Assembly: GCA_015065975.1 (NCBI GenBank)
Contig: SVPG01000008.1
Coordinates: forward strand, 1 to 64,000
Direction of reading: 5' to 3'
DNA length: 64,000 nt
From: Oscillospiraceae bacterium
Lineage (GTDB): Bacteria > Bacillota > Clostridia > Oscillospirales > Acutalibacteraceae
The notes beneath the pieces were generated by a model, which searched no databases, was not told where the DNA came from, and worked only from the letters and a program-made list of their open reading frames with translations. Each line of letters starts with the position of its first letter. Position 1 is the stretch's first letter. Shown here piece by piece: positions 1 through 64,000 of this stretch. The position numbers and the translations under genes were made by a program.

Positions 1-454
1 CACCGAAAGCCATTTTCATCGCCATCGGAGAGCTCACAATAATATTATCGATTCTGCCCGGAGTGGTCTTTATGCAGATATTCTGACCCGCTATCGGATT
101 TGCGCTTCCCGGTCCTGTTACAACAGCCGTCACGCCTCCCGCGAGGGCTTCCGAAAAACATTTATCGTAACCGTTGACAGCATCAATGGCGCGAAGCTGG
201 GGTGTTGCGGGGTCGGTCTCTTCATTGCCGTCATCGCCCTCAAAGCCGAGAGAATCCTCCCACATTCCAAGATGAGTATGGGCATCGATAAAACCCGGAT
301 AAATGCTTTTTCCGCAGATATCAACATCACTCTGAGACGGTGTATATCCGCTCATATCCCCTATATGCGTGATAACTCCGTCTTCAAAAGAAATAAAGCC
401 GTTTTCGATTATTCTATCCTCACAGGTATATATGCGCGCGTTAATCAGTGTCAT
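1..454 (-). CDS. amidohydrolase, imidazolonepropionase-like (cut by window edge)
   Basis: The N-terminal 151 residues of a metal-dependent amidohydrolase are present; the rest lies beyond the left edge. The start ATG at 454 follows GAGGAG with 7 nt spacing. The protein opens with a small beta-strand region (INARIYTCEDRIIENGFISF) typical of the family, followed by the metal-binding motif DAHTHLGMWED at about residue 60. A second conserved stretch, GGVTAVVTGPGSANPIAG, lies near residue 115. This combination matches the imidazolonepropionase/YtcJ-like group of TIM-barrel hydrolases. The substrate cannot be told from this fragment. A terminator hairpin sits just upstream, after yabR, so transcription may come by read-through. 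Confidence 0.85.
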   Translation of the reverse strand, partial: MTLINARIYTCEDRIIENGFISFEDGVITHIGDMSGYTPSQSDVDICGKSIYPGFIDAHTHLGMWEDSLGFEGDDGNEETDPATPQLRAIDAVNGYDKCFSEALAGGVTAVVTGPGSANPIAGQNICIKTTPGRIDNIIVSSPMAMKMAFG

Positions 455-476
455 CTGTTTTCTCCTCTTTGAATAC

Positions 477-503
477 TAAAACAGCGGAGCATAACACTCC
501 GCT
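477..503 (-). terminator. rho-independent terminator after yabR
   Basis: AGCGGAG and CTCCGCT form a 7-bp stem with a 7-nt loop, followed on the minus strand by GTTTTAG. It sits between the yabR stop and the amidohydrolase start. The short U-run suggests partial termination. Confidence 0.6.
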
Positions 504-514
504 GCCTGATAAAA

Positions 515-988
515 TCAATCATAATACTGGTTCTGCTTTGAATAAGCGCCTCTTCTGCTTCTTCTTTCGGAACCGCCGTTCTTCCTGAGAGCGGTCATCT
601 TTTCATCGCTGCTCTGAAGGAAACGGCTAACCATATCATCAAAGCTGCCGCCTGTCTGCGGTGCAGAAGAAAATGTCTGCGGACGGTCACGGCGCTCACG
701 GTTATCTCGGTTATAGTTGGAATTATTCTGCTGACCCTGCGGTCTCTCGGGACGGGGCTCAGCTCTCTTTATGGAAAGGCTGATCTTTCCGTCGTCCGCC
801 ACAGTCATAACCTTGACCTTAACCGTCTGACCGACTGTCAGATGTTCGTTTATGTCATTAACATACTGGGAAGCTACTTCTGAAATATGTACCATCCCGG
901 TCTTTCCGCTACCGAGATCAACAAAAGCTCCAAATTTTGTAATTCCTGTTACCTTACCTTCAAGAACAGAACCAACCTCAAGCTGCAT
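515..988 (-). CDS. yabR: S1 domain RNA-binding protein (YabR-like)
   Basis: This 157-residue protein has one S1 (OB-fold) RNA-binding domain at residues 1-75, with the hallmark stretches GKVTGITKFGAFVDLG and GMVHISEVA. A low-complexity tail rich in Arg, Asn and Gln follows (residues 78-157, many RRDRP/ERRSRR patches), probably disordered and nucleic-acid binding. It is the general stress protein 13/YabR type, shown by position as well: it directly follows divIC, as in Bacillus subtilis. The ATG follows GAGGGGGA at 11 nt. A role in translation or RNA handling is inferred. Confidence 0.88.
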   Translation of the reverse strand: MQLEVGSVLEGKVTGITKFGAFVDLGSGKTGMVHISEVASQYVNDINEHLTVGQTVKVKVMTVADDGKISLSIKRAEPRPERPQGQQNNSNYNRDNRERRDRPQTFSSAPQTGGSFDDMVSRFLQSSDEKMTALRKNGGSERRSRRGAYSKQNQYYD

Positions 989-1027
989 TGGTTAATAAAT
1001 CCCCCTCAGATATCTTTTTAACGTGAT

Positions 1028-1315
1028 TTATCTCGCATAATACACACGTTCGCCCGGGAATACCAGATCAAGCTCTTCGCGTGCCATACGGATTATATAT
1101 TCATCGTTATTATTTTCAAGAATCTCTTCAAGTTCTTCGGTCTGAAGCTTCTGCGCTTCAATTTGCGCTTCAATAGCCGCAAGCTCATCCTTCTTTGCAT
1201 TTATCGAACTCTGCTGCTGGATCAAAATAATGACCGCATAAACAACGAGAACGGCTACTGCGGCAAAAACAAGCATCTGTCTTGTAGGCTCGAATTTTTT
1301 GCCAAATATTTTCAT
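1028..1315 (-). CDS. divIC: septum formation initiator DivIC/FtsB family
   Basis: This 95-residue bitopic membrane protein has a short basic N-terminus, one membrane helix at about residues 13-33, then a coiled coil at about 36-66 rich in Glu, Gln and Ala. The conserved ending EYIIRMAREELDLVFPGERVYY is diagnostic of the DivIC/FtsB family. It should act at the division septum with FtsL/DivIB. I place the start at the ATG at 1315, ten bases after GAGG; an in-frame TTG at 1330 lies upstream of that site. It sits in the conserved yabP-yabQ-divIC-yabR order. Confidence 0.9.
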   Translation of the reverse strand: MKIFGKKFEPTRQMLVFAAVAVLVVYAVIILIQQQSSINAKKDELAAIEAQIEAQKLQTEELEEILENNNDEYIIRMAREELDLVFPGERVYYAR

Positions 1316-1393
1316 TAAAATTATCCTCAAACGTCATAATATATCGACACATTCCGACTGTATTTTATATTATACGAGTAATTTACATAAATT

Positions 1394-1861
1394 TCAAGAA
1401 GTTTTTTTATTTATTGCACTGTTTTTTGATGAAATTTTTTTAAAAAACCCGCAAAATGCCCTATACAATCCCTTCACAAGCCCTGTCAGCTTCACACCCG
1501 CCCTTTTCAATGTATGCCGATAGACATAATTCAGCACCTTTCCGATAAATTTCAGCAGCGCGGAAACCAGAAAAACTATCACCGTACCAAAGGTCGAGCA
1601 GTATAAAAGCGCACACAGAAGCGCAAGCACCACGATATATATTCTCACTATCCCGCCGCACAGATAGCACACACAGAAAAACACGGGTATCGCCGATGTT
1701 ATGAAGAAGAACAGGTCCTGGAAAACTATGGTAGCATAGCGAAAACGAAAAACTCGTCTCAAAATGCGAAACAGATCATAATAAATTCCGAGAAGTATTC
1801 CTATCGCCGCTGCTTCCGCTATTCCTGCCGCTTCCCCCGACAGCGTTGTTATCCCTATCAT
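1394..1861 (-). CDS. yabQ: spore cortex biosynthesis protein YabQ
   Basis: This 155-residue integral membrane protein has an N-terminal hydrophobic segment, GIYYDLFRILRRVFRFRY, and two or three further hydrophobic stretches before a basic tail. The motif GIYYDLFR and the position, overlapping yabP by 4 nt (ATGA) and preceding divIC, identify YabQ, needed for spore cortex formation in Bacillus. It should reside in the mother-cell or outer forespore membrane. Biochemical function is not known for the family. Confidence 0.88.
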   Translation of the reverse strand: MIGITTLSGEAAGIAEAAAIGILLGIYYDLFRILRRVFRFRYATIVFQDLFFFITSAIPVFFCVCYLCGGIVRIYIVVLALLCALLYCSTFGTVIVFLVSALLKFIGKVLNYVYRHTLKRAGVKLTGLVKGLYRAFCGFFKKISSKNSAINKKTS

Positions 1862-2142
1862 CTGAACAGCCGTGCGAAAAAGCCCTGTGATTCGTCTTTT
1901 ATCTCGCTGTATACAAGCTCGGATATTTCACCGTCAATGCTCATCTCGCCCGTTTCCTGGTCAAGTCGGCTTATATGCAGCCCGTCCCCCTTTACCGTCA
2001 GGTTTCCGAGCTGTGTCTGCACACATACGGTCTGCTCGTCGAAGCTGTCCACATCCTTTACCCCGGACAGATTGAGCAGCTTTCTGTTCTCCATAATTAT
2101 ATTGTGTGCCGGTCTTGCCTGCATTTTTTCTTTTTCTGCCAT
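1858..2142 (-). CDS. yabP: sporulation protein YabP
   Basis: This 94-residue soluble protein has the YabP/YqfC family core: HNIIMENRKLLNLSGVKDVDSFDEQTVCVQTQLGNLTVKGDGLHI, residues about 13-60. The ATG follows GAAAGGA at 9 nt. The stop overlaps the start of yabQ, so the two are probably translationally coupled. In Bacillus yabP is a mother-cell gene linked to the spore cortex. A paralogue of the same family (yqfC) lies at 50540-50806 in this window. Confidence 0.9.
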   Translation of the reverse strand: MAEKEKMQARPAHNIIMENRKLLNLSGVKDVDSFDEQTVCVQTQLGNLTVKGDGLHISRLDQETGEMSIDGEISELVYSEIKDESQGFFARLFR

Positions 2143-2174
2143 CGCTACCGTTCCTTTCAGTTGTATCGGATAAT

Positions 2175-2227
2175 AAAAAACTCCGAAATTCGAGATACCA
2201 ATAGGTATGCTCGAACCCGGAGTTTTA
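2175..2227 (-). terminator. hairpin between rqcP and yabP
   Basis: AAAACTCCG pairs with CGGAGTTTT, and ATACC pairs with GGTAT at the tip, with partial pairing between. On the minus strand the stem ends in CGGAGTTTTTTATTAT, a good U-tract. It would end transcripts reaching past rqcP and isolate yabP-yabQ. Confidence 0.75.
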
Positions 2228-2237
2228 TTACAAAGAT

Positions 2238-2480
2238 TTATTTCAATATCTCATACATCTGCGACGCTGTTTCTTTTGTTGCATATTCGGTGACGGTAAG
2301 AACGCGCACACTCATACTCTGCTCGCCGAAACGTACCGTCAGAGTGTCCCCTTCCTTGACATCATACGACGCCTTGACGATCTTTCCGTTTGCTTCCACA
2401 CGTCCCGCATCGCAATACTCGTTGGCAACAGTGCGTCTTTTTATTATTCTTGAAACCTTTAGAAACTTATCAAGCCTCAA
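2238..2480 (-). CDS. rqcP: RQC factor RqcP (YabO/HslR), S4 domain
   Basis: This 80-residue S4 RNA-binding protein opens with RLDKFLKVSRIIKRRTVANEYCD, near-identical in pattern to Bacillus YabO/RqcP. That protein works with RqcH in ribosome-associated quality control (Ala-tailing of stalled chains). The start is a TTG at 2480, placed seven bases after GGGAGG and matching the family N-terminus. An ATG five codons earlier contains that ribosome site inside it and is unlikely. It sits between hup and yabP. Confidence 0.9.
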   Translation of the reverse strand: MRLDKFLKVSRIIKRRTVANEYCDAGRVEANGKIVKASYDVKEGDTLTVRFGEQSMSVRVLTVTEYATKETASQMYEILK

Positions 2481-2505
2481 GAAAACACCTCCCATAAAAG
2501 CACAA

Positions 2506-2527
2506 GAGCCGGTCTGTAAACCGGCTC
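2506..2527 (-). terminator. hairpin between hup and rqcP
   Basis: GAGCCGGT and ACCGGCTC form a perfect 8-bp stem. On the minus strand it is followed by TTGTGCTTTTATG, so the U-run is weak. It could be a partial terminator or an RNA-stabilising element at the 3' end of hup mRNA. Confidence 0.45.
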
Positions 2528-2556
2528 AATATGCAAATCAAAAACTAACAGACTGA

Positions 2557-2832
2557 TTATTTGTCAACAGCATCCTTGAAGGGCTGGCCCGGTCTGAAAG
2601 CAGGATTCTTGCCTGCAGGAATGTTGAGGGGCTCGTTTGTTCTGGGGTTGCGGCCCTGTCTTGCCTTGCGGGTACGGGTCTCGAAAGTGCCGAAGCCTAC
2701 GATCTGTACCTTCTCACCGTCAGCAACTGTGTCCTTGATGGTTTTAACAATAGCGTTGAGCGCATTTTCCGCATCTTTCTTGGACAGCTTTGCCTCTTCT
2801 GCTACTGCAGCAATAAGCTCTGTCTTGTTCAT
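2557..2832 (-). CDS. hup: DNA-binding protein HU
   Basis: This 91-residue HU/IHF protein begins MNKTELIAAVAEEAKLSKKDAENALNA and carries the DNA-binding arm signature GFGTFETRTRKARQGRNPRT at about residues 46-65. It is a nucleoid-associated protein that bends DNA. The start is the ATG at 2832, six bases after GGAGG; an upstream in-frame start would include that site. The neighbours are rqcP downstream and yabM upstream. Confidence 0.96.
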   Translation of the reverse strand: MNKTELIAAVAEEAKLSKKDAENALNAIVKTIKDTVADGEKVQIVGFGTFETRTRKARQGRNPRTNEPLNIPAGKNPAFRPGQPFKDAVDK

Positions 2833-2896
2833 TGTTTTACCTCCAAAAAATTTATCATTCAACAGAAAACCTTTCCTGTTTGAATCATGTTGATAT

Positions 2897-2919
2897 GCTC
2901 GCTGCCGATAGGCACGAGC
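2897..2919 (-). other. hairpin in the hup leader
   Basis: GCTCG and TGCC pair with GGCA and CGAGC around a short loop, with one extra base on one side. There is no U-tract, so it is not a terminator. It lies about 65 nt ahead of the hup start and could stabilise the mRNA. This role is inference. Confidence 0.4.
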
Positions 2920-2979
2920 GATTTGAACGTCAGTATAAAAAAGTAAATTAACTTTCAGAATTGACCTTCGTCACATATT

Positions 2980-4773
2980 TTATACTATCCATCCGCGTTT
3001 TTCAAGTGTTTTTGCTATTTTTTCGCCTTTTGGCAGCATTTCAATGTCTGCTTTTGAAACAGCCTTGAGCACAAACAGGGATATTATGTACACCAGAACT
3101 GCAGCGCCTATCGAAACAACTACCGAAATTCTTGACGAAATAAACATATTAAGCACCTGCTGAGTACCAAATGCCGCCAATCCGCACAATCCCGCGGCTA
3201 TAAAAGGTTTCACAAAGGTGGACATAATATTTAGCGAAACCTTCGAGGTTCTGCAGAGAATAATTATGCTCAGAACCGCAATAAATGCGTAGCATGCGAC
3301 CGAACCGTAGGGTGCGCCCTTGATATTTATGGTCTGAGTACCTACAAGAATGTAGTTGAGAGAGATCTTTATGACCGCTCCGATGAGCATAAGCTTGACG
3401 GGAACATCCTGTTTTCCGATAGCCTGAAGCATGCTGTTGAGCGGTGCTGCAAGCGAGCCGACCATGACCATTATACCGAGGACACGCATCATCGGAATAC
3501 ATATGACCGCACCTGCCTTGCCGACATAAAGAAGGCTGAGGATTTCGGGTGCGAGTGCAAACAGACCGAAGCCTGCAGGGAATGCTATAAGAACGGAAAT
3601 CTTGATAACTGCGTTGATGTTTTCCTTTATCTTTGCTCTGTCGTTTACGACCCAGGCAGCCGAAAGGTTGGGCAGACCGCTTGTTCCGAGCGACTGGACA
3701 ACATAGGGAACGAGGTTATAGATGGTAACACCGAGACCGTATGCGCCGTAAAGGAAGTTCGATATCTCCTTCGGGTCATCATCGACCGAATCGAGGAGAC
3801 TTCCGTACTGCTCTCTGAGCAGACCGATATCGAGAGTCTGAAGCTGGGACTGGATCGTAAGAAGGTCAATAAGCTGGGTCAGGTTGAGAGCCAGAACACC
3901 TAGTGCGATCGGGATACCGATCTTGAAGAAGGTCTTGACTATATCCTTTGTCGGCTTTGGCTCGGGAGCTGCCGCAAGCTGTTCCTTTGTGAAGCCGACG
4001 CCCTTTTTCTTTGTTCGGATAACCATATAGAGCAGTCCGAACGCGGAACCCATCGAAATCGCGAACAGCGTTGCAGCCGATGCGAAGGGATATACCGCAT
4101 TGCGTGCGTCGTTGAGCGTATGACATACTCGTCCGAAAATCCTGACGCTCACTCCGCCGCCTGCCGCAGCACCGGCGATCTCAGCCGCATTATAGAACTG
4201 ATTCTCACCGTATTTTACGATGATGATTGCAAGTCCGAGTCCGAATATCAGCTTTACGATAGCCTCGATGACCTGCGATACCGCTGTGGGTATCATATTG
4301 CGCAGACCTTCGTTGTAGCCTCTGTAAGAGCTCATCATACAGCAGAAGAAGACCGACGGGCTCATCATAAGTATGGAGTATATCGCGTTGCTGCTTATCG
4401 AAAGATTTGTCAGAACAAAACCTATCGCGATCATTGCGACAAATCCGAGGCTTCCCGTGATGAGGAAGATGTTTCTCGCAATGCGTCTGCACTTTTCAAC
4501 GTCACGGTATCTTCCGAGGGTCATATTCTCCGAAACCTGACGCGCAAGCGCTGCGGGGAATCCCGATGCCGCTACCGTATAAACAGGCAGATACAGCGAA
4601 TAGGCTGAGTTGAAATATCCCATTCCCGCCTCACCGATTATGTTTGTGAGGGGGATTTTGAATATTGCACCGATAAGCTTGACAAGAACTATTCCGATTG
4701 TCAGAATAAATGCGCCCTCAACAAGCGACTGCTGAGTTTTCGGCGCCGATTTGCGTTTTGTGTTTTCAGGCAA
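2980..4773 (-). CDS. MOP-superfamily lipid flippase (YabM/SpoVB/MurJ-like)
   Basis: This protein of about 597 residues has roughly 14 membrane helices spread over its whole length. The opening, QSLVEGAFILTIGIVLVKLIGAIFKIPLTNIIGEAGMGYFNSAYSLY, is typical of SpoVB/YabM polysaccharide flippases of the MATE-like MOP superfamily. It probably moves a lipid-linked cell-wall or cortex precursor across the membrane. Gene order (yabM next to yabO, yabP and yabQ, as in Bacillus) supports the YabM type. The reading frame continues upstream to 4827, but a promoter at 4819-4846 rules that start out. I favour the TTG at 4773 (10 nt after AAGGTG); a GTG at 4782 is possible. Confidence 0.85.
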   Translation of the reverse strand: MPENTKRKSAPKTQQSLVEGAFILTIGIVLVKLIGAIFKIPLTNIIGEAGMGYFNSAYSLYLPVYTVAASGFPAALARQVSENMTLGRYRDVEKCRRIARNIFLITGSLGFVAMIAIGFVLTNLSISSNAIYSILMMSPSVFFCCMMSSYRGYNEGLRNMIPTAVSQVIEAIVKLIFGLGLAIIIVKYGENQFYNAAEIAGAAAGGGVSVRIFGRVCHTLNDARNAVYPFASAATLFAISMGSAFGLLYMVIRTKKKGVGFTKEQLAAAPEPKPTKDIVKTFFKIGIPIALGVLALNLTQLIDLLTIQSQLQTLDIGLLREQYGSLLDSVDDDPKEISNFLYGAYGLGVTIYNLVPYVVQSLGTSGLPNLSAAWVVNDRAKIKENINAVIKISVLIAFPAGFGLFALAPEILSLLYVGKAGAVICIPMMRVLGIMVMVGSLAAPLNSMLQAIGKQDVPVKLMLIGAVIKISLNYILVGTQTINIKGAPYGSVACYAFIAVLSIIILCRTSKVSLNIMSTFVKPFIAAGLCGLAAFGTQQVLNMFISSRISVVVSIGAAVLVYIISLFVLKAVSKADIEMLPKGEKIAKTLEKRGWIV

Positions 4774-4818
4774 AAAAAGCACGCACCTTTCAATCACATA
4801 TAATAGTAATACTAATAT

Positions 4819-4846
4819 ATTATACACGATTTGGGTGCGTTGGCAA
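4819..4846 (-). promoter_or_regulatory. sigma-A promoter for the flippase gene
   Basis: TTGCCA (4846-4841), a 16-nt spacer and TATAAT (4824-4819) on the minus strand. Transcription should start near 4812, inside the longest reading frame, which fixes the translation start downstream. Confidence 0.75.
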
Positions 4847-4858
4847 CTGTTTTTTATT

Positions 4859-5593
4859 TTATTGGCATCTGACGGGGATAAATCCTCCGAAATCGAAGAG
4901 ATTCCCCTCGGTATGTACGATTTTTATATTTTTCGATGATATGAAATCGCATATCATTCCGCCGTCGGGGTGCGTCATCGGATCACCCATAAAAAGTATC
5001 GTATCATCACAAATCTTTCCGCAGGTACCACCGATAAAACCGTAGCCGTAACCGGGCAGCTCTATCCCTCCGGGATTTATCAGCAGGACATCTATCCCCT
5101 TTTCTCTCAGTGCCCGAACGATTCCCCTATCTGCTGTTATTACGGAATTTTCGTCTATGATCGCCGTCGTGCATCGAGCATAGCCCTGACGGACATTTAT
5201 AATCTCAAGACCGACACTACTTGCATGAGAAAGCACCTGTACGCTTGCAGTTTTTTCGTTTGCGATGAGATATTTCCCGAGCACGGCGCAATTGAGCGCC
5301 GCATCTTCGGGATAAACGTCCGACGGAATATGCTCCGCCATAGCGCATTTAACTCCCAACGACTCGAGCTTTCGCGGCAGTTCTTTATCGTATGCGTACA
5401 CAAAATCCGGCGCAATATGACAGCACAGCATATCGGCGTGCGAGCGGACGGGTTTCGGCAGACGGCTGTCACTCTCGGGAGATATCACCGATATACCGAA
5501 ACCCTCGAGCATTCTGACAGCTTCTTCATTGTCTCCGCAGACCGCTTCAAGAACCTTTGAATGCGGCAGCGACGGATTGACATAGCTCGGCAT
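4859..5593 (-). CDS. DUF6873-like protein, possible GME fold
   Basis: This is a 244-residue soluble protein. The ATG follows GGGAGGTG by 8 nt and a consensus promoter lies just upstream. The protein has a conserved-looking core: Gly-rich PGGIELPGYGYGFIGGTCGKICDDTILFMGD (about 175-205) and a C-terminal HTEGNLFDFGGFIPV. These resemble what I recall of DUF6873, described as having the guanidino-group-modifying-enzyme fold; I am moderately sure. No activity is assigned. It has its own promoter and stands between a flippase gene and an ABC permease gene. Confidence 0.75.
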   Translation of the reverse strand: MPSYVNPSLPHSKVLEAVCGDNEEAVRMLEGFGISVISPESDSRLPKPVRSHADMLCCHIAPDFVYAYDKELPRKLESLGVKCAMAEHIPSDVYPEDAALNCAVLGKYLIANEKTASVQVLSHASSVGLEIINVRQGYARCTTAIIDENSVITADRGIVRALREKGIDVLLINPGGIELPGYGYGFIGGTCGKICDDTILFMGDPMTHPDGGMICDFISSKNIKIVHTEGNLFDFGGFIPVRCQ

Positions 5594-5624
5594 ACCGTGA
5601 CACCTCCCGTGATTTTATATAACG

Positions 5625-5653
5625 ATTATACTACCTGCCGCAGCGTATTTCAA
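5625..5653 (-). promoter_or_regulatory. sigma-A promoter for the DUF6873-like gene
   Basis: TTGAAA (5653-5648), 17-nt spacer, TATAAT (5630-5625) on the minus strand. The -35 box overlaps the end of the upstream permease gene. Confidence 0.8.
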
Positions 5654-6831
5654 TCGCCTGTTTTCAGCGCCGCAACAGGGTCGAGCGAGGCGGCTTTGAA
5701 CGCGGGAAAAGCACTGAACACAACGCCCGCCGCAACGGCAACCAGAGACGCGGTCTTTATCGCGCTGACCGAGCAGGTGATATTTATATCCGAGAATACC
5801 GACAGTGCATATTCGAGCAGATATCCCATCGCCGTTCCTGCAATGCATCCGATAGCGCTTATGAAAAGTCCTTCAAGGATAAACTCAAGAAGTATTCTTA
5901 CACGCCTTGCACCTATCGCCATTTTTATGCCTATTTCGCGTTTTCTCTCCGACACGGAAATGGTCATTACCGTCATAATTCCTATTCCCGCCACAAACAG
6001 CGATATCCCTCCGACAAGAGTCAGAACCATCGACACCGTGTTTATTATCGAGCTGAGCGCGCTTCTCTGACGTGCAAGGTCGGTAGCTGTATACTCTCTG
6101 TCGGGATAGAGTTGTGACTCTTCGAGCGCCCGGCTTATCCCTTCGCGGCACAGCTGTGCATCTTCGTTTTCGTTTATTTTTACGATTATCTGATCGCTGC
6201 CTTCATCTTTCTTTTCAAAGACACCCGACGGGATATACACAAACGACGGGACAACGCTTCCCATAAAGCTTCCGAGAAGTCCGCTTCCCGCTTCGACAAC
6301 TCCCACCACTTCAAACTCGTATTTCTTCGAGCCCTGAACAACGGTTATGGTCTTTCCGACAATATTGTCACGCTGATATATTTCCTGAGCGACTGTCGTA
6401 TCAACCATACACACTCTGCTGCCGCTGTCGCTGTCACCCGTCATTCTTCCGTAGAGCAGTTCGAGCGAAATAACATCGGCGGCGCTTCCGCTCACCTCCC
6501 ACACCATACTCTCAAGCTTATCCGACCGATAAACTATCGGGCAGGTATTTGCCGAGATTGCCGCTGCAGATTTTACATACGGCAAAGAACGAACGACCTC
6601 TATCTCCTCATCGGTTATACCGACAGGACGGTCCTCTTCGTTTGCATGAACAGCTATCCCACTCAGGCCCAGGCTGTCGAGCTCCTGCGACACCTTCTGC
6701 GTACCGTAATCACCCGCTGACGCAACGGCTATAACGGCAAAGATTCCGACTGCGACCGAAACGGCCGTCAGTATCGTTCTTACCCTTGCGCAGGCAAGGC
6801 AGCTGATTGCCGATTTTACAGACTGAAGCAT
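5650..6831 (-). CDS. MacB-like ABC transporter permease (FtsX family)
   Basis: This 393-residue permease has the MacB/FtsX layout: a first membrane helix at about residues 20-42 (ILTAVSVAVGIFAVIAVAS), a large extracytoplasmic domain to about 265 and three C-terminal helices. The family signature SVSERKREIGIKMAIGARRVRILLEFILEG lies after the second helix. Such permeases pair with a LolD/MacB-type ATPase to drive mechanical transport of peptides or lipoproteins. No ATPase gene is adjacent. The start abuts the stop of a small adaptor-like gene upstream. Confidence 0.88.
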   Translation of the reverse strand: MLQSVKSAISCLACARVRTILTAVSVAVGIFAVIAVASAGDYGTQKVSQELDSLGLSGIAVHANEEDRPVGITDEEIEVVRSLPYVKSAAAISANTCPIVYRSDKLESMVWEVSGSAADVISLELLYGRMTGDSDSGSRVCMVDTTVAQEIYQRDNIVGKTITVVQGSKKYEFEVVGVVEAGSGLLGSFMGSVVPSFVYIPSGVFEKKDEGSDQIIVKINENEDAQLCREGISRALEESQLYPDREYTATDLARQRSALSSIINTVSMVLTLVGGISLFVAGIGIMTVMTISVSERKREIGIKMAIGARRVRILLEFILEGLFISAIGCIAGTAMGYLLEYALSVFSDINITCSVSAIKTASLVAVAAGVVFSAFPAFKAASLDPVAALKTGD

Positions 6832-7203
6832 TTACATCTCCGCCTTTCCTGCGGTTGCAACAACACATTGACCGTCATTTTTTATACTGTCGGGCTGGAG
6901 AATCACGAGCATATTCTCTTCTATTCCGTGCGATGCCCTGAATCCTGCGTCGCATTCGGCTTCGGTTGTTATATAATTTTTCTTTGCCTTACCCTCCTCG
7001 AGAAGATAGACAAATTCACCCTCATCGTCCTGTCTGACCGCACAGAAAGGCACCACAATATCACCCTGCTGAGAGCCCGAAAGCCTTATCACCGATACGC
7101 TCGGCATCTCCTCGTCAAAACTTCCCGCCAGAAAACTGACGGCAAAATACACGGCAGTCGGCAAAGCCAGCAAAAGAAGCACCTTTGAAAACAGCTTCAT
7201 CAT
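6832..7203 (-). CDS. short MacA/HlyD adaptor-like membrane protein
   Basis: This 123-residue protein has an N-terminal membrane helix (KLFSKVLLLLALPTAVYFAVSFLAG, about 3-27) and a small extracytoplasmic domain. VVPFCAVRQDDEGEFVYLLEEGKAKKNYITTE resembles the last beta-barrel/membrane-proximal part of MacA/RND adaptors. It lacks the coiled coil and lipoyl domains, so it is a stub adaptor or a specialised partner of the following permease. The start at 7203 lies about 6 nt after AAAGGA; an ATG two codons earlier overlaps the site. Confidence 0.75.
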   Translation of the reverse strand: MMKLFSKVLLLLALPTAVYFAVSFLAGSFDEEMPSVSVIRLSGSQQGDIVVPFCAVRQDDEGEFVYLLEEGKAKKNYITTEAECDAGFRASHGIEENMLVILQPDSIKNDGQCVVATAGKAEM

Positions 7204-7218
7204 CTTCATTCCTTTCAC

Positions 7219-7256
7219 CAAAGTGTTCTGTAATACTTTGCCGCTTAGAATGTCAA
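7219..7256 (-). promoter_or_regulatory. possible promoter with dyad ahead of the adaptor-permease pair
   Basis: On the minus strand TTGACA (7256-7251) is followed after 15 nt by TATTAC, a short spacer. A dyad CAAAGT...ACTTTG (7219-7240) overlaps the -10 region and could bind a regulator. This is tentative. Confidence 0.35.
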
Positions 7257-7281
7257 TTATTACTTTTTCTCCGATAATAAA

Positions 7282-7316
7282 ATCACTCCGATGTGCAAAA
7301 ACTACATCGGAGTGAT
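7282..7316 (-). terminator. rho-independent terminator downstream of radA
   Basis: ATCACTCCGATG pairs with CATCGGAGTGAT in a perfect 12-bp stem, followed on the minus strand by TTTTATT. It separates radA from the adaptor-permease pair. The 175 bases between this hairpin and the radA stop hold no gene I can support. Confidence 0.85.
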
Positions 7317-7491
7317 AAATTTTAAGGATATGATATTGTGATCGAATGTACAAGCGAATGTTTCTATCAGCAGGACGGCTGGTGCAGGCTCAGCAAAGTG
7401 GGAAGTGTTACAAATTACTCTTCCGCCTGCCCTCATTATATTCCGAAATCCGAAGGAGTCTATCTGCCGCCGCGGTCCGCCTGCCATATTA

Positions 7492-8856
7492 TCAGAGAGC
7501 CTCGGCGGCCTCTCTGACCGTGCGCACACCCACAAGCTCTATACCGAGTTCCTTAGCCGCAGCTTCACAGTCTTTTGCATTATGTGCGGGGAGAATACAT
7601 CTTGTAAGACCCAGTCGCGCAGCCTCACGCACACGCTGCTGAGCTCCCGTTACGGCACGGACTTCACCCGCAAGACCGACCTCACCGAAAGCGGCTATGC
7701 CGCCGTCGACATTCACATCGGTCAGGCTGCTGATAAGCGCCAGAGCGACAGGAAGGTCGGCTGCAGGTTCATCGAGCTTGAGTCCGCCTACAACATTGAC
7801 ATAAGCATCGACCTTTGAAAAGAAGTATCCCGCTCTCTTTTCAAGCACCGCAAGAAGCATCGACACCCTTCTGCTGTCAAATCCGACCGACATACGCAGA
7901 GGGTTATTATAATAAGATGCCGCGGCAAGCGCCTGAACCTCGGACAGGATCGGACGTGTTCCCTCAATCACGCAGGCAACACAGGTGCCCGGCACATTGA
8001 CAGGTCGTCCGGAAAGAAGCATCATCGACGGGTTTTCAACCTCGTTGAGTCCGTCTCTTCCCATCTCAAAAACACCGATTTCGTTTGTTGAACCGAAACG
8101 ATTCTTTGCCGCACGAAGGATTCTGTAGGACAAATTCCTGTCGCCCTCAAAATAGAGAACCGCATCGACTATATGCTCAAGCACCTTGGGACCTGCAATA
8201 TTGCCGTCCTTATTGACGTGACCGACGAGGAAAACAGGTATCTCCATACTCTTTGCCACATACATGAGCGCATTGGTACATTCTCTTATCTGCACTATGC
8301 TTCCCGGTGACGACGACAGTCCGCTGAGGTTCATCGTCTGTATGGAATCTATTATGACAAGATCGGGACTCTGTTTGCGTATGCAGTTTATCACGGCTTC
8401 GCAGTCGGTCTCCGAAAGGACGAGAAGGTTATCGCTCGTAACACCGAGACGCTGTGCACGGAGTCTGAGCTGTCTGCCCGATTCCTCACCCGACACGTAA
8501 AGTATTCTGAGCTTTTTTCCGAGATGCTCGCATATCTGAAGCAGCAAGGTCGATTTACCTATTCCCGGGTCACCGCCGAGCAGCACAAGCGAGCCTTTTA
8601 CTATTCCTCCGCCGAGGACGCGGTTGAGCTCAGACAGACCCGTATCATAACGCAGCTCATCGGAAAGATCGATATCCGCAAGCTTTTTCGGCTGTGACGA
8701 CATCACAGATGCCGACACGGCACTTGCCGACGGGGCACTGCTTCTGACCGTTTCGGTAAGGCTGTTCCATTCTCCGCAGGAGGGACATTTTCCGAGCCAT
8801 TTGCCCGTCTCGTAACCGCATTGCGAGCAGACAAATATATTAGTATTCTTTGACAT
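7492..8856 (-). CDS. radA: DNA repair protein RadA
   Basis: This 454-residue branch-migration helicase acts in homologous recombination. It shows an N-terminal four-cysteine zinc finger (CSQCGYETGKWLGKCPSC, residues 10-27), a RecA-like ATPase with Walker A GGDPGIGKSTLL, and the RadA-specific KNRFGSTNEIG motif. A C-terminal Lon-protease-like domain with the family stretch VDAYVNVVGGLKLDEPAADL follows. The ATG at 8856 is preceded by AAAGGA about 9 nt away. cwlD lies upstream and a strong terminator downstream. Confidence 0.96.
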   Translation of the reverse strand: MSKNTNIFVCSQCGYETGKWLGKCPSCGEWNSLTETVRSSAPSASAVSASVMSSQPKKLADIDLSDELRYDTGLSELNRVLGGGIVKGSLVLLGGDPGIGKSTLLLQICEHLGKKLRILYVSGEESGRQLRLRAQRLGVTSDNLLVLSETDCEAVINCIRKQSPDLVIIDSIQTMNLSGLSSSPGSIVQIRECTNALMYVAKSMEIPVFLVGHVNKDGNIAGPKVLEHIVDAVLYFEGDRNLSYRILRAAKNRFGSTNEIGVFEMGRDGLNEVENPSMMLLSGRPVNVPGTCVACVIEGTRPILSEVQALAAASYYNNPLRMSVGFDSRRVSMLLAVLEKRAGYFFSKVDAYVNVVGGLKLDEPAADLPVALALISSLTDVNVDGGIAAFGEVGLAGEVRAVTGAQQRVREAARLGLTRCILPAHNAKDCEAAAKELGIELVGVRTVREAAEAL

Positions 8857-8891
8857 TCCCTGATTTCCTTTCACCTGAACAGTTTATAGTC

Positions 8892-9605
8892 TCAGGATTT
8901 ATCGGCAAGATATTTCATCAGTCCCGAATATATGGAATACACTATTTTATCCTGATGCTGCTGCGTATTGAGCAAGGCTTCCTCCTCGCTGTTTGAGAGA
9001 AAACCGCATTCCGCAAGTATTGCGGTGTTTTCAGCATAATAGAACAAAAATAGATTCTTGCCTGCCGATTTTATTTCCTTGTCTTTACTTTGAATATTTG
9101 AATTGAATTCATTCTGAATATATTGCGCAAGCACCTGACTTTCGGGATCGTTCGGCGAGAAAAAGACCTGCGCTCCCGTTACCAAATGATTGTCGAGCGT
9201 GTTCTGATGGATACTTACAAGTATTGAATCGGGATAAAGCTCGGTCATGGCGAGCCTGTTTTTAAGATCGCTTACCTTCTTTTCCCGTATGGTATCCGCG
9301 CCGCTGCTGTGAATCGATATATCGGTATCGCGGGTCATTATCACGGTAAAGCCAGCCTGAGACAGCACGTCTCTTAGCCGCAGGGCGATCTGAAGATTTA
9401 TATCCTTCTCGACCGTTCCGCCGACGCCGACAGCTCCGCCGTCAACACCGCCATGACCGGGATCAATGATTATTATCGGTCGCTCGTTCACGCCGACTGA
9501 GCCCGTCTGTTTTTCCGCCTCCGACGGCACGCTTATCACCAGCGCCGCGATCAGAACCATCGCAGTCACGACTATCCAAAGATGCTTTTTTGTTATTCTC
9601 AGCAT
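8892..9605 (-). CDS. cwlD: N-acetylmuramoyl-L-alanine amidase, CwlD-like
   Basis: This 237-residue enzyme has an N-terminal membrane anchor or signal (about 9-27) and an Amidase_3 domain. The zinc and catalytic residues lie in DPGHGGVDGGA (48-58), VEKDINLQIA, SIHQNT and AECGFLSN. In spore formers a single-domain amidase of this size is usually CwlD, which makes muramic-delta-lactam in the spore cortex; the assignment to CwlD rather than a vegetative amidase is inference. Its ribosome site (GAGGAGGG) is buried in a hairpin described separately. It follows recN. Confidence 0.85.
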   Translation of the reverse strand: MLRITKKHLWIVVTAMVLIAALVISVPSEAEKQTGSVGVNERPIIIIDPGHGGVDGGAVGVGGTVEKDINLQIALRLRDVLSQAGFTVIMTRDTDISIHSSGADTIREKKVSDLKNRLAMTELYPDSILVSIHQNTLDNHLVTGAQVFFSPNDPESQVLAQYIQNEFNSNIQSKDKEIKSAGKNLFLFYYAENTAILAECGFLSNSEEEALLNTQQHQDKIVYSIYSGLMKYLADKS

Positions 9606-9613
9606 TGCAAAAC

Positions 9614-9650
9614 CCTCCTCTTTTCTCTGAATTCTATGGAAAAGAGGAGG
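9614..9650 (-). promoter_or_regulatory. hairpin sequestering the cwlD ribosome site
   Basis: CCTCCTCTTTT (minus strand, 9650-9640) pairs perfectly with AAAAGAGGAGG (9624-9614), an 11-bp stem whose 3' arm is the cwlD Shine-Dalgarno sequence. It begins 12 nt after the recN stop codon. A short GGGTTTTG follows, so weak termination is an alternative reading. Confidence 0.6.
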
Positions 9651-9661
9651 TGTTTATGACA

Positions 9662-11338
9662 TCAATTATCCGCTTTTTTACCTCTCGAAATATCGAGCAG
9701 TTCCTGCGCCGAAAGCAGCATCGCTTCGGTCAGGCTTCCGCCGCCGTTTATTCTCGCAAGCTCACGGACACGTCCTTCTCTTTCGAGCGAGGTGACATTT
9801 GTACAGGTGCGTCCGTTTTCAATATTCTTCTCGATATACAGATGATTATCTGCACATGCGGCTATCTGAGCCAGATGTGTAACGCAGATAAGCTGACGGC
9901 TGCGGGAGGTCTCGAGCAGCTTCTCTCCGACCTTCTGCGCCGCTCTGCCGCTTATTCCTGTATCTATCTCGTCGAATATGAGTGTATCTATATCGTCCTT
10001 TTCGGAGAGGACGTTCTTTATCGCAAGCATTATTCTGCTCAGCTCGCCACCCGACGCAACCTTGACCAACGGTCGAGGCGCTTCACCAGGGTTGACCGAG
10101 ATAAGGAATTCCGCTTTGTCGACGCCGTCCGACGACAGCTCCTTCTCTTCAAAGAATGCCGAAAGAGAAACATACGGCATATCGAGATAACTCAGTTCCC
10201 GACCGACACGGTCACAGAAATCCTGCGCCGCCTTCTGTCTCTGCAGAGAAAGCTTTTTTGCAGCCGCAAGAGCCGCCTCGAGCGCTTTGTCACGCTTTTC
10301 CTCGAGCATGACATTATGCTCTTCAAAATTCTCGAGATCGGAAAGCTCCTGTTTTGCTTTTCGGAGGAAACGAAGCGCCGCCTCCTCACTGCCGTATTTC
10401 TTGACTATTTTTTTAAGCAGCTCTATCCTGTTCTCAATCTCTTCAAGCGCCGAAGGATCATATTCCATATTGTATGACATTTCATGCAGCTCGGACGCCG
10501 CATCCTTCAGCTCATAGAGAATGTTGAGAAATCTTTTTGATATCGGGAGTATCTGAGGATAGAGGTCCTCCATATCACAGAGAATCTCCGACGCCGTTGC
10601 GATCTCTCCGACGCCGCCCGAGCTGTTCTCGTCGCCGTAAAGGCAGGCATCGGCCTCACACAGTCCGTTTGCGATCCTCTCAAAATTCTGATACATTCTG
10701 CGCTTATCGAGGAGCTGTGCAAGCTCGCCGACAGACAGGTCTGCATCCTCGATCTCAGCAACACGGTAGTTGAGCAGGTCGACTCTTCTCTGTTTTGTCG
10801 AGACGTCTATGCAGAATTTTGAAAACTCCTCCTGAGCCTGTGTATATTCACCGTAAAGCGCGGAAAACTCCTCGATCAGCCCACCGTCCGTCATGAGATC
10901 GATATATCTCAGATGAGACGCCTGATCGAGCAGAGCCTGATTGTCGTGCTGACCGTGAATATTGATAAGCTTGCTGCCGAGCTCCCTGAGGATCGAGCCG
11001 CTCGTCGGTCTGCCGTTTATACGGAATCCTCCGCGCCCCGTAAGACTCAGCTCCCTCGAGAGCATAAGAACTCCGTCTTCAGTTTCAATGCCGAGTCCTT
11101 CGAGCATATCCGTTACCGATTTGCCGATATCGGTAAACTCGGCGGTGACACACGCCGTCTGTTCCCCTGTTCTTATCAGGTCACGGCTTGTTCTCTCACC
11201 CAGCACCGCACTGATGGAGTCGAGCAGGATCGATTTACCCGCACCCGTTTCGCCCGTGAGGACATTGAGTCCTTTCGAAAACTCAATCTCGACACGTTCT
11301 ATGACAGCTATATTTTCAATATAAAGCTTTGAAAGCAT
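9662..11338 (-). CDS. recN: DNA repair protein RecN
   Basis: This 558-residue SMC-like ATPase acts in double-strand break repair. It has Walker A GETGAGKS at residues 30-37, long coiled-coil arms (about 150-350), the ABC signature KVASGGELSRIMLAIKN and Walker B TLIFDEIDTGISG near residue 470. The family's typical length is 550-560. It stands directly after argR, an arrangement (argR-recN) widely conserved in Bacillota. The ATG follows GGTGG by 6 nt. Confidence 0.97.
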   Translation of the reverse strand: MLSKLYIENIAVIERVEIEFSKGLNVLTGETGAGKSILLDSISAVLGERTSRDLIRTGEQTACVTAEFTDIGKSVTDMLEGLGIETEDGVLMLSRELSLTGRGGFRINGRPTSGSILRELGSKLINIHGQHDNQALLDQASHLRYIDLMTDGGLIEEFSALYGEYTQAQEEFSKFCIDVSTKQRRVDLLNYRVAEIEDADLSVGELAQLLDKRRMYQNFERIANGLCEADACLYGDENSSGGVGEIATASEILCDMEDLYPQILPISKRFLNILYELKDAASELHEMSYNMEYDPSALEEIENRIELLKKIVKKYGSEEAALRFLRKAKQELSDLENFEEHNVMLEEKRDKALEAALAAAKKLSLQRQKAAQDFCDRVGRELSYLDMPYVSLSAFFEEKELSSDGVDKAEFLISVNPGEAPRPLVKVASGGELSRIMLAIKNVLSEKDDIDTLIFDEIDTGISGRAAQKVGEKLLETSRSRQLICVTHLAQIAACADNHLYIEKNIENGRTCTNVTSLEREGRVRELARINGGGSLTEAMLLSAQELLDISRGKKADN

Positions 11339-11356
11339 AAATTACCACCGATAAGA

Positions 11357-11830
11357 TCAGTTAATCTGATTACTGTTTGAGAAAAGCTTTCTGAATTCGC
11401 CGACAAGCGTTGCTGCCGCATTCTCGGTTCTGCAAAGGATGAAGATGGTATCTTCACCTGCAATCGTTCCGACAATGCCGTCCCACTGCATGGTATCGAT
11501 AGCTGCACAGACAGCCTGAGCGGTACCTGTTCCGAAATGGCATTTTACGCAAACGGTATTCATCGCATAATCGACCGATGCAACGGAATTTATAAACAGC
11601 GAGAAAAACTGCGACGAAGTCGCGGGAGCATCCGCCTTTGCCGAAACATATTTATATTTCCCGTTATGGTCGAGAGTTTTTACAAGTCTCAGTTCCTTTA
11701 TATCACGCGATATTGTCGCCTGAGTCACGTTGTATCCGCTCTCGCACAGATATCTGAGCAGGTCCTCCTGAGTCTCTATATCCTTCTCCTGAATAAGCTC
11801 GAGTATCTTACACTGTCTTCGTGTTTTCAA
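11357..11830 (-). CDS. argR: arginine repressor ArgR
   Basis: This 157-residue winged-helix repressor senses arginine as a hexamer. The N-terminal domain KTRRQCKILELIQEKDIETQEDLLRYLCESGYNVTQATISRDIKELRLVK carries the SR-type recognition helix (ATISRDIKEL). The C-terminal domain has the arginine-binding GTGTAQAVCAAID and GTIAGEDTIFIL. I place the start at the TTG at 11830, nine bases after AAAGG and matching the family N-terminus; an ATG at 11836 lies too near the site. It overlaps the end of nadK. Confidence 0.93.
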   Translation of the reverse strand: MKTRRQCKILELIQEKDIETQEDLLRYLCESGYNVTQATISRDIKELRLVKTLDHNGKYKYVSAKADAPATSSQFFSLFINSVASVDYAMNTVCVKCHFGTGTAQAVCAAIDTMQWDGIVGTIAGEDTIFILCRTENAAATLVGEFRKLFSNSNQIN

Positions 11831-12734
11831 GGTCATCAACCTTTCTGTTGTTATTTATAATTTTCTGCTGAATAACTTCGGAAAAGCCCAAATCTTTTAT
11901 CTTTATGAAATCAGCCGTTATCCCCGAACGGCATATATGCACCGTCTCGCCGTTATTGAGCGGATATACCTTCTCGCCGTCCACCGTCAGAAAAACCTCG
12001 CTCGCAGGTCCGCTGCTGAAATTCCGCTGACGTGCGGTAACATCAAGCTCCGCATCTGCGGAAAAGATTATCGGTCTGTTCATAAGCGAATGGGGGCATA
12101 TCGGTGTAAGCTCGATACAGCTCACCGAAGGGTCGATCACCGGTCCGCCCGCAGAAAGTGCATATGCGGTCGAGCCCGTAGGTGTTGAGAAAACTATACC
12201 GTCCGCCCTGTAATTCATTTTGCTGCAGCCGTTGATAACTATATCGATATCGACGATCCTCGACGCCGATCCCCTCGAAACAACAGCATCGTTTATGCAG
12301 CTGCATCTGTCGATCAGCCTGCCCTCGCAGTCGCTCACGGAAATCTCAAGCATCATTCGCTTTTCGATATGATAGTCGCCGCGAAGCAGTGCCGCCGCTC
12401 TGTCAAGCTCGGTCGGCTCGAGATTTGCATTGAACCCGAGTCTGCCGACGTTTACTCCGAGCAGGGGTTTACCCGCCTGAGCCGCGTGCTTTGCCGCATG
12501 TATTATCGTTCCGTCTCCTCCCATCGCAATGATGGAATCGCACATCTTAAGAAGCTCGGAAAAATCGTCGCCGAAATATGCATTATCATATTTTCCGAAG
12601 GCTTCACGATATCTTGAATGAAACATAAGTCTGCACTCACTGTTTTCAAACACCGAGAAAAGACGCTCAACACAGGTATAAGTTTTCGGCTTGTCCGTGT
12701 TGGGCATTATAAGAAGCTTATATATGGCTCTCAC
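11808..12734 (-). CDS. nadK: NAD kinase
   Basis: This 308-residue ATP-NAD kinase makes NADP. The GGDGTIIHAAK motif lies at about residues 72-82, and the second conserved block GIVFSTPTGSTAYALSAGGPVIDP at about 180-205 binds the substrates. The NE(D) motif appears as NDAVVSRG. The GTG start at 12734 overlaps the tlyA stop by 4 nt, so it is translationally coupled. It is part of the tlyA-nadK-argR-recN operon typical of Bacillota. Confidence 0.95.
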   Translation of the reverse strand: MRAIYKLLIMPNTDKPKTYTCVERLFSVFENSECRLMFHSRYREAFGKYDNAYFGDDFSELLKMCDSIIAMGGDGTIIHAAKHAAQAGKPLLGVNVGRLGFNANLEPTELDRAAALLRGDYHIEKRMMLEISVSDCEGRLIDRCSCINDAVVSRGSASRIVDIDIVINGCSKMNYRADGIVFSTPTGSTAYALSAGGPVIDPSVSCIELTPICPHSLMNRPIIFSADAELDVTARQRNFSSGPASEVFLTVDGEKVYPLNNGETVHICRSGITADFIKIKDLGFSEVIQQKIINNNRKVDDLENTKTV

Positions 12735-13537
12735 CCCAATTCATCATGCGATTTCTTTACAAGATCGGGAACCGATATCTGTGTGAAGTCCTTCGGTTCT
12801 TCGGATTTTTTCGCATATGCGAGATATTCAATGTTTCCTTCCGGACCCTTTACGGGAGAATAATCAAGACCGAGAAGATCAAATCCGTTTTCGAGAAGGA
12901 AGTTCTTTATCTTTTCTATGACGGCTATATGTACGGCCGGATCCCTTACGACACCCTTTTTGCCGACATTCTCTCTGCCCGCTTCAAACTGCGGTTTTAT
13001 AAGACACACAAGCTCTCCGTTATCCTTGAGGAGCTCACGGATCGCGGGAACGACCAGAGTCAGCGATATGAAAGAAACGTCGATACTGCAGAAATCGGCC
13101 TGCTCGCCGATATCCTCGGGTTTGACATATCTGATATTGGTACGTTCCATGCTGACAACGCGCTCGTCCGTGCGAAGCTTCCACGCGAGATCGCCGTATC
13201 CGACATCTATCGCAAAGACCTTTGCCGCTCCGTTCTGCAGCATACAATCGGTAAATCCGCCTGTGGAAGAGCCTGCATCTATGCACACCCGACCCTCAAG
13301 CACGGGCGAAAAGACATTGACCGCCTTTTCGAGCTTGAGACCTCCTCTGCTGACATAGCGCAGCGTTTCGCCGCGCAGCTCGATTTTATCGGTATCGGAA
13401 ACCTGAGTACCGGGTTTGTCCGATTTCTGATTGTTGACATATACCTGTCCTGCCATGATCGCCGTTTTTGCACGTTCTCTGCTTTCGGTCAGACCCGCTT
13501 CAAAAACAGCTATATCTAGTCTTTTCTTATTTGCCAT
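12731..13537 (-). CDS. tlyA: TlyA-family rRNA 2'-O-methyltransferase
   Basis: This 268-residue protein has an N-terminal S4 RNA-binding domain (KKRLDIAVFEAGLTESRERAKTAIMAGQVYVN, about 3-60) and a C-terminal FtsJ-like methyltransferase domain. The SAM-binding sequence is CIDAGSSTGGFTDCMLQNGA, with the catalytic-lysine region further on. TlyA methylates 16S and 23S rRNA in Mycobacterium; many homologues are misnamed haemolysins. Its start lies 11 nt inside the 3' end of dxs. Confidence 0.94.
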   Translation of the reverse strand: MANKKRLDIAVFEAGLTESRERAKTAIMAGQVYVNNQKSDKPGTQVSDTDKIELRGETLRYVSRGGLKLEKAVNVFSPVLEGRVCIDAGSSTGGFTDCMLQNGAAKVFAIDVGYGDLAWKLRTDERVVSMERTNIRYVKPEDIGEQADFCSIDVSFISLTLVVPAIRELLKDNGELVCLIKPQFEAGRENVGKKGVVRDPAVHIAVIEKIKNFLLENGFDLLGLDYSPVKGPEGNIEYLAYAKKSEEPKDFTQISVPDLVKKSHDELG

Positions 13538-15395
13538 TTTTTAACTCCGTTTCCACTGCATCTGCCATTTTTTCCGCACTGAGCCCGAGCGACGCAAGCG
13601 AACTTGCGACCGAGGCCTGCGGAACAAATGTATCGTCAATCGCTCTGACGCGATATATTCCGCCAAATCCGTGCTGATGCAGTCCCTGCGAGAAGCTGCA
13701 GCAGATTCCCCCCTGCAGAATTCCCTCTTCAAAGAAATATACAAGCTGTGAAGCCTTTGCCGCTTCATAGCATTTTGGGTCTATCGGACGCACTCTGTTG
13801 AGCTTGAGCAGCGCGCATGAAATTCCCTTCTCGCGCAGCAGCTCACAAGCTTTTGCTGCATTTGCCGAGATCCTTCCGTAGGTTACGAGAAGAGCCTGCG
13901 CTCCCTTTTCACCTATGAAATCAAAGGCTTCAAAGGACGGTACGAAATCATCGCCAAGAGAGCATTCTCCGCCTCGAGGATATCTCACCACAGCGACTCC
14001 CGACTCGTTTACCGCACGCTTTGTAAACTCGCTCAGTTCAGAAAAAAGCGCGGGTGTGTATATGCTGACTCCCGGCACGGAATTGAACATGGCACAGTCG
14101 AATATACCCTGATGGGTTTCGCCGTCCTCACCGACTATTCCCGCCCTGTCGACAGCTATCGTGACATTGAGCCCCGCAATCGCGGCATCGTGTATTATCT
14201 GGTCATAGCTTCGCTGAATAAAGCTCGAATAGACTGCAAAAACGGGGTTCATTCCGCCTGCCGCAAGACCGCCGCAGAATGTGACAGCGTGCTGTTCCGC
14301 TATACCGCAGTCAAAGAATCTGTCGTTGAATTTAAGAGAAAAATCATTGAGACCCGTTCCCGCCTTCATCGCCGCGGTAACCGCGCACAGCTTCGGATCG
14401 CTCTCTGCCAGCTCGCACATGGTTCGTCCGAACACATCGGAATAGGAATCGCCCGATATCTTCGGCTCACCCGTTTCGATATCGAATCCTCCGACACCGT
14501 GGAAAACGCGCGGATGCTTCTCCGCAAAGGGATAGCCCTTGCCCTTATGCGTACAGGCATGAATTATCACGGGGCGGTTGAGCGTCTTTGCCAGCGAAAG
14601 TGTCTGCTCGAGCAGCTTCTGGTTATGACCGTCAACCGGTCCGAGATATGCAAATCCCATATTTTCAAAAAGCGTGCTTTTATATATCGCGTTCTTGAGC
14701 GCTCTTTTCGAACGGAACATCGCGCCCCTGAGTTTTTTCCCGACAAGAGGGATCGAACCCGAAAACTTTGCCAGTCGGTTCTTGAATCTGACATACGAGG
14801 TCTTGCTTCGCATAACGGCAAGATATCTCGCCACGGCTCCGACATTTTTCGATATGGACATTTTGTTGTCGTTGAGCACAACAATAAAATTCTTGAGCTC
14901 ACGCCCTGCATTGTTGAGTCCTTCATAGGCAAGTCCGCCCGTCAGGGCTCCGTCACCGATAACTGCGATAACAAAGCCTTCCTCCCCACTCAGAGCCTTC
15001 GCCTTTGCAAGTCCGCAGGCGACCGATATCGAGGTGCTGCTGTGACCGCAGATAACCGGGTCATGAACACTCTCTGTCGGTTTCGGGAATCCCGAAAGTC
15101 CGCCCTCGGTACGCACCGACGCAAATTCTCCGCCTCTGCCTGTCAGAAGCTTATGGGTATAGCACTGATGTCCCACATCAAAAACGATCTTGTCCTTCGG
15201 GGAATCAAACACTCTGTGCAGAGCAACTGTAAGCTCCACCACGCCGAGGTTTGAGGCAAGATGACCGCCGTTTTTTGCGGTAACACTTATAAGCCGCTCT
15301 CTGATCTGCGAACAAAGAACAGCCGTATCATCGTATGACAGCCCTTTTATATCTTCGGGGCTGCAGATACTGTCAAGCAGCATTGTTTCAGGCAC
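13527..15395 (-). CDS. dxs: 1-deoxy-D-xylulose-5-phosphate synthase
   Basis: This 622-residue thiamine-diphosphate enzyme joins pyruvate and glyceraldehyde-3-phosphate in the first step of the MEP isoprenoid pathway. It shows the TPP-binding GDGALTGGLAYEGLNNAG followed by NDNKMSIS (near residues 145-180), and the transketolase pyrimidine-binding domain with FDCGIAEQHAVTFCGGLA near 370. The GTG start at 15395 lies 8 nt after GGAGGG. ispA, the prenyl synthase, is the preceding gene in the same operon, so substrate supply and use are coexpressed. Confidence 0.96.
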   Translation of the reverse strand: MPETMLLDSICSPEDIKGLSYDDTAVLCSQIRERLISVTAKNGGHLASNLGVVELTVALHRVFDSPKDKIVFDVGHQCYTHKLLTGRGGEFASVRTEGGLSGFPKPTESVHDPVICGHSSTSISVACGLAKAKALSGEEGFVIAVIGDGALTGGLAYEGLNNAGRELKNFIVVLNDNKMSISKNVGAVARYLAVMRSKTSYVRFKNRLAKFSGSIPLVGKKLRGAMFRSKRALKNAIYKSTLFENMGFAYLGPVDGHNQKLLEQTLSLAKTLNRPVIIHACTHKGKGYPFAEKHPRVFHGVGGFDIETGEPKISGDSYSDVFGRTMCELAESDPKLCAVTAAMKAGTGLNDFSLKFNDRFFDCGIAEQHAVTFCGGLAAGGMNPVFAVYSSFIQRSYDQIIHDAAIAGLNVTIAVDRAGIVGEDGETHQGIFDCAMFNSVPGVSIYTPALFSELSEFTKRAVNESGVAVVRYPRGGECSLGDDFVPSFEAFDFIGEKGAQALLVTYGRISANAAKACELLREKGISCALLKLNRVRPIDPKCYEAAKASQLVYFFEEGILQGGICCSFSQGLHQHGFGGIYRVRAIDDTFVPQASVASSLASLGLSAEKMADAVETELKNGK

Positions 15396-15408
15396 GGTAC
15401 GCGCCCTC

Positions 15409-16272
15409 CTAACTTATACGATAGAGAAGCTTCTGCGCAAAATCCTTGAGGAACTCGCATTCGCCGCCGAGAACATCAAGGGCCGCTGTCGCTTCCTGAG
15501 TGTATCTGCGTGCCTCAGCCGAGGCTCCTTCAATTCCCATCAGGGAAACATATGTGGATTTATTATTCCCGGCATCGCTCTCAACAGGCTTGCCAAGTAT
15601 TGCTTCATCACCCGTAACATCGAGGATATCATCGACTATCTGGAACGCCATTCCGACACCCGACGCATATTTTCTCGCAGCGGAAAGTGCAGCTTCATCT
15701 GCATCTGCACAGATACAGCCGAGCACGCATGCAGCCTCTATCAGAGCGCAGGTCTTTCCCGCATCGAGCACACGCAGAGTTTCAATCGGAACGCTCTTGC
15801 CCTCACTGTCGAGATCAATGACCTGACCGCCGACCATGCCTGCCGCACCGCTGAGCCTTGCAAGCTCTGCCGCTGCAGCAGCTATCTTATCGGCACTGAC
15901 CGTTTTGCACTGAGCAATTGTTCCGAAAGCAAGCGTAAGCAGTGCATCGCCCGCAAGAAGCGCGACAGCCTCACCGTACACCTTATGACACGAAGGTTTT
16001 CCCCTTCTCATATCGTCATCGTCCATACAGGGAAGATCGTCATGAATAAGCGAGTATGTATGAACCATCTCAACCGCGCAGGCGAAATCAAGCGCTGATT
16101 CAGCATCTCCTCCGAGTGCCTCGCAGAAAGACAGCGTAAACACAGGGCGGACTCTTTTACCCGCATCGAGAAGCGAATAGCGCATCGCATCGCAGACGGT
16201 CGGATGAAGAGCTCCGCACGATGCCGTCAGCTCGTCCAGTCTGTTTTCTATCATCTGTAATTTATTGTTCAT
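15409..16272 (-). CDS. ispA: polyprenyl (farnesyl) diphosphate synthase
   Basis: This 287-residue trans-prenyltransferase condenses isopentenyl diphosphate with allylic substrates. The first Asp-rich motif is DDLPCMDDDDMRRG and the second is DDILDVTGDE. GKRVRPVFTL lies near residue 40. Two small residues ahead of the first motif fit a short-chain, probably C15, product; this is inference. The ATG at 16272 shares a base with the xseB stop; a GTG one codon earlier is also possible. Confidence 0.94.
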   Translation of the reverse strand: MNNKLQMIENRLDELTASCGALHPTVCDAMRYSLLDAGKRVRPVFTLSFCEALGGDAESALDFACAVEMVHTYSLIHDDLPCMDDDDMRRGKPSCHKVYGEAVALLAGDALLTLAFGTIAQCKTVSADKIAAAAAELARLSGAAGMVGGQVIDLDSEGKSVPIETLRVLDAGKTCALIEAACVLGCICADADEAALSAARKYASGVGMAFQIVDDILDVTGDEAILGKPVESDAGNNKSTYVSLMGIEGASAEARRYTQEATAALDVLGGECEFLKDFAQKLLYRIS

Positions 16273-16475
16273 CACTGTGCGTCCTCCGTATTGTTATCAA
16301 GCTCGCTGAGTTTTATCTTTGCGCTCTCAAGCTTCTGCGAACAGAAAGCCGCGAGCTTCGAGCTCTCTTCATAAAGCTTGAGCGACTGATCGAGCGTAAG
16401 CTCACCCGATTCAAGCTGTGCCGCTATCTCTTCAAGACGCGAAAGCGCACCTTCAAATGTCTTTTTTTCTGCCAT
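16272..16475 (-). CDS. xseB: exodeoxyribonuclease VII small subunit
   Basis: This 67-residue protein reads KTFEGALSRLEEIAAQLESGELTLDQSLKLYEESSKLAAFCSQKLESAKIKL, the helical-hairpin signature of XseB. It binds XseA to form the exonuclease VII complex that degrades single-stranded DNA from both ends. The gene lies 16 nt after xseA and ahead of ispA, a standard Bacillota order. Confidence 0.95.
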   Translation of the reverse strand: MAEKKTFEGALSRLEEIAAQLESGELTLDQSLKLYEESSKLAAFCSQKLESAKIKLSELDNNTEDAQ

Positions 16476-16491
16476 TTATTTTTCCGTCCTT

Positions 16492-17676
16492 TTATTCAAT
16501 CGGAGTACAGTTTATACTTCCGTCCACAAAGGTCAGCTCTATTCTGTCACATTCCTTTGCTTCCTGCGCGCTGTAAAGAGTCCTGTCACCGTCGGACGCT
16601 ATACAGTATCCGCGCGAAAGCACGGACAGCGGATTGAGTGCTGCAAGCTTTGCGCAGACGGAGGAAAATCTGTAAACCGCGGATTCGTATTTCGAAAAAA
16701 CACTTGCATTTATTCTCAGTAAAGCGTTATCAAGCGACGATTTCTTCGACTGAAGCTGTTTCTGCGGAGAATTTGCCTCACAGATATGAGAAGCCTTATC
16801 CGTCCGCATTTCAAGATGCTTTATTCTCATTTTCACACTCTCACGGCAGGTATAGCTCAGAGAGCGTATATAATCAAGCAGCGCATTACCGTCAGGCACC
16901 GCAAGCTCAGCCGCTGCCGAGGGTGTCGGTGCGCGAAGGTCGGCCGCAAAATCGCACAGGGTAAAATCGGTCTCGTGACCGACAGCCGATATCACGGGGA
17001 TATCCGACGCTGCAACCGCTCTTACAACAATCTCGGTATTGAACGACCACAGATCTTCGATCGAGCCGCCTCCACGTCCGACTATCATAACGTCGCACGC
17101 GTTCGTCTCGTTGAGAAAGGCTATCGCCGCCGCGATCTGCTGCGATGAGCCGATACCCTGCACCTGCACGGGACAGAGCACTATATCGGCAGGAGGATAT
17201 CTCCTCGATATGACGTTTATAATATCCTGAACCGCGGCGCCCGTCTTTGACGTTACAACACCGACCCTTTCGGGATATTCGGGAATCGGCTTCTTCCTCG
17301 ACCGGTCGAAGAGACCTTCTCCTTCAAGCTTTCTGCGAAGCTGTTCGTACGCGAGGAAAAGCTCTCCAGCTCCGTCGGGCTGAAGCGACGTTACGACGAG
17401 CTGAAACTGACCCGAAGGCTCATAAAGCGTTATCTTGCCGTGTGCAATGACCTTCATTCCGTTTTCGGGAACGAACCTCATCCACTTTCTGTTCCATTTG
17501 AACATGGCTGCGGAAATTGCCGCCGATTCGTCCTTGAGGGTAAAATACATATGACCCGAGCTGTGATTTTTCAGATTTGAGATTTCACCCGTAACCACAA
17601 CCTCGGACAGCACTGCATCTTCATCAAATATTGACTTTACATACCCGTTTATTTCACTTACGGTAAAAACCTGCAT
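16492..17676 (-). CDS. xseA: exodeoxyribonuclease VII large subunit
   Basis: This 394-residue nuclease has an N-terminal OB-fold (FTVSEINGYVKSIFDEDAVLSEVVVTGEISNLKNHSSGHMYFTLKD, residues 3-50). The catalytic core contains RVGVVTSKTGAAVQDIINVISRRYP, VGRGGGSIEDLWSFN and ISAVGHETDFTLCDFAADLRAPTPSAAAE. A C-terminal coiled-coil region and RGYCIAS ending complete it. The ATG is 12 nt from the GAAAGG site, which overlaps the stop of the upstream tsaD-like gene. Confidence 0.96.
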   Translation of the reverse strand: MQVFTVSEINGYVKSIFDEDAVLSEVVVTGEISNLKNHSSGHMYFTLKDESAAISAAMFKWNRKWMRFVPENGMKVIAHGKITLYEPSGQFQLVVTSLQPDGAGELFLAYEQLRRKLEGEGLFDRSRKKPIPEYPERVGVVTSKTGAAVQDIINVISRRYPPADIVLCPVQVQGIGSSQQIAAAIAFLNETNACDVMIVGRGGGSIEDLWSFNTEIVVRAVAASDIPVISAVGHETDFTLCDFAADLRAPTPSAAAELAVPDGNALLDYIRSLSYTCRESVKMRIKHLEMRTDKASHICEANSPQKQLQSKKSSLDNALLRINASVFSKYESAVYRFSSVCAKLAALNPLSVLSRGYCIASDGDRTLYSAQEAKECDRIELTFVDGSINCTPIE

Positions 17677-17692
17677 CAGGCATCATAACCTT

Positions 17693-18631
17693 TCACCGAC
17701 CGCTGCGGTCTTCAAAAGCACGGGAAGCAAGAATTGCAATTCCCGCTGCATTGTCACACGAGAATTCCGGTTTTGCAAAATACGCCCCGTAACGTTTCGT
17801 AAAATCTTCTCTTATTATGCTGTTTGACATGACACCGCCAGCAAACAGCAGCGGGATATCCCCGTATTTTTCAAGAATACTGTCCGCCATATGCATAAGC
17901 GCACGACGGATATATTCGATGCAGGTACGTGCAATCTTTTCATCGGGCTGACCGTCCGATTTCATCTTCCTGCATATATTCTCAACGCCTGACAGGCATA
18001 TATCCATACCCTTTTTCGCAACCTTCAGACCCTTTATAGGCTCATTCCAGCAAAGTGCGAGTTTTTCAAGATGGGCACCTCCCGGGAAGGGCAGCGACAG
18101 CATATTTGCCGTTCTGTCAACAGCCTGTCCCGCTTTGAGATCAAGCGAGCCGCAGAGATATTCGGTCTCGTATCCGTACTCACCGCATTTTACCATAACA
18201 GCCTCAGTCGTTCCGCCCGAAACGTGGAACGCACAGAACCTGTCACCGACATTCGGCGAAAATCCTGCCGAATAGGCTGCGGCGGCGATATGCCCCTCCT
18301 GATGGGAAAAGCAGTAAAGCGGAACTCCAAGCACCGACGCGAGAACACGGGCAGTGCTGTGTCCTGCCTCAAAGCAGGGCATATACGAACCTTCTATCGG
18401 ACGGGGTCTTACCGACACTCCTACGGCTTCTATCTCAGCTTTATCCGTACGACCGAGCGCCTCGACAATCTGCGGAAGCTGGCGGACATGATGAAAAACG
18501 GCATCACTCTGACGGATACCGAGTTCACCCTCCTTGACGGGAAGCAGCTTTTTCGACTGCACAACGTCTTTGCCGTCAAAAATCGCGGCAGAGGTTGTAT
18601 AGTTGCTTGTATCTATTCCGAGAAAGGCCAT
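17693..18631 (-). CDS. TsaD/Kae1-like M22 family protein (paralogue)
   Basis: This 312-residue ASKHA-fold protein resembles TsaD. It begins FLGIDTSNYTTSAAIFDG, carries the metal-binding HQEGH (HxxxH) near residue 118 and the nucleotide-binding AFHVSGGTTEAVMV. The end, FAGGVMSNSIIREDF, also matches. It is shorter than true TsaD (about 335-345), and its place between nusB and xseA is typical of a clostridial paralogue, not of the tsaD locus. Whether it takes part in tRNA t6A formation is unknown. Confidence 0.85.
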   Translation of the reverse strand: MAFLGIDTSNYTTSAAIFDGKDVVQSKKLLPVKEGELGIRQSDAVFHHVRQLPQIVEALGRTDKAEIEAVGVSVRPRPIEGSYMPCFEAGHSTARVLASVLGVPLYCFSHQEGHIAAAAYSAGFSPNVGDRFCAFHVSGGTTEAVMVKCGEYGYETEYLCGSLDLKAGQAVDRTANMLSLPFPGGAHLEKLALCWNEPIKGLKVAKKGMDICLSGVENICRKMKSDGQPDEKIARTCIEYIRRALMHMADSILEKYGDIPLLFAGGVMSNSIIREDFTKRYGAYFAKPEFSCDNAAGIAILASRAFEDRSGR

Positions 18632-19056
18632 CAGTTTTCGCCCTGTGATCTAACAAGGCTGCCGAGAACTCCGTTTACGAAGCCTGCCTCTTCATCGCTG
18701 GCGTATGTCTTTGTAAGCTCGACCGCCTCGTTTATCGAAACGGGGGCATCAACCTTGCCGTTAAGTATCTCATAGACAGAGAGTCTGAGCACCGCGAGGA
18801 CGACCTTGGAAAGTCTCGCCTTGCTTCTTGCAACAAGGAATTTCTCGATAGTGCCGTCTATCCGTTCGAGATCCTCAAAAACAGCAACGGCATAATCGCG
18901 GGCCATATCGGTTACAACGATATCTCTCGCCTGGGCTGCGCCCTCGATAATATCGTCGACCGAGTCCTCCGAGAATGATTTTTCAAAGATCAGTGCAAAA
19001 GCCTGTTCTCTTGAAGCGTGTGCCTCTTTTACAAGGCTGTTCTTTTTCGACTGCAT
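18631..19056 (-). CDS. nusB: transcription antitermination factor NusB
   Basis: This 141-residue all-helical protein binds boxA RNA with S10 during rRNA antitermination. It shows the N-terminal SREQAFALIFEKSF and the C-terminal PVSINEAVELTKTYASDEEAGFVNGVLGSLV, both conserved in NusB. It is the first gene of the housekeeping operon running to cwlD; its own promoter (19173-19201) and a leader terminator hairpin lie upstream. Its stop overlaps the next start by one base. Confidence 0.95.
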   Translation of the reverse strand: MQSKKNSLVKEAHASREQAFALIFEKSFSEDSVDDIIEGAAQARDIVVTDMARDYAVAVFEDLERIDGTIEKFLVARSKARLSKVVLAVLRLSVYEILNGKVDAPVSINEAVELTKTYASDEEAGFVNGVLGSLVRSQGEN

Positions 19057-19068
19057 AATTCCTCCGAA

Positions 19069-19108
19069 AATAAAAGAGCTTTCCGAAATAAATAATTATA
19101 CGGAAAGC
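19069..19108 (-). terminator. terminator hairpin in the nusB leader
   Basis: GCTTTCCG pairs with CGGAAAGC around a 15-nt AT-rich loop, followed on the minus strand by TCTTTTATTTT and then the nusB ribosome site. It lies downstream of the nusB promoter, so it can attenuate nusB as well as end spoIIIAH transcripts. Confidence 0.7.
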
Positions 19109-19172
19109 CCTGATTCATCAAATACTATGTTTTCAAAACTTACCATGTAAACGGCATTTTCGCCGCATACAA

Positions 19173-19201
19173 AGTATAGCACATAATGAAAAATAATACA
19201 A
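19173..19201 (-). promoter_or_regulatory. sigma-A promoter of the nusB operon
   Basis: TTGTAT (19201-19196), 17-nt spacer, TATACT (19178-19173) on the minus strand, abutting the spoIIIAH stop codon. It separates vegetative expression of nusB and following genes from the sporulation operon upstream. Confidence 0.7.
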
Positions 19202-19777
19202 CTATTTTGCTTCAATAATCTTTATCGCGGAAGGCGAAATTTCCGTCTGTCCCATCACGATATCCTGAATGATCGCAACGGTGGAAGCATCGATCCCGTT
19301 TCCGCTCGGCAAAAGTATTACATTGACCTGAGAATCGCTGATTATTACCACGCAATCCTTGAATCCCTTCGCCTTTATCAGAGCCTCTGCCGCGCTTTCA
19401 GCCTCCATGCGTTTTGCTATCTGAGCTGCCGCCGTGACCGCTGCACTCTTTTCCGAATCGGAAAGAGAAGCATCGTCGATAATATCCTGAAGCGTTGCGA
19501 GCGCTTCGTTTCTTGCGGTGGTTCTTTCGCCTCTGAATTTTTCAAGGGAATCGGTCTGTGCCGCCGCAGAAACGGTATCGGAAGACGATGTCGGTGCTTC
19601 CACGGGCGTCGCTCCCGCGAGTGCCGCGTCTCCGAAATACTCCTCCTGACTTGCCGAGGTGTCAGCAGCACTCTGTACATATTCGGTCGACGGCGAAAAC
19701 TGCCAGTTGAGATAGACCGCCGTACCCAGTGCAAGTACCAGTCCTGCGAGTGCCCAATGTCTTTTCTTGATTGTCAT
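19202..19777 (-). CDS. spoIIIAH: stage III sporulation protein AH
   Basis: This 191-residue bitopic protein has one N-terminal membrane helix (KRHWALAGLVLALGTAVYLNW, about 5-25), an acidic Ser/Thr-rich linker and a C-terminal ring-building domain. That domain is preceded by the helix RGERTTARNEALATLQDIIDDASLSDSEK. SpoIIIAH in the mother-cell membrane pairs with forespore SpoIIQ to form the feeding-tube channel. The ATG at 19777 follows AGGAGG by 8 nt. It is the last gene of the spoIIIA operon. Confidence 0.93.
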   Translation of the reverse strand: MTIKKRHWALAGLVLALGTAVYLNWQFSPSTEYVQSAADTSASQEEYFGDAALAGATPVEAPTSSSDTVSAAAQTDSLEKFRGERTTARNEALATLQDIIDDASLSDSEKSAAVTAAAQIAKRMEAESAAEALIKAKGFKDCVVIISDSQVNVILLPSGNGIDASTVAIIQDIVMGQTEISPSAIKIIEAK

Positions 19778-19797
19778 GTCGTGTTCCTCCTGTAAAT

Positions 19798-20373
19798 TTA
19801 TTCTTTCATCAATGCTATGCAAACCCTGTTAGGGCTTATACCAAGCGCAGTGGTAACGGCAGCACGTATCTGCTCCGCAACCTGAGGATCGCCCGCCCCC
19901 TCGCACACTATCACCACGCCCTCGACCGACGGCATGAGCTGTGTGCAGACAAGCGCCTCCTCCCCGTTATCGGTTTCCATTATGATATACGAATTTTCCG
20001 TATTCTCGCGGGATTCACGGCTCTCTTCGCCCTTCTCCGACGTATCGATGCTGGTCTTGTCGGCGCTTGCATATATGTATCTGACGCCATTCTGCAAGGT
20101 CACCATTATTTCCGTTTTTCCGGCACCGTCTATGCTCGACACGATCGCCTCAAGCCGCTCTTCAAGCTGCCGCGAATAAGCATCATAGCTGCCGTCGCCG
20201 ACCGAAGCGCCTGCCGATACCTCTTTCTTTTCGCACCCTCCTGAGCAATCCGAAAGAAGGAGCAGCAGCATCGCAATTATTCCCGCAGCCGCGATCAGCC
20301 TGACTCTCGTATCCTTACTTTTCGGGTCTTTGAAAAAAGCCCTGATCTTTTCAACAGCTTCCGTTTCTATCAT
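19798..20373 (-). CDS. spoIIIAG: stage III sporulation protein AG
   Basis: This 191-residue bitopic protein has a membrane helix near residues 25-45 (VRLIAAAGIIAMLLLLLSD) and an extracytoplasmic ring-building domain. The strand/helix pattern RLEAIVSSIDGAGKTEIMVTL is followed by the secretin-like region VEGVVIVCEGAGDPQVAEQIRAAVTTALGISPNRVCI. In Bacillus SpoIIIAG forms a large ring in the SpoIIIA-SpoIIQ channel. It precedes spoIIIAH with a 20-nt gap. Confidence 0.93.
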   Translation of the reverse strand: MIETEAVEKIRAFFKDPKSKDTRVRLIAAAGIIAMLLLLLSDCSGGCEKKEVSAGASVGDGSYDAYSRQLEERLEAIVSSIDGAGKTEIMVTLQNGVRYIYASADKTSIDTSEKGEESRESRENTENSYIIMETDNGEEALVCTQLMPSVEGVVIVCEGAGDPQVAEQIRAAVTTALGISPNRVCIALMKE

Positions 20374-20384
20374 CCTCTCCGATT

Positions 20385-20843
20385 TCAGTTGACCGTTATT
20401 CGCTCTTCATCAAGCGCAAGCAGTCCCGCCGTGATGCTCCTTATTCTTTCCTCATTCGCGTCGGCAGCTATGTCCACCCTGTCAATAGTTATGCAGCCAT
20501 CGTCGGATATATCCACGACTGTTTCGACACTTTCCACGCTGTATCCGTATTTTGCAAGCTCAGACGCCACCGTCCGCGAAATAATATCAGCCGCCATATC
20601 GGCAGTCTGCTCCGAAATCTCCTCATTTAGCCGCTCGTTGTTCACGTTTGCCGTATATCTCCCCTGTCCGTACGAGCAATCGCCGATTGACGGAATCTGT
20701 GCAAGCAGCACGCACACAAGCACCCCCGACACAACAAGACGTATAAGTTTCCCGTATCTTTCTTCGGAGAATATCCCTCCCGCAATCGCGCTGAGAATCG
20801 ATACGGCGCAGACCGTCACGGCAAAGCTCTTTATCTCTTCCAT
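20385..20843 (-). CDS. spoIIIAF: stage III sporulation protein AF
   Basis: This 152-residue protein has two N-terminal membrane helices (SFAVTVCAVSILSAIAGGIF and LIRLVVSGVLVCVLLAQI) and a soluble domain. The soluble domain ends in VVDISDDGCITIDRVDIAADA, typical of the SpoIIIAF ring-like fold. The ATG at 20843 shares its first base with the spoIIIAE stop (TGATG), showing coupling; the frame is open further upstream but overlaps spoIIIAE. It is a component of the forespore channel. Confidence 0.9.
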   Translation of the reverse strand: MEEIKSFAVTVCAVSILSAIAGGIFSEERYGKLIRLVVSGVLVCVLLAQIPSIGDCSYGQGRYTANVNNERLNEEISEQTADMAADIISRTVASELAKYGYSVESVETVVDISDDGCITIDRVDIAADANEERIRSITAGLLALDEERITVN

Positions 20844-21961
20844 CACAACGTCACCTGCCCCAGAGTCATCGCCGCCGAAATTATCATCAGAAACGCCGTG
20901 AACACAAGCAGCGACAGAATCATCGACAGCACGGCCGACATCGATTTGTACAGCGAGACTATATTTTTTGCTCCCAGAAGCTCCGCAAGAAGCACGCTCA
21001 CGTTTGTAAAAACAAGCCACACGCACGCTTTGATTATTTGCGGCAGGAAAATAAACGCGATCGCAATTATCCCGAACGAACCGACCGACATTCGCAGCAC
21101 GCCGACGCTTCCCTGCACGACTGCCGCCGCATCGCTGACCGAGCCGCCGACTATCGGCAATGTGCTCGAAAGCACATATCGCGCCGCTTTATAGGTCACG
21201 TGGTCTGTTGCCGCCGCTGTCACGGAGCTCAGAGCGGAAATCCCGGCGAGAAGGGCTGCACTCAATCCGAATATCCATTTTGCAGATTTTCCCGCAAGCT
21301 CCGAAACTCTCGAAAGTGCTCCATCGTTTCCGACCGACGCAACTATCGACATCGCCAGAAAAATCCTCAGAATCGGAAACACCACGCCGCCGACCGACAT
21401 CACGCACACATCATTGAGCACAAGTGCAAATCCGCTGTATCCCGCTGCGGTCACAGGCTGTCCCGCGACTGCCATTATCGCTGAATATATCGGCACAAAC
21501 GCCGCCGTAAAAGCACACGATTTCTCAACGGTCTCTCCCGCCTGCGCGATGAATTCCACAAGCGGAAGAGCTGAGCTGAGACAGACGAGCAAACCTCCCA
21601 CCGTATTCACCGCAGGCGCTGTCGATTTCCATGTACCTGCGCACATGGAGCACAGAAGAGATATGACAAGCGCACTGCAGCAGCAGGCAAACGGCGCCGC
21701 AACCGAACCGTCTGTCATCTCTTTTATCACTGAAATGATCTTTTCGGTATCGAAACCGTCCCCGAGTGTATTATCGGGATTGCCAACCCCCGCATCGCTC
21801 ATATAATCAAGCGTTTCGTCAGGAACCTCTTCTCTGAGTCCGTCTGCTCCGCTCGCCTGATACTGACCGTTATAAATCTCGGCAACGGACGCCGACGCGT
21901 ATATCGGAAACGAAACAAACATCAAGCATAACACAATAAATATTCCTGCTATTTTCTTCAT
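20843..21961 (-). CDS. spoIIIAE: stage III sporulation protein AE
   Basis: This 372-residue membrane protein begins with a cleavable-looking signal (MKKIAGIFIVLCLMFVSFPIYASA). An extracytoplasmic stretch follows to about residue 90, then about seven membrane helices. Conserved parts include AFVPIYSAIMAVAGQPVTAAGYSG and LPIVGGSVSDAAAVVQGSVGVL. It is the largest membrane subunit of the SpoIIIA complex. It lies 4 nt after spoIIIAD. Confidence 0.93.
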   Translation of the reverse strand: MKKIAGIFIVLCLMFVSFPIYASASVAEIYNGQYQASGADGLREEVPDETLDYMSDAGVGNPDNTLGDGFDTEKIISVIKEMTDGSVAAPFACCCSALVISLLCSMCAGTWKSTAPAVNTVGGLLVCLSSALPLVEFIAQAGETVEKSCAFTAAFVPIYSAIMAVAGQPVTAAGYSGFALVLNDVCVMSVGGVVFPILRIFLAMSIVASVGNDGALSRVSELAGKSAKWIFGLSAALLAGISALSSVTAAATDHVTYKAARYVLSSTLPIVGGSVSDAAAVVQGSVGVLRMSVGSFGIIAIAFIFLPQIIKACVWLVFTNVSVLLAELLGAKNIVSLYKSMSAVLSMILSLLVFTAFLMIISAAMTLGQVTL

Positions 21962-21965
21962 AACA

Positions 21966-22352
21966 TCATCCGTTTATTATCCCCGTCGCTTCTTCGAGCA
22001 GTTTTGAAAACAGCGGAAGAGACACGATCACAACGCATATTCTTCCCCCGATATCAACCCTTGAAGCAAGAGCATTCTGTCCTGCATCGCGGCACACATC
22101 AGATGCCGTTCCCGCAACCGCACAGATGCCGACCGCCTTCAGAAGCGTAGTCATATAAATACTTCCGTCAGGTATTCCCGTCATTGCGGTTATCGAAGAT
22201 ATGTAGGGCACGAACCCCAAGACGATATACACGGTCAGCATAACTCCCGCTGCTGCCGATATCAGAATGGCGATATTCGGCTGCCAGTCCTTCAGAGTCA
22301 CGGCAATTATGCACGCCGCCACCGCAAAAGTCGCAATCAGTAAAGCGTCCAT
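21966..22352 (-). CDS. spoIIIAD: stage III sporulation protein AD
   Basis: This 128-residue protein has four predicted membrane helices (about 4-20, 28-48, 65-85, 102-120). The family-like stretch TLLKAVGICAVAGTASDVCRDAGQNALASRVDIGGRICVV lies between the third and fourth helices. It resembles the small SctS/T-type membrane subunits of type III secretion in layout. It is closely spaced with spoIIIAC (4 nt) and spoIIIAE. Confidence 0.93.
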   Translation of the reverse strand: MDALLIATFAVAACIIAVTLKDWQPNIAILISAAAGVMLTVYIVLGFVPYISSITAMTGIPDGSIYMTTLLKAVGICAVAGTASDVCRDAGQNALASRVDIGGRICVVIVSLPLFSKLLEEATGIING

Positions 22353-22356
22353 AGTT

Positions 22357-22551
22357 TCAAAGATTGAACACGGATTTGACCGTATCGAAGAGGTCTTTTA
22401 TCTCGTCGATCATCATCATAAGCACGACTATTATTCCCGCAAGAGTTGTCATCATCGCCTGTTCTTCCCTGCCCGCTCTGATGAGTACCTGATTGAGCAC
22501 CGCCACAATTATTCCCACAGCGGCAATTTTGAAAATAAGATCAACATCCAT
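22357..22551 (-). CDS. spoIIIAC: stage III sporulation protein AC
   Basis: This 64-residue membrane protein has two helices (FKIAAVGIIVAVLNQVLI and TTLAGIIVVLMMMIDEI), ending FDTVKSVFNL, the usual SpoIIIAC size and pattern. The ATG at 22551 lies about 11 nt after GAAAGGA. The frame is open upstream to 22602 but without support and overlapping spoIIIAB. Confidence 0.92.
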   Translation of the reverse strand: MDVDLIFKIAAVGIIVAVLNQVLIRAGREEQAMMTTLAGIIVVLMMMIDEIKDLFDTVKSVFNL

Positions 22552-22582
22552 AACTGTATCATTCCTTTCGCTGCGGCTTCGG

Positions 22583-23080
22583 TCATATAACCATAAGCGC
22601 ACACATTATTCCGCCGAGAACTCCGCACACGCTGTACACCCTGCTTTTTTCCGAGAGCTCTTTTTGCGCCCGTTTTGCCGCTTTGCCGAATTCTTCTTTC
22701 ATACCGCCAAGCATGGTTATTTCTCCGTCGCTGTCGCTTCTTCCGATATATTCGCCGAGTTCTTTGATGAGCTTTTTTTCTTCTTCGCGAAGAAGCTGTA
22801 TCTCACCGCTCGACGCAACCGCTTTTTCCCACGCCTCGCGAAAATCATCCCCTTCATCGACATAAAGTCCGCACATGGATATAACGTCTGAGTCGCTGTC
22901 TTTAAGCTTTACTATCAGACGGTCGAGGGGTGTATGCTGAAACCTGATCATGCTAATCATTCTCAGACAAACCGATTCATATTCTCCAAGTATCCGCACC
23001 CGTGACCTCAGTCTTTCTCTAAGCTCCGAGCCTATCAGCACTCCGCATATAACGATCAGTAACGCTCCTATGATTTTCAA
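22583..23080 (-). CDS. spoIIIAB: stage III sporulation protein AB
   Basis: This 165-residue protein has an N-terminal membrane helix (KIIGALLIVICGVLIGSEL), a long helical GspF-like domain and a C-terminal membrane helix (SVCGVLGGIMCALMVI). It resembles type II secretion GspF/PilC domains, as known for SpoIIIAB. The start is a TTG at 23080 after AGGTGATC, inside the 3' end of spoIIIAA, so the two overlap by about 62 nt. Confidence 0.9.
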   Translation of the reverse strand: MKIIGALLIVICGVLIGSELRERLRSRVRILGEYESVCLRMISMIRFQHTPLDRLIVKLKDSDSDVISMCGLYVDEGDDFREAWEKAVASSGEIQLLREEEKKLIKELGEYIGRSDSDGEITMLGGMKEEFGKAAKRAQKELSEKSRVYSVCGVLGGIMCALMVI

Positions 23081-23972
23081 TCAGATCACCTGCATCCTTT
23101 ACTTTTATTTCTTCATCGTACAGATATTTTTTCGGGAGAAATGCTACTCTTTTGAAAGCTCCTGTTTTCAGCAGTTTCACGCACTGAGGACGCTTCATCA
23201 GCTCCTCCTCGTGCGAAGCGTGTACAGAGGCTATGACGCAGGCGCCCGCATTTACCGCCTCGCACAGAGCTGATACCTCTTCACCCGAGCCTATCTCGTC
23301 GCATATGATCGCCTGCGGATTGAGGCATCTGACGGCACGAAGCATCGCCTCGGCCTTTGCAAAACCTGTCAGCACATCACAGCATCTGCCAAGCCTGAAG
23401 GGCGACACACAACCGCACATCGCCGCTATTTCGCCTCGCTCATCACACACAGTAACGCGCCTGCCCGATTCCGACAGATATCTCGCTATATCTCTCAGCT
23501 GCGTGGTCTTTCCGCTCGACGGCACGCCGACGACAAGCAGTCCGCACAGACCTCCGCAAAAGACTCTGTCGGTCAGCTGTGTGCTGCACCCGATCACCTC
23601 TCTCGCTATTCTGAGATTGATCGAGGATATCTCCCGAATCCCCGTAAGCCTGTCCCCGTCATACACCGCTCTCGCGCCAAATCCCGCTCTGTGACCGCCT
23701 TTCACGGTTATGAACCCGTTTCTCAGTTCCTGAGTATGGCTGTACACGGAATGTCCGCAAAGATGCATAAAGGCTTCCTCCACCTGATACGGTGTCAGCC
23801 TTTCATTGCCGTAAGAGATCGTCCTTCCGCTGCTGTCGGTTATGGAAGGCGGTATCCCCGTACGAAGTCTTATCTCGCACGCTGAACGCTTGTCCTCTTC
23901 CGGCATTACGGAAAATAATTTCTGTATCTGCGCACCCATTGTGCACAGAGCATTGTCAAACTCCGTTTTCAC
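23019..23972 (-). CDS. spoIIIAA: stage III sporulation protein AA, AAA+ ATPase
   Basis: This 317-residue ATPase is related to secretion (PilB/GspE-type) ATPases. It shows Walker A VGVPSSGKTTQLRDIARYL near residue 166, the switch CDERGEIAA, Walker B AIICDEIGSGEEVSAL and the sensor ASVHAS. It powers assembly of, or transport by, the SpoIIIA channel from the mother cell. The GTG start at 23972 is preceded by AGGGA. A sequence at 24005-24013 (CGTATAAAT, minus strand) could be a sigma-E -10 element, but the -35 is poor. Confidence 0.93.
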   Translation of the reverse strand: MKTEFDNALCTMGAQIQKLFSVMPEEDKRSACEIRLRTGIPPSITDSSGRTISYGNERLTPYQVEEAFMHLCGHSVYSHTQELRNGFITVKGGHRAGFGARAVYDGDRLTGIREISSINLRIAREVIGCSTQLTDRVFCGGLCGLLVVGVPSSGKTTQLRDIARYLSESGRRVTVCDERGEIAAMCGCVSPFRLGRCCDVLTGFAKAEAMLRAVRCLNPQAIICDEIGSGEEVSALCEAVNAGACVIASVHASHEEELMKRPQCVKLLKTGAFKRVAFLPKKYLYDEEIKVKDAGDLIENHRSVTDRYMRSADRLGA

Positions 23973-24034
23973 TGCACGTCCCTGCCTTTCGGTCTCTTTG
24001 TAAGATTTATACGGCACCCGACGCTGATTTAGAA

Positions 24035-24072
24035 CAAAAAAATAAGACGCTCCCCGCAAAAGGGAACGTCTT
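24035..24072 (-). terminator. rho-independent terminator ahead of the spoIIIA operon
   Basis: AAGACGTTCCC pairs with GGGGAGCGTCTT (one G-U or mismatch), followed on the minus strand by ATTTTTTTG. It ends transcripts of the 24088-24645 gene and insulates the spoIIIA operon. Confidence 0.9.
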
Positions 24073-24087
24073 AAGAATTTCACATTT

Positions 24088-24645
24088 TCAGTTTGCGTAT
24101 TCGACCTGAGCAATGAGCTCTTTTACGAAGGAATAATATTTCTCAAAAACTGCCGAGCCCGTTTCGACATAAGCACTGTCGCTCTCAGCACCGCAGAGCA
24201 TCGCAAAAGCGTTTGCTATATTCGCGGTTGCATCGCCCGACCTTCTGTACTCGAGATAGTAGAACGAGAATGCACCCGTAAGACCCATTGATTCATACAG
24301 TGCCGGATCTTCCTTCTTGAGGGTGTCATAGAACACATTGAGAGTCGTTCTCACAATAAGCTTGTTCGGAGAGAACTCCTCAATTCCTGCAACAAAGCTG
24401 AATATCATAAGCAGCTTTTTCTGAACAGCAAGCATATCATCGGAAGGGAGAGCAGCTTCACACTCGACCGAAAGAGCGTCAATATCACCCGCAAGTGTTG
24501 CTCCTACCCTCTGAGCCTTTGCAATGTTTCCGTTCTGCTTCTGCTCCTCGTAAAGGTTCACTGTCTCATTGTCACGCGGCTCCTCCGCTTTTGAAGGCGC
24601 ACTGCCGACGATTTTCATATCGCTGTCGTCAAATCTTTCGACCAT
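24088..24645 (-). CDS. uncharacterised helical protein
   Basis: This 185-residue protein has no motif I recognise. The ATG follows AAGGAGGG by 6 nt, and a strong terminator follows the stop, so the gene is well supported. The N-terminal 40 residues are polar and probably disordered; residues about 50-185 look all-helical and soluble (SDDMLAVQKKLLMIFSFVAGIEEFSPNKLIVRTTLNVFYDTLKK). There is no signal peptide or membrane helix. Its place between the PHP gene and the spoIIIA operon gives no firm clue. Confidence 0.8.
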   Translation of the reverse strand: MVERFDDSDMKIVGSAPSKAEEPRDNETVNLYEEQKQNGNIAKAQRVGATLAGDIDALSVECEAALPSDDMLAVQKKLLMIFSFVAGIEEFSPNKLIVRTTLNVFYDTLKKEDPALYESMGLTGAFSFYYLEYRRSGDATANIANAFAMLCGAESDSAYVETGSAVFEKYYSFVKELIAQVEYAN

Positions 24646-24678
24646 CGTTTTCCCTCCTTATCATACTGTCAAAGCCGA

Positions 24679-25518
24679 TTACTTTTTTGACATTTTATCC
24701 TTAAAGGATATCATCGCCTGCAGACATTCGTCAGGCGTTGTACACATACCGAGCGGTATGGGTTTCTTTGCATACATACCGTGGAAATCAGAGCCGCCAG
24801 TCGTGAGAAGCTTGTTCTCCTTCGCGATATCGAGCAGCATCGCGGTATCTTCCTCGCTGTTTCTCGGATGCCATGCCTCAACTCCGCAGAGACCCTTTTC
24901 GATGAGCTCGGGGAGAATATCCGTATTTCCATAATATGTAGGATGAGCAAGTACCGTAACAGCCTCAGCACTCTTGAGAAGCTCGAGCACCTCGAAGACA
25001 TCGGGGTATTCCGGCTCCACACGGCATATTCCCGTCTGCGGATCAAAGAGCTTATCGAAAAGCTCACCGAAAACAGATGTGGAATAGCCCGCATTCATAA
25101 GCGAATGCATGATATGCTGACGGAATATATTTGTGCTTCCCGTCGCGATTCTTGCAACCATTTCGGGTGAAATGGGATAATAACGCAGGACCTTTGAGAT
25201 CATCTGCATCGAAGCCTTTTTGCGGGCTTCACCCGTTCTCTTGCACAAACCCTCAAGCCTGTCCGGATGTGAGAAAAGATATGCAAGAAGATGGACCTTC
25301 TTCCCGTTTTTGTAGTCATAGCACGAAAACTCAACTCCGGGAATGACCTTCACGCCGAATCGATCTCCAAGAATTTTTGCCCTCGTCACTCCGGCCAATG
25401 TGTCGTGATCGGTCACGGCAATGGTCTGAAGCTTTCTCTTTTTTGCCAGCAGGATAAGATCATCAAGACTGATCGATCCGTCCGATAATTTTGTGTGACA
25501 ATGAAGGTCAGCAGCCAA
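24679..25518 (-). CDS. PHP domain phosphoesterase
   Basis: This 279-residue metal-dependent phosphoesterase has the four PHP motifs: DLHCHTKLSDGS (4-15), VTDHDTLAG (35-43), PGVEFSCYD (60-68) and, at the end, GGSDFHG. It resembles the TrpH/YciV group, some of which are 5'-3' exonucleases or 3',5'-nucleotide bisphosphate phosphatases; the substrate here is unknown. The start is TTG at 25518, about 10 nt after GAGGAG, since the nearby ATG is out of frame. A consensus promoter lies at 25556-25584. Confidence 0.9.
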   Translation of the reverse strand: MAADLHCHTKLSDGSISLDDLILLAKKRKLQTIAVTDHDTLAGVTRAKILGDRFGVKVIPGVEFSCYDYKNGKKVHLLAYLFSHPDRLEGLCKRTGEARKKASMQMISKVLRYYPISPEMVARIATGSTNIFRQHIMHSLMNAGYSTSVFGELFDKLFDPQTGICRVEPEYPDVFEVLELLKSAEAVTVLAHPTYYGNTDILPELIEKGLCGVEAWHPRNSEEDTAMLLDIAKENKLLTTGGSDFHGMYAKKPIPLGMCTTPDECLQAMISFKDKMSKK

Positions 25519-25555
25519 AATGCATACACTCCTCTCAACGAAATTTCATACTGAT

Positions 25556-25584
25556 ATTATATACCATTTTTTCCGATAAGACAA
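25556..25584 (-). promoter_or_regulatory. sigma-A promoter for the PHP gene
   Basis: TTGTCT (25584-25579), 17-nt spacer, TATAAT (25561-25556) on the minus strand. Confidence 0.75.
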
Positions 25585-25630
25585 CAATAAATTTATGATT
25601 ATATCAGTCTTTGTGAAAAAAGGCAAGAAA

Positions 25631-25655
25631 AAAAACATCGTAAAACGATGTTTTT
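25631..25655 (-). terminator. terminator after tRNA-Gly
   Basis: AAAAACATCG pairs with CGATGTTTTT around a 5-nt loop, with a long T-run on the minus strand, directly after the tRNA CCA end. Confidence 0.9.
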
Positions 25656-25731
25656 TGGAGCGGAATACGAGGCTCGAACTCGCTACCTCCACCTTGGCAA
25701 GGTGGCGCTCTACCAGATGAGCTAATTCCGC
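25656..25731 (-). tRNA. tRNA-Gly (GCC)
   Basis: The 76-nt minus-strand cloverleaf has acceptor stem GCGGAAT/ATTCCGC, a D arm GCTCATCTGGTAGAGC, anticodon stem-loop CCACC-TTGCCAA-GGTGG with anticodon GCC, and T arm GCGAGTTCGAGCCTCGT. Discriminator T is followed by an encoded CCA. A perfect promoter and a terminator flank it, so it is a single-gene unit. Confidence 0.97.
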
Positions 25732-25749
25732 GTTTCATATTGCCTGTAT

Positions 25750-25778
25750 ATTATAGCAATTTCTTTAAGTTTTGTCAA
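25750..25778 (-). promoter_or_regulatory. consensus promoter of tRNA-Gly
   Basis: TTGACA (25778-25773), 17-nt spacer, TATAAT (25755-25750) on the minus strand: a full consensus sigma-A promoter, about 20 nt ahead of the tRNA. Confidence 0.92.
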
Positions 25779-25787
25779 GAGAAGCTA

Positions 25788-25816
25788 TTGAAAATTTTTC
25801 TTTTTCTGAGTAAAAT
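25788..25816 (+). promoter_or_regulatory. sigma-A promoter for the DUF4364 gene
   Basis: TTGAAA (25788-25793), 17-nt spacer, TAAAAT (25811-25816). It diverges from the tRNA-Gly promoter. Confidence 0.7.
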
Positions 25817-25849
25817 ATAATTGTAATACTAAAATTCAGGAGATTGCCT

Positions 25850-26425
25850 ATGCAAAACGACGCACTCACCGCCGGCGTTCGTCCGGACGGAATAAAAAAC
25901 AGGCGCGAACTTCGCATACTGATCTGTTTTCTTATATTCAACGCAACCGAGCCTCTTGCCGCGGAAGATCTGATCGATCTCATCTGCGATCAGCAGCTGG
26001 CGAATTATTTCGAAGCGTGCGACGCTATCTCTTCCCTCATCACAAAGAAGAATATAAAGGAAGACACGGATACCGGTCTGCTCACTCTGACAGATGACGG
26101 TCTTGAGGTTGCAAAAAATCTCTATGACACTCTGCCGATAACCGTTCGCGAAAAAGCCGAGACCGCTCTCAAAAAGCTTATTTTCAGAAAGCACAGCGAA
26201 CGCGAAAACAAAGTTGAGATCAAAAAGCTCGATACGGGCTGTAACGTTTCCTGCACGGTCATGAGCGCGGGACTTGAGCTTATGAGCATTTCCCTTTATG
26301 TGCCCGACGAACACACCGCAAGGCTCGTAAAGGAACGGTTCCTCGACGCACCTGCAACGATCTACCGCCTTGCTCTGTCACAGCTCACGGGAACCGCTTT
26401 CAGCTCTCCGACAGATTCTCAATAA
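25850..26425 (+). CDS. DUF4364 family protein
   Basis: This 191-residue soluble protein begins with a winged-helix-like part: RRELRILICFLIFNATEPLAAEDLIDLICDQQLANYFEACDAISSLITKKNI. LLTLTDDGLEVAKNLYDTLPITVREK follows, and the C-terminal half is alpha/beta. This is the DUF4364 pattern common in Clostridia, thought to be a transcription regulator; function is unproven. The ATG at 25850 follows CAGGAG by 7 nt. Its last 26 nt overlap the end of the convergent rnmV. Confidence 0.88.
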   Translation: MQNDALTAGVRPDGIKNRRELRILICFLIFNATEPLAAEDLIDLICDQQLANYFEACDAISSLITKKNIKEDTDTGLLTLTDDGLEVAKNLYDTLPITVREKAETALKKLIFRKHSERENKVEIKKLDTGCNVSCTVMSAGLELMSISLYVPDEHTARLVKERFLDAPATIYRLALSQLTGTAFSSPTDSQ

Positions 26426-26987
26426 TCTTCCGATATTCCTCGCGGGTTATGAGCGAATTGAGCACGTCGAGCATCGCACTTGTGGAAAGTCTGTGAGGCA
26501 GTCCGAGATACCCGAGCAAAGCCTTTCTTTTCGACGAGCTGTCCTGTCCGCCCGTAAGACCGTCCTCAAAAAGCATACTTCTTGTTATCGGCTCGGTCAT
26601 CTCGCCGCTGCCGCAGACAACGCCTGCCCTTTTCAGAGCCGATTCAATCACATCGCCCGACATACCTTCAACACCGAGAGTGCCCTCTTTTGACGGGGCG
26701 CTCTTTCTCTTTTCCTTGCCGACAATTTCGGGGATATATGCGTGCTTTATCTGTTCTTTCGGCACACAGCCGCACAGGAAATTGCGTATCATGAAGCCCG
26801 CGCTGTCACTGTCGGTAAGAATGAGTATTCCGCGTCTTTCGGCGAGCTTTCTTATAAGCTCCTGCTTTTCTCTGTCGCTGAATATCGAAAAACCTTCTGT
26901 CGTTATTATCAGCGCATCAAGCAGCGATTCCAGACGTATCTTATCGTATTTTCCCTCGACTATAACTGCTTCGTTTATCTTTATCAT
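26400..26987 (-). CDS. rnmV: ribonuclease M5
   Basis: This 195-residue TOPRIM nuclease matures 5S rRNA. The TOPRIM motifs are EAVIVEGKYDKIRLES (Glu near residue 11) and LTDSDSAGFMIRNFL (DxD near residue 58), with the substrate region HAYIPEIVGKEKRKSAPSKEGTLGVEG. A C-terminal DUF4093-type helical domain follows. The ATG at 26987 overlaps the holA stop. The 3' end overlaps the convergent DUF4364 gene. Confidence 0.93.
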   Translation of the reverse strand: MIKINEAVIVEGKYDKIRLESLLDALIITTEGFSIFSDREKQELIRKLAERRGILILTDSDSAGFMIRNFLCGCVPKEQIKHAYIPEIVGKEKRKSAPSKEGTLGVEGMSGDVIESALKRAGVVCGSGEMTEPITRSMLFEDGLTGGQDSSSKRKALLGYLGLPHRLSTSAMLDVLNSLITREEYRKIIENLSES

Positions 26988-28030
26988 CGCAGCTCTCTCC
27001 CCGCAAGACAAAGCTCGGATATGAGCTGTTCAAGGCGGATATTCTTATCCGTCTTTGAGCTGTTGAGATCGACCGCCGTGCGGTTTATCAGTCTGATATA
27101 TTTTGCGAGCAGAGCCTGAGAATAGTTCCCGCAATCACGGAACGCATTATCGACTCTGAATCCTTTTCCTTTATAATTGGCTTCAAAGGCCTTTGCCACC
27201 TGCGCAGAGGACTCCCCTGCCGCTTTTGCAGCCTTTGCTCTGTAAAGATCGACAAACTCGCCCGACATTATCGATATTATCTCATTGGGCGCGGTTCTCT
27301 GCAGAAGAAGATTTTCCGTCAGTCTGAACGCTTCATCGGCTCTTCCGCGCAATATCGCTTTTGAGATATTGAAAACCTTTGATTCGAGCGATGCGCTGCA
27401 GAGGGTGTCTATCATCTCTCTTGTGATATTCTTTCTTCCCGCAAACGCTGCGAGTTTCGAGAGCTCACCGACAAGAGCCGACAGATTGTTTCCGCATCTG
27501 TCCACAAGATAAAGCGCATCCGAGGGCTTGAGCCTTGCACCCGTTATCTCCGCCTCTTCGCACAATATGTCGCAAAGACCGTTCCTGTCGGGTGTTTCAA
27601 GCTTCATCGTGTATCCGAATTTCTTACAGCATTCGCACACCTTTCTGAACCCGCCGTCATTATGAGAGCCTTCGGCCATATAACGAAAAACTGTCGTACA
27701 GCCTTCAGTCGGTTTTTCGATATATTCGCAGATATAGTTTATATCGTCGTCGGATACGCCCGAAAAAGAAAAATCGTCGACAATGACATATCTTTTGTCG
27801 GTAAACTGAGGGAACTGACCGAGAGCCGTTATGACTGCATCCACGCCGCATCTCTGACCGTCGAGCTTCTCATAGTTGAACTCGGGAAACTCGTCGGGCA
27901 TACACTGCTCACCGATAAGCTCGCAGGCGCGTCTTTTCAGAAAAGCTTCACTGCCGTAAACAAAAAATGTTCCCGATACCGTTCCCTCTCTGAGGAGCTT
28001 TTTCAAAGACAGCATATTCAGTTCAGCCAT
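26984..28030 (-). CDS. holA: DNA polymerase III delta subunit
   Basis: This 348-residue clamp-loader subunit opens the sliding clamp. The N-terminal region GTFFVYGSEAFLKRRACELIGEQCMPDEFPEFNYEKLDG and the AAA+-like middle part, without Walker A, are typical. The lid and C-terminal collar (EANYKGKGFRVDNAFRDCGNYSQALLAKYIRLINRTAVDLNSSK) follow. It sits between comEC and rnmV, as is common in Bacillota. Confidence 0.93.
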   Translation of the reverse strand: MAELNMLSLKKLLREGTVSGTFFVYGSEAFLKRRACELIGEQCMPDEFPEFNYEKLDGQRCGVDAVITALGQFPQFTDKRYVIVDDFSFSGVSDDDINYICEYIEKPTEGCTTVFRYMAEGSHNDGGFRKVCECCKKFGYTMKLETPDRNGLCDILCEEAEITGARLKPSDALYLVDRCGNNLSALVGELSKLAAFAGRKNITREMIDTLCSASLESKVFNISKAILRGRADEAFRLTENLLLQRTAPNEIISIMSGEFVDLYRAKAAKAAGESSAQVAKAFEANYKGKGFRVDNAFRDCGNYSQALLAKYIRLINRTAVDLNSSKTDKNIRLEQLISELCLAGRELR

Positions 28031-28052
28031 AATTTTTTCTCCCTTTCAAAAC

Positions 28053-30311
28053 TCAGTCGTCCGCACATTCAACACGCACGCCGTTCATATCCGACGTCAG
28101 TTTCATATCTCCGTCTATCGCCGTCGCCAGAACATTCCCGCATCCGCGCATACGAAGCTGGCCTGCCATATCGGCGCATTCGGCATATTCATCGCTGACT
28201 ATCATTACCACAGAATCAAGCCTTGTGACATTTACGATATCGTCACCGTTTATCACTGCGCAATCGGGTGCTCTCCATTCCTGCGGCAGAGTGAGCACGT
28301 CGCCGTCCTGCGGACATATGAGAAGCTCGAGATCATCGCATATAACATACGTCCACACAAATCCGTCTTCACTTTCAAACATCTCAACCGAAAGCCTGCC
28401 GCCGCAAACCGAATAATACGCATTGTGCGAGCTGTAAATCTCGCACCCGAGTTCCTTTGCACGGTTACATATCACAAAGCTTTTATCATCGGAAGCGCTT
28501 TCACATTCTCCGATAAAAACCTTATCGGGTCTGCACGCTCCGATAAATCCGTCGCCGTTTGAGGCGTATATCGACGAGGTATCGGGAAAGAAAACGACAT
28601 CCGCATCACCGATATCCTCCGACATCTTATACGAAAGATATTCGTCTCCGCCCGTTCCGACCACGATGCAGCTGTCACCTCTGACCGCTGCCACAGCAAC
28701 ACCGTCACCCGCATTGTACACCTTTATATAACTGTCGTTCACGCTCATCACACGCTGTGATACCGCGCCGCAGACAAACATCTGAACAATCAGTGCAAGA
28801 CACAGCGCAAACGATATGCTTTCCTTCGGTCGACCGCGGCGCACGGCAAGCCACGCGAGCACAAACACCGCCGACAGCACCACAAACACAAAATAGAAGT
28901 TGTTCCCGACATTCACAACCGCTCCCGGAACAGCCGACAGAATCCTCGTGACTGTCAGAAGAAATCCGCCGAGCAGCCACACGGGATAAGAGACGAGAGT
29001 TGCTATCGGAACCAGAAATTGGACGAGCGCGAGAAGCGATGTCAGAATACACAAAACAAGGAACACGCTTGCGGCTGCGAGACACAGCACCGTCGCAGGA
29101 ACGGCAACAAGTGAAACCTCACCGAAATACAGCGACGACACGGGTATGACGGTAAGCGTTGCCGCCAGAGTCGCGCTCAAAGACTGAGCCAGATAGTATT
29201 CTGCACGTCGGAGAAATTCGTTCTCTGTTTTTATCATTTTGCTGAGCTTTCCGTAAATTTTCGGGTACAGGACAAGTATTCCGAGAGTCGCCGAAAATGA
29301 CAGCTGAAGTCCTATATCGACCGCTGCGGCGGGATTGACAACACATATCAGCAAGACTGCCGCTCCGAGCGAATTGATCGGGTCGGCATCGCGTTTTATC
29401 AAAGATGCCGTCAACGCAATTATCATCATTATGCCTGCTCTCATAACAGAAAACGAGAAGCCTGCAACTCCCATCATGAACAGCACACCGAAAATCATTA
29501 TCAGATTGCGCGGTGCACCTTTTATCCGCAGTTTTGAGAGCAGAACAGCCAACGCCGACACGATTATTGAAAGATGCACTCCCGACACAGCGAACAAATG
29601 TGACAGACCGCACGCGCGAAACTGTTCCGCCACGTCCTCGCTCAGCTCCGATTTGTCACCGAACATCATCGCTGTCGCCATTGCGTACTGATCCTGCGGG
29701 AGCAGCTTTTTAAGTCCGCTGCCCATAGCACGACGCACGGAGTAAAAATACCGGTTGATATTCTTCTCTCCCGATGACACAAAGATTTCCGTATCCTTCG
29801 GAATATATGCCGTTGCGGTGATTCCCCGGGACAAAAGTCTCATTTCGGTCGAACGTTCCAGCGACGTCCTTTGATTGAAGCACACAACGGTCGTGATATT
29901 ATCGCACATATCCGCTTCTATCGGATAGGAAGAGGACAGTCTCATTCTGACATTCTGCGGCGCTCCCTCAATTGCAATCGATTCGGTTTCGATCACATAT
30001 TGATACCGACCATACGACACGCCGCCGCAATCGGTTATCGTACCTGTTATCTCGCACGTCTGTCCGTCAAAAATTTCCGACGGTCTGACATTTACTGAAT
30101 AATATGCACAATATATCCCCATCGAAAATATGACCGATATGAGCACGGCAATTATTCCCGACCGACGACCGTCCATTATAAAAAGATAGATTATAAGTGC
30201 TATGCCGCTTATAGCAGCCAACATCAGCGAAATATCGAGTCCGAAGTAAACAGCGACCGCTTGCGATACAAGATAGGTTATTCCTATTGTCGCAAACGGT
30301 CGTTTCATCAT
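28053..30311 (-). CDS. comEC: ComEC/Rec2 DNA-uptake channel
   Basis: This 752-residue protein has N-terminal membrane helices, an OB-like DUF4131 domain (about 60-170) and a Competence membrane domain with FRACGLSHLFAVSGVHLSIIVSALAVLL. About ten helices run to residue 510. The C-terminal 230 residues fold in the place of the metallo-beta-lactamase nuclease domain but I find no HxHxDH motif. It would import single-stranded DNA during competence. No other competence genes are in the window. Confidence 0.92.
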   Translation of the reverse strand: MMKRPFATIGITYLVSQAVAVYFGLDISLMLAAISGIALIIYLFIMDGRRSGIIAVLISVIFSMGIYCAYYSVNVRPSEIFDGQTCEITGTITDCGGVSYGRYQYVIETESIAIEGAPQNVRMRLSSSYPIEADMCDNITTVVCFNQRTSLERSTEMRLLSRGITATAYIPKDTEIFVSSGEKNINRYFYSVRRAMGSGLKKLLPQDQYAMATAMMFGDKSELSEDVAEQFRACGLSHLFAVSGVHLSIIVSALAVLLSKLRIKGAPRNLIMIFGVLFMMGVAGFSFSVMRAGIMMIIALTASLIKRDADPINSLGAAVLLICVVNPAAAVDIGLQLSFSATLGILVLYPKIYGKLSKMIKTENEFLRRAEYYLAQSLSATLAATLTVIPVSSLYFGEVSLVAVPATVLCLAAASVFLVLCILTSLLALVQFLVPIATLVSYPVWLLGGFLLTVTRILSAVPGAVVNVGNNFYFVFVVLSAVFVLAWLAVRRGRPKESISFALCLALIVQMFVCGAVSQRVMSVNDSYIKVYNAGDGVAVAAVRGDSCIVVGTGGDEYLSYKMSEDIGDADVVFFPDTSSIYASNGDGFIGACRPDKVFIGECESASDDKSFVICNRAKELGCEIYSSHNAYYSVCGGRLSVEMFESEDGFVWTYVICDDLELLICPQDGDVLTLPQEWRAPDCAVINGDDIVNVTRLDSVVMIVSDEYAECADMAGQLRMRGCGNVLATAIDGDMKLTSDMNGVRVECADD

Positions 30312-30342
30312 AATAATTATTTACCGATCTATATTATTATTT

Positions 30343-30954
30343 TCAGTCTTTGAAGAAAAGCGGAAGCTTCTCGAGGAAAACTATATCCGTTCTGTCGGCG
30401 GCATCGCCCTCAGCAAGCACGGCTGTCTTTGCGGCAACAATACCGCCTGCCTTCTCGATGAGCGCCTCAACAGCTTTGAGAGATTCGCCCGTGCTGATAA
30501 CGTCGTCAACAATGAGAACCTTCTTGTCCTTCATCTGTGCAGCCTCTTCCGAAGAAAGGAAAAGATGCTGGACATTTGCTGTTGTTATAGATTTTACCAC
30601 CACTTCGAGCGGCTCGGTCATGTAAAGTTTCATACCTTTACGTGCAACAAAATACTTTTTGCCGCTCTGTCTTGCCATCTCGTACGCAAGAGGAATACTC
30701 TTTGCTTCCGGTGTAAGGATAATGTCAAACTCGGGAGATTTTTCGAGAAGCTCCTTTGCCGCTGCAATGGTGATCTCCACATCTCCGAACATAAGAAATG
30801 CCGCTATATCAAGCTTATCATTGATTGCACACAGGGGAAGCTGTCTTTTACAGCCCGCTATGGTCATTTCATGAAATCTCATATCAGTAATCGCCTTTCC
30901 TTCTGTTTTTTCGGTCTGTGCTTCCTTTTTCTTTTTTGATCCAAATCCAAACAT
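30343..30954 (-). CDS. phosphoribosyltransferase family protein
   Basis: This 203-residue protein starts with a Lys/Glu-rich stretch (residues 1-20) and then a type I phosphoribosyltransferase fold. The PRPP loop is VLIVDDVISTGESLKAVEALIEKAGG (about 146-171), and ILTPEAKSIPLAYEMARQSGKKYFVARKG precedes it, close to adenine phosphoribosyltransferases. The base substrate cannot be named. The start at 30954 is 7 nt after AAGGAG; an ATG two codons earlier overlaps that site. Confidence 0.88.
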   Translation of the reverse strand: MFGFGSKKKKEAQTEKTEGKAITDMRFHEMTIAGCKRQLPLCAINDKLDIAAFLMFGDVEITIAAAKELLEKSPEFDIILTPEAKSIPLAYEMARQSGKKYFVARKGMKLYMTEPLEVVVKSITTANVQHLFLSSEEAAQMKDKKVLIVDDVISTGESLKAVEALIEKAGGIVAAKTAVLAEGDAADRTDIVFLEKLPLFFKD

Positions 30955-30970
30955 TTTCATTCTCCTTTTA

Positions 30971-31309
30971 TCAGCCCGGAGGCCACGCAAGAAGTCTGCC
31001 CGCCAGCATATGGAAATGAAGGTGACCTACGGTCTGACCTCCGTCCTCTCCGCAGTTGGCAACCATTCTGTATCCGTTCTCGAGTTTGAGTTCCTTTGCG
31101 AGCTTTGCCGCAACCTCAAAGATGTGTGCAACAACCGCGCTGTTGCTCTCATCGATATGAGCGGGAGACGGAATGTGGCATTTGGGGATTATGAGAATAT
31201 GCTCGGGTGCCTGCGGGGAAATATCCCTGAAAGCAAACACGGTATCATCCTCATACACCTTTGTTGACGGAATCTCACCGGCAACAATCTTACAAAACAA
31301 GCAATCCAA
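30971..31309 (-). CDS. HIT family nucleotide-binding hydrolase
   Basis: This 112-residue HinT-like protein carries the catalytic histidine triad HLHFHML near residue 96 and the N-terminal CLFCKIVAGEIPSTKVYEDD. It hydrolyses nucleoside phosphoramidates or adenylates, possibly lysyl- or other aminoacyl-AMP leftovers. It lies 15 nt after alaS. The start is TTG at 31309, eight bases after AAAGGAGG. Confidence 0.95.
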   Translation of the reverse strand: MDCLFCKIVAGEIPSTKVYEDDTVFAFRDISPQAPEHILIIPKCHIPSPAHIDESNSAVVAHIFEVAAKLAKELKLENGYRMVANCGEDGGQTVGHLHFHMLAGRLLAWPPG

Positions 31310-31323
31310 TGATATTGCCTCCT

Positions 31324-33957
31324 TTATTTAAGCATTCCCGAGACTATACCCTCGGCAGCGGAAAGAGCCGAATCAATCTTGGATATATCCTTAGCGCCTG
31401 CCATAGCTGCATCGGGCTTACCGCCGCCGTTGCCGCCTGTAAGCTGTGCAACAGCCTTGACGATCTGACCTGCATTTGCACCCTTTGCGACAGCGTCTTT
31501 GCCTGCACAGACAAAGAGCGTTGCCTTCTCACCGTTGACAGCTGCAAAAACTGCAACCGCACAGGAATCCTTATCCTTGACCTTGTCACCCATTGTGCGA
31601 AGCTCGTCTGCCGAAACTGCGCCGAACTTATTGACAACAAGCTTTACTCCGCCGATATCCTTTGCGCTGTTCATAAGCGAATCGATCTGGATACCTGCAA
31701 GCTTGGAGCCGAGCTGTTCGATCTGACGATCCTTCTCCTTGAGCTCGGACATGAGCTGTGTGCTGCGCTTGACTATATCTGCGCTGTTGCCAAGCTTCAT
31801 TGCTGCGCAGGTCTCTTCAATCGTAGCCTCGTTGTCTCTTATAAGAGCGAGCACGTTTGCACCTGTGACAGCCTCGATTCTTCTGACACCCGCAGCAACG
31901 GAGGATTCGGACTTGATCTTGAACAGACCAAGCTTGGCTGCGTTGTCTATATGTGTACCGCCGCAAAGCTCGACGGAGAAATCGCCCGCCTTGACAACTC
32001 TTACGACGTCACCGTACTTCTCACCGAAGAGAGCCATTGCTCCCATTTTCTTTGCCTTTGCGATGGGCATTTCCTTGCTTGTGACCTTGATACCGCTGAG
32101 GATAACATCGTTTACCATATCCTCGACCTTGCGTATCTCCTCAGAGGTCATAGCTGCAAAATGAGCGAAGTCGAATCTGACGACATTCTCGTCCACCATC
32201 TGACCCTTCTGCTCAACGTGAGTACCGAGGACATTTCTCAGTGCTGCCTGGAGCAGATGAGCTGCGGTATGGTTTCTTCTGATGGACATACGGCGTGCAG
32301 AATCTATCGCAGCCTTTACGGTATCGCCGACCTTAATCTCGCCCGAGGAAACGACCGCATTGTGCAGGAAGATTCCTGCGTGATTCTTGTTTGTAGCGAC
32401 AACATTGAGCTCTGCCGTATCAGAGGTGATAACGCCTGTGTCGCCTATCTGACCGCCGCTCTCGCCATAGAAAGGAGTTTTGTCGAGCACGATGACAACC
32501 TCATCGCCCTCTGCAGCAGTATCAACAAGCGCGCCGCCTGCAATAATTGCAGCAACCTTTGCATCGTCAACGACATCGACTGTATATCCTTCGAAAACAG
32601 TTGCATCAAGGCCGTCTGTCGGGTCAGCTTCGCCTTCCCATGCCTCGGCACCTGCATTCTTGCGCTGCTTTCTCGAGAAAGCTCTGTTTTCGTCATAAAT
32701 CTTTCTGAAAGCTTCGGTATCGACGCTTGCACCCTTGTCTGCAAGAATCTCAACAGTGAGGTCGATCGGGAAACCGAAGGTATCCTGAAGTCTGAACGCA
32801 GCCTCACCCGAAAGTGTTCCGCCGGGATTCTCCGCAATGAACTTATCGAGTATCTGCATACCCTGATCGACTGTCTTTGCGAAGTTATCCTCCTCGACAG
32901 AGATGATCTTCTTTATGAAATCGCGCTTCTCCTCAAGCTCGGGATATGCGGACTTGTTCTCTTCAATAACCGTATCGCAGACCTCTGTGAGGAAGGGCTT
33001 GTCCACACCGAGAAGTCTTCCGTGTCTTGCGGCACGTCTGAGAAGTCTTCTGAGAACATAGCCTCTGCCCGTATTGGAGGGCATAACGCCGTCGCCGATC
33101 ATAAAGGTTGTGGAACGGATATGGTCGGTAATAACGCGAAGGGAAATATCGCTCTTCTCGTCCTTGCCGTAATCGACGCCTGTGATGGCGCAGATCTTCT
33201 TCATGATATTCTGAACGGTATCGACGAGGAAGAGGTTATCAACATCCTGCATGACGCAGGCGAGACGCTCAAGACCCATACCTGTATCGATATTGGGGTT
33301 GCTGAGCGGAGTGTATGTACCCTTGCCGTCGGAATCAAACTGAGTGAAGACGTTGTTCCAGACCTCGATGTAACGGTCACAGTCACAGCCGACCTTACAG
33401 TCGGGCTTGCCGCAGCCGTACTTCTCGCCTCTGTCGAAATAAATCTCGGAACAGGGACCGCAGGGACCTGCGCCGTGCTCCCAGAAGTTGTCCTCTTTGC
33501 CGAAACGGACAACGTGCGACGGGTCAACGCCGACTTCCTTTGTCCAGATGTCAAATGCCTCGTCGTCCTCGAGATAGATGGAGACATAGAGACGCTCCTC
33601 GGGGATCTCGAGAACCTTTGTAAGATACTCCCACGACCATGCGGTAGCTTCTCTCTTGAAATAATCACCGAAGGAGAAGTTGCCGAGCATTTCGAAATAT
33701 GTACCGTGTCTTGCAGTTATACCGACACGCTCGATATCGGGAGTTCTGATACACTTCTGGCAGGTGGTTACTCTCTTTCTCGGCGGAGTTACCTCACCTG
33801 TGAAATACTTTTTCATCGGTGCCATACCGGCATTGATAAGAAGAAGGCTCTTATCGTCCTTGGGAACAAGCGAGAAGCTGGGAAGTCTGAGATGACCCTT
33901 GCTCTCAAAGAAAGAAAGGTAGCTCTCGCGAAGCTCGTTAAGTCCTGTCCAACGCAT
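31324..33957 (-). CDS. alaS: alanyl-tRNA synthetase
   Basis: This 877-residue class II synthetase has the catalytic domain with RESYLSFFESKGHLRLPSFSLVPKDDKSLLLINAGMAPMKKYF (motif 1 region) at the N-terminus. Next come the helical tRNA-recognition domain, the editing domain with HTAAHLLQAAL and CGGTHIDNAAKLGLF (zinc site), and a C-terminal DHHA1 domain ending in GGNGGGKPDAAMAGAKD. It charges tRNA-Ala and deacylates mischarged Ser or Gly. It has a perfect promoter with a leader of about 57 nt, too short for a T-box. Confidence 0.97.
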   Translation of the reverse strand: MRWTGLNELRESYLSFFESKGHLRLPSFSLVPKDDKSLLLINAGMAPMKKYFTGEVTPPRKRVTTCQKCIRTPDIERVGITARHGTYFEMLGNFSFGDYFKREATAWSWEYLTKVLEIPEERLYVSIYLEDDEAFDIWTKEVGVDPSHVVRFGKEDNFWEHGAGPCGPCSEIYFDRGEKYGCGKPDCKVGCDCDRYIEVWNNVFTQFDSDGKGTYTPLSNPNIDTGMGLERLACVMQDVDNLFLVDTVQNIMKKICAITGVDYGKDEKSDISLRVITDHIRSTTFMIGDGVMPSNTGRGYVLRRLLRRAARHGRLLGVDKPFLTEVCDTVIEENKSAYPELEEKRDFIKKIISVEEDNFAKTVDQGMQILDKFIAENPGGTLSGEAAFRLQDTFGFPIDLTVEILADKGASVDTEAFRKIYDENRAFSRKQRKNAGAEAWEGEADPTDGLDATVFEGYTVDVVDDAKVAAIIAGGALVDTAAEGDEVVIVLDKTPFYGESGGQIGDTGVITSDTAELNVVATNKNHAGIFLHNAVVSSGEIKVGDTVKAAIDSARRMSIRRNHTAAHLLQAALRNVLGTHVEQKGQMVDENVVRFDFAHFAAMTSEEIRKVEDMVNDVILSGIKVTSKEMPIAKAKKMGAMALFGEKYGDVVRVVKAGDFSVELCGGTHIDNAAKLGLFKIKSESSVAAGVRRIEAVTGANVLALIRDNEATIEETCAAMKLGNSADIVKRSTQLMSELKEKDRQIEQLGSKLAGIQIDSLMNSAKDIGGVKLVVNKFGAVSADELRTMGDKVKDKDSCAVAVFAAVNGEKATLFVCAGKDAVAKGANAGQIVKAVAQLTGGNGGGKPDAAMAGAKDISKIDSALSAAEGIVSGMLK

Positions 33958-34021
33958 AGAAAATCATTCCTTAATTACTAATTTAACGGCACCGTCAAAA
34001 CGCAGTACCAGACAATATCTA

Positions 34022-34050
34022 ATTATATTACCCAGCTCATTTATTGTCAA
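34022..34050 (-). promoter_or_regulatory. consensus promoter of alaS
   Basis: TTGACA (34050-34045), 17-nt spacer, TATAAT (34027-34022) on the minus strand. The stretch 34051-34192, between this and the divergent promoter, holds nothing I can assign. Confidence 0.9.
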
Positions 34051-34192
34051 TCTTTTCTGGATTAAAAAAAGACTTTGCGTGCACTTTGATCCTTAGACCG
34101 ATAAAACCTTACTTCGGCTTCACAGAGGTGACATTTTTACAGCATTTTAGTACTATTTTCATAATTTTTTATAACATTTTCCGTCTCACCTA

Positions 34193-34221
34193 TTGAAAAC
34201 TTGCAAACAATATCGTATAAT
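34193..34221 (+). promoter_or_regulatory. sigma-A promoter of the riboswitch-diguanylate cyclase unit
   Basis: TTGAAA (34193-34198), 17-nt spacer, TATAAT (34216-34221). Transcription should begin near 34228, just ahead of the aptamer. Confidence 0.88.
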
Positions 34222-34237
34222 GTAGACACAATCACGA

Positions 34238-34334
34238 ATTGAATATCAGCAAAATCGGTGAAAACCGATGACGCAAAGCTAAAGGGGCTTCCCGTATTAT
34301 TACGAATGCCAGCCAGTTGCATCTTTCAAACGGG
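34238..34334 (+). promoter_or_regulatory. cyclic-di-GMP-I (GEMM) riboswitch aptamer
   Basis: The region shows the GEMM-I core: stem P2 ATCGGTGAAAACCGAT with a GAAA-type loop, then the nearly invariant GACGCAAAGC. The second arm AAGGGGCTTCCC... and the 3' motif ATGCCAGCCAGTTGC complete it. The outer stem is less certain. A perfect-palindrome terminator follows as expression platform, then the ribosome site of a GGDEF protein. The family binds c-di-GMP, so the gene's product probably feeds back on its own mRNA. Confidence 0.88.
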
Positions 34335-34338
34335 TTTT

Positions 34339-34363
34339 GCCGATGCAGCTGCATCGGCTTTTC
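34339..34363 (+). terminator. riboswitch terminator
   Basis: GCCGATGCAG and CTGCATCGGC form a 20-nt perfect palindrome followed by TTTTC, ten bases after the aptamer and 25 nt before the start codon. The upstream ACGGGTTTTGCC could form part of an alternative antiterminator. Confidence 0.8.
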
Positions 34364-34387
34364 TGCTTTTCTTAAGGAGGTATCTTT

Positions 34388-35743
34388 ATGAGCAGAAACA
34401 CTATTATGATAGTTGACGACAAGGATATAGGGCGCGATATACTTGCCGCGGTGTTCAGCCGTGACTACCGTATTCTCATGGCTTCCGACGGACTCGAGGC
34501 GATCAATCTGATCGATTGCGAAAAGGATAATATCGCTCTGATAATCCTCGATATAATCATGCCTGTCATGGACGGTTTCGACGTTCTCGACCATATGCAC
34601 AAGACCTCTCTTATAAGCGCTATCCCCGTCATTATGGTCACGGGTCAGCTCACTCCCGACATATCTCTGTCCTGTTACTCGCGTGGAGCTTTTGATATTA
34701 TCGAAAAGCCTTACGACATCAGTATAGTAAAGCAGCGCGTAAACAACGCCATCGAGCTCTACACCTACAAGAATCATCTCGAAAGCCTCGTCAGCGAGCA
34801 GACAAAAAAGCTCGAGACTCAGGCAAGCGAACTGAGAAAAACGGTGAAGGAGCTTCGGATAAGTGAAGAGCGATTCCGTATCGCATCGGTCCACAGCTCG
34901 AGCATAATTTTCGAATTTGACGTCGATTCGCAGGAAGGAATAATCCTCAGCGGCAGCGGCAGACTGAGCAGAGGCGAACTGACCCAGGTTTCCTTCGATT
35001 CTATAATTTCAAGACTGCACCCCGACGAGCGCGAAAAGGTTCAGCAAATGATCGACAGGGTTTTCTCCGGCTCCGACGAGGAACGGTGCGAGGTCAGAAT
35101 GCGCGGACTCAACGGTAAAAACACATACAACTGGTACATCGCCACTCTGACTCCGATAAGATCAAACGACGGCGAAACGATCAAGATACTCGGTTCGCTT
35201 CGCGACATCAACACGCAGTATCTCGAAACGGCCGATCTGCGCAGCCGTGCAGAGATTGATATGCTTAGCGGTCTGCTCAACCGCGCAACCTGCGAGAGCA
35301 ATATCCGCACAAGGCTCGAAAACACCAACCGTTCGAAATATTCCGCTTTTATCCTCTTCGATATCGACGATTTCAAATCGGTCAACGATCTTTACGGTCA
35401 CGACATCGGTGACCGAGCCATCGCTCTGACCGCACACGTGATCAGATCGCAGTTCAGCCATTCGGATATCGTGGGGCGTTTCGGCGGCGATGAATTCGTC
35501 GTATATCTCGAAAACATTCCGGGCGAAGATATTCTTATCAGAAAATTCGACCGTATATGCAGGAAACTGAAAAATTACGCCGAGACCGAAGAGGGATTCC
35601 CGTCGCTTTCGGTCAGTGCGGGCGCATCACTTTTCGACAGCACGCTGCCCTTTGAGCAGATTTACAAAGAAGCCGATACTGCCCTTTACGACGTGAAATC
35701 GAGCGCAAAAGGCGGTTTTGAAACATTCCGCAGGAACGGATAA
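34388..35743 (+). CDS. response regulator-PAS-GGDEF diguanylate cyclase
   Basis: This 451-residue protein has an N-terminal receiver domain (residues 4-120; phospho-acceptor Asp55 in ILDIIMPVMDGF), a coiled-coil linker (about 130-160) and a PAS domain (about 163-285). The C-terminal GGDEF domain has its motif at 366-370 in RFGGDEFVVYL. It should make c-di-GMP under control of phosphorylation. The residue pattern upstream of GGDEF is SHSD where the inhibitory I-site RxxD would be. The ATG is 7 nt after AAGGAGG. A c-di-GMP riboswitch precedes it. Confidence 0.93.
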   Translation: MSRNTIMIVDDKDIGRDILAAVFSRDYRILMASDGLEAINLIDCEKDNIALIILDIIMPVMDGFDVLDHMHKTSLISAIPVIMVTGQLTPDISLSCYSRGAFDIIEKPYDISIVKQRVNNAIELYTYKNHLESLVSEQTKKLETQASELRKTVKELRISEERFRIASVHSSSIIFEFDVDSQEGIILSGSGRLSRGELTQVSFDSIISRLHPDEREKVQQMIDRVFSGSDEERCEVRMRGLNGKNTYNWYIATLTPIRSNDGETIKILGSLRDINTQYLETADLRSRAEIDMLSGLLNRATCESNIRTRLENTNRSKYSAFILFDIDDFKSVNDLYGHDIGDRAIALTAHVIRSQFSHSDIVGRFGGDEFVVYLENIPGEDILIRKFDRICRKLKNYAETEEGFPSLSVSAGASLFDSTLPFEQIYKEADTALYDVKSSAKGGFETFRRNG

Positions 35744-35761
35744 ATCCTCGTCTCGGGCCGT

Positions 35762-35804
35762 ATCACATTTTCATCACACGCCGTGATATAATAGGTTATA
35801 TCAC
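35762..35804 (+). promoter_or_regulatory. ATCAC/GTGAT repeat region ahead of the two-component pair
   Basis: Four ATCAC/GTGAT pentamers occur at 35762, 35773, 35783 and 35800. The last two form a perfect 8-bp inverted repeat, GTGATATA-6-TATATCAC, that contains a TATAAT -10 box (35787-35792). The -35 box is poor, which suits an activated promoter. The response regulator itself is a plausible binder. Confidence 0.5.
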
Positions 35805-35828
35805 AATTTAATTTCTGAGGTGATACAC

Positions 35829-36521
35829 TTGAGCGTTCCCGAACAGATAAAGATACTCGTCGCCGATGACGAAGAAAGAATACGAAAGATAATTACCGAT
35901 TTTCTCACAAGGGAAGGTTACACCGTAATCGAGGCGTCAAACGGTGCACAGGCTCTCAAGCTCTGCAGCGGTGTTTCCGAATCGGACAAGCCCGACCTCG
36001 TCATTCTCGACATCATGATGCCCGTCATGGACGGTCTGACGGTACTCGAGGAGCTTCGTCGCACAACCGACATTCCCGTTATTCTTCTGACTGCAAAATC
36101 CTCCGAAAGCGATCAGCTCGGCGGATTCAGAATGGGCGCAGACGACTACATCACAAAGCCCTTCTCCCCCAGCCTGCTCGTTGTCAGAGTACAGGCAATT
36201 CTCAGAAGACGAGGAAAGCTCGGAACAAAGCGTATCCAGTGCGGAAATGTTCACATCGACGAGATGGCTCACGCCGCATATCTCGGCTCGGAGCAGCTTG
36301 AACTCACGCCAAAAGAATACGATCTGCTTCTGTATTTCATCGAAAACAAGGGCATCGCACTCTCACGCGAAAAAATACTCAACGGCGTATGGAACTATGA
36401 CTATTTCGGAGACCTCAGAACGGTCGACACCCACGTAAAACAGCTCCGGGCAAAGCTCAAAGACTCGGGCGATATGATAGTCACGGTAAGAGGCGTCGGT
36501 TACAGACTTGAGGTGAGGTAG
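35829..36521 (+). CDS. OmpR-family response regulator
   Basis: This 230-residue regulator has a receiver domain with the acidic pocket VADDEE, phospho-acceptor Asp61 in ILDIMMPVMDGL, Thr in LLTAKS and Lys in TKPF. A C-terminal winged helix (about 130-230) ends in GDLRTVDTHVKQLRAKL...VTVRGVGYRLE. The start is TTG at 35829, 5 nt after GAGGTGA; an upstream GTG overlaps that site. The kinase gene follows after one base. Confidence 0.94.
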   Translation: MSVPEQIKILVADDEERIRKIITDFLTREGYTVIEASNGAQALKLCSGVSESDKPDLVILDIMMPVMDGLTVLEELRRTTDIPVILLTAKSSESDQLGGFRMGADDYITKPFSPSLLVVRVQAILRRRGKLGTKRIQCGNVHIDEMAHAAYLGSEQLELTPKEYDLLLYFIENKGIALSREKILNGVWNYDYFGDLRTVDTHVKQLRAKLKDSGDMIVTVRGVGYRLEVR

Positions 36522-36522
36522 C

Positions 36523-38067
36523 TTGAAAACCTCTATCAAAACAAAATTCTTTCTCGTCCTTTTCGGTATAGTCATTCTTTTTGTTTCTCTCACCATACTT
36601 TTCAACACGCTTTTCCTCAAATCGTATTACACAAGCAAAAAGGAAGCCATGCTCACCGAATGTTTCAATTACATTTCTTCGCTTACATTCAATGAGCACG
36701 ACATCGGCAAACGGCTTGAATCGCTCGAGGAAAACAAGAATATCGAGATTCTCATAATCGATTACCGCAGGAGAGTCTTTTTCTGCAGCAAGGGCATCCC
36801 CGATGCCCTTTTTATTCCCGTCGACGAATCGGGAGATTTTGATATCCGATGGTTCAGAGAATGGCTTATGCCCGAGGATTACGAGAGCGGCTCTGTTGAA
36901 ATATTCACTTCAAAGCCTCAGCTCGGCTGGCGATACAACGAGGAGCTCGCCGCTCAGTATCTCAGTCTTTACGCAAAATCGACCAAGACATTTGACAATA
37001 CCGCTTATCCGTTTTATATTATAATCAACACTCCGATGGCTGCTATCGAAGACGGTGTAGAAATCGCCAACCGTTTTGCGCTTATCATCGGAATGGTCAC
37101 AATCCTCATCGGAAGTATCGTTACATTTTTCCTCGGCAATCAGCTTACAAAACCGATACTCAAGATCAATCAGACCGCAAGAAAGATCTCGCAGCTTGAT
37201 TTCAGCGAAACGCTCGCCATCAATTCACGCGACGAGCTGGGCGAGCTTGCAGGCAGCGTGAATATTCTTTCAAACGAGCTTGAATCAAAAATCAACGAGC
37301 TCAGTCTCGCAAACGAAAAGCTCAAGGAAGATATCAAGGTAAAGACGAAAATTGATTTCATGCGGCGTGAGCTGATCTCAAACGTATCGCACGATCTCAA
37401 GACCCCGCTCTCAATAATCCTCGGATACTGCGAAGGTCTTCAGGCAAACGTGAACAGCGACGACAGGGAGTATTACTGCAGCGTCATTGAGGACGAGGCT
37501 ATGCATATGAGCCGCATCGTTTCGACGCTTCTGAAGCTTGCCGAGCTTGAATCGGGAACCGATTCTCTTGAGATGTCACGGTTCAGCCTGACAGAGCTTG
37601 CCCGCGACCGATTCGAAAAGATATCATATCTTATAAAGGAACATTCCATCACAACCGATTTTCACGCTGACGGCGATTATTTCATCAATGCCGACAGGTT
37701 CAAGATCGAGGATGTTCTCAACAATCTTCTTTCGAATGCTATCCACCATTCTCCCGACGGAGGGCACATTTCCCTCTCGCTCAAGCGCGAGGACGACGAT
37801 GTTGTCTGCAGTGTTTTCAACCGAGGAGAGCATATCCCCGATGACAGTCTCGACCTCATATGGGAAAGCTTTTACAAGGTGGACAAATCACGCACAAGAA
37901 GCTACGGCGGTTCGGGGCTCGGTCTGAAAATCGTGAGCACCATTCTCAATTCACACGGCGCGCAGTATCACGCCGAAAACGTGGATTCGGGCGTGTGTTT
38001 CTCTTTCCGTATGAAGATTGAATCGGACACCGAAATCAACAATTCAAAGGATGATTCAAATGAATGA
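36523..38067 (+). CDS. sensor histidine kinase
   Basis: This 514-residue kinase has membrane helices at about 9-30 and 184-205, an extracytoplasmic sensor between them and a HAMP linker (to about 260). HisKA has phospho-acceptor His290 in ISNVSHDLKTPLSIILGYCEGL. The HATPase domain shows N box LNNLLSNAIHHSPDGG, F box and GGSGLGLKIV. It is the partner of the preceding regulator. The TTG start lies after GAGGTGAGG. It overlaps the next gene by 8 nt. The signal sensed is unknown. Confidence 0.94.
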   Translation: MKTSIKTKFFLVLFGIVILFVSLTILFNTLFLKSYYTSKKEAMLTECFNYISSLTFNEHDIGKRLESLEENKNIEILIIDYRRRVFFCSKGIPDALFIPVDESGDFDIRWFREWLMPEDYESGSVEIFTSKPQLGWRYNEELAAQYLSLYAKSTKTFDNTAYPFYIIINTPMAAIEDGVEIANRFALIIGMVTILIGSIVTFFLGNQLTKPILKINQTARKISQLDFSETLAINSRDELGELAGSVNILSNELESKINELSLANEKLKEDIKVKTKIDFMRRELISNVSHDLKTPLSIILGYCEGLQANVNSDDREYYCSVIEDEAMHMSRIVSTLLKLAELESGTDSLEMSRFSLTELARDRFEKISYLIKEHSITTDFHADGDYFINADRFKIEDVLNNLLSNAIHHSPDGGHISLSLKREDDDVVCSVFNRGEHIPDDSLDLIWESFYKVDKSRTRSYGGSGLGLKIVSTILNSHGAQYHAENVDSGVCFSFRMKIESDTEINNSKDDSNE

Positions 38068-38614
38068 AACAGTAAAATCAATTCTTGACAGACGCAGCAC
38101 CAGAGGTTTTGAATCGGAGCCTCTCAGCGACGAGATAATCTCTGTTCTCGAGCAGTGTGCTCTCGCCTCCCCCACTGCAATGAATATGCAGTCGTGGCAC
38201 TTTTCTTTTGTAACCGACAGGGATAAGATATCGGCGGTTGAGAAGCGTGTCGTTGAACTGATTCACAAGTCGGGCGACGAGGCTTTTATCAGCCGTATGA
38301 AGGAGCGCAACAATTCGGTTTTCTACAACGCTCCGCTCGTTATCTTCATTTCATCTGATGCAAACAGTAAATGGAGCGCAGTCGACGCAGGTATTGCCGT
38401 TGAGAATCTTGCTCTTGCCGCTCATTCCCTTTCTCTCGGTTCGGTTATTATCGGAATGTGCGCTTCCGCTTTTGACGGCGAAGAAGGTGAACTTCTCGGA
38501 AAAGAGCTCGCCTTCCCCGAAACTCATAAATTCCAGATTGCACTGGCTGTCGGCAAACCGACAGTGAGCAAAGACGCTCACCCGACAGGCGAAAACAAAA
38601 TCAGCAGAGTCTGA
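38060..38614 (+). CDS. nitroreductase family FMN protein
   Basis: This 184-residue protein has the nitroreductase features: SILDRRSTRGFESEPLSDE at the start (FMN phosphate-binding Arg residues), ALASPTAMNMQSWHFSFV, and the Gly-rich later part LAAHSLSLGSVIIGMCASAF. It would be a dimeric flavoprotein using NAD(P)H. The ATG at 38060 is 8 nt after AAGGA and overlaps the kinase stop, so it is coupled to the two-component pair. Its substrate is not known. A terminator follows. Confidence 0.92.
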   Translation: MNETVKSILDRRSTRGFESEPLSDEIISVLEQCALASPTAMNMQSWHFSFVTDRDKISAVEKRVVELIHKSGDEAFISRMKERNNSVFYNAPLVIFISSDANSKWSAVDAGIAVENLALAAHSLSLGSVIIGMCASAFDGEEGELLGKELAFPETHKFQIALAVGKPTVSKDAHPTGENKISRV

Positions 38615-38621
38615 TCCTCAT

Positions 38622-38656
38622 AACGGCAAAGCAGAAAATCCGCTTTGCCGTTTTTT
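38622..38656 (+). terminator. rho-independent terminator
   Basis: AACGGCAAAGC pairs with GCTTTGCCGTT, followed by TTTTTTCTTTT. It ends the two-component/nitroreductase unit. Confidence 0.93.
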
Positions 38657-38657
38657 C

Positions 38658-38686
38658 TTTTCAAGTATTTATTATTATGATATAAT
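38658..38686 (+). promoter_or_regulatory. promoter of the zinc-ribbon gene
   Basis: TTTTCA (38658-38663), 17-nt spacer, TATAAT (38681-38686), directly after the terminator. The -35 is weak. Confidence 0.6.
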
Positions 38687-38725
38687 AATATGCGGTTTAT
38701 ATATCTTGAGAAGGTGCGATTTTCT

Positions 38726-39055
38726 ATGATTATGTTTAAACGGCAATGCAGACACTGTTCATTTGAATATGAATACGACCACGAAAAGGCTGCAAATCTC
38801 ATAACCTTCTGCCCGAACTGTCATTCTTACGATCATCTTGAATGCGAATACGGATTCGGCCCTGTTGTTCCCTGCACAATATATCACGGCAGCGAGAAGA
38901 TCGGAATGGTCTCCTATGATACAGAAGATCCGCACAAATACCGAATCGATTCGGACACATTTTGTCTGCACAAGGTTCTGGAAAACCGCTATCTCAATGC
39001 ATTACTTGAAGCAACAGACTTAATTTCCGATTTGCTTGCCAAAGGAGAACAATAA
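38726..39055 (+). CDS. small zinc-ribbon protein of unknown function
   Basis: This 109-residue protein begins with a CxxC...CxxC zinc ribbon (RQCRHCSFEYEYDHEKAANLITFCPNCHSYD, residues 6-36). A beta-rich part follows, CTIYHGSEKIGMVSYDTEDPHKYRIDSDTF, and a helical tail. There is no signal or membrane helix. The ATG at 38726 is 9 nt after GAAGGTG. Its last base is the first base of the next gene, so the pair is coupled. I do not recognise the family. Confidence 0.8.
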   Translation: MIMFKRQCRHCSFEYEYDHEKAANLITFCPNCHSYDHLECEYGFGPVVPCTIYHGSEKIGMVSYDTEDPHKYRIDSDTFCLHKVLENRYLNALLEATDLISDLLAKGEQ

Positions 39056-40008
39056 TGAACACAATCGATGTGCGCGACTACGAAATCGAGATAAACGGAA
39101 AGATAATAAGATTTCCCGCTTCCGCTCAGGAGCTGACCGAAGCTCTTGGCGAACCGAGAATCGTTGGAGAAGGAGAAAAAGCGAACTACATTTACGACGA
39201 GCTCGGCATTTCTTTTGAGTGCGGAAGTTCCCTGTATCTCAAAAAGAACAAGGGCTTTATCGACAGACATCATCTTGTGACCTACTGTACGATATTCGTA
39301 TGTGAAGAGGGGTGTCTGAGCGGTGAGCACGCAGCAGTCCCTTATCGCGGAACGCTGACCTTTTTCGGAAAATGCTGGGACAGCTTCGACCCCTTCCTCG
39401 GTCAGCAGCAAGCTCTTTGGAAAGACGGAGATACCTGGAAAACCTCGCACATGGGAGTGATAATGCGCGGCAAAAAGGACGAGCCGAATTACACGGACGG
39501 AAAGCTCAACAAAACCGTCTATCTTTCATTCAAGCCTGTTCGTCCGAAGAGCACGGAAAACTATAATATTACCGAAACAGGTGAAGATTCTCTCGAATTT
39601 GAGCATTTCAATTTCAAGCTCGCTGTTATACAGGAGCTTATGTACACCCGGGAGCTGCTCAAGCCGTATTTTGATATATACGACTATCTGAAATTCAAGA
39701 AGAGCAAGGCAAACACCGAATCCTTCAAAAACGTAAAGCCTGCTGTCGATTTCTTTAAGAATCTGCAGATACCACGTTCACTTGCCGATAAAATTGAAGA
39801 GATAAATATGGACGGCGGAAACGAGATATACATGAACATCTGCCCGATGTGGGACGGTGAGGACGACCGTTTTGATATCACCGAGGTTTCGCCCGATGAA
39901 TTAAAACAGTTTCCGAACTTAAAAGCAATGACTCTTCTTCCCAACGACAAGATCGAAAACGTCAGAGAAATCGCCAAAAAACAGGGAATAACCGTCACAA
40001 GCGTCTGA
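39055..40008 (+). CDS. uncharacterised protein, DUF6892/DUF7738-like
   Basis: This 317-residue soluble protein begins with a beta-rich domain (residues 1-150: EIEINGKIIRFPASAQELTEALGEP...YDELGISFECGSS) in which an RWD/YcgL-like strand pattern is repeated. An all-alpha linker follows (about 185-240). The C-terminal domain contains NEIYMNICPMWDGEDDRFDITEVSPDELKQFPNLKAMTLLPND. That last stretch recalls DUF6892-type proteins, which I recall only loosely. It overlaps the zinc-ribbon gene by one base. Confidence 0.8.
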   Translation: MNTIDVRDYEIEINGKIIRFPASAQELTEALGEPRIVGEGEKANYIYDELGISFECGSSLYLKKNKGFIDRHHLVTYCTIFVCEEGCLSGEHAAVPYRGTLTFFGKCWDSFDPFLGQQQALWKDGDTWKTSHMGVIMRGKKDEPNYTDGKLNKTVYLSFKPVRPKSTENYNITETGEDSLEFEHFNFKLAVIQELMYTRELLKPYFDIYDYLKFKKSKANTESFKNVKPAVDFFKNLQIPRSLADKIEEINMDGGNEIYMNICPMWDGEDDRFDITEVSPDELKQFPNLKAMTLLPNDKIENVREIAKKQGITVTSV

Positions 40009-40060
40009 GCTTTCACGTCCGCGAAACGGTTATCTCAAAACTTTTCATACATTAAATCCG

Positions 40061-40089
40061 TTGAATTTTCCCGATTTTTGTGATAGAAT
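40061..40089 (+). promoter_or_regulatory. sigma-A promoter of the 145-residue protein gene
   Basis: TTGAAT (40061-40066), 17-nt spacer, TAGAAT (40084-40089). It starts transcription near 40096, ruling out an open-frame start at 40080. Confidence 0.78.
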
Positions 40090-40130
40090 TATTTTTCACT
40101 TCATCTGTCAGCGGAGGATTATCTGAATCT

Positions 40131-40568
40131 ATGACAAACACTTTTTCTGTATTCGGCACACCCGAACAGCAAAACAAAAAATTTGAGGGCAGGGTATTTT
40201 CCGTTTGTGTCTCCCCCGCCCTTTTCAGCGATGAAACAAAATCGACTCTGCAGTATCAGATAAGCATTCTGGTCGATAACGTTGTTGCCGACACGGATTA
40301 TCTCGAAACCGTACTCGGACATCTTTTCAGGCTTTCTGATCTCGAAACAGCTTTATCCAATCTTATCATGGATTCCTTCGACTGGTTCCCGCAGTTTGAT
40401 TCCGAAACCGTCAAGATATGGTATCTGAAAGACGGCAGCACCACCCGTTCGGGTCAACCGATAAAATTCACCGTAACGGCAATAAATGCTGAAGAATCCG
40501 ACGACCTTGTCTATGAGACATTGCGCGGGAGAATATACGAAACCGTCTGGTCGTGGCTCAAGATGTAA
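40131..40568 (+). CDS. uncharacterised 145-residue protein
   Basis: This soluble acidic protein has no signal, membrane helix or motif that I recognise. Residues 15-60 are beta-rich (FEGRVFSVCVSPALFSDETKSTLQYQISILVDNVV), then helical, ending with a Trp-rich helix GRIYETVWSWLKM. The ATG at 40131 follows GGAGGA at a long 12 nt. It has its own promoter and a shared terminator with the convergent aspS, so it is a single-gene unit beside the zinc-ribbon/DUF6892-like pair. Confidence 0.72.
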   Translation: MTNTFSVFGTPEQQNKKFEGRVFSVCVSPALFSDETKSTLQYQISILVDNVVADTDYLETVLGHLFRLSDLETALSNLIMDSFDWFPQFDSETVKIWYLKDGSTTRSGQPIKFTVTAINAEESDDLVYETLRGRIYETVWSWLKM

Positions 40569-40580
40569 TCCCCAAAAAAA

Positions 40581-40618
40581 TCCCCTGATTCCGAAATCAC
40601 ATTTCAGAATCAGGGGAT
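40581..40618. terminator. bidirectional terminator between the 145-residue protein gene and aspS
   Basis: TCCCCTGATTC pairs with GAATCAGGGGA, with A-run on the left and T-run after the right side (ACGTTTTT), so it can serve both convergent units. Confidence 0.9.
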
Positions 40619-40624
40619 ACGTTT

Positions 40625-42406
40625 TTACTCTTCAGTTTTTACTATCGAAATTCCAAGCTCGGCAAGCTGCTTTTCATCAACCTGAGCGGGAGCTTCCGTC
40701 ATAGCCTCGCTTGCATCCTTGAGTTTCGGGAATGCAAGAACATCTCTGAGAGAATCGGCGCCGCACATAAGCATTACAAGTCTGTCAAGACCGATGCCCA
40801 TTCCGCCGTGAGGCGGTGCACCGTACTTGAATGCATTTGTGAGGAATCCGAACTTTGTCTCTGCTTCTTCGTCGGAAAGACCGAGCGCTGCAAACATCTT
40901 TGACTGGAGCTCGGGATCGGTGATTCTTATAGAGCCGCTCGAGAGTTCGATTCCGTTGAGAACCATATCGTAAGCCTTTGCTCTTACCTCGCCGGGATCG
41001 GTATCGAGATACTGAATGCACTCGTCAAGCGGAGAGGTGAACGGGTGGTGCATTGCGGCCCATGTCTCGCACTCGTCGTCCCACTCGAAGAAGGGGAACT
41101 CAACGACCCACAGGAAGTTGAACTGATCGGGAATTATATCGAGTCTCTTTGCAACATTGAGTCTCAGCGCACCAAGAACAGGAAGAACGACCTTATTCTT
41201 GTCTGCAACAAACAGCACGATGTCGCCCTTTTCGGCACCCGTCTTCTCGAGAAGCTGCTCGAGCTGACCTTCCTCAAGGAACTTTCCGAACGAGCAGGAA
41301 GGAGCTTCATCTGCCCAACGTATCCATGCGAGTCCCTTTGCACCGATACCTCTTGCGGTCTCGACAAGCTTATCGATCTCTTTTCTTGTGTATACGGAAG
41401 CTGCATTCTTTGCGGTGATCGCTCTGACGCTGCCCCCATCCGCAACAGCGGAGGAGAACACGCCGAATCCCCAATCCTTTACCATATCGGAAACGTCGAC
41501 AATCTCCATACCGAAACGTGTATCGGGCTTATCGGAGCCGAATCTCTCCATAGCTTCCTTGTAGGTAAGTCTCGGGAAAGGAGTCGGGATATCCATACCG
41601 AGCACCTCGCTGAAAAGGCGCTTGATATAACCCTCACCGATTGCGAGGACATCTTCGACATCGACAAAGGACATCTCGGTATCGATCTGTGTGAACTCGG
41701 GCTGACGGTCAGCTCTGAGGTCTTCATCTCTGAAACAGCGTGCAAGCTGGAAATATCTGTCAAAGCCCGAAACCATGAGAAGCTGCTTGTAGATCTGGGG
41801 AGACTGCGGAAGTGCATAGAAGCTTCCCTGATGCACACGGCTGGGAATGATATAGTCTCTTGCTCCTTCGGGAGTGGATTTTATCATCATCGGTGTATCG
41901 ATCTCGATAAAGCCCTGATCGCTGTAATACTGTCTTGTGACCTGCATTACCTTATGTCTGAGAAGGATATTATCCTTGAGCTCCGGTCTTCTGAGGTCGA
42001 GATAACGATACTTGAGTCTTATCTCCTCTGCGGTCTTGCAGCCGTTGATGATTTCAAACGGCGGTGTCTGAGCCTTGGAAAGGATTCGCAGCTCATCGAC
42101 CTCTATCTCGATATCGCCTGTCGGGATCTCGGGATTCTTTGCTGCACGCTCTCTGACAGTTCCGACTGCCGCAAGCACGAACTCGCTTCTGCAAGAGCCT
42201 GCCTTCTCGAAAACGGTTCTGTCCGTATTCTCATCAAAAACGAGCTGAACAACGCCCGTGCGGTCGCGCAGATCGATGAAGATGAGCGCACCCTTATCTC
42301 TCTGTTTCTGTACCCATCCGCAGACGCAGACCTTATCTCCAACATTTTCCATGCGAAGATCGGCACAGTAACACGTTCTTTTTATTCCCTGCATTGTATC
42401 TGCCAT
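40625..42406 (-). CDS. aspS: aspartyl-tRNA synthetase
   Basis: This 593-residue bacterial-type AspRS has an N-terminal OB anticodon-binding domain (CGWVQKQRDKGALIFIDLRDRTGVVQLVFD, about 30-60). The class II core contains IEIDTPMMIKSTPEGARDYIIPSR, FRDEDLRADRQPEFTQIDTEMSF and the C-terminal GLDRLVMLMCGADSLRDVLAFPK. The inserted GAD domain is typical of bacterial enzymes. The ATG at 42406 is 8 nt after GGAAGGAG. It follows hisS by 20 nt in one operon. Confidence 0.97.
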   Translation of the reverse strand: MADTMQGIKRTCYCADLRMENVGDKVCVCGWVQKQRDKGALIFIDLRDRTGVVQLVFDENTDRTVFEKAGSCRSEFVLAAVGTVRERAAKNPEIPTGDIEIEVDELRILSKAQTPPFEIINGCKTAEEIRLKYRYLDLRRPELKDNILLRHKVMQVTRQYYSDQGFIEIDTPMMIKSTPEGARDYIIPSRVHQGSFYALPQSPQIYKQLLMVSGFDRYFQLARCFRDEDLRADRQPEFTQIDTEMSFVDVEDVLAIGEGYIKRLFSEVLGMDIPTPFPRLTYKEAMERFGSDKPDTRFGMEIVDVSDMVKDWGFGVFSSAVADGGSVRAITAKNAASVYTRKEIDKLVETARGIGAKGLAWIRWADEAPSCSFGKFLEEGQLEQLLEKTGAEKGDIVLFVADKNKVVLPVLGALRLNVAKRLDIIPDQFNFLWVVEFPFFEWDDECETWAAMHHPFTSPLDECIQYLDTDPGEVRAKAYDMVLNGIELSSGSIRITDPELQSKMFAALGLSDEEAETKFGFLTNAFKYGAPPHGGMGIGLDRLVMLMCGADSLRDVLAFPKLKDASEAMTEAPAQVDEKQLAELGISIVKTEE

Positions 42407-42425
42407 AACTTTTTGCTCCTTCCAA

Positions 42426-43772
42426 TTATTCCTCGGCACCGAACAGTCCCGCAAGTCCTTCAAAGCCTTCCATGGTGGCGTTGAGGTTTTCGAGAGTGCT
42501 GCTTATTCCGATATCATACAATCTGTCAAGGATGCCCTCTTCGAGATTGGTCTCGAACGTCTCGCCGCTGTTCATATCCTTGATCTTTACCGAATTGCTC
42601 TCGAGCTCTGTATCACCGATGACGCAGGTATATTTGAATCCGCGCTTATCAGCATATTTCATCTGTGCCTTTACCGAGCGTCCGCAAAGGTCGGTCTCTG
42701 CCGAGAATCCTTCCTCACGCAGCTTCGCACAAAGCTCCATACATTTTACGGAAGCTGCCTGACCCATGGGAGCGAGATAGATGGTCGGTGCTTCAGCCTG
42801 CGGAAATTCGCAGCCCTGTGCCTCCATAACCATAAGCAGTCTCTCAAGTCCCATTGCAAAACCGACTGCCGGTGTGTCCTGCACTCCCATGATACGGAAA
42901 AGACCGTCGTATCTTCCGCCGCCGCAGACTGTCGACTGTGCACCGAGATCGTTTGAAACGAACTCGAAAACGGTTCTTGTATAATAGTCGAGTCCTCTGA
43001 CTATCGACGGATTGATCGTATATTCGATGCCCATAGCCTCAAGACAGCTTTTCACGCCGTCGAAATGAGCCTTGCAGTCATCACAGATATAGTTGATTAT
43101 ACGCGGTGCATTCTGCGCTGTTTCCTTGCAGCAATCAGCCTTGCAGTCGAGCAGACGCATCGGGTTTCTCTCAAGTCGATCCTTGCATGTATCGCAGATT
43201 GTATCCAGATGCTGTCTGTAATATTCCTTGAGAGCTTCGTTGTATTTTGCACGGCATTCGGGACAGCCGATGGAATTGAGCTCGAGGGATATTCCGCTGA
43301 CTCCAAGCTCTCTGAAAACAGATGCCGCAAGAGCAATAACCTCGGCATCGGCCGCGGGTGTGGCTGCGCCGAACATCTCGACACCGAACTGATGGAACTC
43401 TCTGAGTCTTCCTGCCTGCGGTTTTTCGCTTCTGTAACAGGCTGCAACATAGCAGGCCTTTACGGGAAGAGCATCGTATATAAGTCCGCGCTCGATGGCC
43501 GCTCTGACCGCACTTGCAGTCATCTCGGGGCGAAGTGTTATTGAGCGTCCGCCTTTATCGCTGAAGGTATACATTTCCTTCTGAACGACATCGGTGGTAT
43601 CACCGACACCGCGCTCAAACAGCTCGGTGTGCTCGAACACCGGTGTGCGTATCTCACCGAAGCCCGAAAGTCTCGCTGTTTCGAGACAGGTTTTCTCAAC
43701 ATATTGCCATTTTGCGCTGTCGGCAGGAACGACATCCTGCGTTCCTTTAATGGATTTTGTGATGAGTGCCAT
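42426..43772 (-). CDS. hisS: histidyl-tRNA synthetase
   Basis: This 448-residue class II synthetase shows motif 1 GFGEIRTPVFEHTELFERGVGDTTDVVQKEMYTF, motif 2 around CYRSEKPQAGRLREFHQFGVEMFG, the His-specific LDYYTRTVFEF and ICVGGGRYDGL-type motif (TVCGGGRYDGLFRIMG). A C-terminal anticodon-binding domain follows. A terminator hairpin lies 31 nt ahead of the start with no room for a promoter after it. The gene is paired with aspS, as in many Bacillota. Confidence 0.97.
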   Translation of the reverse strand: MALITKSIKGTQDVVPADSAKWQYVEKTCLETARLSGFGEIRTPVFEHTELFERGVGDTTDVVQKEMYTFSDKGGRSITLRPEMTASAVRAAIERGLIYDALPVKACYVAACYRSEKPQAGRLREFHQFGVEMFGAATPAADAEVIALAASVFRELGVSGISLELNSIGCPECRAKYNEALKEYYRQHLDTICDTCKDRLERNPMRLLDCKADCCKETAQNAPRIINYICDDCKAHFDGVKSCLEAMGIEYTINPSIVRGLDYYTRTVFEFVSNDLGAQSTVCGGGRYDGLFRIMGVQDTPAVGFAMGLERLLMVMEAQGCEFPQAEAPTIYLAPMGQAASVKCMELCAKLREEGFSAETDLCGRSVKAQMKYADKRGFKYTCVIGDTELESNSVKIKDMNSGETFETNLEEGILDRLYDIGISSTLENLNATMEGFEGLAGLFGAEE

Positions 43773-43795
43773 AAATCTATTTTCCTTTCATTTTT

Positions 43796-43840
43796 GCAAA
43801 AAAGCCGCAGTTGCCGAACATAGTCCGACAACCGGCGGCT
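43796..43840 (-). terminator. terminator between mgsA and hisS, possible attenuator
   Basis: On the minus strand AGCCGCCGGTTGTCGGA pairs with TCGGCAACTGCGGCT (near-perfect, small bulges), followed by TTTTTTG. Only 23 nt separate it from the hisS start, so hisS transcription must pass through it. Confidence 0.8.
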
Positions 43841-43857
43841 GTGTTATTTTAACTCAA

Positions 43858-44259
43858 TCAGTTGGTCCTGACAAGATTTCTCCAGTCAAGGTCGCCTCTC
43901 TCCAGACCGTGAATGAGCACTTCTGCGGTTGCGATATTTGTTGCAACGGGAATGTTGTGCATATCACACAGTCTGAGAAGGTTATTGTCCTTCGGCTCAT
44001 GGGGCTTCGGGCTGAGCGGATCTCTGAAGAAGAGAAGAAGATCAACCTCTTCACAGCCGATCTTTGCCGCAATCTGCTCTCCGCCTCCTGCCGATCCCGT
44101 AAGATATCTCTGCAAAGTCAGGCCGGTCGCTTCCTGTACCAGCTTACCGGTGGTACCGGTAGCGCATATATTATGTCTGCTGAGAATGCCGCAGTAAGCA
44201 ATGCAAAACTGAACCATAAGCTCTTTTTTTGCGTCGTGTGCAATAAGCGCAATATTCAT
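43858..44259 (-). CDS. mgsA: methylglyoxal synthase
   Basis: This 133-residue enzyme converts dihydroxyacetone phosphate to methylglyoxal plus phosphate. It begins NIALIAHDAKKELMVQFCIAY, with the phosphate-binding CATGTTGKLVQEATGL and TGSAGGGEQIAAKI. The catalytic Asp lies in LLLFFRDPLSPKPHEPKDNNLLRLCDMHNIPVATNIATAE. This matches the family completely. It is followed by a terminator and hisS and preceded by a MinD-like gene. Confidence 0.96.
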   Translation of the reverse strand: MNIALIAHDAKKELMVQFCIAYCGILSRHNICATGTTGKLVQEATGLTLQRYLTGSAGGGEQIAAKIGCEEVDLLLFFRDPLSPKPHEPKDNNLLRLCDMHNIPVATNIATAEVLIHGLERGDLDWRNLVRTN

Positions 44260-44290
44260 TAAACAACCAACCTTTCAACAAAATATAAAA

Positions 44291-44971
44291 TCACAGCTTT
44301 ACAAGCGGTGTCTTTACCCCTGATAATCTTTTTGCAAAATTGCCGAATGCTTCGGCACGCATTGTCTGCTTCTTCGGTATTACCGCAAGCAGTCTCGCCT
44401 GAGCGGTGTCGATACAGTCATCAAGACAGAGAAGCTCGCCTTTTTTGACAGCTTCGGAGGAATAATCCGCAACGACAATTCCGCAGCCGGAAGCCTCTTC
44501 CGGAAGCATTCTTCTGAGCTTTGCCGCAGCCGAGATACCGAGTTCGTCCGCACTGCAGCATACAGCCGTCAGCGAAGCGAATTCCGATATCTTTTGTGCG
44601 AAGCAAAAATCCGCCGCGGGACAGCATATCACAACAGCCGCAAAGGAAGGCGATATCTCAGACGCAAGAAGCCCGACCTCAGCCGCTCCGACTTCGGACG
44701 CATCGGACGCGGCAGGCATTATGAAAAATCCGCCGTCGCTTCTGTATACTGCATCCGAAGGATCGCATCTGTCGCAAAGGACATCACCGAGATCGTAGGC
44801 GATCCCCGGCTGTTCCTTTTCCATCCATGAGACCATATCAAATCCGCGCGAGCAGTCAATAAGCAGCACGGCATCTTTATAAAGATCAGCCAGAGCCTTT
44901 GCGGTACCGCGCGAAACATCGGCGCAGCCGAACGCACCGAAAGGGTCAGATACGGAAAGAATAAATCCCAA
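44291..44971 (-). CDS. degenerate MinD-like protein without Walker A lysine
   Basis: This 226-residue protein aligns along its whole length with MinD. VLLIDCSRGFDMV matches the MinD switch I region, YDLGDVLCDRCDPSDAVYRSDGGFFIMPA matches the DV..GRC..S.AL..D..LFLLPA stretch, and the ending LLAVIPKKQTMRAEAFGNFAKRLSGVKTPL matches the C-terminus. The P-loop position reads SDPFGAFGCADVSRG where GKGGVGKT is expected, so ATP binding is probably lost. The TTG start is five bases after GGAGG; the C-terminal amphipathic helix looks poor. Role is unknown. Confidence 0.75.
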   Translation of the reverse strand: MGFILSVSDPFGAFGCADVSRGTAKALADLYKDAVLLIDCSRGFDMVSWMEKEQPGIAYDLGDVLCDRCDPSDAVYRSDGGFFIMPAASDASEVGAAEVGLLASEISPSFAAVVICCPAADFCFAQKISEFASLTAVCCSADELGISAAAKLRRMLPEEASGCGIVVADYSSEAVKKGELLCLDDCIDTAQARLLAVIPKKQTMRAEAFGNFAKRLSGVKTPLVKL

Positions 44972-45033
44972 AACGTCCTCCGTCAAATCAGCACAATGCC
45001 GAAACACAAATAATATAAACCAATTCGGAATAT

Positions 45034-45062
45034 ATAATATCACAAATTATCGTTAAAGTCAA
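45034..45062 (-). promoter_or_regulatory. sigma-A promoter of the MinD-like gene
   Basis: TTGACT (45062-45057), 17-nt spacer, TATTAT (45039-45034) on the minus strand. The stretch 45063-45230 beyond it is T-rich and holds no gene. Confidence 0.78.
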
Positions 45063-45235
45063 AAGCATTTTTACTTTTTTTTGCTTTTTTTATCGGTTTT
45101 TTTCATTATTTCTGCTCAAATATCAACCTCAATTTTTCCTTTAACAAACCACACAATCGGCCGACCGCTTTTCATCTCTCATTTTCACATTGTATTCGTA
45201 TAAAAATAATACTGGATTTTATTGACTCGTTATTG

Positions 45236-45349
45236 TATAATTGATCTTGTATGTTTACGCAGAGACTTTGCCCCGAAACGCTCTGCCTGCAATTTTAAGG
45301 GGAGAAAGGTATTCCGCTCAGCTCAACGCTCTGCGGATAACGGTTTTGT
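45236..45349 (+). other. structured leader ahead of the nitroreductase gene
   Basis: TATAAT (45236-45241) has a poor -35 candidate, but the next 105 nt fold well. CAGAG/CTCTG makes one hairpin around the GCCCCG loop. TCCGC/GCGGA (45313-45337 region) makes another between a GGGGAGAAAGG ribosome-like sequence and the ATG. The ribosome site is about 40 nt from the ATG, so the second hairpin must be looped out for normal use. Confidence 0.45.
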
Positions 45350-46138
45350 ATGACACGCAAGGACGCTATTATTGCACGCCGCTCGGTGCGCACCTACACC
45401 GAAGAACCCATCAAAGATAAGCAGCTTCTTGATCTGCGCCGTTTTATCGGCACTCTTCACCCGCTGCATGCAAGTATAAAAATCAACATCAACATTCTGT
45501 CCCGTGCGGATTTTCAGAAGAATTACCGCACCACATTTGCTGCCAATGCTTCGCATTATCTTGTCATCCGTTCGGTCAAGAAGGACGGCTGGCTTGAAAA
45601 CGCGGGCTTTATCGGTCAGCAGATAATCCTTTATCTCACAGAGCACGACATCGGAAGCTGCTGGCTCGGAATGGTCACCCCCAAGCAGGAGGTATCGGGA
45701 CAGCTTCCATATGTCATTACCATCTGTTTCGGACGTGCTGACAACTCTCCGCTCAGACGTTCGCCCGACGAAGCCAACAGAAAGCTTCTTCACGAAATAG
45801 TTCTCGGAAAGATCAGCCACCCCTCGCTGCTCGATCTTCTCAACGCAGGCAGACTTGCTCCGTCGAGCATGAACATGCAGCCTGTCCGATACATCACCGA
45901 GGGCACCAACATCTACGTTTACCGCAAGGCTCCTCTCATCTCGATAAACAAGCTTGAGATGATGCAGGCAATCGATGTCGGTGTTGCCATGGCAAACATC
46001 TTTGTCGCAAGTGACGGCAAGCGCGTTTTTGTACGCGAGAAGAACTATCCCACTCCTCCCTCCAACTGCATCTATGAATACACCGCTCTTGAATACAGCG
46101 ATGATATTAAAAATGACGAGGTCGAAGAGGATAAATAA
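45350..46138 (+). CDS. nitroreductase family protein (TM1586 type)
   Basis: This 262-residue protein has two nitroreductase-like halves. The start is RKDAIIARRSVRTYTEEPIKDKQLLDLRRFI and the middle is GFIGQQIILYLTEHDIGSCWLGMV. The second half begins LLDLLNAGRLAPSSMNMQPVRYI, echoing the FMN-site loop. This fits the TM1586-like nitroreductases. The ATG at 45350 has an in-frame stop just upstream, so it is the earliest possible start. It is followed by a phosphofructokinase remnant. Confidence 0.88.
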   Translation: MTRKDAIIARRSVRTYTEEPIKDKQLLDLRRFIGTLHPLHASIKININILSRADFQKNYRTTFAANASHYLVIRSVKKDGWLENAGFIGQQIILYLTEHDIGSCWLGMVTPKQEVSGQLPYVITICFGRADNSPLRRSPDEANRKLLHEIVLGKISHPSLLDLLNAGRLAPSSMNMQPVRYITEGTNIYVYRKAPLISINKLEMMQAIDVGVAMANIFVASDGKRVFVREKNYPTPPSNCIYEYTALEYSDDIKNDEVEEDK

Positions 46139-46183
46139 CACTGCACTTTCCACAGATACTTTCAATCAGAAGGAGTGTTGAAA

Positions 46184-47267
46184 ATGGCAAAAAGAAGAAT
46201 CGGTCTGCTCACAGCAGGCGGAGACTGTCCCGGACTCAATGCAGCCATCAGAGGCGTTGCTTACGCTTCATATAATCTTTTTGACGCCGAATTCATCGGT
46301 ATAAACGACGGCTTTTCCGGACTCATCGAGGGCGAGTTCCAGAAGATGAAGCGCGAGGATTTCTCGGGCATTCTCACACTCGGCGGAACCATTCTCGGCA
46401 CAAGCCGTACCCCTTACCGCAACATGCGCGTTATCGAGCAGGACGGCACCGATAAGGTTGCTGCCATGAAAAAGCATTACAAGGATCTCAAGCTTGACTG
46501 TCTCATAACCCTCGGAGGAAACGGAACTCAAGACCGCAAACCTTCTTTCCGAAGAGGGACTCAACGTCATCGGTCTTCCCAAGACGATCGACAACGATAT
46601 CTACGGCACCGATGTAACATTCGGTTTTCACAGCGCTGTTGACATCGCGACAGATGTCGTCGACCGCATACACACAACAGCAAACAGCCACGGCAGAATC
46701 ATGCTCATCGAGATCATGGGCAACAAAGCAGGCTGGCTGACACTTTATGCGGGTCTCGGCGGAGGCGCTGACGTTATTCTTCTTCCCGAAATTCCTTATG
46801 ATATAAACAAGGTCATCGAAACCGTCGAAAGACGTGCTTCTTCCGGCGGTAAGGGAAGAAACTTCTCTATTCTCTGCGTCGCGGAAGGCGCAATGACCAA
46901 AGAAGAGGCTCTTCTCAAGAAAAAGCAGCGCGCTCAGAAGAGGAGCGAAGAGGCTTATCATTCGGTCAGTTACAGAATTGCCGATGAAATACAGTCCAAA
47001 ACCGGACTTGATACCCGCGTTGTAATCCCCGGTCATTATCAGAGAGGCGGCTCTCCCTCACCCTACGACCGTGTTCTCGCGACACAGTTCGGCGCATATG
47101 CCGCTCAGCTCATCAAGGACGGCAACTACGGAAACGCTGTTGCCATGAAGGGCAACACGGTTGTCCACAATCCTCTTTCCGAGGTCGCAGGAAAAACTAA
47201 ATTTGTTCCCACCGACGGTGATATGGTCACTACCGCACGTTCGATGGGTATAGGCTTCGGAGATTGA
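46184..47267 (+). pseudogene. pfkA: 6-phosphofructokinase with a frameshift
   Basis: The first frame (46184 to about 46530) gives KRRIGLLTAGGDCPGLNAAIRG and LDCLITLGGNGTQ. From about 46532 the family sequence continues in another frame: KTANLLSEEGLNVIGLPKTIDNDIYGTDVTFGF, then GRIMLIEIMGNKAGWLTLYAGLGGGADVILLPE, PGHYQRGGSPSPYDR and the end. Joined, the two halves give a full phosphofructokinase of about 360 residues. The break, at CTCAAGACC (46528-46536), looks like two As lost from CAAAAG. The rest is intact and well conserved, so a sequencing error is as likely as a real lesion. Confidence 0.85.
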
Positions 47268-47299
47268 GTCCCTGTTTGAAAGGACGGCAAATAAACCCA

Positions 47300-48589
47300 A
47301 TGCAGAAAAAGAAATCAAAGAACGATTCCAAAAATAAAACCTGGCTCAAACTTGATAACGCGGCAAACATCTATCCCTCGCTCATAAGCCGCAATTTCAC
47401 GCCCAATTTCAGAGTCTCGCTTTCGCTCAGCGAGCCTGTCAACCCCGAGATTCTTCAGAAGGCAACAGAGAACTGTCTTCCGCGATTTGAGAACTTTTCT
47501 TCAACTCTGAAAAAGGGTCTTTTCTGGCACTATCTTGAACACAACGACAATGTTCCCGTTGTTGAATACGATTCCCATTTCCCCATGCGCCCCCTTATCA
47601 GCAAGTACAACAACGGTTTCCATTTCCGCGTCTGTTATTACGAAAACAGAATCGCACTTGAGGTAATGCACGTCATAACCGACGGCACGGGTGCAACGTA
47701 TTTTCTCTGCACGCTTGTCGCCGAATACCTCAGACTCACAGGCAAGAAAATTCCTTACAGCGGTCCGGGCATAATCGACCTCAAGGCAAAGCCCAGCCCC
47801 GAAGAGATGGAGGACAGCTTCCGCAAATACACACGTTTCAAGGCAAGACGAACAAGAAAGGAAACAAGCGCCTATCACATCAAGGGCACAAAGCTGCCGC
47901 ACGGTGAGGTCGGAATAATCACGGGACGTGTCCCCGTCGCCGCCGTAAAGGAGAAAGCAAAGCAGTTCAACGCGACGATCACGGAATACCTGACCGCCGT
48001 GCTCGTATGGTCACTTTATCTCCATCAGAAGGAGCACAGCAAAAAGGAAGTCGCAATAAAGGTTACGATCCCGATAAATCTGCGCAACCACTACCCGAGC
48101 AAAACACTGCGCAACTTTTCGCTCTTCATAAACCCAGGAATCGAGCCGAAATACGGCGACTGGGATTTTGACGAGATCGTTTCCGACGTTCAGCATTTTC
48201 TCCGTCTTAACAACAAAGAGAAGTTTCTCAACGCAAATATGAGCGCAAATCTCGGCGATGAGATCAACCCCTTTATAAGAGCCGTTCCGCTCTTTCTGAA
48301 GACACCCGTTCTTCATATGTATTTCGTTTCGGGTGAGGACAAGTATTCCTCTACGATTTCGAATCTCGGCGAGTTCAAAATGCCCGAGGAAATGAAACCG
48401 TATATCGAACGCGCCGATTTTATTCTCGGCCGTCCGTATATAATGCCGACAAACTGCGCTGTTGCAAGCTTTAACGGTATAATGTCCATCAGCTTCGGCC
48501 GTTCCATAAAGGAAACCGACTGTGAGCGTGAGTTTTTCAGAACTCTCATCAAAATGGGCATTCCCGTTAAAATCGAAAGCAATCAGTAA
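47300..48589 (+). CDS. condensation/alcohol-acetyltransferase-fold protein
   Basis: This 429-residue protein has the CoA-dependent acyltransferase fold. The catalytic motif HVITDG (HxxxDG) lies in LEVMHVITDGTGATYFLCTLVAEYL near residue 125, and a DFGWG-like region may be represented by the C-terminal YIERADFILGRPYIMPTNCAVASFNGIMSISFGRSI. It resembles COG4908-type condensation proteins. Such enzymes acylate alcohols or lipids. The ATG at 47300 is 15 nt from GAAAGGA. The gene is followed by a zinc-ribbon membrane protein that may be its partner. Confidence 0.82.
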   Translation: MQKKKSKNDSKNKTWLKLDNAANIYPSLISRNFTPNFRVSLSLSEPVNPEILQKATENCLPRFENFSSTLKKGLFWHYLEHNDNVPVVEYDSHFPMRPLISKYNNGFHFRVCYYENRIALEVMHVITDGTGATYFLCTLVAEYLRLTGKKIPYSGPGIIDLKAKPSPEEMEDSFRKYTRFKARRTRKETSAYHIKGTKLPHGEVGIITGRVPVAAVKEKAKQFNATITEYLTAVLVWSLYLHQKEHSKKEVAIKVTIPINLRNHYPSKTLRNFSLFINPGIEPKYGDWDFDEIVSDVQHFLRLNNKEKFLNANMSANLGDEINPFIRAVPLFLKTPVLHMYFVSGEDKYSSTISNLGEFKMPEEMKPYIERADFILGRPYIMPTNCAVASFNGIMSISFGRSIKETDCEREFFRTLIKMGIPVKIESNQ

Positions 48590-48614
48590 TCCGCTCATAT
48601 TTTCGGAAAGGAGA

Positions 48615-48634
48615 TATGCCTTCCCGCAAGGCAT
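48615..48634 (+). other. hairpin between ribosome site and start
   Basis: ATGCCTT pairs with AAGGCAT around CCCGC. It lies right after GGAAAGGAG and before the ATG at 48646. The stem includes a possible upstream ATG (48616). Confidence 0.6.
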
Positions 48635-48645
48635 TACAATATTAT

Positions 48646-49362
48646 ATGTCCTATTGTGTAAACTGTGGTGTTGAGCTTCACGAGAGCGAAAAGAAATGTC
48701 CGCTCTGTGACACCGTCGTGCTCAACCCTGCCGCAGCATTTGACGACAACGCAAAGCCCGTTTTCCCAAAACTCGGTGAAAACGCAGGAGGAGACGGCAG
48801 CGAAAACCGCCGCCTTACAGCACTGATTATCAGCATAGTGATTGCAATTCCCGTATCGGTCTGTCTGATAACAAACTACGGTATTTCGAAGTCGCTCACA
48901 TGGTCGCTTCTGGTGCTTGCGATAATGTCGCTTTTGTGGCTTTTTGTCACCCCGTTTTTCCTTATGAAAAAGCCGAAGGTAACAAACATACTGCTGATCG
49001 ATCTTGCCGCTGTGCTGTTATTCCTCTTTATCCTTTATAAATACGATAACGCTCAGCGCAACTGGTTCGTCACACTTGCCGTACCCGTAACGCTTTCTGC
49101 GTTCACGATGATATGTATACTCGCCGCTTCGATCCGTTCGAACTCTTTCAGCAGTCTTACCACAGCGGCGGTATTCTTCCTCTCGCTCGGAGCTTTCATC
49201 GTCGCTCTTGAGGTCATAACCGACCTTTATATAAGCGGCGGAGTCAGTCTCCTCTGGTCACTCATCGTCCTTGCTCCCTGCGCTCTGCTTGCACTTCTCT
49301 GCGTCATTCTCAAACGCAAAAAGCAGCTCAAGGACGAACTCAAGAGACGTTTTTACATTTAG
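48646..49362 (+). CDS. zinc-ribbon membrane protein (DUF6320-like)
   Basis: This 238-residue protein starts with a zinc ribbon (YCVNCGVELHESEKKCPLCDTVV, residues 3-25). A loop and six or seven membrane helices follow (LTALIISIVIAIPVSVCLI..., ending LLALLCVILKRKKQLKDELKRRFYI). This recalls DUF6320, which often sits beside an acyltransferase-fold gene, as here. The start MSYCVNCG at 48646 fits the family; an ATG at 48616 is too near the ribosome site. Its 3' end overlaps convergent ylbJ by 23 nt. Confidence 0.8.
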   Translation: MSYCVNCGVELHESEKKCPLCDTVVLNPAAAFDDNAKPVFPKLGENAGGDGSENRRLTALIISIVIAIPVSVCLITNYGISKSLTWSLLVLAIMSLLWLFVTPFFLMKKPKVTNILLIDLAAVLLFLFILYKYDNAQRNWFVTLAVPVTLSAFTMICILAASIRSNSFSSLTTAAVFFLSLGAFIVALEVITDLYISGGVSLLWSLIVLAPCALLALLCVILKRKKQLKDELKRRFYI

Positions 49363-50422
49363 TTCGCGGAATACAAAGCACGCACATCAGGCACATTATT
49401 ATCAGTGCCGCCGAACCCGCAACGCTTTTCTGAGCAAGCTGCGGGCTGTACTGCACACCGACAGATATCACGCTGTCGGGCAGTATCGGGAGAAGGAGCT
49501 TTGCCGCCGCACTGCAATACAAACCGCACATCAGCCTGACTGCCGCAAACGGCAGCAGGCTGATTTTTATTTTGGAGAGTATTGAGAATATCTGCATATG
49601 CACCGCCAGACCTCCGAAACCGACCGCAAACGCCAGCATAGGAATCCCCGCAAAACGCGCAGCGGCACAGCCGCTGCCGACCTCTATCACCGACGGTATC
49701 ACAGCCTGTGCAATCTGTTTTTCCATACCAACACCCTGCAGCAGAGCCGACACGGCAGAGGTTATCCCCGCCTCTTCCAGCACTCCCCCGAGCGCTCCCG
49801 CAAGAAGCACGTAGGCGCATATCATGAGCATCGATTCACCCGCACTTCTGACCGATACCGTAAGTGCCTGCGCCATATTTTTCCTCTCCGCCGCAGTTTC
49901 TGCCGGGCAGAAACACTCTTCTTTTCCATATATAAAACGAAGCACAACTCCCGAAATAATCACCGACGATATCTGTATCGCAAGCAGCAGCGCTCCGACG
50001 GACGGTGAGCCGAGCATCGCTCCTCCGACAGCGCCGACAAGAAATCCCGGTCCTGCACAGACGCAGAAGCATGCCGCTCTGCGAGCCTGCGCCTGTGTCA
50101 GCATTCCGTTTTCATATAATGATGATATTGCGGACGCTCCCGCAGGATACCCTCCCGTCACGGACGCCACTACCGCAGTTGCCGCTTCACCCGGAAGCGC
50201 AAACAGCTTTTGCGTTATCGGACTGAGCCATTTTCCGATTATACGTGCGCTGCCGTTTTCCACCATAAAAACAGACGCAAAAAGCATCGGAAAAAGAGAC
50301 GGTATCAGCGAATCTGCACACAGCAAAACGCCTTCATACACCCCCTGCGCCGCCGCCCGTGAATAGACCGTACACATCACGATCAGCATAATCGCCGCAA
50401 AAGTTCCCGCATACTTTTTCAT
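49340..50422 (-). CDS. ylbJ: sporulation integral membrane protein YlbJ
   Basis: This 360-residue protein has about nine membrane helices and the nucleoside-recognition (Gate) domain pattern seen in YlbJ/SpmA/SpmB. Conserved parts include ADSLIPSLFPMLFASVFMVENG, VTGGYPAGASAISSLYENGMLTQAQARRAACFC, GPGFLVGAVGG and GIPMLAFAVGFGGLAVHMQIFS. YlbJ is required for heat-resistant spores in Bacillus; its transport substrate is unsettled. The 3' end overlaps the convergent zinc-ribbon gene. Confidence 0.9.
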   Translation of the reverse strand: MKKYAGTFAAIMLIVMCTVYSRAAAQGVYEGVLLCADSLIPSLFPMLFASVFMVENGSARIIGKWLSPITQKLFALPGEAATAVVASVTGGYPAGASAISSLYENGMLTQAQARRAACFCVCAGPGFLVGAVGGAMLGSPSVGALLLAIQISSVIISGVVLRFIYGKEECFCPAETAAERKNMAQALTVSVRSAGESMLMICAYVLLAGALGGVLEEAGITSAVSALLQGVGMEKQIAQAVIPSVIEVGSGCAAARFAGIPMLAFAVGFGGLAVHMQIFSILSKIKISLLPFAAVRLMCGLYCSAAAKLLLPILPDSVISVGVQYSPQLAQKSVAGSAALIIMCLMCVLCIPRTKCKNVS

Positions 50423-50474
50423 ATAACTCTCTCCTCTGACGGTTTTACATAGGATAAATATGCCGCAGATTTCA

Positions 50475-50503
50475 GAATTATCCTGATTATCGGGGCATAT
50501 AAT
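50475..50503 (+). promoter_or_regulatory. possible sigma-E type promoter ahead of yqfC
   Basis: GAATTA (50475-50480), 15-nt spacer, CATATAAT (50496-50503), resembling the sigma-E consensus GAATA/CATACAAT. Mother-cell control of yqfCD is known in Bacillus; here it is inferred. Confidence 0.45.
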
Positions 50504-50539
50504 TCAAAAGCAATCATCAGCAAGGGAGAAACCGAAAAA

Positions 50540-50806
50540 ATGAAGAAAAACAGCAACTTCGGACGCAACGGTCTGTTCGACTCCCCATTTCCCGCGCCGC
50601 TCTCGGAATGTCACATAGAGCTTTATTCAAGCCGTGCCATCATGATAGACGGGTGCCGCGGCGTTGCCTTCTGCAGCAGCGAGCACATCAGAATAAGCAT
50701 CGGCAGCCGCTATGTTGCAGTGAACGGCAGTGAGCTTGTCATCGCTTCGATGTTCGGTGCGACCGTATCGATCGAGGGACATATCACGGGTGTCGAATTT
50801 ATATAA
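50540..50806 (+). CDS. yqfC: sporulation protein YqfC (YabP family)
   Basis: This 88-residue protein has the YabP/YqfC core: CHIELYSSRAIMIDGCRGVAFCSSEHIRISIGSRYVAVNGSELVIASMFGATVSIEGHITGVEFI (about 24-88), close in pattern to YabP at 1858-2142. It is paired with yqfD, 14 nt downstream, the standard order. In Bacillus yqfC is mother-cell expressed; its action is unknown. Confidence 0.9.
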   Translation: MKKNSNFGRNGLFDSPFPAPLSECHIELYSSRAIMIDGCRGVAFCSSEHIRISIGSRYVAVNGSELVIASMFGATVSIEGHITGVEFI

Positions 50807-50820
50807 AGGGAGGCAAAGCA

Positions 50821-52002
50821 ATGCCTAAAGCAGATCTTCTCACTCAGGCTCGCGGCTTTTGCGAATTTCGGGCAGACGGTGTCTTCCCCGAGAGATTTCT
50901 GAATCTCTGTTCAGGTGCGGGTATGGGACTGTGGCAGATAGAACGCACAAAAACAGGTATAAAGGCTCATATAATCGCATCACGCTACAAAAAGCTGCGT
51001 CCGCTGGCAAAAAAGTGCTCGCTCAGGCTGCACGTCGAGAAAAAGCACGGACTTCCCTTCACGCTTATCCCCTACCGAAAGAGGTCGGGTTTTGTGCTCG
51101 GGCTTTTTCTTTTCTGCGGCATAATATGGCTCATGTCGCAGTTTGTATGGTTCATTCAGCTCCCCGAAGTATCACCCGAGCTCAGACCTCAGCTTGAACA
51201 GGCGCTCGAGGATTCCGGAGTTCGTGCGGGGGCTCTGACCTCAAGAGTGGACGGAAGCCTTATCGCGACAAAGCTCGAGCTTGAGCTTCCGGGGATAATG
51301 TGGATAACTGTCAACACCTACGGCAGCAGTGTCACCGTCGACCTGCGTGAAATTCAGACTTTGAATCCCGTTGTCGGAAACGACGAGCCGTGCAACGTTG
51401 TCGCCGCAAAACCGGGCATCATAATATCGGCTGATGCGATGGGCGGCGAAGCTCAGGTAAGCGCGGGTCAGACCGTTGCGGCGGGCGACCTTCTCATAAG
51501 CGGTATAGTCGAATATCAGAACGGGTCGGTATCCATGCTTCACGCATGGGGTGATGTATGGGCAAGGACCGATTATGAGTTTTCTTGCACCGTCCCCTAT
51601 CTTTATACATCGGTCGAGCGAAGCGGAAAGGTCACGACCAACCGAAGGCTTTTCCTGCTCGGATTCGAAATACCGCTCGGTTATACCAAATACGAGGGTG
51701 AATGTGAGCTCGAGGTTTCAAAGCAGACTCTCAACGTTTTAGGGGTAGAGCTCCCCTTCAGCCTCATAACCGAAAACAGATATGAAACCGTCAATCTTAT
51801 GAGAATGATATCGGAAGACGAGGCGCTTGCCATCGCAAGGCAGGACATTTCAGCTCAGCTTGAAAGCTGTTCGGGCATCGAAATCCTGTCCCGTGTCGAA
51901 AACGTCAAAACAGATGAAACGGGTATCACGGTAACTCTGAAAATAACCGCAAAAGAAAACATTGCAAAGCAGGAATTGATATTATTCGGGGATAATTCAT
52001 AA
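50821..52002 (+). CDS. yqfD: sporulation protein YqfD
   Basis: This 393-residue protein has a short cytoplasmic N-terminus, one membrane helix (RSGFVLGLFLFCGIIWLMSQFVWFIQL, about 85-110) and a large extracytoplasmic beta-rich region. ELPGIMWITVNTYGSSVTVDLREI and a VAAKPGIIISADAMGGEAQVSAGQTVAAGDLLISGIVE hybrid-like stretch are typical of YqfD. The ATG follows GGGAGG by 7 nt. It is between yqfC and phoH, as in Bacillus, where it is needed for sporulation. Confidence 0.93.
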   Translation: MPKADLLTQARGFCEFRADGVFPERFLNLCSGAGMGLWQIERTKTGIKAHIIASRYKKLRPLAKKCSLRLHVEKKHGLPFTLIPYRKRSGFVLGLFLFCGIIWLMSQFVWFIQLPEVSPELRPQLEQALEDSGVRAGALTSRVDGSLIATKLELELPGIMWITVNTYGSSVTVDLREIQTLNPVVGNDEPCNVVAAKPGIIISADAMGGEAQVSAGQTVAAGDLLISGIVEYQNGSVSMLHAWGDVWARTDYEFSCTVPYLYTSVERSGKVTTNRRLFLLGFEIPLGYTKYEGECELEVSKQTLNVLGVELPFSLITENRYETVNLMRMISEDEALAIARQDISAQLESCSGIEILSRVENVKTDETGITVTLKITAKENIAKQELILFGDNS

Positions 52003-52040
52003 AAAACTTAAAAATTTCAATAAAATTTTAACAAAAAGTA

Positions 52041-52069
52041 GTGACTTGCCATTTTCAATGTGGTATAAT
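52041..52069 (+). promoter_or_regulatory. extended -10 promoter of phoH
   Basis: GTGACT (52041-52046), 17-nt spacer, TGG-TATAAT (52064-52069 for the hexamer): an extended -10 with a weak -35. It lets phoH be transcribed apart from the sporulation genes upstream. Confidence 0.65.
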
Positions 52070-52102
52070 ACAAACGTAAAACTATGTAAAAAGGACGATC
52101 AG

Positions 52103-53068
52103 ATGTACGAACAAACGGTGCAGTTTGACCGCATGGAACACGCGGTCAGCTTATTCGGCAGTTTTGACGAAAACATCAGACTGATTGAGTCGGCCTTCGA
52201 TGTCAGCATCGTCAGCCGCGGCTCTGAGGTCAAAGTTTCGGGCGAGGCTGAAAATGTCGCAAACGCTGTGCGCGCCATCAACACTCTGCTCATGCTTCTC
52301 AACAGGGGTGAAACGCTCAACGAGCAGAATGTACGCTACTGCATTTCCTCCGTCAAGGACGGAACGACCGACAGAATGGAGTCGATGCTGCGTGAATGTG
52401 TATGCATAACCGCTCGCGGCAAGCCCGTAAAACCAAAGACCATCGGTCAGAGCAATTACTGCGAAGCAATCGCAAAAAACACCATCACAATCGGTGTCGG
52501 ACCTGCGGGTACAGGTAAGACCTATCTCGCTGTTGCGATGGCGGTCGCCGCATTCCGCGCAGGTGATATAAACCGAATAATTCTCACAAGACCTGCTGTC
52601 GAGGCGGGCGAAAAGCTCGGTTTCCTTCCCGGCGATCTTCAGCAGAAGGTCGACCCCTATCTGAGACCGCTTTATGACGCACTCTTTGATATGCTCGGTG
52701 CCGAATCGTTCCAGCGATATCAGGAACGCGGTGCCATCGAGGTCGCTCCGCTCGCATATATGAGAGGACGTACCCTCGACGACAGCTTTATAATACTCGA
52801 CGAGGCGCAGAACACCTCACGCGAACAGATGAAGATGTTCCTCACACGTCTTGGATTCAATTCAAAAATGGTCGTCAACGGCGACATCACTCAGATCGAT
52901 CTGCCCGACGGCAAACAATCGGGACTCATAGAAGTCTCCAGAATATTAGGTTCTATCGACGGCATCGGCATTGTTCAGTTCGACCAGCGCGATGTTGTCC
53001 GACATAAGCTTGTTCAGGATATAATTCTTGCCTACGAAAAGGCTTCATCTCAGAACAGGAAAAAGTAA
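52103..53068 (+). CDS. phoH: PhoH family ATPase
   Basis: This 321-residue P-loop protein has a KH-like N-terminal part (about 10-75). The ATPase core shows Walker A GVGPAGTGKTYLAVAMAV near residue 133, RIILTRPAVEAGEKLGFLPGDLQQKVDPYLRPLYDAL, and Walker B FIILDEAQNTSREQMKMFLTR. It belongs to the PhoH/YlaK group, often adjacent to ybeY and linked with RNA metabolism. The ATG at 52103 is 6 nt after AAAGGAC, downstream of its own promoter. Confidence 0.94.
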   Translation: MYEQTVQFDRMEHAVSLFGSFDENIRLIESAFDVSIVSRGSEVKVSGEAENVANAVRAINTLLMLLNRGETLNEQNVRYCISSVKDGTTDRMESMLRECVCITARGKPVKPKTIGQSNYCEAIAKNTITIGVGPAGTGKTYLAVAMAVAAFRAGDINRIILTRPAVEAGEKLGFLPGDLQQKVDPYLRPLYDALFDMLGAESFQRYQERGAIEVAPLAYMRGRTLDDSFIILDEAQNTSREQMKMFLTRLGFNSKMVVNGDITQIDLPDGKQSGLIEVSRILGSIDGIGIVQFDQRDVVRHKLVQDIILAYEKASSQNRKK

Positions 53069-53085
53069 AGGTTTGTGAAAGGAGA

Positions 53086-53100
53086 GCCCGTTTTCGGGGC
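53086..53100 (+). other. hairpin in the ybeY initiation region
   Basis: CCCG pairs with CGGG around TTTT, with one more base pair past a bulge. It lies between AAAGGAG and the GTG start at 53103. Looping it out leaves about 6 nt between ribosome site and start. Confidence 0.45.
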
Positions 53101-53102
53101 CA

Positions 53103-53624
53103 GTGAGTAAAATGGATAAGACAAAAGTAATTATCGACAACAGACAGAATAAAGTTAAAATTCCGACCGGCATAAGACTTCTTCTGCGCCGCTGCTGCAA
53201 CGCGACCCTCACTCTCGAAAAGTTCGAGGGACCCGCTGAGATAAGCGTTTCCTTTGTTGACGAGGAGGAGATTCACGCTCTCAATCTTCAGCATCGCGGC
53301 GTTGACTCTGTGACCGATGTTCTCTCCTTCCCTCTCGGCGAAAACGGAGTTTATGACATAAACCCCGCAACGGGTGCAAAGCAGCTCGGTGATATAGTCT
53401 TATGCGTCCCGCGTGCCGTCGAGCAGGCCGACCGTTTCGGTCACTCGCTCCAGCGCGAGATGGGATATCTCACCGTTCACTCAATGCTTCATCTGCTCGG
53501 TTACGACCACGAAGAGGGCGGTCTTGAACAGGTTCGTATGCGCGAAAAGGAAGAGGCTGTTATGGTCCTTCTCGGAATCCCGAGAGACGGAAGCTATGTC
53601 CCAAACCCCGACAGCGAGGTATAA
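53103..53624 (+). CDS. ybeY: endoribonuclease YbeY
   Basis: This 173-residue zinc enzyme matures rRNA 3' ends and takes part in ribosome quality control. The zinc motif HSMLHLLGYDHE (HxxxHxxxxxH) is near residue 127, preceded by the Arg-containing RGVDSVTDVLSFPL. The GTG at 53103 suits the AAAGGAG site when a small hairpin between them is looped out; an ATG three codons later (53112) is possible. It follows phoH, the conserved neighbour. Confidence 0.95.
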   Translation: MSKMDKTKVIIDNRQNKVKIPTGIRLLLRRCCNATLTLEKFEGPAEISVSFVDEEEIHALNLQHRGVDSVTDVLSFPLGENGVYDINPATGAKQLGDIVLCVPRAVEQADRFGHSLQREMGYLTVHSMLHLLGYDHEEGGLEQVRMREKEEAVMVLLGIPRDGSYVPNPDSEV

Positions 53625-53689
53625 TTCTCTTTTCTCTTACATATAATATTATCGGCAGTCGGAGGCGACGTGATATTCTCCCGCTGCTG

Positions 53690-53711
53690 CGGTCGGAATT
53701 TCTTCCGGCCG
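53690..53711. other. hairpin in intergenic region
   Basis: CGGTCGGAA and TTCCGGCCG pair with one G-U or mismatch around a 4-nt loop. No U-tract. No gene lies in 53625-53720. Confidence 0.4.
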
Positions 53712-53730
53712 CGATGAAATACATAAAAAA

Positions 53731-53768
53731 ATCACTTTTGAAATCATTCGATTCCAAAAGTGATTTTT
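53731..53768. terminator. bidirectional terminator
   Basis: AAATCACTTTT pairs with AAAAGTGATTT, with A-run on the left and T-run on the right (TTTCTTTT). It serves both ybeY and the convergent ABC operon. Confidence 0.9.
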
Positions 53769-53783
53769 CTTTTATCCTAAAGC

Positions 53784-55892
53784 TCAGTCCTCATATTCCA
53801 CAAGGTCATTGTTTCTCTTCATCAGAAGATCGAGATCTTCCACCTCGAGGAACATGACACCGTCATCAAATTTGTTGACGTAGAATCCGTCATCCTCGGG
53901 AACATAATGCTCATAGTAATAGTTCACCATAACAAACGGTCTTGAAAAATCGAAATCGTCAGGCAGCTTATCACCCGTTACCGCATCGATATACTTTTCA
54001 ATATCGTAACCTTCAAGAACTTCCTTTTCACCGCTCATTTCCTCGCCGTTAAAATATACACCGTGAGTATACATCGATGTTCCCTGAGGAACATAAGCAG
54101 TAAGAGACAGGTCGAAATAATAATCCTCATCCTTGGCGATTATTTCTTCAAGTGAGACTTTATTTCTGTCATTGGCGTACTCCATATAAAGCGACAGTGC
54201 CTTCGGAGTAAAGAAGCCGAGCGGGTACTCAACATACATCAGTCTGCCGTTATGTCTGAGCGTGAGATAGATATAGCTTATATCGACATCTCCCACCATC
54301 GGCTGTCTGAAGCTGCCGATGGGCATAACATCGCCATAGACATTTCCGAAAATAAAGTTTCTGTGGTTCTCATCAAGGCCCTTGACCTCCTCGACAAACA
54401 GCTCATATATTTCCTTGTTCTGCTTCTGAGTCAGAGAATGTCCCGTTTCGACCTCAAGAACATCATCGGGATCGACAAGTGTTGTAAGCAGCGGATTGAA
54501 GCTGTCGTCATTATAAAGAGTTCTCTCGAGATTATAGATATCGCGTCCGTAGCTTATATTTCTGCGGATCGTGATGCCGCTGTCGAGCGTAATATCCACA
54601 GTGATCTCATTATAATTATCACCGAACGAACGATTTCTCTCAGACCTGATGGTACTTTCAAGAGAATCCGCGGTCATTTCGATTACCTTCGGGTTGGTTA
54701 TCTTCTTATCTGCCGCAAGAGCCTGAGCATACCTGCTTGTATCATCATCGTAGACCAGTCTGACATATTTTATATTATCCGTCTCGACGGGAATCGCATA
54801 GATGATTTCGGACGCCGCTCTGACGCCGAAAATCAGACCGACATTGAGAAGCACAAGCACAACAAGACCGGGAAGCATCTTCTTTGCAAAGCCTCTGAGT
54901 GTCTTTCTTGTAATAAGCTCATAGACAAAATACGCTATGATTGCCAGAATATAGAGGAATACCATTCCAATATTAACAGTAAAATGTCTGTCTTGCATAC
55001 TTATATCGATACAGCACGGCAGGCATATGATAAACGAAATGCACACACGTATTGCGGTCTGTACGATCTCGTTGGTTGCGGAGGTTGCTGCCTTTTCGCT
55101 CTTTCTTCTTCTGAAGAGGACAAGAGCAATTGCGAGATAGACAAGAGCAAGCACGGTTGTATAGACGATCGGACCGACCTTCTCTCCCCAACTGCTGTCC
55201 CCGTATCCAAACAGAACATCGAAGGTACTGCTTGTTACAAGATTGCCTTTGTTTGCAAAAATGTCGCCGAAAAGTCCGCCTGCTTCATCATAATAAGGAA
55301 TGATTTCGTTCTTTTCGTGAACGAGCTCATAAAATACTATCGAGAGCACTTTTGGCAGGAACAGGATAAGTGCCGACACTGCAAGCTGAGAGAAAAGGGT
55401 CGAGCTCAGATTCATCGCCAGCAGCACAGCCGCCGAAACAAGCAGATTGCAGGCAATCATACTCAGCGAATAGGTGATGAACTGAACAAAATCGCCCTCT
55501 ACGCCGGGGAATACAGCAAATTTTATACCTTCACTGAGCAGTCCGAGCAGCACGGGAGCTGTCAGCCAGGTCTGAATTGCGAGGAAAAAGCTCACAAAAA
55601 GCTGTTCTCTCGACTGTGGTATGGAATGATAATAGTCGGACGCTGCACGGGTATTGAGAAAATGGAAGAGCGACAGCGTCATTATCGGCGCAAGAACGAC
55701 AAAGCCTATCGCAAGTCCGACAAGCTCGTACGAGGCTGTCAGAAGACTCGATGCATTTTTGTCGTAAAGATTGCTGTCTGTATAACTCAGCAGATAAACC
55801 AGGAACGTTATGAGAAGGTATGTCATACCGACAACGCGGGTCTGACGCAGACCTTCTTTATAAAGATCCTTTGAGAAAAGCTTTATCTTCAT
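53784..55892 (-). CDS. ABC-2 type transporter permease
   Basis: This 702-residue membrane protein has about seven N-terminal helices (residues 20-350), with YYHSIPQSREQLFVSFFLAIQ between two of them. One more helix (about 344-362) precedes a large C-terminal domain of 340 residues that is probably extracytoplasmic, acidic and beta-rich. Bacillus YtrC/YtrD-type permeases are smaller, so the extra domain is notable. Its start overlaps the ATPase gene by 4 nt. Substrate is unknown; cell-wall stress is the usual context for YtrA-controlled transporters. Confidence 0.88.
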   Translation of the reverse strand: MKIKLFSKDLYKEGLRQTRVVGMTYLLITFLVYLLSYTDSNLYDKNASSLLTASYELVGLAIGFVVLAPIMTLSLFHFLNTRAASDYYHSIPQSREQLFVSFFLAIQTWLTAPVLLGLLSEGIKFAVFPGVEGDFVQFITYSLSMIACNLLVSAAVLLAMNLSSTLFSQLAVSALILFLPKVLSIVFYELVHEKNEIIPYYDEAGGLFGDIFANKGNLVTSSTFDVLFGYGDSSWGEKVGPIVYTTVLALVYLAIALVLFRRRKSEKAATSATNEIVQTAIRVCISFIICLPCCIDISMQDRHFTVNIGMVFLYILAIIAYFVYELITRKTLRGFAKKMLPGLVVLVLLNVGLIFGVRAASEIIYAIPVETDNIKYVRLVYDDDTSRYAQALAADKKITNPKVIEMTADSLESTIRSERNRSFGDNYNEITVDITLDSGITIRRNISYGRDIYNLERTLYNDDSFNPLLTTLVDPDDVLEVETGHSLTQKQNKEIYELFVEEVKGLDENHRNFIFGNVYGDVMPIGSFRQPMVGDVDISYIYLTLRHNGRLMYVEYPLGFFTPKALSLYMEYANDRNKVSLEEIIAKDEDYYFDLSLTAYVPQGTSMYTHGVYFNGEEMSGEKEVLEGYDIEKYIDAVTGDKLPDDFDFSRPFVMVNYYYEHYVPEDDGFYVNKFDDGVMFLEVEDLDLLMKRNNDLVEYED

Positions 55893-56815
55893 TTTGCCTC
55901 AACCTCCTTTTCATCAAATACATTGTCAAAGCTGTAACCGCGAAGCTGCATTTCATAGACAAATACCTCTTCGAGAGAAAGAGGAAGCACCTCGAGAATG
56001 ACCGGTCCGAGGGCATTGAGTCTGTTGCAGACAGCGTCTCTGTCGCCGCTTATTATCATATTTGCAACCGAGCCTCTCTTTGCGCAGTTTATGACATTTG
56101 CTCCTTCGACCGCGAGCTCCTCTTCGGTGAAATCACGGCTGAAGGCTATCTGAACCTTAAAGAGCGAGGTCTTGAGCTGTGAAACCTCCGACTGCAGTAC
56201 AATACCGCCCTTATGGAGCAGTGCGAGCTGGTCGCAGGTATCCTCAAGCTCTCTGAGCGAATGGCTGGTTATGACCGCCGCGGCGCCTCTGTCCATAACG
56301 TCCTCGGAAACAAGCCTCTTTACGACGCTTCTCATAACGGGGTCGAGTCCGTCAAATGTCTCGTCAAAAAGCATAACGTCGGGTTTTGACGCAAGAGCGA
56401 GTATCGTTGCAGCCTGACGTTTCATACCCTTCGAAAACTGGGATATGGGATTCTTCATGCTCAGGTCGAGCATTTTTGCATATTCCAGAAGCTTATCCGA
56501 ATCAAATCCCGGACGAACGGTTTCATACATTTTCGACATACGCGCAAGGTTTGCACCGGGCAGAAAATACAGCTCATCGGAAACATATGCTATTCTCGAT
56601 TTTGCCGCAAAGTTTTCATATATATCCTCGCCGTCCAGTTTTACTGTTCCGCCGTCCGGTCTGTAAACACCTGCGATAAGTCTTACAAGAGTGGATTTGC
56701 CCGCTCCGTTTGAACCGACAAGTCCGAAAACTCCCGCCTCCTGTATCTCACAGGATATTTCCGACAGCGCCGTGAAATTTTCAAATTTCTTCGTAGCCTT
56801 TTCTATACTTATCAA
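55889..56815 (-). CDS. ABC transporter ATP-binding protein
   Basis: This 308-residue ATPase has Walker A GLVGSNGAGKSTLVRLIAG near residue 36, the signature as SQFSKGMKRQAATILALAS near 125, and Walker B PDVMLFDETFDGLDPVMR. The H-loop is in VITSHSLRELEDTCDQLALLHKGGIV. It is most like the YtrB group. It sits between the GntR regulator and the permease with 4-nt overlaps at both ends, so all three are translationally coupled. Confidence 0.95.
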   Translation of the reverse strand: MISIEKATKKFENFTALSEISCEIQEAGVFGLVGSNGAGKSTLVRLIAGVYRPDGGTVKLDGEDIYENFAAKSRIAYVSDELYFLPGANLARMSKMYETVRPGFDSDKLLEYAKMLDLSMKNPISQFSKGMKRQAATILALASKPDVMLFDETFDGLDPVMRSVVKRLVSEDVMDRGAAAVITSHSLRELEDTCDQLALLHKGGIVLQSEVSQLKTSLFKVQIAFSRDFTEEELAVEGANVINCAKRGSVANMIISGDRDAVCNRLNALGPVILEVLPLSLEEVFVYEMQLRGYSFDNVFDEKEVEAK

Positions 56816-57195
56816 TTCTGTTCATCTCCTTTTTCACTGTATCCTTTATCAACAGCTTCATATACAAGTTTTTTGTCTATTCCCGCAATGGCAAGCTCGT
56901 GCGACAGACTTCTGACGCGATCGAGTTCCTTGAGTCGCTCCCTTGAGAGTATCTCGGCGGCACTCGGCGATACGAAACTGCCCTTTCCTTTGACCGTGTA
57001 GGTTATTCCTCTGCGTTCAAGGTCGGAATACGCCTTCTGGATGGTGTTTGGATTGATAGCCAGAGTGAGTGACAGCGAACGAACCGACGGCATCATTTCA
57101 TCGCTCTTCAGTATTCCCGTGAGAATAAACCGTTCCGCCTGTGCGATGATCTGCTCGTAAACCGCAAGCCTCGACTGGTTGTCTATCAAGAACAT
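56812..57195 (-). CDS. GntR family repressor, YtrA subfamily
   Basis: This 127-residue protein has an N-terminal winged helix (PVYEQIIAQAERFILTG-like stretch, SVRSLSLTLAINPNTIQKAYSDLERRGITYTVKGKGSFV). A short helical tail without a ligand domain follows, the YtrA layout. The start at 57195 is nine bases after AAAGGAG. It should repress its own operon by binding the 8-7-8 palindrome at 57231-57253. Confidence 0.94.
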   Translation of the reverse strand: MFLIDNQSRLAVYEQIIAQAERFILTGILKSDEMMPSVRSLSLTLAINPNTIQKAYSDLERRGITYTVKGKGSFVSPSAAEILSRERLKELDRVRSLSHELAIAGIDKKLVYEAVDKGYSEKGDEQN

Positions 57196-57230
57196 TCCTT
57201 TTCGCTCCTTTCTCATAGTCTCAGTCATTG

Positions 57231-57253
57231 GTGTACTATGACTATTAGTACAC
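57231..57253 (-). promoter_or_regulatory. operator of the YtrA-type repressor
   Basis: GTGTACTA-7-TAGTACAC is a perfect 8-bp inverted repeat. It lies at the predicted transcription start, just after the -10 box, and ahead of the repressor gene. This is where an autorepressor would block initiation. Confidence 0.8.
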
Positions 57254-57257
57254 TTAG

Positions 57258-57286
57258 GTTATACCACACACTTTCACACTTGTCAA
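57258..57286 (-). promoter_or_regulatory. consensus promoter of the GntR-ABC operon
   Basis: TTGACA (57286-57281), 17-nt spacer ending TGG, TATAAC (57263-57258) on the minus strand: near-perfect with an extended -10. Confidence 0.9.
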
Positions 57287-57412
57287 TAGGCAATCGGGAA
57301 AAATATTCTGTTCTATCGGGCGGTTCCTTTTCATAAATTATTGCAGACGGGAAGGCTATGATATATTTTCATGAAAAAGCTCAAAAAATATCATATCTTG
57401 TCCCAATCCGTC

Positions 57413-57440
57413 TTGAAATAACGAGATTTTGTGATATAAT
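57413..57440 (+). promoter_or_regulatory. sigma-A promoter of the zinc-ribbon membrane protein gene
   Basis: TTGAAA (57413-57418), 16-nt spacer, TATAAT (57435-57440). Confidence 0.75.
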
Positions 57441-57472
57441 CTTACTTAATATATAAGAAAGGGATGCCCGTT

Positions 57473-58297
57473 ATGAACAATCAGACTGTAAACTATCAGA
57501 CTTATGCACCTGCGGCAAAGAAGCCGCTTGACGTTGCAAAGACTACAAAGATCATCAAGATCCTTTGTGTCGTTGCTCTGCTCACTCTCCTTCTCGGCAC
57601 ACTCAACCCGATGCTCAGAGCAAACGGTTATGTAAGAGACGGCTATGCTGTAACAGGCTCTTCCAACCAGCTTATCGGCACTTCTATCCTCAGCTATACC
57701 GCAAACCTGACCGACAACATGTCCGTTCTCAACAAGGAGCTCAGCGAGAGCGTTGAGAATTGGGAGGACTACGGCTACAGCAAGTCCGACATCAAGGACG
57801 CTAAAGAGGATTTCCGCGAGGACAACCAGATGGATATGCTTACCTTCGAGATCATCTGCGCTTATCTCACACTTGCAGCTCTCGCAGCTGTCGCTGCCGG
57901 CGGCATTCTTCTTTTCCTCGACAAGCGCGCTGACATCCGCATGACTCTCATCACCTTCGGTGCAGCTGCTGTCGTACTCATCGGCATTGTTGATGCTATC
58001 TACATCATGAGCTATTATGAGAACTTCACCTTCTTCCTTATCACAGCTCTTGCAAGCTGGGCAGTTTATGCTCTTCTTGCTTACCTCGCATTCCAGGTCA
58101 TGAACGCAACCAAGGCTGCTGCTCCCGCTCAGTATTCCGTTCCGACCCCCAGCTACACCGTTCCCCAGAACACCTCCTACGGTGTTGACGGCGGCGAGGC
58201 TACCGTCGTTTCCGAAGCAAGAGTCTGCAAGGCTTGCGGCAAGGTCATTCCCGACGGTTTTGCTTTCTGCTCCGGCTGCGGCACAAAGTACGAATAA
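57473..58297 (+). CDS. membrane protein with C-terminal zinc ribbon
   Basis: This 274-residue protein has one helix near 30-48 (IIKILCVVALLTLLLGTLN), an extracytoplasmic acidic segment (to about 120) and three further helices (about 125-150, 155-180, 182-210). A Pro/Tyr-rich linker and a cytoplasmic CKACGKVIPDGFAFCSGCG ribbon close it. The ATG at 57473 is 8 nt after GAAAGGGA. It has strikingly regular codon use (many GCT, CTT, ATC), which may mean high expression. Family unknown. Confidence 0.82.
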   Translation: MNNQTVNYQTYAPAAKKPLDVAKTTKIIKILCVVALLTLLLGTLNPMLRANGYVRDGYAVTGSSNQLIGTSILSYTANLTDNMSVLNKELSESVENWEDYGYSKSDIKDAKEDFREDNQMDMLTFEIICAYLTLAALAAVAAGGILLFLDKRADIRMTLITFGAAAVVLIGIVDAIYIMSYYENFTFFLITALASWAVYALLAYLAFQVMNATKAAAPAQYSVPTPSYTVPQNTSYGVDGGEATVVSEARVCKACGKVIPDGFAFCSGCGTKYE

Positions 58298-58337
58298 CAG
58301 TTTTTAATACTGTATTCATATAAACCGACTATATTTA

Positions 58338-58364
58338 ATAGCGTCCCTCAAACGGGACGCTATT
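58338..58364 (+). other. strong hairpin after the zinc-ribbon gene
   Basis: AATAGCGTCCC pairs perfectly with GGGACGCTATT around a 5-nt loop. No U-tract follows, only ACTGCATTTCACGGAGGG. It may protect a 3' end or lie in the htpG leader. Confidence 0.55.
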
Positions 58365-58388
58365 ACTGCATTTCACGGAGGGAACAAA

Positions 58389-60278
58389 ATGAGAAAAAAA
58401 GCATTCAAAGCCGAATCAAAGCGTCTGCTTGAGCTTATGATAAACTCCATATACACTCACAAGGAAATTTTCCTCAGAGAGCTCATTTCAAACGCAAGCG
58501 ATGCCATCGACAAGCTCTATTATCACTCGCTCAAGGACGGCATATCCGGACTTGCGAGAGAGCAGTTCGAGATAAACATCGATATTGATTCGCAGGCACG
58601 CACACTTACAATTTCCGACAACGGCATCGGCATGACCGCCGAGGAACTCGAAAACAATCTCGGAACAATCGCAAAGAGCGGTTCTCTTTCATTCAAAAAC
58701 GACGCTGACCACAGCGATGAGGCCGCCGAGGATATCGACATCATCGGTCAGTTCGGTGTGGGATTCTATTCCGCATTCATGGTTGCTGATCACATCGAAG
58801 TCACCAGCCGTGCATTCGGCAGCGACACCGCCAATCTCTGGAAATCGGACGGCGTTGACGGCTACACCATCGAGCCGTGTGACATGGACGGTCACGGCAC
58901 GATAATCAAGCTCAGTATAAAGCCCGACAGCGAAGAGGAGGATTACGGCCGTTTCCTCGAGCAGTACACAATCGAATCGCTTGTCAGAAAATATTCCGAC
59001 TACATCAGATATCCGATTAAAATGGAGCGCACAAAGACCCGCGCGAAGGCTGACAACGAGGAGGAGATCGAGGAATACACCGAGGTCGACACCCTCAACA
59101 GCATGGTCCCCATCTGGAAACGCAGCAAGAGCGAGCTCACCGAAGAGGACTACAACAATTTTTACAAAGAAAAGTTCTTTGATTTTACCGATCCTCTCCG
59201 CAGCATACATATTGCAACAGAGGGAACGGCTACCTTCAACGCCCTGCTTTATATCCCGTCAAAAGCACCCTACAACTACTACACCCGTGATTACGAAAAG
59301 GGGCTCAAACTCTACGCAAACGGCGTTCTTATCATGGATATGTGCAAGGATCTCATTCCCGACTGTTTCAGCTTTGTAAAGGGTCTCGTCGATTCCCAGG
59401 ACCTTTCGCTCAACATATCCCGTGAGCTTCTTCAGCACGACCGCCAGCTCAAGCTGATCGCCACAAGTCTCGAAAAGAAGATAAAGGCTGAGCTCAAGAA
59501 AATGCTTGAAAACGACCGTGAGAATTACGAAAAGGTCTTTGCAAATTTCGGTCTTCAGTTCAAGTACGGTATTTACAGCTCTTACGGCAGAGACAAGGAG
59601 CTTCTTTCCGATCTTCTTCTCTTCCGCTCCTCCAACTCCGACGGCATGACCACCTTTGCCGAGTACTGCGAGAGAATGCGCGAGAATCAGAAATACATCT
59701 ATTACGCCTGCGGAGAGTCTGCCGAGAGGATTGCAAGAATGCCTCAGATAGAGCGTCTGCTCAGCAAGGGCTACGAGGTTCTTTATCTCACCGATGATAT
59801 CGACGAGTTCACCTTCCGCGTGCTCAACGAGTGGGACGGCAAGGAATTCCGCTCGGCTTCGGGCGACGATCTCGGCATCGAGGACGACGATACCGCAAGC
59901 ACCGAACAGCTCGAGAAGGACAACGCCGAAATGCTCTCCTTCATCAAGGATTCGCTCGGCGACAAGGTTGCAAAAGTTCGTCCTTCAAACCGTCTGATGA
60001 GCTGTCCCGTATGTATAACTGCCGACGGTATGGTCTCTCTTGAAATGGAACGTGTTCTCAACGCCGCACCCGGAGACCAGAAGGTCAAGGCGGAGCGTGT
60101 GCTTGAAATAAACGCATCTCACCCGATCTTTGAAAAGCTTTCAGCTCTTTATGAAAACGATCAGGCCAAGCTTTCAAAATATGCAAAGCTTCTCTATAAT
60201 CAGGCACTTCTCATCGAGGATCTTCCGCTCGACGATCCCCTCGAATTTGCATCTTCCATCTGTGATCTGATGGTCTGA
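58389..60278 (+). CDS. htpG: molecular chaperone HtpG (Hsp90)
   Basis: This 629-residue Hsp90 protein has the N-terminal ATPase with FLRELISNASDAIDKLYYHSL (Asn38 region), DNGIGMT, NLGTIAKSG and GQFGVGFYSAFMVAD. The middle domain contains NISRELLQHDRQLKLI (Arg finger region), and the C-terminal dimerisation domain follows. The usual length is 610-650. The ATG follows ACGGAGGG by 6 nt. I see no CIRCE operator upstream, so control by HrcA is not indicated. Confidence 0.96.
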   Translation: MRKKAFKAESKRLLELMINSIYTHKEIFLRELISNASDAIDKLYYHSLKDGISGLAREQFEINIDIDSQARTLTISDNGIGMTAEELENNLGTIAKSGSLSFKNDADHSDEAAEDIDIIGQFGVGFYSAFMVADHIEVTSRAFGSDTANLWKSDGVDGYTIEPCDMDGHGTIIKLSIKPDSEEEDYGRFLEQYTIESLVRKYSDYIRYPIKMERTKTRAKADNEEEIEEYTEVDTLNSMVPIWKRSKSELTEEDYNNFYKEKFFDFTDPLRSIHIATEGTATFNALLYIPSKAPYNYYTRDYEKGLKLYANGVLIMDMCKDLIPDCFSFVKGLVDSQDLSLNISRELLQHDRQLKLIATSLEKKIKAELKKMLENDRENYEKVFANFGLQFKYGIYSSYGRDKELLSDLLLFRSSNSDGMTTFAEYCERMRENQKYIYYACGESAERIARMPQIERLLSKGYEVLYLTDDIDEFTFRVLNEWDGKEFRSASGDDLGIEDDDTASTEQLEKDNAEMLSFIKDSLGDKVAKVRPSNRLMSCPVCITADGMVSLEMERVLNAAPGDQKVKAERVLEINASHPIFEKLSALYENDQAKLSKYAKLLYNQALLIEDLPLDDPLEFASSICDLMV

Positions 60279-60295
60279 TAAAATATCGCACAAAA

Positions 60296-60322
60296 AAAAG
60301 CGACACCTGCGGTGTCGCTTTT
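60296..60322. terminator. bidirectional terminator of htpG and the CotF-like genes
   Basis: AAAAGCGACACC pairs with GGTGTCGCTTTT around TGC, with A-run and T-run on the two sides. Confidence 0.93.
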
Positions 60323-60329
60323 TTATATA

Positions 60330-60578
60330 TCAGCTGCCTGCCGAAAACTTCTGCTTTACCTGCTGTATCTGCTGCTGTTGGGCGTTCTGCTTCTGATACC
60401 AGCCCTTCTGCGCCATTTTGTTATACACGTCATCCTGCATGCAGAGGGTCTCGTTGAGTGCAGAACAGAAAACCTTATGAGTCTCCGGACTGCTCGATTC
60501 GATGGTTGCATGAAGGTAAAGATCGCACGCTCCCTTTGTTGTCAGGAGCACGCCTTCCATAATACTTTTATCGTCCAT
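60330..60578 (-). CDS. spore coat protein, CotF-like
   Basis: This 82-residue protein has the CotF helical domain (DKSIMEGVLLTTKGACDLYLHATIESSSPETHKVFCSALNETLCMQDDVYNKMAQKGWYQ, residues 2-60), ending in the typical MxxKGWY. A Gln-rich tail follows (QNAQQQQIQQVKQKF). It is probably a spore coat component. It lies 20 nt after another short CotF-like gene, with which it forms a pair. Confidence 0.86.
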   Translation of the reverse strand: MDDKSIMEGVLLTTKGACDLYLHATIESSSPETHKVFCSALNETLCMQDDVYNKMAQKGWYQKQNAQQQQIQQVKQKFSAGS

Positions 60579-60597
60579 GTTCTATCCTTTCCTGTCA

Positions 60598-60771
60598 TCA
60601 GACCAGACTGTAGAGGCTGTTGAATATGCGCTGATGCTTTTCACACAGCTTTTTTGCTTCCTGTCTGAGAGTGTCATCTTCAAGTCTTTCTGCTGCAAAT
60701 GTGCACTGGGTTATAAGATATTTTTCGTGTCCCAGCGCATCTTCGATATACTGAAGCTCTTTCGGACTCAT
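60598..60771 (-). CDS. short CotF-like spore protein
   Basis: This 57-residue protein (SPKELQYIEDALGHEKYLITQCTFAAERLEDDTLRQEAKKLCEKHQRIFNSLYSLV) is a helical pair in the pattern of the CotF domain's first helices. The ATG at 60771 is 4 nt after GGAGGTGA; the longer frame to 60810 has no site. It is next to the second CotF-like gene, so together they resemble the two halves of one CotF protein. Confidence 0.78.
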   Translation of the reverse strand: MSPKELQYIEDALGHEKYLITQCTFAAERLEDDTLRQEAKKLCEKHQRIFNSLYSLV

Positions 60772-60898
60772 CGTGTCACCTCCATCCTCACCGTCAGGCA
60801 CGGCAATCATAACGGGGATCTCGTCCCGCTCTTATAATTTGCAGCGGATGGAAAATTATACATATGTTTCAAAGCGGGCTTTACTTTGATAAAATAAT

Positions 60899-60927
60899 TT
60901 GCTTTATCATTGTATGCGTGATATAAT
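60899..60927 (+). promoter_or_regulatory. promoter of the vWA-pseudokinase genes
   Basis: TTGCTT (60899-60904), 17-nt spacer, TATAAT (60922-60927). Confidence 0.7.
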
Positions 60928-60970
60928 ATGATTACCGGATTTATCCAAATATAACAGGGAGGTAAAATAT

Positions 60971-61966
60971 ATGACTTGTCCTAAATGCGGTTTTTCTTCC
61001 AATCCCGAAGGCGCGTCCTTCTGCGCTGCCTGCAGCACACCTCTTAATCAGAGCACAACTTCCATAACCCCATATTCACAGACGGATATTTCTCCCATAA
61101 CATACGACAACGCTGCTCCTCAGTACGCTCCCGTATACCAGCCGGCTCCGCAGCAGCCTGTACGCGACAACAAAAGAACGGTTCTCATCGCACTCATTGC
61201 AGTCGTTGCGGTCGCTCTTGTTGTATTCCTTCTCGCTGCAACGGGAACGGTAAAGCTCAACAAAGACGCCTGTTCCGAAAAAACACCGGCTTCCGATTCC
61301 TCCGACGGCACGATCGATGCGGGCGATCTTATCGATGAATATTCCGACGCTGCCGCAAAGCTCAAGAAGATAGACGTTGTCTTTATCGTTGACACCACCT
61401 CTTCCATGGGCGACGACGTTGAACAGCTCAACAAGGATCTTGCTGTTTACATAGCCGCTCTCAAGCAGAAGTGTACCGATGATTACAAAATAGCACTTAT
61501 CGATTACAGAGATTTCGCAATGAACACCTTCGACAGCGACGACTATCCCTACAAGGTACAGCTTGATTTCTCCAACAAGACCTCAAAAATCTACAACGCT
61601 TTCGGCAACCTTCATCTCGGCTACGGCGGAGACTGGGAAGAGACCGCTTTCTCTGCCATCATCGACGGCTGCAGCGAGCTTTCCTGGCGCAAAGACGCTG
61701 TTCGTGTTGCAATAATCGTCACTGACGCTCCCGCTCAGGATCCCGAATACGCAACAGGCTATACATCTTCCGACGTTAAATCCTATCTCAAGAAGAATAA
61801 CATCGCCCTTTTTGTTATCGACTCGGCAAATGATTCCGATGTAAAATCGTGTTTCAGCACCATCTGCAAATCTTCCGGCGGTTTCTATCAGGGTATAAGC
61901 AAGACTGCCGAGATAACCGACGCCATGGCAGAGATTCTCGACGAAGTCTCTGCATATGTTGGATAA
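60971..61966 (+). CDS. zinc-ribbon, membrane-anchored vWA domain protein
   Basis: This 331-residue protein starts with a zinc ribbon (CPKCGFSSNPEGASFCAAC, residues 3-21). A Pro/Tyr/Gln-rich linker, one membrane helix (about 70-90) and an extracytoplasmic von Willebrand A domain (about 133-330) follow. The MIDAS motif is DTTSSMG (141-147), with the second loop near GYGGDWEET and the third at TDAPAQD. The metal site looks intact. The inner zinc ribbon places a sensor at the cytoplasmic face. A pseudokinase gene follows 33 nt later. Confidence 0.88.
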   Translation: MTCPKCGFSSNPEGASFCAACSTPLNQSTTSITPYSQTDISPITYDNAAPQYAPVYQPAPQQPVRDNKRTVLIALIAVVAVALVVFLLAATGTVKLNKDACSEKTPASDSSDGTIDAGDLIDEYSDAAAKLKKIDVVFIVDTTSSMGDDVEQLNKDLAVYIAALKQKCTDDYKIALIDYRDFAMNTFDSDDYPYKVQLDFSNKTSKIYNAFGNLHLGYGGDWEETAFSAIIDGCSELSWRKDAVRVAIIVTDAPAQDPEYATGYTSSDVKSYLKKNNIALFVIDSANDSDVKSCFSTICKSSGGFYQGISKTAEITDAMAEILDEVSAYVG

Positions 61967-61999
61967 AAGGAACACAAATATTTATATTAAGGTGATATG

Positions 62000-63139
62000 A
62001 TGTCTGACAAGTATACAGACAAACTGATCGGCGAGCTGCGCAAACTCGAATCGCAGAAGAAGCTTTCTCTGCTCGCCGAATACTCTGTTGATGAGAAAAT
62101 CGAAGACGAGGATATTTATCTTATATCCGATCAGGAAGGCAAAAAATCCGAGCTCAGGGTTTTCGAAACAGATTTTGAAAAGGCTGAGGACTGCTCATCC
62201 GAGGCAAGTCTTCTCGGTTTTCTCAAAACCAACTCTGTTATCAGAGTCGACAAATGGGAATATGCAAAGCTCTCAAAAAAGCGCGGTTATCTTTTGACCG
62301 TAAGCGAAGCGGCACAGCGTATCGAGGCTCCCCTCTCTCCCGAAGAGGCTGTGAAGCTCGGCACTGATATAACCTCTGCTCTTGAAGAATGTCACATGAC
62401 GGGACTTCTTCATCTCTGCATCACGCCTTCAAGCCTGCGCCGTGCCGACGACGGGTCCTATAAAATTACCGATTTCGGTACCGTACGCATCGACCCGCGT
62501 CCCAACGATTTTTCCGCACCCGAATACAGAGCACTGAAGGATTTCGACCATCGCTCCGATATATATTCCCTCTCTCTTTCCATCTACAGTCTGCTCGGCG
62601 GCAACATCGAAGACGGAGAAGAACTCAAGCCGATCGACGGCTGTCCGCAGGGACTCATTGATGTGCTTCGCAAGGCGTGTTCCTCCGACCCCGAAGAGCG
62701 TTATGCATTCATGCGTCCGTTCGGAATTGCGCTGGAGCGCTGTCTCGGCGGTGAGACTGTCGATGATGACGATTCGGAAAATGATGATTCTGACGAAGTT
62801 TACGAAGGCAACGACGGCGAGGACTGCTTTGCCGACCGAGCCGACTACGAAAATTCCGAGCGTGAAAAGCCCGAGCTCGACGACCTCTTTGAAGAAGAGG
62901 CGGAATCCGTCGAAGAAGACATCATTGACGAAGACGAAGAAGAAGATGATGACGAAGAGCAATCGGACGAAAACGACGGCGGTGACGAGAGCGAAGATAA
63001 AGAATCTTCAGATTCTCCGCAACTCTGGGATCGCGTGGAATGCAGCCGGGCAAGAGCCGCAGGCGATATTATCCTTATGATAATAATCGCACTCGCACTG
63101 CTCGCCTTCCCCGCAGTAATAAAGCTTCTTTCCTGCTGA
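62000..63139 (+). CDS. tail-anchored pseudokinase
   Basis: This 379-residue protein has a Ser/Thr-kinase fold at about 20-245. The catalytic loop reads LLHLCITPSSL in place of HRDxKPxN, and the strand-3 lysine site reads SELRVFET. The magnesium motif TDFGTVRI and the APE motif SAPEY remain, as do SDIYSLSLSIYSLL helices. A very acidic stretch (about 250-345, runs of D and E) and a C-terminal membrane helix (ILMIIIALALLAFPAVIKLL) follow. The start at 62000 is 5 nt after AAGGTG. No phosphotransfer is expected. Confidence 0.85.
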   Translation: MSDKYTDKLIGELRKLESQKKLSLLAEYSVDEKIEDEDIYLISDQEGKKSELRVFETDFEKAEDCSSEASLLGFLKTNSVIRVDKWEYAKLSKKRGYLLTVSEAAQRIEAPLSPEEAVKLGTDITSALEECHMTGLLHLCITPSSLRRADDGSYKITDFGTVRIDPRPNDFSAPEYRALKDFDHRSDIYSLSLSIYSLLGGNIEDGEELKPIDGCPQGLIDVLRKACSSDPEERYAFMRPFGIALERCLGGETVDDDDSENDDSDEVYEGNDGEDCFADRADYENSEREKPELDDLFEEEAESVEEDIIDEDEEEDDDEEQSDENDGGDESEDKESSDSPQLWDRVECSRARAAGDIILMIIIALALLAFPAVIKLLSC

Positions 63140-63203
63140 TTCACCGCTGACAAATTGCACAAAAATTCAGCCTGTTATCACACAAAAAACACTTTCCTAT
63201 CGA

Positions 63204-63232
63204 TTGAAAACTCGATGTAATTGTGTTAAAAT
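63204..63232 (+). promoter_or_regulatory. sigma-A promoter of the small membrane protein gene
   Basis: TTGAAA (63204-63209), 17-nt spacer, TAAAAT (63227-63232). Confidence 0.8.
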
Positions 63233-63286
63233 TTACATGAAATAATCAGAAGATAATTTCTTCTGCATAAAGAAAGGATTTTTGTC

Positions 63287-63523
63287 ATGGATCTTATCAA
63301 AAAAGTGTTCCCCTTCAGCTTTGGCGCTAAGGACGTAACCGGTCTTATCGTTTCCATCATCATCTATGTTGTTGTCGGCGTTGTTTTCGGTATCATCGTT
63401 GGATTACTCGGCAAAATCCCGGTAATCGGCCTGCTTATTAAAGTCATCAACGGTGTATATGATACTTACGCACTTGTTGGTATCGTTCTTGCAGTTCTCG
63501 TTTTCCTCAAGGTTATAAAGTAA
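63287..63523 (+). CDS. small two-helix Gly/Val-rich membrane protein
   Basis: This 78-residue protein has two hydrophobic helices: VTGLIVSIIIYVVVGVVFGIIVGLLG (about 17-42) and YALVGIVLAVLVFLKVI (about 61-77). A short loop lies between them (KIPVIGLLIKVINGVYDT). Gly spacing (GxxxG type) suggests helix packing. The ATG is 8 nt after AAAGGA and a good promoter and terminator flank it. I do not recognise the family. Confidence 0.82.
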   Translation: MDLIKKVFPFSFGAKDVTGLIVSIIIYVVVGVVFGIIVGLLGKIPVIGLLIKVINGVYDTYALVGIVLAVLVFLKVIK

Positions 63524-63542
63524 TCAATCTCAATGAATAATA

Positions 63543-63575
63543 AAAAAACAGCTGTGCGCGGCACAGCTGTTTTTT
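63543..63575. terminator. bidirectional terminator
   Basis: AAAAAACAGCTGTGC pairs with GCACAGCTGTTTTTT around GCG. It serves the small membrane protein gene and the convergent histidine kinase. Confidence 0.95.
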
Positions 63576-63576
63576 A

Positions 63577-64000
63577 TTATTTTTTCGTCTCCTGTGCATT
63601 TGGAACATACACGGTAAAAACAGAGCCGTTGTCGGGTTTGCTGTCGACCTCGATTCTTCCGCCCGACAGGTCGATGATCCTTTTTGCCAGCGGCAGTCCA
63701 AGACCGTTTCCGTGACCTGAATGTGATTTATCGCATTGGTAGAACTTTTCAAATATTCTCTTCTTCTGCTCCTCATTCATTCCGATTCCGCTGTCGGCTA
63801 TACGGACGACGGCTTCGTCCGATTCCATCGTGAGGTAGACGGATATTTTTCCGTTATCGGGCGTGAATTTCACTGCATTTCCGATTATGTTCATCCACAC
63901 CTGCCACAGCAGCTCCTCACTGCCGAAAACGGTAATGTGTGAAAGCTCAACATCCATCTCTATTGCTTTTGTATTCCACTGCGGCTCGAGCGTGAGTATT
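63577..64000 (-). CDS. sensor histidine kinase, C-terminal part (cut by window edge)
   Basis: The last 140 residues of a histidine kinase are present; the remainder lies to the right. It shows the N box WMNIIGNAVKFTPDNG, G1 box IADSGIGMNEEQKKRIFEKFYQCDKSHSGHGNGLGLPLAKRIIDLSGGRIEVDS and the closing beta-strands. The part up to about 63957 (LEPQWNTKAIEMDVEL) is the linker typical before the ATPase domain. Partner regulator is not in the window. Confidence 0.92.
   Translation of the reverse strand, partial: ILTLEPQWNTKAIEMDVELSHITVFGSEELLWQVWMNIIGNAVKFTPDNGKISVYLTMESDEAVVRIADSGIGMNEEQKKRIFEKFYQCDKSHSGHGNGLGLPLAKRIIDLSGGRIEVDSKPDNGSVFTVYVPNAQETKK

Follow-up and report, generated by a model that had tools for sequence, protein, structure and literature searches.

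Does the window analyzed here, a stretch of 64,000 nucleotides from an Oscillospiraceae bacterium, contain an enzyme for second-messenger synthesis that is controlled through its own mRNA, and has such control taken the place of product inhibition of the enzyme? The first-pass annotation of this DNA had described a c-di-GMP-I (GEMM-I) riboswitch in front of a diguanylate cyclase with a changed inhibitory site (I-site), had suggested that feedback had moved from the protein to the mRNA, and had left the direction of the switch open. That GEMM RNAs are located upstream of cyclase and phosphodiesterase genes has been reviewed previously (PMC3971182), as has the finding that many GEMM-associated genes are involved in c-di-GMP production or degradation (PMC7266159); the passages of both reviews on these gene associations give Sudarsan et al. 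2008 as their source. The locus is therefore a new, conserved example of a known arrangement. Although the gain is modest because of this, the locus provides a clean, testable case of a second-messenger synthase under direct feedback via its own mRNA.

The leader, the cyclase and their conservation in a congener

Transcription of the cyclase leader is expected to start at about position 34228, downstream of a sigma-70-type promoter (TTGAAA-N17-TATAAT; 34193..34221, plus strand) that matches 11 of the 12 consensus bases. The aptamer (34238..34324, plus strand) is located between this promoter and an intrinsic terminator, at a spacing of 63 nt from the cyclase gene. In a cmscan analysis it matched model positions 1-87 of 87 of RF01051 with 66.2 bits (E 9.7e-11), compared to a curated cut-off of 35 bits, and the proposed GEMM-I assignment thus withstood the covariance-model search. 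With a full-length aptamer above the gathering score, a terminator-type platform and a position upstream of a c-di-GMP metabolism gene, the leader resembles other members of this class (PMC3971182, PMC7266159), and nothing in the window aptamer departs from it. The terminator hairpin GCCGATGCAGCTGCATCGGC-TTTTCTGCTT (34339..34358, plus strand) had been called perfect. This holds for its stem, which consists of 8 bp closed by the loop AGCU, but not for the U-tract TTTTCTGCTTTTC (34359..34371, plus strand), which is interrupted. A Shine-Dalgarno sequence (AAGGAGG; 34374..34380, plus strand) ends the leader 7 nt 5' of the ATG. We also considered a hairpin in which UUUCUGCU, 3' of the terminator, pairs with AGCAGAAA in the first codons and encloses the Shine-Dalgarno sequence (window positions 34360-34398). 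As a device for sequestering the start site this hairpin was rejected and is treated as a chance pairing, because it is absent from the congener G243. On the minus strand, a perfect consensus promoter (TTGACA-N17-TATAAT; 34022-34050) is directed towards alaS.

The gene behind the leader starts with the ATG at 34388 and encodes a REC-PAS-GGDEF protein of 451 aa (34388..35743, plus strand), in which the Pfam domains Response_reg, PAS_3 and GGDEF were recovered in agreement with the earlier reading. The GGDEF domain (PF00990) scored 115.4 bits against a cut-off of 23.8, and the active-site motif is intact at residues 366-370 (35483..35497, plus strand), so that the protein is predicted to be an active diguanylate cyclase. 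Its receiver domain retains LDII, MVTG and EKPY, which we take to be the surroundings of the receiver phospho-acceptor Asp, Thr and Lys. Five residues N-terminal to GGDEF, the I-site position reads SHSD instead of RxxD (residues 357-360; 35456..35467, plus strand), the Arg being replaced by Ser and the Asp being retained. This earlier observation was confirmed with the best solved homologue, the REC-GGDEF protein 6zxm (FRKSDIISRFGGEEF aligned to FSHSDIVGRFGGDEF): the register of the I-site is right, because the homologue has RKSD opposite SHSD without a gap. Like other REC-GGDEF response-regulator cyclases (6zxm; PleD, 1w25), the window protein combines a receiver carrying the phospho-acceptor Asp with a canonical GGDEF motif, but it differs from both in the intervening PAS domain and in the Arg to Ser change.

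An ortholog search that covered 4 genomes of the genus and a wider set of 398 family genomes identified the orthologous cyclase together with its leader in G243 only; beyond G243, none of the 398 genomes contained a protein match with E <= 1e-45. The G243 protein is 60% identical (E 1.4e-183) and is likewise encoded downstream of a GEMM-I aptamer. Moreover, the two genomes share the order of genes to either side of the cyclase: alaS (on the opposite strand), riboswitch, cyclase, OmpR-type regulator, histidine kinase and nitroreductase. The G243 promoter retains TATTGA...TATAAT. In the RNA, 5 of 6 pairs of P2 (two via a double change), all 4 pairs of the P3 hairpin (two via a double change) and all 8 terminator pairs (one via a double change) are retained, as are 8 of the 9 antiterminator pairs, two of them via a change on one side. 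Because the G243 locus is orthologous and its RNA stems have changed on both sides, the arrangement is not a chance occurrence, and riboswitch and cyclase form a real, conserved unit. It should be noted here that the covariation is thin, since the expression platform is known in two sequences only. A close relative that retains RxxD, which would have spoken against the I-site change, was not encountered: the only ortholog found reads NHSD and thus lacks the Arg too. Hence, neither protein carries the RxxD five residues before GGDEF that marks an I-site-regulated diguanylate cyclase.

Direction of the switch and identity of the ligand

At its 3' side the aptamer carries the strand AGUUGCAUC (34315..34323, plus strand), whose complement, GAUGCAGCU (34342-34350), lies within the terminator hairpin, in its 5' arm and loop. 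The two segments could pair as an antiterminator of 8-9 bp, with the aptamer strand as its 5' half. The 9-bp match had a p-value of 0.002 in 500 shuffles of the aptamer strand. According to its placement via the Rfam alignment, the same strand presumably holds the conserved C that contacts the ligand in c-di-GMP-I crystal structures. Constrained folding, a form of the folding check proposed earlier, showed that the antiterminator and the aptamer/terminator state are mutually exclusive, and by computation the expression platform is therefore coupled to the aptamer. Once the 5' arm of the terminator is transcribed, the antiterminator is the predicted minimum-energy state (−28.8 versus −25.5 kcal/mol for the aptamer state), and the difference is larger when half of the 3' arm is out (−33.5 versus −25.7 kcal/mol). 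At full length the two states are near-equal (−38.0 versus −37.4 kcal/mol), so that the binding energy of the ligand can decide between them.

These competing pairings suggest the following course of events. At low c-di-GMP levels, 34315-34323 would pair with 34342-34350, block the terminator and allow the cyclase to be made. At high levels, the bound aptamer would retain its 3' strand and leave the 5' arm free, whereupon the terminator would form and transcription would stop. As a bound aptamer would withhold its 3' strand and thereby permit termination, the outcome would be negative feedback on the supply of the enzyme, while the REC and PAS domains may provide additional control of its activity. 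We thus consider that the c-di-GMP-I riboswitch is a transcriptional OFF switch of the downstream diguanylate cyclase, with a probability of roughly 0.78. The direction, previously unassigned, is most likely OFF as judged from computations on two sequences. OFF-type c-di-GMP-I riboswitches that act via premature termination are established in C. difficile (PMC8428550). The window riboswitch shares with one of these, Cdi-1-3 of the flagellar operon, a lowering of downstream expression by c-di-GMP, which is predicted here, but it differs in that its target is a cyclase, so that the output would feed back on the ligand.

Two results temper this assignment. In G243, where the antiterminator match is 8 bp (shuffle p-value = 0.044), the aptamer-plus-terminator state is favoured already without ligand (−45.8 versus −41.8), which counts against an OFF switch. 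Furthermore, the shuffle test is weak for the class as a whole, because among 66 GEMM-I leaders with a terminator-like hairpin the antiterminator geometry was found at p <= 0.05 in 6 cases, with about 3 expected by chance. The opposite direction, in which c-di-GMP would promote read-through and the cyclase would reinforce its own synthesis by positive feedback, finds a precedent in leaders of our survey with an ON-type layout, where the 5' arm of the terminator overlaps the 3' end of the aptamer (for example L159, L161 and L170). Here, however, the terminator begins 15 nt past the aptamer and shares no bases with it, and the strand that does overlap the aptamer belongs to the antiterminator; we therefore regard an ON switch as unlikely. 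Both layouts do occur among relatives, as the overlap at these other loci indicates. One leader with the 5' arm of the terminator (GGCTGCA) at the aptamer end recurs at L159, L161, L162, L170, L199 and L248, and an ON layout is expected for it.

The ligand is predicted to be c-di-GMP. The Rfam alignment places G, not A, at RF01051 model position 12, which discriminates c-di-GMP from cGAMP and which we take to be the ligand-contacting G20. The enzyme has the usual GHDIGD motif, which presumably includes the diagnostic position, and not the Ser of Hypr enzymes. Both features argue against the idea that the aptamer ligand is a different cyclic dinucleotide (cGAMP, the ligand of GEMM-Ib) or that the enzyme makes one as a Hypr-type GGDEF protein, and this is very improbable even though cGAMP-sensing GEMM-I variants and cGAMP-making GGDEF enzymes are known (PMC6456294).

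I-site status of riboswitch-linked cyclases

The absence of Arg in both the window cyclase and its ortholog, each preceded by a riboswitch, invites the explanation that the riboswitch assumed feedback after the enzyme had lost its I-site, product inhibition having moved to the mRNA. This is compatible with the OFF mechanism, but assigns it a different evolutionary cause. We therefore compared riboswitch-linked GGDEF genes across the family. GEMM-I was present in 50 of 300 family genomes, and nine of about 78 GEMM-I loci examined, including the window, have a GGDEF gene directly downstream, as assigned by the longest open frame rather than by gene finding. L158 is not counted among the nine, as its cyclase frame begins only after 430 nt, with another possible frame in between, and L132, the GEMM-I locus of G164, has no cyclase behind it. 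In an order-level sample of 60 further GEMM-I loci, nearly all from other families, GGDEF was not found as the nearest long downstream frame, so that this sample added nothing to the nine. RxxD is lacking in four of the nine (window, SHSD; L133, NHSD; L140, TGND; L200, YAHS) and retained in the other five (L134, RPCD; L146, RSSD; L153, RKSD; L164, RCSD; L168, RSTD). As background, canonical GGDEF domains were selected by a regular expression, and 80 distant relatives (22-43% identity) were included for the I-site counts, not as orthologs. RxxD was present in 20 of 31 domains sampled in the family and in 42 of 62 in other relatives, which fits the share of 'more than 60%' given in the literature (PMC4937426).

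In this small sample, I-site loss is thus not enriched among the riboswitch-linked cyclases (4/9 compared to 11/31; Fisher p-value = 0.71 against the family background and 0.49 against both backgrounds pooled). Within the genome of the window, RxxD was found in one of four canonical GGDEF domains; two of the three others besides the window cyclase also lack it, and these have no riboswitch. Based on the RxxD counts and the single GEMM-I in the genome, riboswitch and I-site are not alternatives, and loss of the I-site is ordinary. The earlier suggestion that feedback had moved from protein to mRNA is consequently not supported, and we consider such a transfer improbable. These sequences speak against it as a rule, although the sample is small and this one lineage could still differ. 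Indeed, because the two brakes coexist within the set, feedback at the mRNA level looks like a separate layer and not a substitute. Loss of RxxD does not prove that product inhibition is lost either. Canonical I-site inhibition is expected neither for the window enzyme nor for XCC4471 and YfiN, but YfiN retains RxxD and has lost the secondary site (PMC3838380). XCC4471, which has no RxxD, is inhibited competitively (PMC4937426), and for this reason product inhibition of the window enzyme may likewise persist. In the part of the literature covered, we found no paper testing the pairing of c-di-GMP riboswitches against I-site status; the present survey offers a small set for such comparisons, in which some riboswitch-linked cyclases have an I-site and others lack it. 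Two GEMM-I aptamers in close tandem were observed at L138-L140 (G061), L143 (G234), L177 (G021), and L147 and L180 (G289); tandem c-di-GMP-I riboswitches have been published (PMC9481103).

Other c-di-GMP components and neighbouring genes

The genome that contains the window is a 1.8 Mb draft in 43 contigs and is 87% complete. It encodes nine GGDEF and three EAL domains, and the aptamer described here is the only GEMM-I found in it. PilZ and MshEN were not found at the thresholds used, nor was there a match to GEMM-II, in a search that had no positive control, the control genomes having given no match. Since the draft is incomplete, these receptor absences are weak evidence; if they hold, the GEMM-I RNA would, of the receptor types searched for, be the only one recognised for c-di-GMP in this genome. 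The sole GEMM-I being located on a cyclase without I-site, and PilZ, MshEN and GEMM-II not having been found, one could go further and propose that c-di-GMP homeostasis in this lineage rests on one RNA and that RNA-level feedback has replaced protein-level feedback, but we regard this as improbable.

Downstream of the cyclase, genes for an OmpR-type response regulator (35820-36521, plus strand) and a histidine kinase (36523-38067, plus strand) follow in the order common to G243. The gap between the cyclase and the regulator contains an inverted repeat, GTGATATAA-N4-TTATATCAC (35783-35804), which overlaps a TATAAT sequence and could be a candidate operator of the OmpR-type regulator; the repeat was not found in the corresponding gap of G243. 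Further downstream, a protein with DUF6892 and DUF7738 (39055-40008) adjoins a small zinc-ribbon-like protein (38690-39055).
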